A stretch of DNA of 9,173 bases, taken from positions 1 to 9,173 of the forward strand of contig CALINM010000041.1 in NCBI GenBank assembly GCA_938045315.1, in the 5' to 3' direction. A program made the translations under genes and the position numbers. The DNA comes from an uncultured bacterium. Lineage in GTDB: Bacteria; CALINM01. Of the stretch, positions 1-9,173 are shown piece after piece; the first letter of the stretch is position 1; every line of letters starts with the position of its first letter. The notes under the pieces were generated by a model. The model saw only the letters and a program-made list of their open reading frames with translations. It was not told where the DNA came from and made no database searches.

Positions 1-41
1 CGTAAATTTAATTTTTTAAAATTCATCAAGGAGTATAATTT

Positions 42-842
42 ATGAATAAGCCAAAAGAGAGGAAAAGAAACAAAAAAGATTATGTTATCCAGTCAGTTAT
101 GCATGCAATTGATCTACTTGAAGCCTTCAAAGGAGAAAACGATGAATTGGGAGTTACAGAGTTAAGTAAAAAATTGGGTTTACATAAAAATAATGTATTT
201 AGATTGCTTGCAACCCTTGAATCGAGGGGTTATATAGAGCAGGACAAACAAACAGGTAACTACAAATTAGGTGTTAAAGTCTTAGAATTGGGACAACATT
301 TTATTAAGCATTTAGGTCTTTTAAGACAAGCACATCCAGTTATGAGGGAGCTTCTTGCAAAGTGCAATGAAAATATCTATATAAGTGTTCTTAGAGGTAA
401 TGGGTGTGTTTATATTGATGGATTAGAAGCAAATCAGGTTGTAAAAGTTACTAGCAGAATAGGCCAGAGGCTGCCATTGCATGCATGTGCATCAGGTAAA
501 GTGTTAATAAGTTTTGAAACGGAAGATGAATTACTAAAGATTTTCCCGCAGGAAGAGCTAAAAAAATTTACAGCTAATACTATAACAAGCAGGACTGAGC
601 TATTTAAGCAGTTAAAAGAGGTTCAAAAAAACGGATATGCTCTTGACTTAGAGGAGCTAGATATAGGTGTAAGATGTGTTGCTTCACCAATAAGGGATTA
701 TACAAGAAAAATAGTTGGGGCAATATCAATATCTGCTCCTTCATTGAGAATGGATGATGAAAAATTAAAAACATTTTTTATACCTTTAATAATTGAAGCA
801 GCTAAGGAAATATCACACAGATTAGGATACATTGAAGGGTAG
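42..842 (+). CDS. IclR-family transcriptional regulator
   Basis: A 266-residue protein with IclR-family architecture. It has a basic N-terminal tail (residues 1-13, rich in Lys/Arg), a winged helix-turn-helix at about 15-75 (ELSKKLGLHKNNVFRLL at 40-56, with the wing around 63-75), and an effector-binding domain at about 90-260. The segment LPLHACASGKVLIS starting at residue 144 is the typical IclR ligand-pocket region. AAGGAG at 28-33 lies 8 nt before the ATG and supports this start. Family members are cytoplasmic dimers that repress or activate nearby catabolic genes in response to small organic acids. The next gene is an acyl-CoA synthetase with its own promoter and a dyad in it, so local control is a reasonable inference. 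The effector cannot be read from sequence. The family call is very secure; the target is not. Confidence 0.95.
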   Translation: MNKPKERKRNKKDYVIQSVMHAIDLLEAFKGENDELGVTELSKKLGLHKNNVFRLLATLESRGYIEQDKQTGNYKLGVKVLELGQHFIKHLGLLRQAHPVMRELLAKCNENIYISVLRGNGCVYIDGLEANQVVKVTSRIGQRLPLHACASGKVLISFETEDELLKIFPQEELKKFTANTITSRTELFKQLKEVQKNGYALDLEELDIGVRCVASPIRDYTRKIVGAISISAPSLRMDDEKLKTFFIPLIIEAAKEISHRLGYIEG

Positions 843-887
843 TTTATTGTAAATAAAACAATTTTTTTAAAAATAAAATTTTTATTT
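843..887 (+). repeat. two A/T-only inverted repeats after the iclR stop
   Basis: TTTATT-gta-AATAAA (843-857) is followed by a T7 run at 862-868, then AAATAAA-att-TTTATTT (871-887). The first could act as a weak intrinsic terminator for the regulator gene. With no G-C pairs in the stem it would be unstable, so this is only a possibility. The second abuts the -35 box of the next gene and may act as an A/T-rich upstream element instead. Confidence 0.3.
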
Positions 888-914
888 GACAACCTTGTTT
901 TATTTTGGTAGGTT
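886..914 (+). promoter_or_regulatory. candidate sigma70 promoter for the acyl-CoA synthetase
   Basis: A perfect -35 hexamer TTGACA lies at 886-891, then a 17-nt spacer and a weaker -10, TAGGTT, at 909-914. Transcription would start near 921, leaving a short leader that contains AAGGAGG (931-937) before the ATG at 943. The poor -10 fits a regulated promoter. The A/T-rich tract just upstream could serve as an UP element. Inferred from consensus matching only. Confidence 0.5.
891..914. promoter_or_regulatory. candidate operator dyad in the acs-like promoter
   Basis: AACCT (891-895) and its exact reverse complement AGGTT (910-914) are separated by 14 nt. The dyad covers the spacer and the -10 hexamer of the promoter, where a bound repressor would block polymerase. 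The adjacent IclR-type regulator is the obvious candidate binder. Five-base arms can occur by chance, and no second copy is visible in the short stretch upstream of the regulator itself. Confidence 0.3.
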
Positions 915-942
915 TAAGCAAAATTAATAGAAGGAGGGAGTT

Positions 943-2889
943 ATGGAAAAAGAGGGGAATAAAGTTTATATGATTCCACCGCAAGTGGATGCATTTTTAA
1001 AATGGGGATATGAAGATTTGGAGGGTTTTTGGGAACAGGCAGCTCTTTGCTCTATGGATGAGATATACTGGTTTAAGAAATGGGATAAAGTTTTTGAATG
1101 GAATTATCCAACATTTAAATGGTACATTGGTGGACTTACAAATATATGTTTTAGTGCTGTTGATTACAATGTCATGAAAGGTAGAGGTGGCAAGGCGGCA
1201 ATTGTTTCAGAAATAGCCGAAACAGGTGAAACAAGGGTTGTTACATATGCCCAACTGCTTCACATGGTGAAAAAATACGCAGCTGCATTAAGGGGTATGG
1301 GAGTAAAAAAAGGGGATAGAGTTGTTATTTATATGCCAATGGGTATAGAACCTGTTGTTGCTATGTTAGCTTGTGCAAGGATTGGTGCGATTCATGTAGT
1401 AATATTTGCAGGGTTTTCATATAAAGCCGTTGCAGATAGAATAAATTTATCTGGTGCAGAATATATACTCACTCAGGATGTTAATCACAGACGTGGAGCG
1501 GTTATTGAGTTAAAGAAAGTTATTGATGATGCTTTGAATGAAGTGCCTGCTGGACAAGTAAAAAAGGTTGTTGTTCTGAAAAGGGCACATGACAAAGAAA
1601 GGCCAATGGTTGAAGGAAGAGACATATTCTGGGAAGATTTTCTAAAATTAGCAGAGGGACAAAGAGATGATGTGGAAATGATGGAATCAAACGAACCTCT
1701 ATTCTTACTGCCCACATCGGGAACAACAGCAAAACCAAAGGTTACTGTTCATGTTCATGGTGGATATCAACAGTATGTTTATTCTATGGGACAATGGATA
1801 TATAAGATAAGGCCAGATGATGTGTGGTTTGCAACATCAGATATTGGCTGGATTGTCGGTCATAGCTATAATGTATATGGACCACTTGTATCTGGTTGTA
1901 CTACAGTTTTGTACGAAGGAACCCCAGACTATCCAAGAAAAGATATGATTTGGGATGTTATAGAAAGAAATAAGGTTACTGCTCTCTGGATATCGCCTAC
2001 AGGTGTTAGAGGTCTGATGAAGCTGGGTATTGAAGAAGCAAGAAAGCATAATATAAGTTCTGTGGAAAGGGTTTTTTGTGCTGGGGAAGTTTTAAATCCA
2101 GCAGCATGGGAATGGATGCAATTAGAAGTTTTTCAGAATAGAATTCCTGTAATTGATCATATGTGGCAGACAGAAACATCAGGACCTGTTATTGGAAATC
2201 CATATGGGTTGGGCCTATATCCCATTAAGCCAGGTTCTTCAACCCTTGCAGTCCCAGGTGTTCAGGTAGACATAGTGGATGAAAAAACTGGAAAATCCTG
2301 TGGGCCAGGAGAGAAAGGTATATTTGTTATTAAAAAACCATTTCCAGGATTAACACCCACACTCTGGGGTGAGCCTGAGAGATATAAAAACGATTATTGG
2401 GAAAAAATTGACACTTTAAAGGGTATGTACTGTTCGGGTGACGGTGCCTATAGAGATGAAGATGGTTATATCTGGTTTGTTGGAAGAGCGGATGAAGTAA
2501 TAAAAATATCAGCTCATAGAATTGGAACTATAGAAATAGAAAATGCACTAATTTCACATCCTGCAGTTGCAGAATCTGGTGTATCTGGTGTGCCAGACGA
2601 ATTAAAAGGAGAAGTTGCTTGTGCATTTGTTGTTCTTAAAACTGGTTATGAGCCTTCGGAAGAGCTTAAAAAGGAACTTATTCAGCATGTAAGAAAGGTT
2701 ATGGGTCCGATTGTAGTTATTAGAGACATTCAGTTTGTAAAGATGCTGCCCAAGACAAGAAGTGGAAAGATTATGAGAAGGGTTATGAAAAAACTCTGGA
2801 CGGGGGAAGACTTAGGTGATCTTTCAACTATTGAAGATGGTGCATCTGTTGATGAAATAAAAGAAGCTATTGAAAAGATGAAAGTATAA
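943..2889 (+). CDS. AMP-forming acyl-CoA synthetase, acetyl-CoA synthetase-like
   Basis: A 648-residue ANL-superfamily enzyme, about the length of bacterial Acs. It should activate a short carboxylate through an acyl-AMP to acyl-CoA in the cytoplasm. The P-loop is at 258-267 (TSGTTAKPKV). WQTET at 408-412 keeps the Trp that restricts the acyl pocket to acetate/propionate in Acs. SGDG (498-501) holds D500, which binds the ribose; GRADEV (514-519) includes R515 and hinge D517; HRIG (525-528) includes R526. PKTRSGKIMRR (603-613) carries K609, the catalytic lysine that Pat-type acetyltransferases modify in Salmonella Acs. These C-terminal residue numbers match Salmonella Acs. Departures from the classic enzyme are the P-loop (Ala and Val for two Gly) and Ala524 where Acs has Gly. 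Substrate is probably acetate or propionate, but a divergent acyl-CoA ligase is possible, so I give no symbol. AAGGAGG at 931-937 supports the start. Confidence 0.88.
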   Translation: MEKEGNKVYMIPPQVDAFLKWGYEDLEGFWEQAALCSMDEIYWFKKWDKVFEWNYPTFKWYIGGLTNICFSAVDYNVMKGRGGKAAIVSEIAETGETRVVTYAQLLHMVKKYAAALRGMGVKKGDRVVIYMPMGIEPVVAMLACARIGAIHVVIFAGFSYKAVADRINLSGAEYILTQDVNHRRGAVIELKKVIDDALNEVPAGQVKKVVVLKRAHDKERPMVEGRDIFWEDFLKLAEGQRDDVEMMESNEPLFLLPTSGTTAKPKVTVHVHGGYQQYVYSMGQWIYKIRPDDVWFATSDIGWIVGHSYNVYGPLVSGCTTVLYEGTPDYPRKDMIWDVIERNKVTALWISPTGVRGLMKLGIEEARKHNISSVERVFCAGEVLNPAAWEWMQLEVFQNRIPVIDHMWQTETSGPVIGNPYGLGLYPIKPGSSTLAVPGVQVDIVDEKTGKSCGPGEKGIFVIKKPFPGLTPTLWGEPERYKNDYWEKIDTLKGMYCSGDGAYRDEDGYIWFVGRADEVIKISAHRIGTIEIENALISHPAVAESGVSGVPDELKGEVACAFVVLKTGYEPSEELKKELIQHVRKVMGPIVVIRDIQFVKMLPKTRSGKIMRRVMKKLWTGEDLGDLSTIEDGASVDEIKEAIEKMKV

Positions 2890-2893
2890 TTAT

Positions 2894-2915
2894 TGGGGGC
2901 TAAAAAAAGCCCCCA
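2894..2915 (+). promoter_or_regulatory. strong G/C hairpin between the synthetase and thioesterase genes
   Basis: GGGGGC (2895-2900) pairs with GCCCCC (2909-2914), extended by one T-A pair inside and one outside, giving an 8-bp stem with an A6 loop. It starts 5 nt after the acs-like stop and ends 6 nt before the next ATG. No T run follows, so it is not a standard intrinsic terminator. It could protect the upstream mRNA 3' end, or affect translation of the next gene. Confidence 0.6.
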
Positions 2916-2930
2916 CTTCATATGAAGGGG
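2912..2930 (+). promoter_or_regulatory. alternative hairpin around the thioesterase start codon
   Basis: The 12-nt perfect palindrome CTTCATATGAAG (2916-2927) centres on the initiation region. In RNA it can fold as CUUC/GAAG with an AUAU loop, and across a bulged A2915 the C residues 2912-2914 pair with G2928-2930. The A and U of the start codon lie in the loop and its G pairs in the stem. The same C residues are needed by the upstream hairpin, so the two folds exclude each other. Confidence 0.4.
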
Positions 2931-3404
2931 AAAACAGTTAAAGAAACAAGTATTATTATAGCTCAGGAGATGAACCCCCAGGATGCAAATCCCTCTGGGA
3001 ATGTTCATGGGGGGGTTATAATGAAATTAATTGATACAGCTGCAGGTGTTGTGGCAAAAAGACACGCAGGAAGTAATGTTGTTACTGCTTCAATTGATAG
3101 TTTGGATTTTCACCATCCCGTTTATGTGGGTGATGTAGTATTTTTTAAAGCTTCAATTAATTATGTGGGCAATACATCTATGGAAGTGGGTGTAAGGGTT
3201 GAAGCAGAAAATCCAATAACTGGAGAAATTAGGCATACGGCGTCGGCGTATCTAACTTTTGTTGCCCTTGATGAAACGGGTAAACCAAGGAAAGTTCCAC
3301 ATCTTATTCTCGAAACAGAAGAAGAGAAAAGAAGACACAAGGAAGCAGAAAGAAGAAGGCAAATTAGACTTTCAGAAAAAAAATTGAAGAGCTCCTCAAA
3401 ATAA
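2922..3404 (+). CDS. hotdog-fold acyl-CoA thioesterase (YciA/BACH-like)
   Basis: A 160-residue protein of the acyl-CoA hydrolase hotdog family, expected to hydrolyse acyl-CoA to free acid and CoA in the cytoplasm. NPSGNVHGGVIMKLID (23-38) is the family's N-terminal signature, with D38 in the position of the catalytic Asp in YciA-type enzymes. VVTASIDSLDFHHPVYVGDVV and a C-terminal YLTFVALDETGKPRKVP complete the single hotdog domain. The last ~30 residues form a highly charged, probably helical tail (EEEKRRHKEAERRR). The start is fixed because an in-frame TAA at 2901 lies upstream with no other start codon between. There is no Shine-Dalgarno; instead the ATG lies in a palindrome beside a strong hairpin. 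Co-transcription with the synthetase upstream is likely, and the two reactions oppose each other. Chain-length preference cannot be read. Confidence 0.9.
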   Translation: MKGKTVKETSIIIAQEMNPQDANPSGNVHGGVIMKLIDTAAGVVAKRHAGSNVVTASIDSLDFHHPVYVGDVVFFKASINYVGNTSMEVGVRVEAENPITGEIRHTASAYLTFVALDETGKPRKVPHLILETEEEKRRHKEAERRRQIRLSEKKLKSSSK

Positions 3405-3409
3405 ATACA

Positions 3410-3439
3410 CTGGTATAGATATTAATATTTCAGTATAAT
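3410..3439 (+). promoter_or_regulatory. candidate promoter for ndk
   Basis: A perfect -10 hexamer TATAAT lies at 3434-3439. Upstream, only a weak -35 is found (TGGTAT at 3411-3416 with a 17-nt spacer, or CTGGTA at 3410-3415). The palindrome ATATTAATAT (3419-3428) sits in the spacer. Transcription would begin near 3446, just ahead of the GGAGG at 3457. TATAAT occurs easily by chance in such A/T-rich DNA. Confidence 0.4.
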
Positions 3440-3456
3440 AATTCAAAAAAATAGTT

Positions 3457-3461
3457 GGAGG
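3457..3461 (+). promoter_or_regulatory. ribosome binding site that fixes the ndk start
   Basis: GGAGG lies 5 nt before the ATG at 3467. A possible in-frame TTG at 3455 overlaps this site and would add four residues (MEDL) not typical of NDK, so initiation at 3467 is much more likely. Confidence 0.8.
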
Positions 3462-3466
3462 ATTTG

Positions 3467-3883
3467 ATGGAGAAAACTTTTGCTATTATCAAGCCAGATG
3501 CAGTGGAGAGAAGAATTACCGGTAAAATTATTTCAAAAATTGAAGAATCGGGTTTTAATATTGTTGCCATGAAAAAAATATGGCTAACAAAAAAAGAAGC
3601 TGAAGGATTTTATGCTGTTCATAAGGGGAAACCTTTTTTTGAAAGCTTAATTAATTATATGTCTTCAGGACCTTGCATTGCGATGGTTTTAGAAAAAGAA
3701 AACGCTATTGCTGATTGGAGAAAACTTATGGGTGCTACAAATCCAGCCAATGCTGAAGCAGGTACTATAAGAAAAGAATTTGCAATAGATGTGGAAAAGA
3801 ACTCTGTGCATGGCTCAGATGCTGTAGATACAGCAAAATACGAAATTTCATACTTTTTTAGCAATTTGGAGTTTTGTGAGTAA
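3467..3883 (+). CDS. ndk: nucleoside diphosphate kinase
   Basis: A 138-residue protein, the normal length for bacterial NDK. It transfers the gamma phosphate of ATP to other (d)NDPs through a phosphohistidine. [13 protein letters not shown] (4-16) is the N-terminal signature with K9; R85 and T91 fall at nucleotide-contact positions; [14 protein letters not shown] (89-102) is the conserved loop. NSVHGSD (112-118) is the NDK active-site signature with the phosphorylated H115. All key residues are present. ATG 3467 is preferred over an upstream in-frame TTG because of the well-placed GGAGG. rlmN starts 12 nt after the stop, so the two genes are probably co-transcribed, matching the ndk-rlmN adjacency in gammaproteobacteria. 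Confidence 0.97.
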
Positions 3884-3895
3884 TTCTCATTCATT

Positions 3896-4924
3896 ATGGT
3901 AGATATAAGAAATTTTACTTACGAAGAACTTGTTGTAAAATTTAATGAATTTGGTCATCCAGAGTTCAGGGTAAAACAGCTTTTTAAATGGCTTTATGAT
4001 AAGTGTAGTACTGATTTTTCTGAAATGACTGATATATCAAAGGAATTTCGCAATTTTTTAACAGAACATTTTAAGATCAACAGATTTGAAATTGTCGATT
4101 ATTCAAAGTCAAAAGATGGTACGATAAAGTTTTTGTTTCGTACAAAATTAAATGACTTGATTGAATCAGTATTAATCCCCATAGATGATAGAATTACTGC
4201 ATGCCTTTCCTCTCAGGTAGGGTGTGCTATGGGATGTATATTTTGCAACACAGGTGACAGAGGATTTGATAGAAATTTAGAGACATGGGAGATATTAGCT
4301 CAGCTTATAGAGATGGTTATTTTTTCAGATCAGAAGCCAAACAATATTGTATTTATGGGTATGGGAGAACCTCTTGCAAATTATTATAACGTAGTAAAGG
4401 CAATTAAAATTTTAGAAAATAAATATGGATTTGGATATTCTCCCCGTAAAATTACTTTGTCTACTTCTGGAATTGCTGACAAAATTGAATTGTTAGGCAA
4501 GGATGTAAATGTAAAATTAGCTGTTTCTTTAAATGCCGTTTCCGATGATGTAAGAGATAAGATAATGCCCATCAATAAAAAATACCCAATAAAGTCATTG
4601 ATAGAATCTTTAAAAAAATATCCTGTGATGAAGGACGAAGAGATAACGATTGCCTATGTATTAATAGAGGGATTAAATGATAGTATTGAAGACGCCAAAA
4701 AACTTGCTAATTTATTGAAGGGCTTAAAGGTTAAGGTTAATCTAATAGCCTATAATTGTTGGGGGGACAGAGATTTTAAAAGCCCGGAAAGGGAAAAGAT
4801 ACTTTCTTTTCAAAAAATATTAAAAGATCACAATATTATGACATTTATAAGAGACAGCAGGGGGGCTGATGTAATGGCTGCTTGTGGACAGTTAAGAGGG
4901 CAGTATGAAAAAAAAGTTTCATAA
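3896..4924 (+). CDS. rlmN: dual-specificity 23S rRNA/tRNA adenine C2-methyltransferase RlmN
   Basis: A 342-residue radical SAM methylase that makes m2A2503 in 23S rRNA and m2A37 in some tRNAs. The N-terminal accessory domain (FRVKQLFKWLYDK, 24-36) is typical of RlmN. The radical SAM cluster motif CxxxCxxC is C110, C114 and C117. C330 in AACGQLRGQ is the methyl-carrier cysteine, and C103 corresponds to the second conserved cysteine that resolves the covalent RNA intermediate (C118 in E. coli). GMGEPLANYYNV is the SAM-binding GEP region. I call RlmN rather than Cfr from the RlmN-type N-terminus and overall sequence. No good Shine-Dalgarno precedes the ATG; the nearest G-rich segment is too far, so coupling to ndk, 12 nt upstream, is likely. 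Its stop lies 10 nt before mtnP. Confidence 0.96.
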   Translation: MVDIRNFTYEELVVKFNEFGHPEFRVKQLFKWLYDKCSTDFSEMTDISKEFRNFLTEHFKINRFEIVDYSKSKDGTIKFLFRTKLNDLIESVLIPIDDRITACLSSQVGCAMGCIFCNTGDRGFDRNLETWEILAQLIEMVIFSDQKPNNIVFMGMGEPLANYYNVVKAIKILENKYGFGYSPRKITLSTSGIADKIELLGKDVNVKLAVSLNAVSDDVRDKIMPINKKYPIKSLIESLKKYPVMKDEEITIAYVLIEGLNDSIEDAKKLANLLKGLKVKVNLIAYNCWGDRDFKSPEREKILSFQKILKDHNIMTFIRDSRGADVMAACGQLRGQYEKKVS

Positions 4925-4930
4925 AGGGGG
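4923..4930 (+). promoter_or_regulatory. ribosome binding site that fixes the mtnP start
   Basis: AAAGGGGG overlaps the rlmN stop codon and lies 4 nt before ATG 4935. It supports that ATG over the in-frame ATG at 4905 inside rlmN, which has no comparable site and would add ten residues not expected in the family. Confidence 0.75.
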
Positions 4931-4934
4931 TATT

Positions 4935-5789
4935 ATGGAAGTTATAGGAATAATTGGTGGCAGTGGACTTTATGAGATAGGGTTGGAAAGTAGCAAAGAG
5001 ATAGAGATAGATACACCTTTTGGTAAGCCTTCAGATAAAATAATTTTTGGCGAACTTAAAGGTGTTAAATTTGCTTTTTTACCAAGACATGGTAAAGGGC
5101 ACAGGATTTTACCTTCGGAGATAAATTTTAGGGCAAATATTTATGCATTAAAAACCTTAGGTGTAAAAAGAATTTTATCAATAAGTGCTGTTGGTAGTAT
5201 GAAAGAAGAAATCCAACCAGGTTGCCTTGTTCTACCGAACCAATTTATAGATTTTACTAGAGGTAGGAAAAGCACTTTTTTTGGAAATGGTATTGTTGCC
5301 CATATTTCTATGGCAGAACCTATATGTCATTCCTTCTATAACGTCATAAAAAACATAATAATATCTAAAGGATATCCATTAAAAGCAGGGGGAACCTATA
5401 TTTGCATAGAAGGCCCTCAATTTTCAACAAAAGCTGAATCATTTCTCTGGAGAAGTATTGGGGTTGATATAATTGGGATGACAAACATGCCGGAAGCTAA
5501 ATTAGCAAGAGAAGCAGAGATATGCTATGTCACTCTTGCTCTGGCAACAGATTATGATTGCTGGCACGATGTGGAGGAAGCTGTTAATGTAGAAACAATT
5601 ATAAAAATATTGACTGAAAATGTTGAAAAATCTAAGAGTATAATTAAATCCCTGCCCGATTTTTTAAATGAAATTGATAGTTGTAATTGTGAAAATGCAT
5701 TGAAGGATGCAATTATTACAGACCCTAAATTTATAAATGAAGAAGTAAAAAACAATTTAAAGCCTATTATTGGAAAATACTTTAGTTAA
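4935..5789 (+). CDS. mtnP: S-methyl-5'-thioadenosine phosphorylase
   Basis: A 284-residue member of the trimeric PNP/MTAP family, expected to cleave methylthioadenosine with phosphate into adenine and 5-methylthioribose 1-phosphate in the cytoplasm. GIIGGSGLYE (5-14) is the N-terminal phosphate-binding segment; PRHGKGHR (50-57) carries further phosphate contacts; EGPQFST (159-165) contacts the nucleoside; MTNMPEAKLAREAE (182-195) is the family signature. ATDYDCW (204-210) has Asp at 206 and 208. Asp here is typical of 6-amino (adenine) specificity, whereas PNPs acting on inosine/guanosine have Asn, which argues for MTAP. It follows rlmN by 10 nt and is probably in the same transcript. Such enzymes can also act on 5'-deoxyadenosine, which RlmN releases. 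The gene is convergent with the response regulator, 22 nt away, with no terminator visible between. Confidence 0.92.
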   Translation: MEVIGIIGGSGLYEIGLESSKEIEIDTPFGKPSDKIIFGELKGVKFAFLPRHGKGHRILPSEINFRANIYALKTLGVKRILSISAVGSMKEEIQPGCLVLPNQFIDFTRGRKSTFFGNGIVAHISMAEPICHSFYNVIKNIIISKGYPLKAGGTYICIEGPQFSTKAESFLWRSIGVDIIGMTNMPEAKLAREAEICYVTLALATDYDCWHDVEEAVNVETIIKILTENVEKSKSIIKSLPDFLNEIDSCNCENALKDAIITDPKFINEEVKNNLKPIIGKYFS

Positions 5790-5811
5790 TTGTTACGAAG
5801 AGTAGTTTATA

Positions 5812-6174
5812 TCATTTCGAAATTAGCATTTCAACGGTTTCTATTAATTCATTTAAATCAGGGGATTTTACTACAAAGGCATCTGCTAAAGATGCTGCAT
5901 ATACTGTTTTATATGATGAGTAAGCAGTACACAAAATTATTGGAATTGAAGGATAAAATGCTTTTGATTTCCTTAATACCTCAAGCCCGTTAATTTTTGG
6001 CATTTTTATGTCGAGAATTACAAGATGGGGTTTTAAAGAAAATATTTTTTTTAAACCCTCTTCTCCATCTTTAGCAGTTAAGACTTTATATTTACTTTTG
6101 AAGATTTCTGTAAACAAAGTTCTCATATCCGCTTCATCATCAATTACAAGTATACTTTTTTTTCTCCGAGGCAT
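5812..6174 (-). CDS. single-domain response regulator (CheY/Spo0F-type receiver)
   Basis: A 120-residue protein that is all receiver domain, with no output domain. It has the acidic pair D12/D13, the phosphoacceptor D55 in LVILDIKMP, the switch threonine T83 and the conserved K103 (VKSPDL), so it should be phosphorylatable. A CheY- or Spo0F-like role passing a signal by protein contact is inferred. No histidine kinase is in the window, so the partner is unknown. The ATG is fixed by an in-frame TAG four codons upstream. The only purine-rich ribosome site (AAAAGGA) lies about 14 nt upstream, unusually far. It is the only minus-strand gene here, set between mtnP and the pilF-like gene and transcribed from a promoter facing that of the pilF-like gene. 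A link to pilus or motility control is possible but unproven. Confidence 0.93.
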   Translation of the reverse strand: MPRRKKSILVIDDEADMRTLFTEIFKSKYKVLTAKDGEEGLKKIFSLKPHLVILDIKMPKINGLEVLRKSKAFYPSIPIILCTAYSSYKTVYAASLADAFVVKSPDLNELIETVEMLISK

Positions 6175-6179
6175 TTTTG

Positions 6180-6208
6180 TTGACTATGTCCTTTTGGTAT
6201 TATATTAT
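6180..6208 (+). promoter_or_regulatory. candidate promoter for the pilF-like/rodZ operon
   Basis: TTGACT (6180-6185), a 17-nt spacer and TATTAT (6203-6208) each match consensus at 5 of 6 positions. Transcription would start near 6215, leaving a leader of about 34 nt before ATG 6249. It points straight into the opposing promoter of the response regulator. Confidence 0.55.
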
Positions 6209-6220
6209 CTTACTATATTA

Positions 6221-6248
6221 ATTAAACACGATAAAAATTTTTTGTCAA
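6221..6248 (-). promoter_or_regulatory. candidate promoter for the response regulator
   Basis: Read on the minus strand: a perfect TTGACA (complement of 6243-6248), a 16-nt spacer and TTTAAT (complement of 6221-6226, 5 of 6 to consensus). Transcription would start near 6214 and give a leader of about 40 nt. The -35 box directly abuts the ATG of the gene on the other strand. Confidence 0.55.
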
Positions 6249-7016
6249 ATGGTTAAAACAATTTTTTATAAAAAATATCAGCTTCCCTTTTTTACCTATC
6301 TTCTGGTAATTTTTTTACTCTCCTGCGCGCCCTCTACCCAGCAAGTCAAAGAGGCAAATATACATTATGAAATGGGCGTGCTCTATTATAGAGAGGGAGA
6401 TTTTATAAGGGCTTTACAGGAGCTTGTTAAGGCTTCGGAAATAAACCCTAAAGATAAACATATATGGAATGCACTGGGGCTGACATATAGGGAAAGAAGG
6501 CTTTTCAGAGAAGCGGAAGAATCATTTAAAAGGGCTATAAGTATAGACGATAAATTTTCCGATGCATATAATAACTTGGGTGTTTTATATCTTCAGCAAA
6601 ATAGAAATCAAGAAGCCATAAAGGCTTTTCAGGAAGCTATTAAAAACATTTTTTATACAACTCCAGAATATGCTTATAACAATATGGGTTTGGCATATCA
6701 AAATCTTAAAAATTATATAGATGCAGAAAAGAGTTACAAAGAAGCAGTGATTTTAAACCCAAGTTTTGTTCCGGCCTATATTAATCTGGCAAAATTATAT
6801 ATGGAGCAAAATAGGCTTAATGATGCAGAAAAGCTTTTATTGAAGTTTTTAAGCGTTTTTGAGAGTGATGTGGAGGGTAACTTTATCATCGCTAAATTAT
6901 ATTTTTCAAAAGGTGATTTAGATAAAGCTAAAAATTATTTTGAGAAGGTTTTAAAGCTTGATCCAAGGGGTCCTTTTTCAGGACTAGCTAAAAGCTATCT
7001 GGAAGGAATAAAGTGA
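6249..7016 (+). CDS. TPR lipoprotein, type IV pilus biogenesis PilF/PilW-like
   Basis: A 255-residue lipoprotein. It has a basic N-terminus, a hydrophobic segment (12-24) and a lipobox LLSC ending at C26, so it should be lipidated and membrane-anchored. Six TPR units follow at roughly 37-70, 71-104, 105-138, 142-172, 176-205 and 209-240. Six TPRs in a lipoprotein of about 250 residues is the build of PilF/PilW, the pilotin that helps PilQ secretin assemble in the outer membrane. The insert YTTPEYAYNNMG (136-147) resembles a segment characteristic of that family. The position between rlmN and rodZ is also the pilF position in Pseudomonas. No Shine-Dalgarno is visible; the next in-frame Met (residue 42) would lose the signal peptide, so ATG 6249 is kept. 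A general TPR lipoprotein is the alternative, so I give no symbol. Confidence 0.82.
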   Translation: MVKTIFYKKYQLPFFTYLLVIFLLSCAPSTQQVKEANIHYEMGVLYYREGDFIRALQELVKASEINPKDKHIWNALGLTYRERRLFREAEESFKRAISIDDKFSDAYNNLGVLYLQQNRNQEAIKAFQEAIKNIFYTTPEYAYNNMGLAYQNLKNYIDAEKSYKEAVILNPSFVPAYINLAKLYMEQNRLNDAEKLLLKFLSVFESDVEGNFIIAKLYFSKGDLDKAKNYFEKVLKLDPRGPFSGLAKSYLEGIK

Positions 7017-7741
7017 GAAGGGAAGATTTAGAAAAAATTGGCAAGATAATTAAAGAGAAAAGAGAAGAGGCGGGCTTTACAATAGAACATATATCTAATG
7101 TCTTGAAAATTAATCCCACATATTTAGAGGCTATTGAAAAGGGTGAAATAGATAAATTCCCTGCAGAGATTTTCTTAAAAGGATTTTTAAAAAATTATGC
7201 CAGGTTTTTAAAAGTAGATCTAAGTGAATTAAATATAACAAATGGAGAGGAAGAAAAAAAACATGAAAAGTTAAATTCCCAAATTCCAGATAAAAGAAAG
7301 CAAAAGTACAATATTCATACAGGTTATCTTTTTCTAGGAGGTGTATTATTATTAATATTTATTTCTTGGATAAGGGTAGAATATGTAAACAGAAAACAAA
7401 AAAGTGATTTTGAAAAAAAGCAGGAAACCAGTTTTAAAACCATGACAACAGCCAAGGAAATTGCTTTGCAGGAAAGGAAAAAACAGCTGATAGATATGAA
7501 AGTAGCTAATGTTAAAAATATTGTTGTTCGTACAAAAGAAGATTGCTGGATTGAAGTAAAAGATGGAAATATAAAAATATTTCAGGGACTTCTTTTTGGT
7601 GGAGAGGAAAGAGAATTTCCCTATAAAAGTGGATTAAAAATAAAGTTGGGCAATGCAGGGGTTGTAGAAATTGATGTTAAAGGGAAGAAAATGGGCAATT
7701 TGGGCAATAAAGGTGAGGTTAGGGAGATAACCATTGAATAG
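7013..7741 (+). CDS. rodZ: RodZ-like cytoskeletal protein (HTH, one TM, DUF4115)
   Basis: A 242-residue bitopic inner-membrane protein. An N-terminal HTH_25-type domain (about 5-70, with EKREEAGFTIEHIS and FLKGFLKNYARFLKVD) is followed by a charged linker, one transmembrane helix (about 104-120, inside to outside), a Lys/Glu-rich stalk and a periplasmic beta domain at about 165-242 with the DUF4115 pattern (CWIEVKDG, FQGLLFGGE, KLGNAGVVEIDVKG). In E. coli RodZ the HTH binds MreB and links it to the elongation machinery. At 242 residues it is shorter than E. coli RodZ, mainly in the linker. It begins with GTG in a 4-nt GTGA overlap with the pilF-like stop, with AAGGA at 7003-7007 giving good spacing, so the two are translationally coupled. 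MreB is not in the window. Confidence 0.9.
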   Translation: MRREDLEKIGKIIKEKREEAGFTIEHISNVLKINPTYLEAIEKGEIDKFPAEIFLKGFLKNYARFLKVDLSELNITNGEEEKKHEKLNSQIPDKRKQKYNIHTGYLFLGGVLLLIFISWIRVEYVNRKQKSDFEKKQETSFKTMTTAKEIALQERKKQLIDMKVANVKNIVVRTKEDCWIEVKDGNIKIFQGLLFGGEEREFPYKSGLKIKLGNAGVVEIDVKGKKMGNLGNKGEVREITIE

Positions 7742-7742
7742 T

Positions 7743-8416
7743 ATGAATAAATTTTTCATTCTGTTCGTGGCATTTTTTTTGCGTGTTCTAATACTTCCGA
7801 ATTAACAAGGGTAAATTACGATAAAGGGTTAAAAGATTTTAATTTTGTAAGGCCACCAAAAAAGATATCCATAGGAATAATACATTATAGAGATTTGAGA
7901 AGAAATTGGGAAAATTTTAATGAGGAGTTTGGGCTTTTAAAGGTAAGTGTGCCTAAAATGGCCTTAAATCTTAATGAAGATATTTTGAAAAGAAAGTGGG
8001 AATTTGCTTCTATATTGGTTATACCCACCCTGTATTTCCCACCCACCAATTTGGAAGAATATGCATACTTGAAAAAGACCTATGAGATTGATTATATTTT
8101 AGTTGGTGAAATAAAAGAGGCCAGAATAGTAAAAATAAAAAAACCCACATCAGCGGCATATAAAATTAAGATTATTTTGAATAAAGGTTTTTTACCAGAA
8201 TCTTTTAACTATGAGTCAAGAGTTTTAATTAGTGGAAGACTTTATTCATTTGAGAGTGGTGATTTGATATGGCAAGGTAGTGGTTATAGTAAAATAAGGG
8301 AAAACAAGGTACTTACAAAGGATACATTAATGGTTATTTCTTAGCATAATGCAATTGGTAGGATGCTGGAAGATATGAGTAAAAGTTTTTCTATAACTAT
8401 AAAAGATGTAAATTAA
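7743..8416 (+). pseudogene. small lipoprotein gene with a frameshift and an in-frame TAG
   Basis: ATG 7743, 1 nt after the rodZ stop, encodes MNKFFILFVAFF and then runs out of frame to TAA at 7803. One extra T in the T8 tract (7773-7780) joins it to FFACSNTSE and the long downstream frame, forming a clean lipoprotein signal with the acylated Cys at residue 15. That downstream frame runs open to TAG 8342-8344. Beyond the TAG the same frame continues as HNAIGRMLEDMSKSF and on to TAA 8414-8416, 4 nt before queH. With both breaks repaired the product is about 224 residues. The body has an alternating beta pattern (DYILVGEIKEAR, RLYSFESGDLIWQGSGY) like small periplasmic lipoproteins of the CsgG/TolB-N/DUF799 type, but I cannot name the family. 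As read, only an internal TTG at 7895 would give 149 residues without a signal. It could be a decaying gene, a phase-variable or recoded gene, or carry sequence errors. Confidence 0.65.
7773..7780 (+). repeat. T8 homopolymer at the lipoprotein frame junction
   Basis: Eight consecutive T residues lie within the signal-peptide coding region exactly where the frame changes. A ninth T would restore the frame. Tracts like this are prone to replication slippage, RNA polymerase slippage and sequencing indels. It also contains the heptamer T-TTT-TTG in the zero frame, which permits -1 ribosomal slippage. Confidence 0.75.
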
Positions 8417-8420
8417 TTGT

Positions 8421-8969
8421 ATGATTAAAAAACTGTTGTTACATATATGTTGTGCTCCCTGCTTGATTTTTCCATTAGAAGAGTTGAGAAAAGAAGACTA
8501 TGAAATAATAGCTTATTTTTATAATCCTAACATACATCCAACAAAAGAGTATATATTAAGGAGAGATGCCCTGATAAAATATTCTAAATTAGAAAAAATA
8601 AATATAATTTTCGAAGATTACAAGCCTGAAAATTTTTTTAAAAATATACTTCAGGATTTAGAAAATAGGTGTTATTTTTGTTATAAAATGAGATTGGAAA
8701 AAGCAGTAATAAAGGCAAAGCAAGTTGGTGCTGATTTTTTTACCACAACCCTTCTGTACAGTAAGAGACAAAAACATGATCTTATATTAGAAATAGCAAA
8801 AAATATTGTAAAAAATGAGGATGTTTCATTTTTATACAAAGACTTTAGAATAGGCTGGAGATATGGGATTGAAAAATCAAAAGAAATAGGTCTTTATAGA
8901 CAAAATTATTGTGGATGCATTTTTTCAGAAAAGGAGAGGTTTTATAGAGATGAGCCAGAACTTTTTTGA
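8421..8969 (+). CDS. queH: epoxyqueuosine reductase QueH
   Basis: A 182-residue QueH (DUF208) protein, which reduces epoxyqueuosine to queuosine in tRNA and replaces the cobalamin-dependent QueG in many bacteria. Family hallmarks in order are LLHICCAPC (C10, C11, C14), FYNPNIHPTKEY with following Arg residues (33-48), RCYFCYKMRL (C84, C87), TTTLLYSKRQKHD, GWRYGIEKSKEIGLYRQNYCGC (C164, C166) and FSEKERF. These cysteines include the iron-sulfur cluster ligands and redox pair known for the family. Length is normal. No Shine-Dalgarno precedes the ATG; the stop ending the read-through frame of the lipoprotein gene lies 4 nt upstream, so coupling to a full-length reading of that gene would make sense. 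The next gene overlaps its 3' end by 20 nt. Confidence 0.95.
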   Translation: MIKKLLLHICCAPCLIFPLEELRKEDYEIIAYFYNPNIHPTKEYILRRDALIKYSKLEKINIIFEDYKPENFFKNILQDLENRCYFCYKMRLEKAVIKAKQVGADFFTTTLLYSKRQKHDLILEIAKNIVKNEDVSFLYKDFRIGWRYGIEKSKEIGLYRQNYCGCIFSEKERFYRDEPELF

Positions 8970-9173
8970 CTTTGGTAAGTTATTCATAAGCATAGGTTTA
9001 TTACTTGTGTTCCTTGGCATTATTATTACTTTAATTGGAAAAATCCCCTATATAGGAAAGCTTCCTGGGGATATATATATTAAAAAAGAAAGATTTGTAT
9101 TTTATTTTCCATTAGTTACATCTATAATTATTAGCATAATTTTGACTATAATTCTCAATCTTTTTTTTAGAAA
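8950..9173 (+). CDS. DUF2905-type two-TM membrane protein, cut by the window edge
   Basis: The frame from ATG 8950 encodes 74 residues before the window ends, without a stop. It has a first transmembrane helix at about 11-32, a short loop IPYIGKLPGDIYIKKERF (32-49) and a second helix at about 50-73. The GKLPGDI motif followed by a YFPL segment is characteristic of DUF2905, whose members are about 70 residues, so it is probably almost complete. The function is unknown. AAGGAGAGG (8931-8939) inside queH is the ribosome site, at somewhat long spacing. It overlaps queH by 20 nt. In many bacteria this family sits beside ruvB or queuosine genes, in keeping with this position. Confidence 0.85.
   Translation, partial: MSQNFFDFGKLFISIGLLLVFLGIIITLIGKIPYIGKLPGDIYIKKERFVFYFPLVTSIIISIILTIILNLFFR

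Follow-up and report, generated by a model that had tools for sequence, protein, structure and literature searches.

A lipoprotein gene broken twice in an uncultured bacterium of a little-sampled, AT-rich phylum: probably a recent pseudogene

In the DNA analysed here (the window, 9,173 nt of an uncultured bacterium's draft genome), a lipoprotein signal peptide and the body that should follow it lie in different reading frames across a run of eight T residues. We asked whether this arrangement is a switch, a recoding site, a broken gene or an error in the draft sequence. The host phylum is little-sampled and AT-rich, and all features of the locus are on the plus strand. ATG 7743 sits just 3' of the stop of an intact gene for a RodZ-like HTH membrane protein (7013-7741) and opens an ORF beginning with MNKFFILFVAFF. 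In the zero frame this remnant signal-peptide ORF (7743-7805), MNKFFILFVAFFLRVLILPN, terminates at TAA 7803-7805; it aligns with the signal peptide of an intact orthologue described below. The T8 tract occupies 7773-7780, and the lipoprotein body follows in the -1 frame (ACSNTSE...LMVIS, 187 codons, 7781-8341). That frame is open between TAA 7748 and TAG 8342-8344, and its earliest ATG, GTG or TTG is TTG 7895. At the local composition (0.097 stops per codon) a 197-codon open frame has a chance probability of ~2e-9, so the body either is a genuine gene or is what remains of one. The preliminary description had placed the ATG, the T8 tract, the stop at 7803, the -1 frame from TAA 7748 to 8344 and the TTG at these same positions, all of which hold.

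Relatives of the gene were found in two MAGs only, SKW176 (G001, same genus as the window) and SKW305 (G002, same family), which belong to the same small phylum. A single-sequence scan of the genome contigs returned zero relatives, an alignment-based scan returned SKW176 and SKW305 only, and in a profile search of 290 genomes the family was absent from the 287 genomes outside the phylum, the matches being the phylum's three. The family members are at L003 1426-2112 (minus strand), L004 about 1420-2121 (plus strand) and 7743-8416 of the window. Both MAGs carry an intact one-frame lipoprotein gene of 228-233 codons in the same slot, with the shared synteny pilW-rodZ-gene-queH-DUF2905; an lpxC-like ORF, identified by eye, is next in line in the relatives. 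The G001 gene, on a contig of SKW176, has 228 codons and the signal peptide MINTRFFLLFFLSFFLIAC; the G002 gene has about 233 codons and a signal peptide ending in TIFHGC. By eye, a type II signal peptide and a lipobox Cys can be read in both intact orthologues (...FFLIAC-S in G001, ...IFHGC-S in G002), and in the window the signal-peptide elements and the lipobox Cys are divided between two frames. The window's body is 59% identical to that of the G001 orthologue, in which body and signal peptide share one frame. The earlier proposal that a frameshift divides a single lipoprotein gene into these two pieces is borne out by this orthologue.

The gene carries another lesion near its 3' end. Past TAG 8342-8344, the same -1 frame continues for 23 further codons (HNAIGRML...KDVN, HNAIGRMLEDMSKSFSITIKDVN) and closes at TAA 8414-8416, four bases 5' of the start of the intact downstream neighbour queH (epoxyqueuosine reductase, 8421-8969). 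This C-terminal remnant with its ancestral stop (8345-8416) matches the intact orthologue at 19 of 23 residues, and the base differences at codon positions 1, 2 and 3 number 2, 1 and 12, that is, 12 of 15 at the third position. Where the window has TAG followed by HNAIG, both relatives have a Leu codon (CTT) followed by HNAIG. When the phylum's three genomes were searched with the family profile, the window's match contained one TAG and the other two matches no stop. The nonsense codon lies 24 codons ahead of the gene's end, at the equivalent of residue 205 of the orthologue; in the structural model of that protein, residues 197-219 form a helix. TAG 8342-8344 is a premature stop of the body, a lesion overlooked in the preliminary description. 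The statement made there that a T9 version would encode an intact lipoprotein fails, since T9 leaves TAG 8342 in place and the product incomplete.

At the site corresponding to the tract, the intact G001 gene likewise carries a run of exactly eight T, then a G. Alignment of the DNA by MAFFT placed a four-column gap 3' of the window's T8, and a frameshift-aware protein-to-DNA alignment placed a -1 shift at 7779; the lesion (7779-7784) amounts to a net -1 base modulo 3 relative to the orthologue. With the gap after the tract and the shift at 7779, a small deletion 3' of the tract is as plausible as a slip within it. The same-genus orthologue is in frame with its T8, so a tract of eight does not represent the "off" position of a T8/T9 switch. 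Within ORFs of the window's genome (G000; 508 kb sampled, 415 kb of ORF) there are 50 T8 and 160 A8 runs, and these 210 runs compared with 27 of nine bases make a length of eight ordinary in this genome. Tract length by itself is no evidence of a switch, and we infer that the T8 tract is incidental. As a separate observation, in-ORF A/T runs in the sampled contigs of G000 and G001 drop sharply from eight to nine bases (in G000, T from 50 to 4 and A from 160 to 23). The drop fits an avoidance of runs of at least nine bases. A published analysis finds counter-selection of A/T runs in many bacteria once they reach about nine bases (PMC1088944).

Lesions elsewhere in the genome were surveyed by comparison of 508 kb of G000 with 878 kb of G001, which yielded about 220 coding-like orthologous pairs with a median identity of 84%. 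Codon-position filtering and hand curation were applied, and the lesion counts include hand decisions on which genes are real; the filter or inspection by hand removed several apparent stops of the first lesion list, which came from shadow ORFs, start-region extensions or contig ends. Seven genes with 14 lesions were broken in G000: the lipoprotein gene of the window (2 lesions), an ArsP-type permease (contig C10 (L021), about 17044-17958; 4 lesions), a beta-helix protein (L137, 3942-4785; 3 lesions), a 625-aa protein of unassigned family (L039, 1151-3008; 2 lesions), a PAS/response-regulator protein (L139, 7484-9509; 1 lesion), a TerC protein (L024, about 8296-8388; at least 1 lesion) and adk, present in a single copy (L047 on contig C32, 10401-11045, with TAA at 10686; 1 lesion). 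For at least two lesions to fall in each of four or more genes by chance, p is ~1.5e-4; the window gene was picked for having a lesion, and without it three of the six other broken genes still have at least two. Broken genes accounted for 5 of 53 genes under 75% identity vs. 2 of 170 above (Fisher p 0.009), and four of the five in the low-identity class carry several lesions. Lesions that are clustered and concentrated in low-identity accessory genes form the pattern expected of decaying dispensable genes. Among the 103 genes with at least 85% identity, one lesion was found in 28,822 codons (about one per 29,000). The error rate from these best-conserved genes predicts 0.008 lesions (upper bound 0.044) in a 228-codon gene, which makes a pair of errors within a single gene unlikely. 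Despite 91% identity to the sister's adk, the adk gene is interrupted in frame by a TAA that falls on a Leu position. As adk is an essential gene, a stop in its single copy points to some errors in the assembly, and the TAA is probably a sequence error. The reverse comparison gave zero convincing broken genes in G001.

The stretches on either side of the lesions still look constrained: Ka/Ks vs. G001 is 0.18 for the body, 0.15 for rodZ and 0.12 for queH. The body value, together with the conserved stretch past the TAG, indicates selection until very recently, or selection still acting if the lesions are errors. Given such strong remaining constraint, both lesions, if real, must be very young. 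We concluded that the locus is probably a recently inactivated lipoprotein gene, that is, a pseudogene of an outer-membrane-type lipoprotein in the pilW-rodZ-lipoprotein-queH-DUF2905 cluster. An intact orthologue occupies the same slot in G001 and G002, neither relative has the frameshift at 7779-7784 or the TAG at 8342, and a gene intact in two relatives but broken twice here makes recent loss likelier than an on/off switch. Both lesions would then be real mutations, and the function would have been lost in the window's lineage with no working lipoprotein made. Translation from ATG 7743 would give a 20-residue peptide only. At best, the body might be started at TTG 7895, and such a product would be truncated and unexported, having neither the signal peptide nor most of the C-terminal helix. 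The runner-up attributes both lesions to sequencing or assembly error in the draft MAG, with the lipoprotein gene intact in the living cell; we regard this as possible though rather unlikely. The MAG consists of 244 contigs; its adk stop is hard to accept as biology and is evidence that errors occur; low-coverage patches could partly produce the clustering of lesions; the lack of convincing broken genes in G001 also fits a poorer G000 assembly; and the constraint still visible in the body and past the TAG fits an error. Against this stand the low lesion rate in the best-conserved genes and the gathering of lesions in low-identity accessory genes, and the clustering statistics favour real lesions.

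Of the causes listed in the preliminary description, a decaying gene and a miscall survive as candidates, but phase variation, transcriptional slippage and -1 ribosomal slippage are not supported, given the in-frame T8 of the sister gene, the TAG that any slip would leave in place and the commonness of T8 and A8. A surface lipoprotein that phase-varies by slipped-strand change at T8, caught here in the off state and functional in a C-terminally shortened form, would account for a homopolymer in the signal-peptide codons with a one-base frame offset. This reading is nonetheless very unlikely: the tract is short and ordinary in this genome as well as in frame in the same-genus orthologue, the TAG persists after any slip so that a length change alone cannot restore a complete product, and the rejoined product would have, by reading, a weak lipobox (FFAC vs. 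the sister's LIAC). The slip-prone string T-TTT-TTG at the frame transition might instead yield the lipoprotein by programmed transcriptional slippage or -1 ribosomal frameshifting, but this is very unlikely. Both orthologues are single-frame, so the transition is not conserved; in many bacteria, A/T runs are reported to be under counter-selection from about nine bases (PMC1088944); and the second lesion is left unexplained. Stimulatory RNA structure for -1 frameshifting was not found 3' of the tract (z +1.5). Stop-codon reassignment was rejected, as TAG, TAA and TGA all terminate ordinary genes and the adk interruption is a TAA; TAG terminates 62 of 360 long ORFs in the G000 sample. With no unusual RNA structure and TAG in ordinary use, the data lend support neither to -1 frameshifting nor to a reassigned stop codon. 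That the gene is alive by recoding, with a slip at T8 joining signal peptide and body and the TAG either read through or tolerated in a working shortened lipoprotein, seems to us very unlikely; if true, it would mean that an uncultured phylum has a surface lipoprotein whose production is variable or low.

We also examined what the intact protein may be. Sequence searches of Pfam, NCBIfam and PDB gave zero significant family matches; against TIGR04455 (MXAN_6521/LA_1396 family lipoprotein) the G002 protein scored 13.7 bits vs. a cut-off of 60 (E 0.037), and the G001 protein and the window had no match. A model of the G001 protein, built from three sequences and of low confidence (pLDDT 51), resembled PelC (5t0z; Z 10.3, rmsd 3.1 over 131 residues), CsgG (Z 9 to 10), GNA1162 (4hrv; Z 6.7) and FlgT (Foldseek E 2e-7). 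In this model the G001 protein appears to share the helix/strand order of the PelC/CsgG/FlgT/GNA1162 outer-membrane lipoproteins, along with a lipoprotein signal peptide; unlike that set, it has no sequence family match and its model is of low confidence. The predicted fold suggests a role of the intact protein at the outer membrane.

A homopolymer frameshift in one draft genome thus resembled a switch, and two relatives and a missed lesion turned it into a broken gene or a draft error. Since the genome-wide comparison turned up plausible pseudogenes in this MAG as well as at least one sequence error affecting an essential gene, single-genome frameshift calls there need read support. Compared with known systems, the window shares with homopolymer phase-variable lipoproteins a homopolymer in the signal-peptide codons and a one-base offset; unlike them, its T8 is also present in the intact sister gene and a second lesion is present. 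The closer likeness is to the singleton frameshifted genes of the GeneTack survey, in which the frameshift is confirmed by orthologues yet not common to them, here with a premature stop in addition; such singletons were put down to indel mutation or sequencing error (PMC3711429). From recent pseudogenes of this type the window gene, in its poorly sampled phylum, differs in nothing of substance, and our verdict is that it is an ordinary broken gene.
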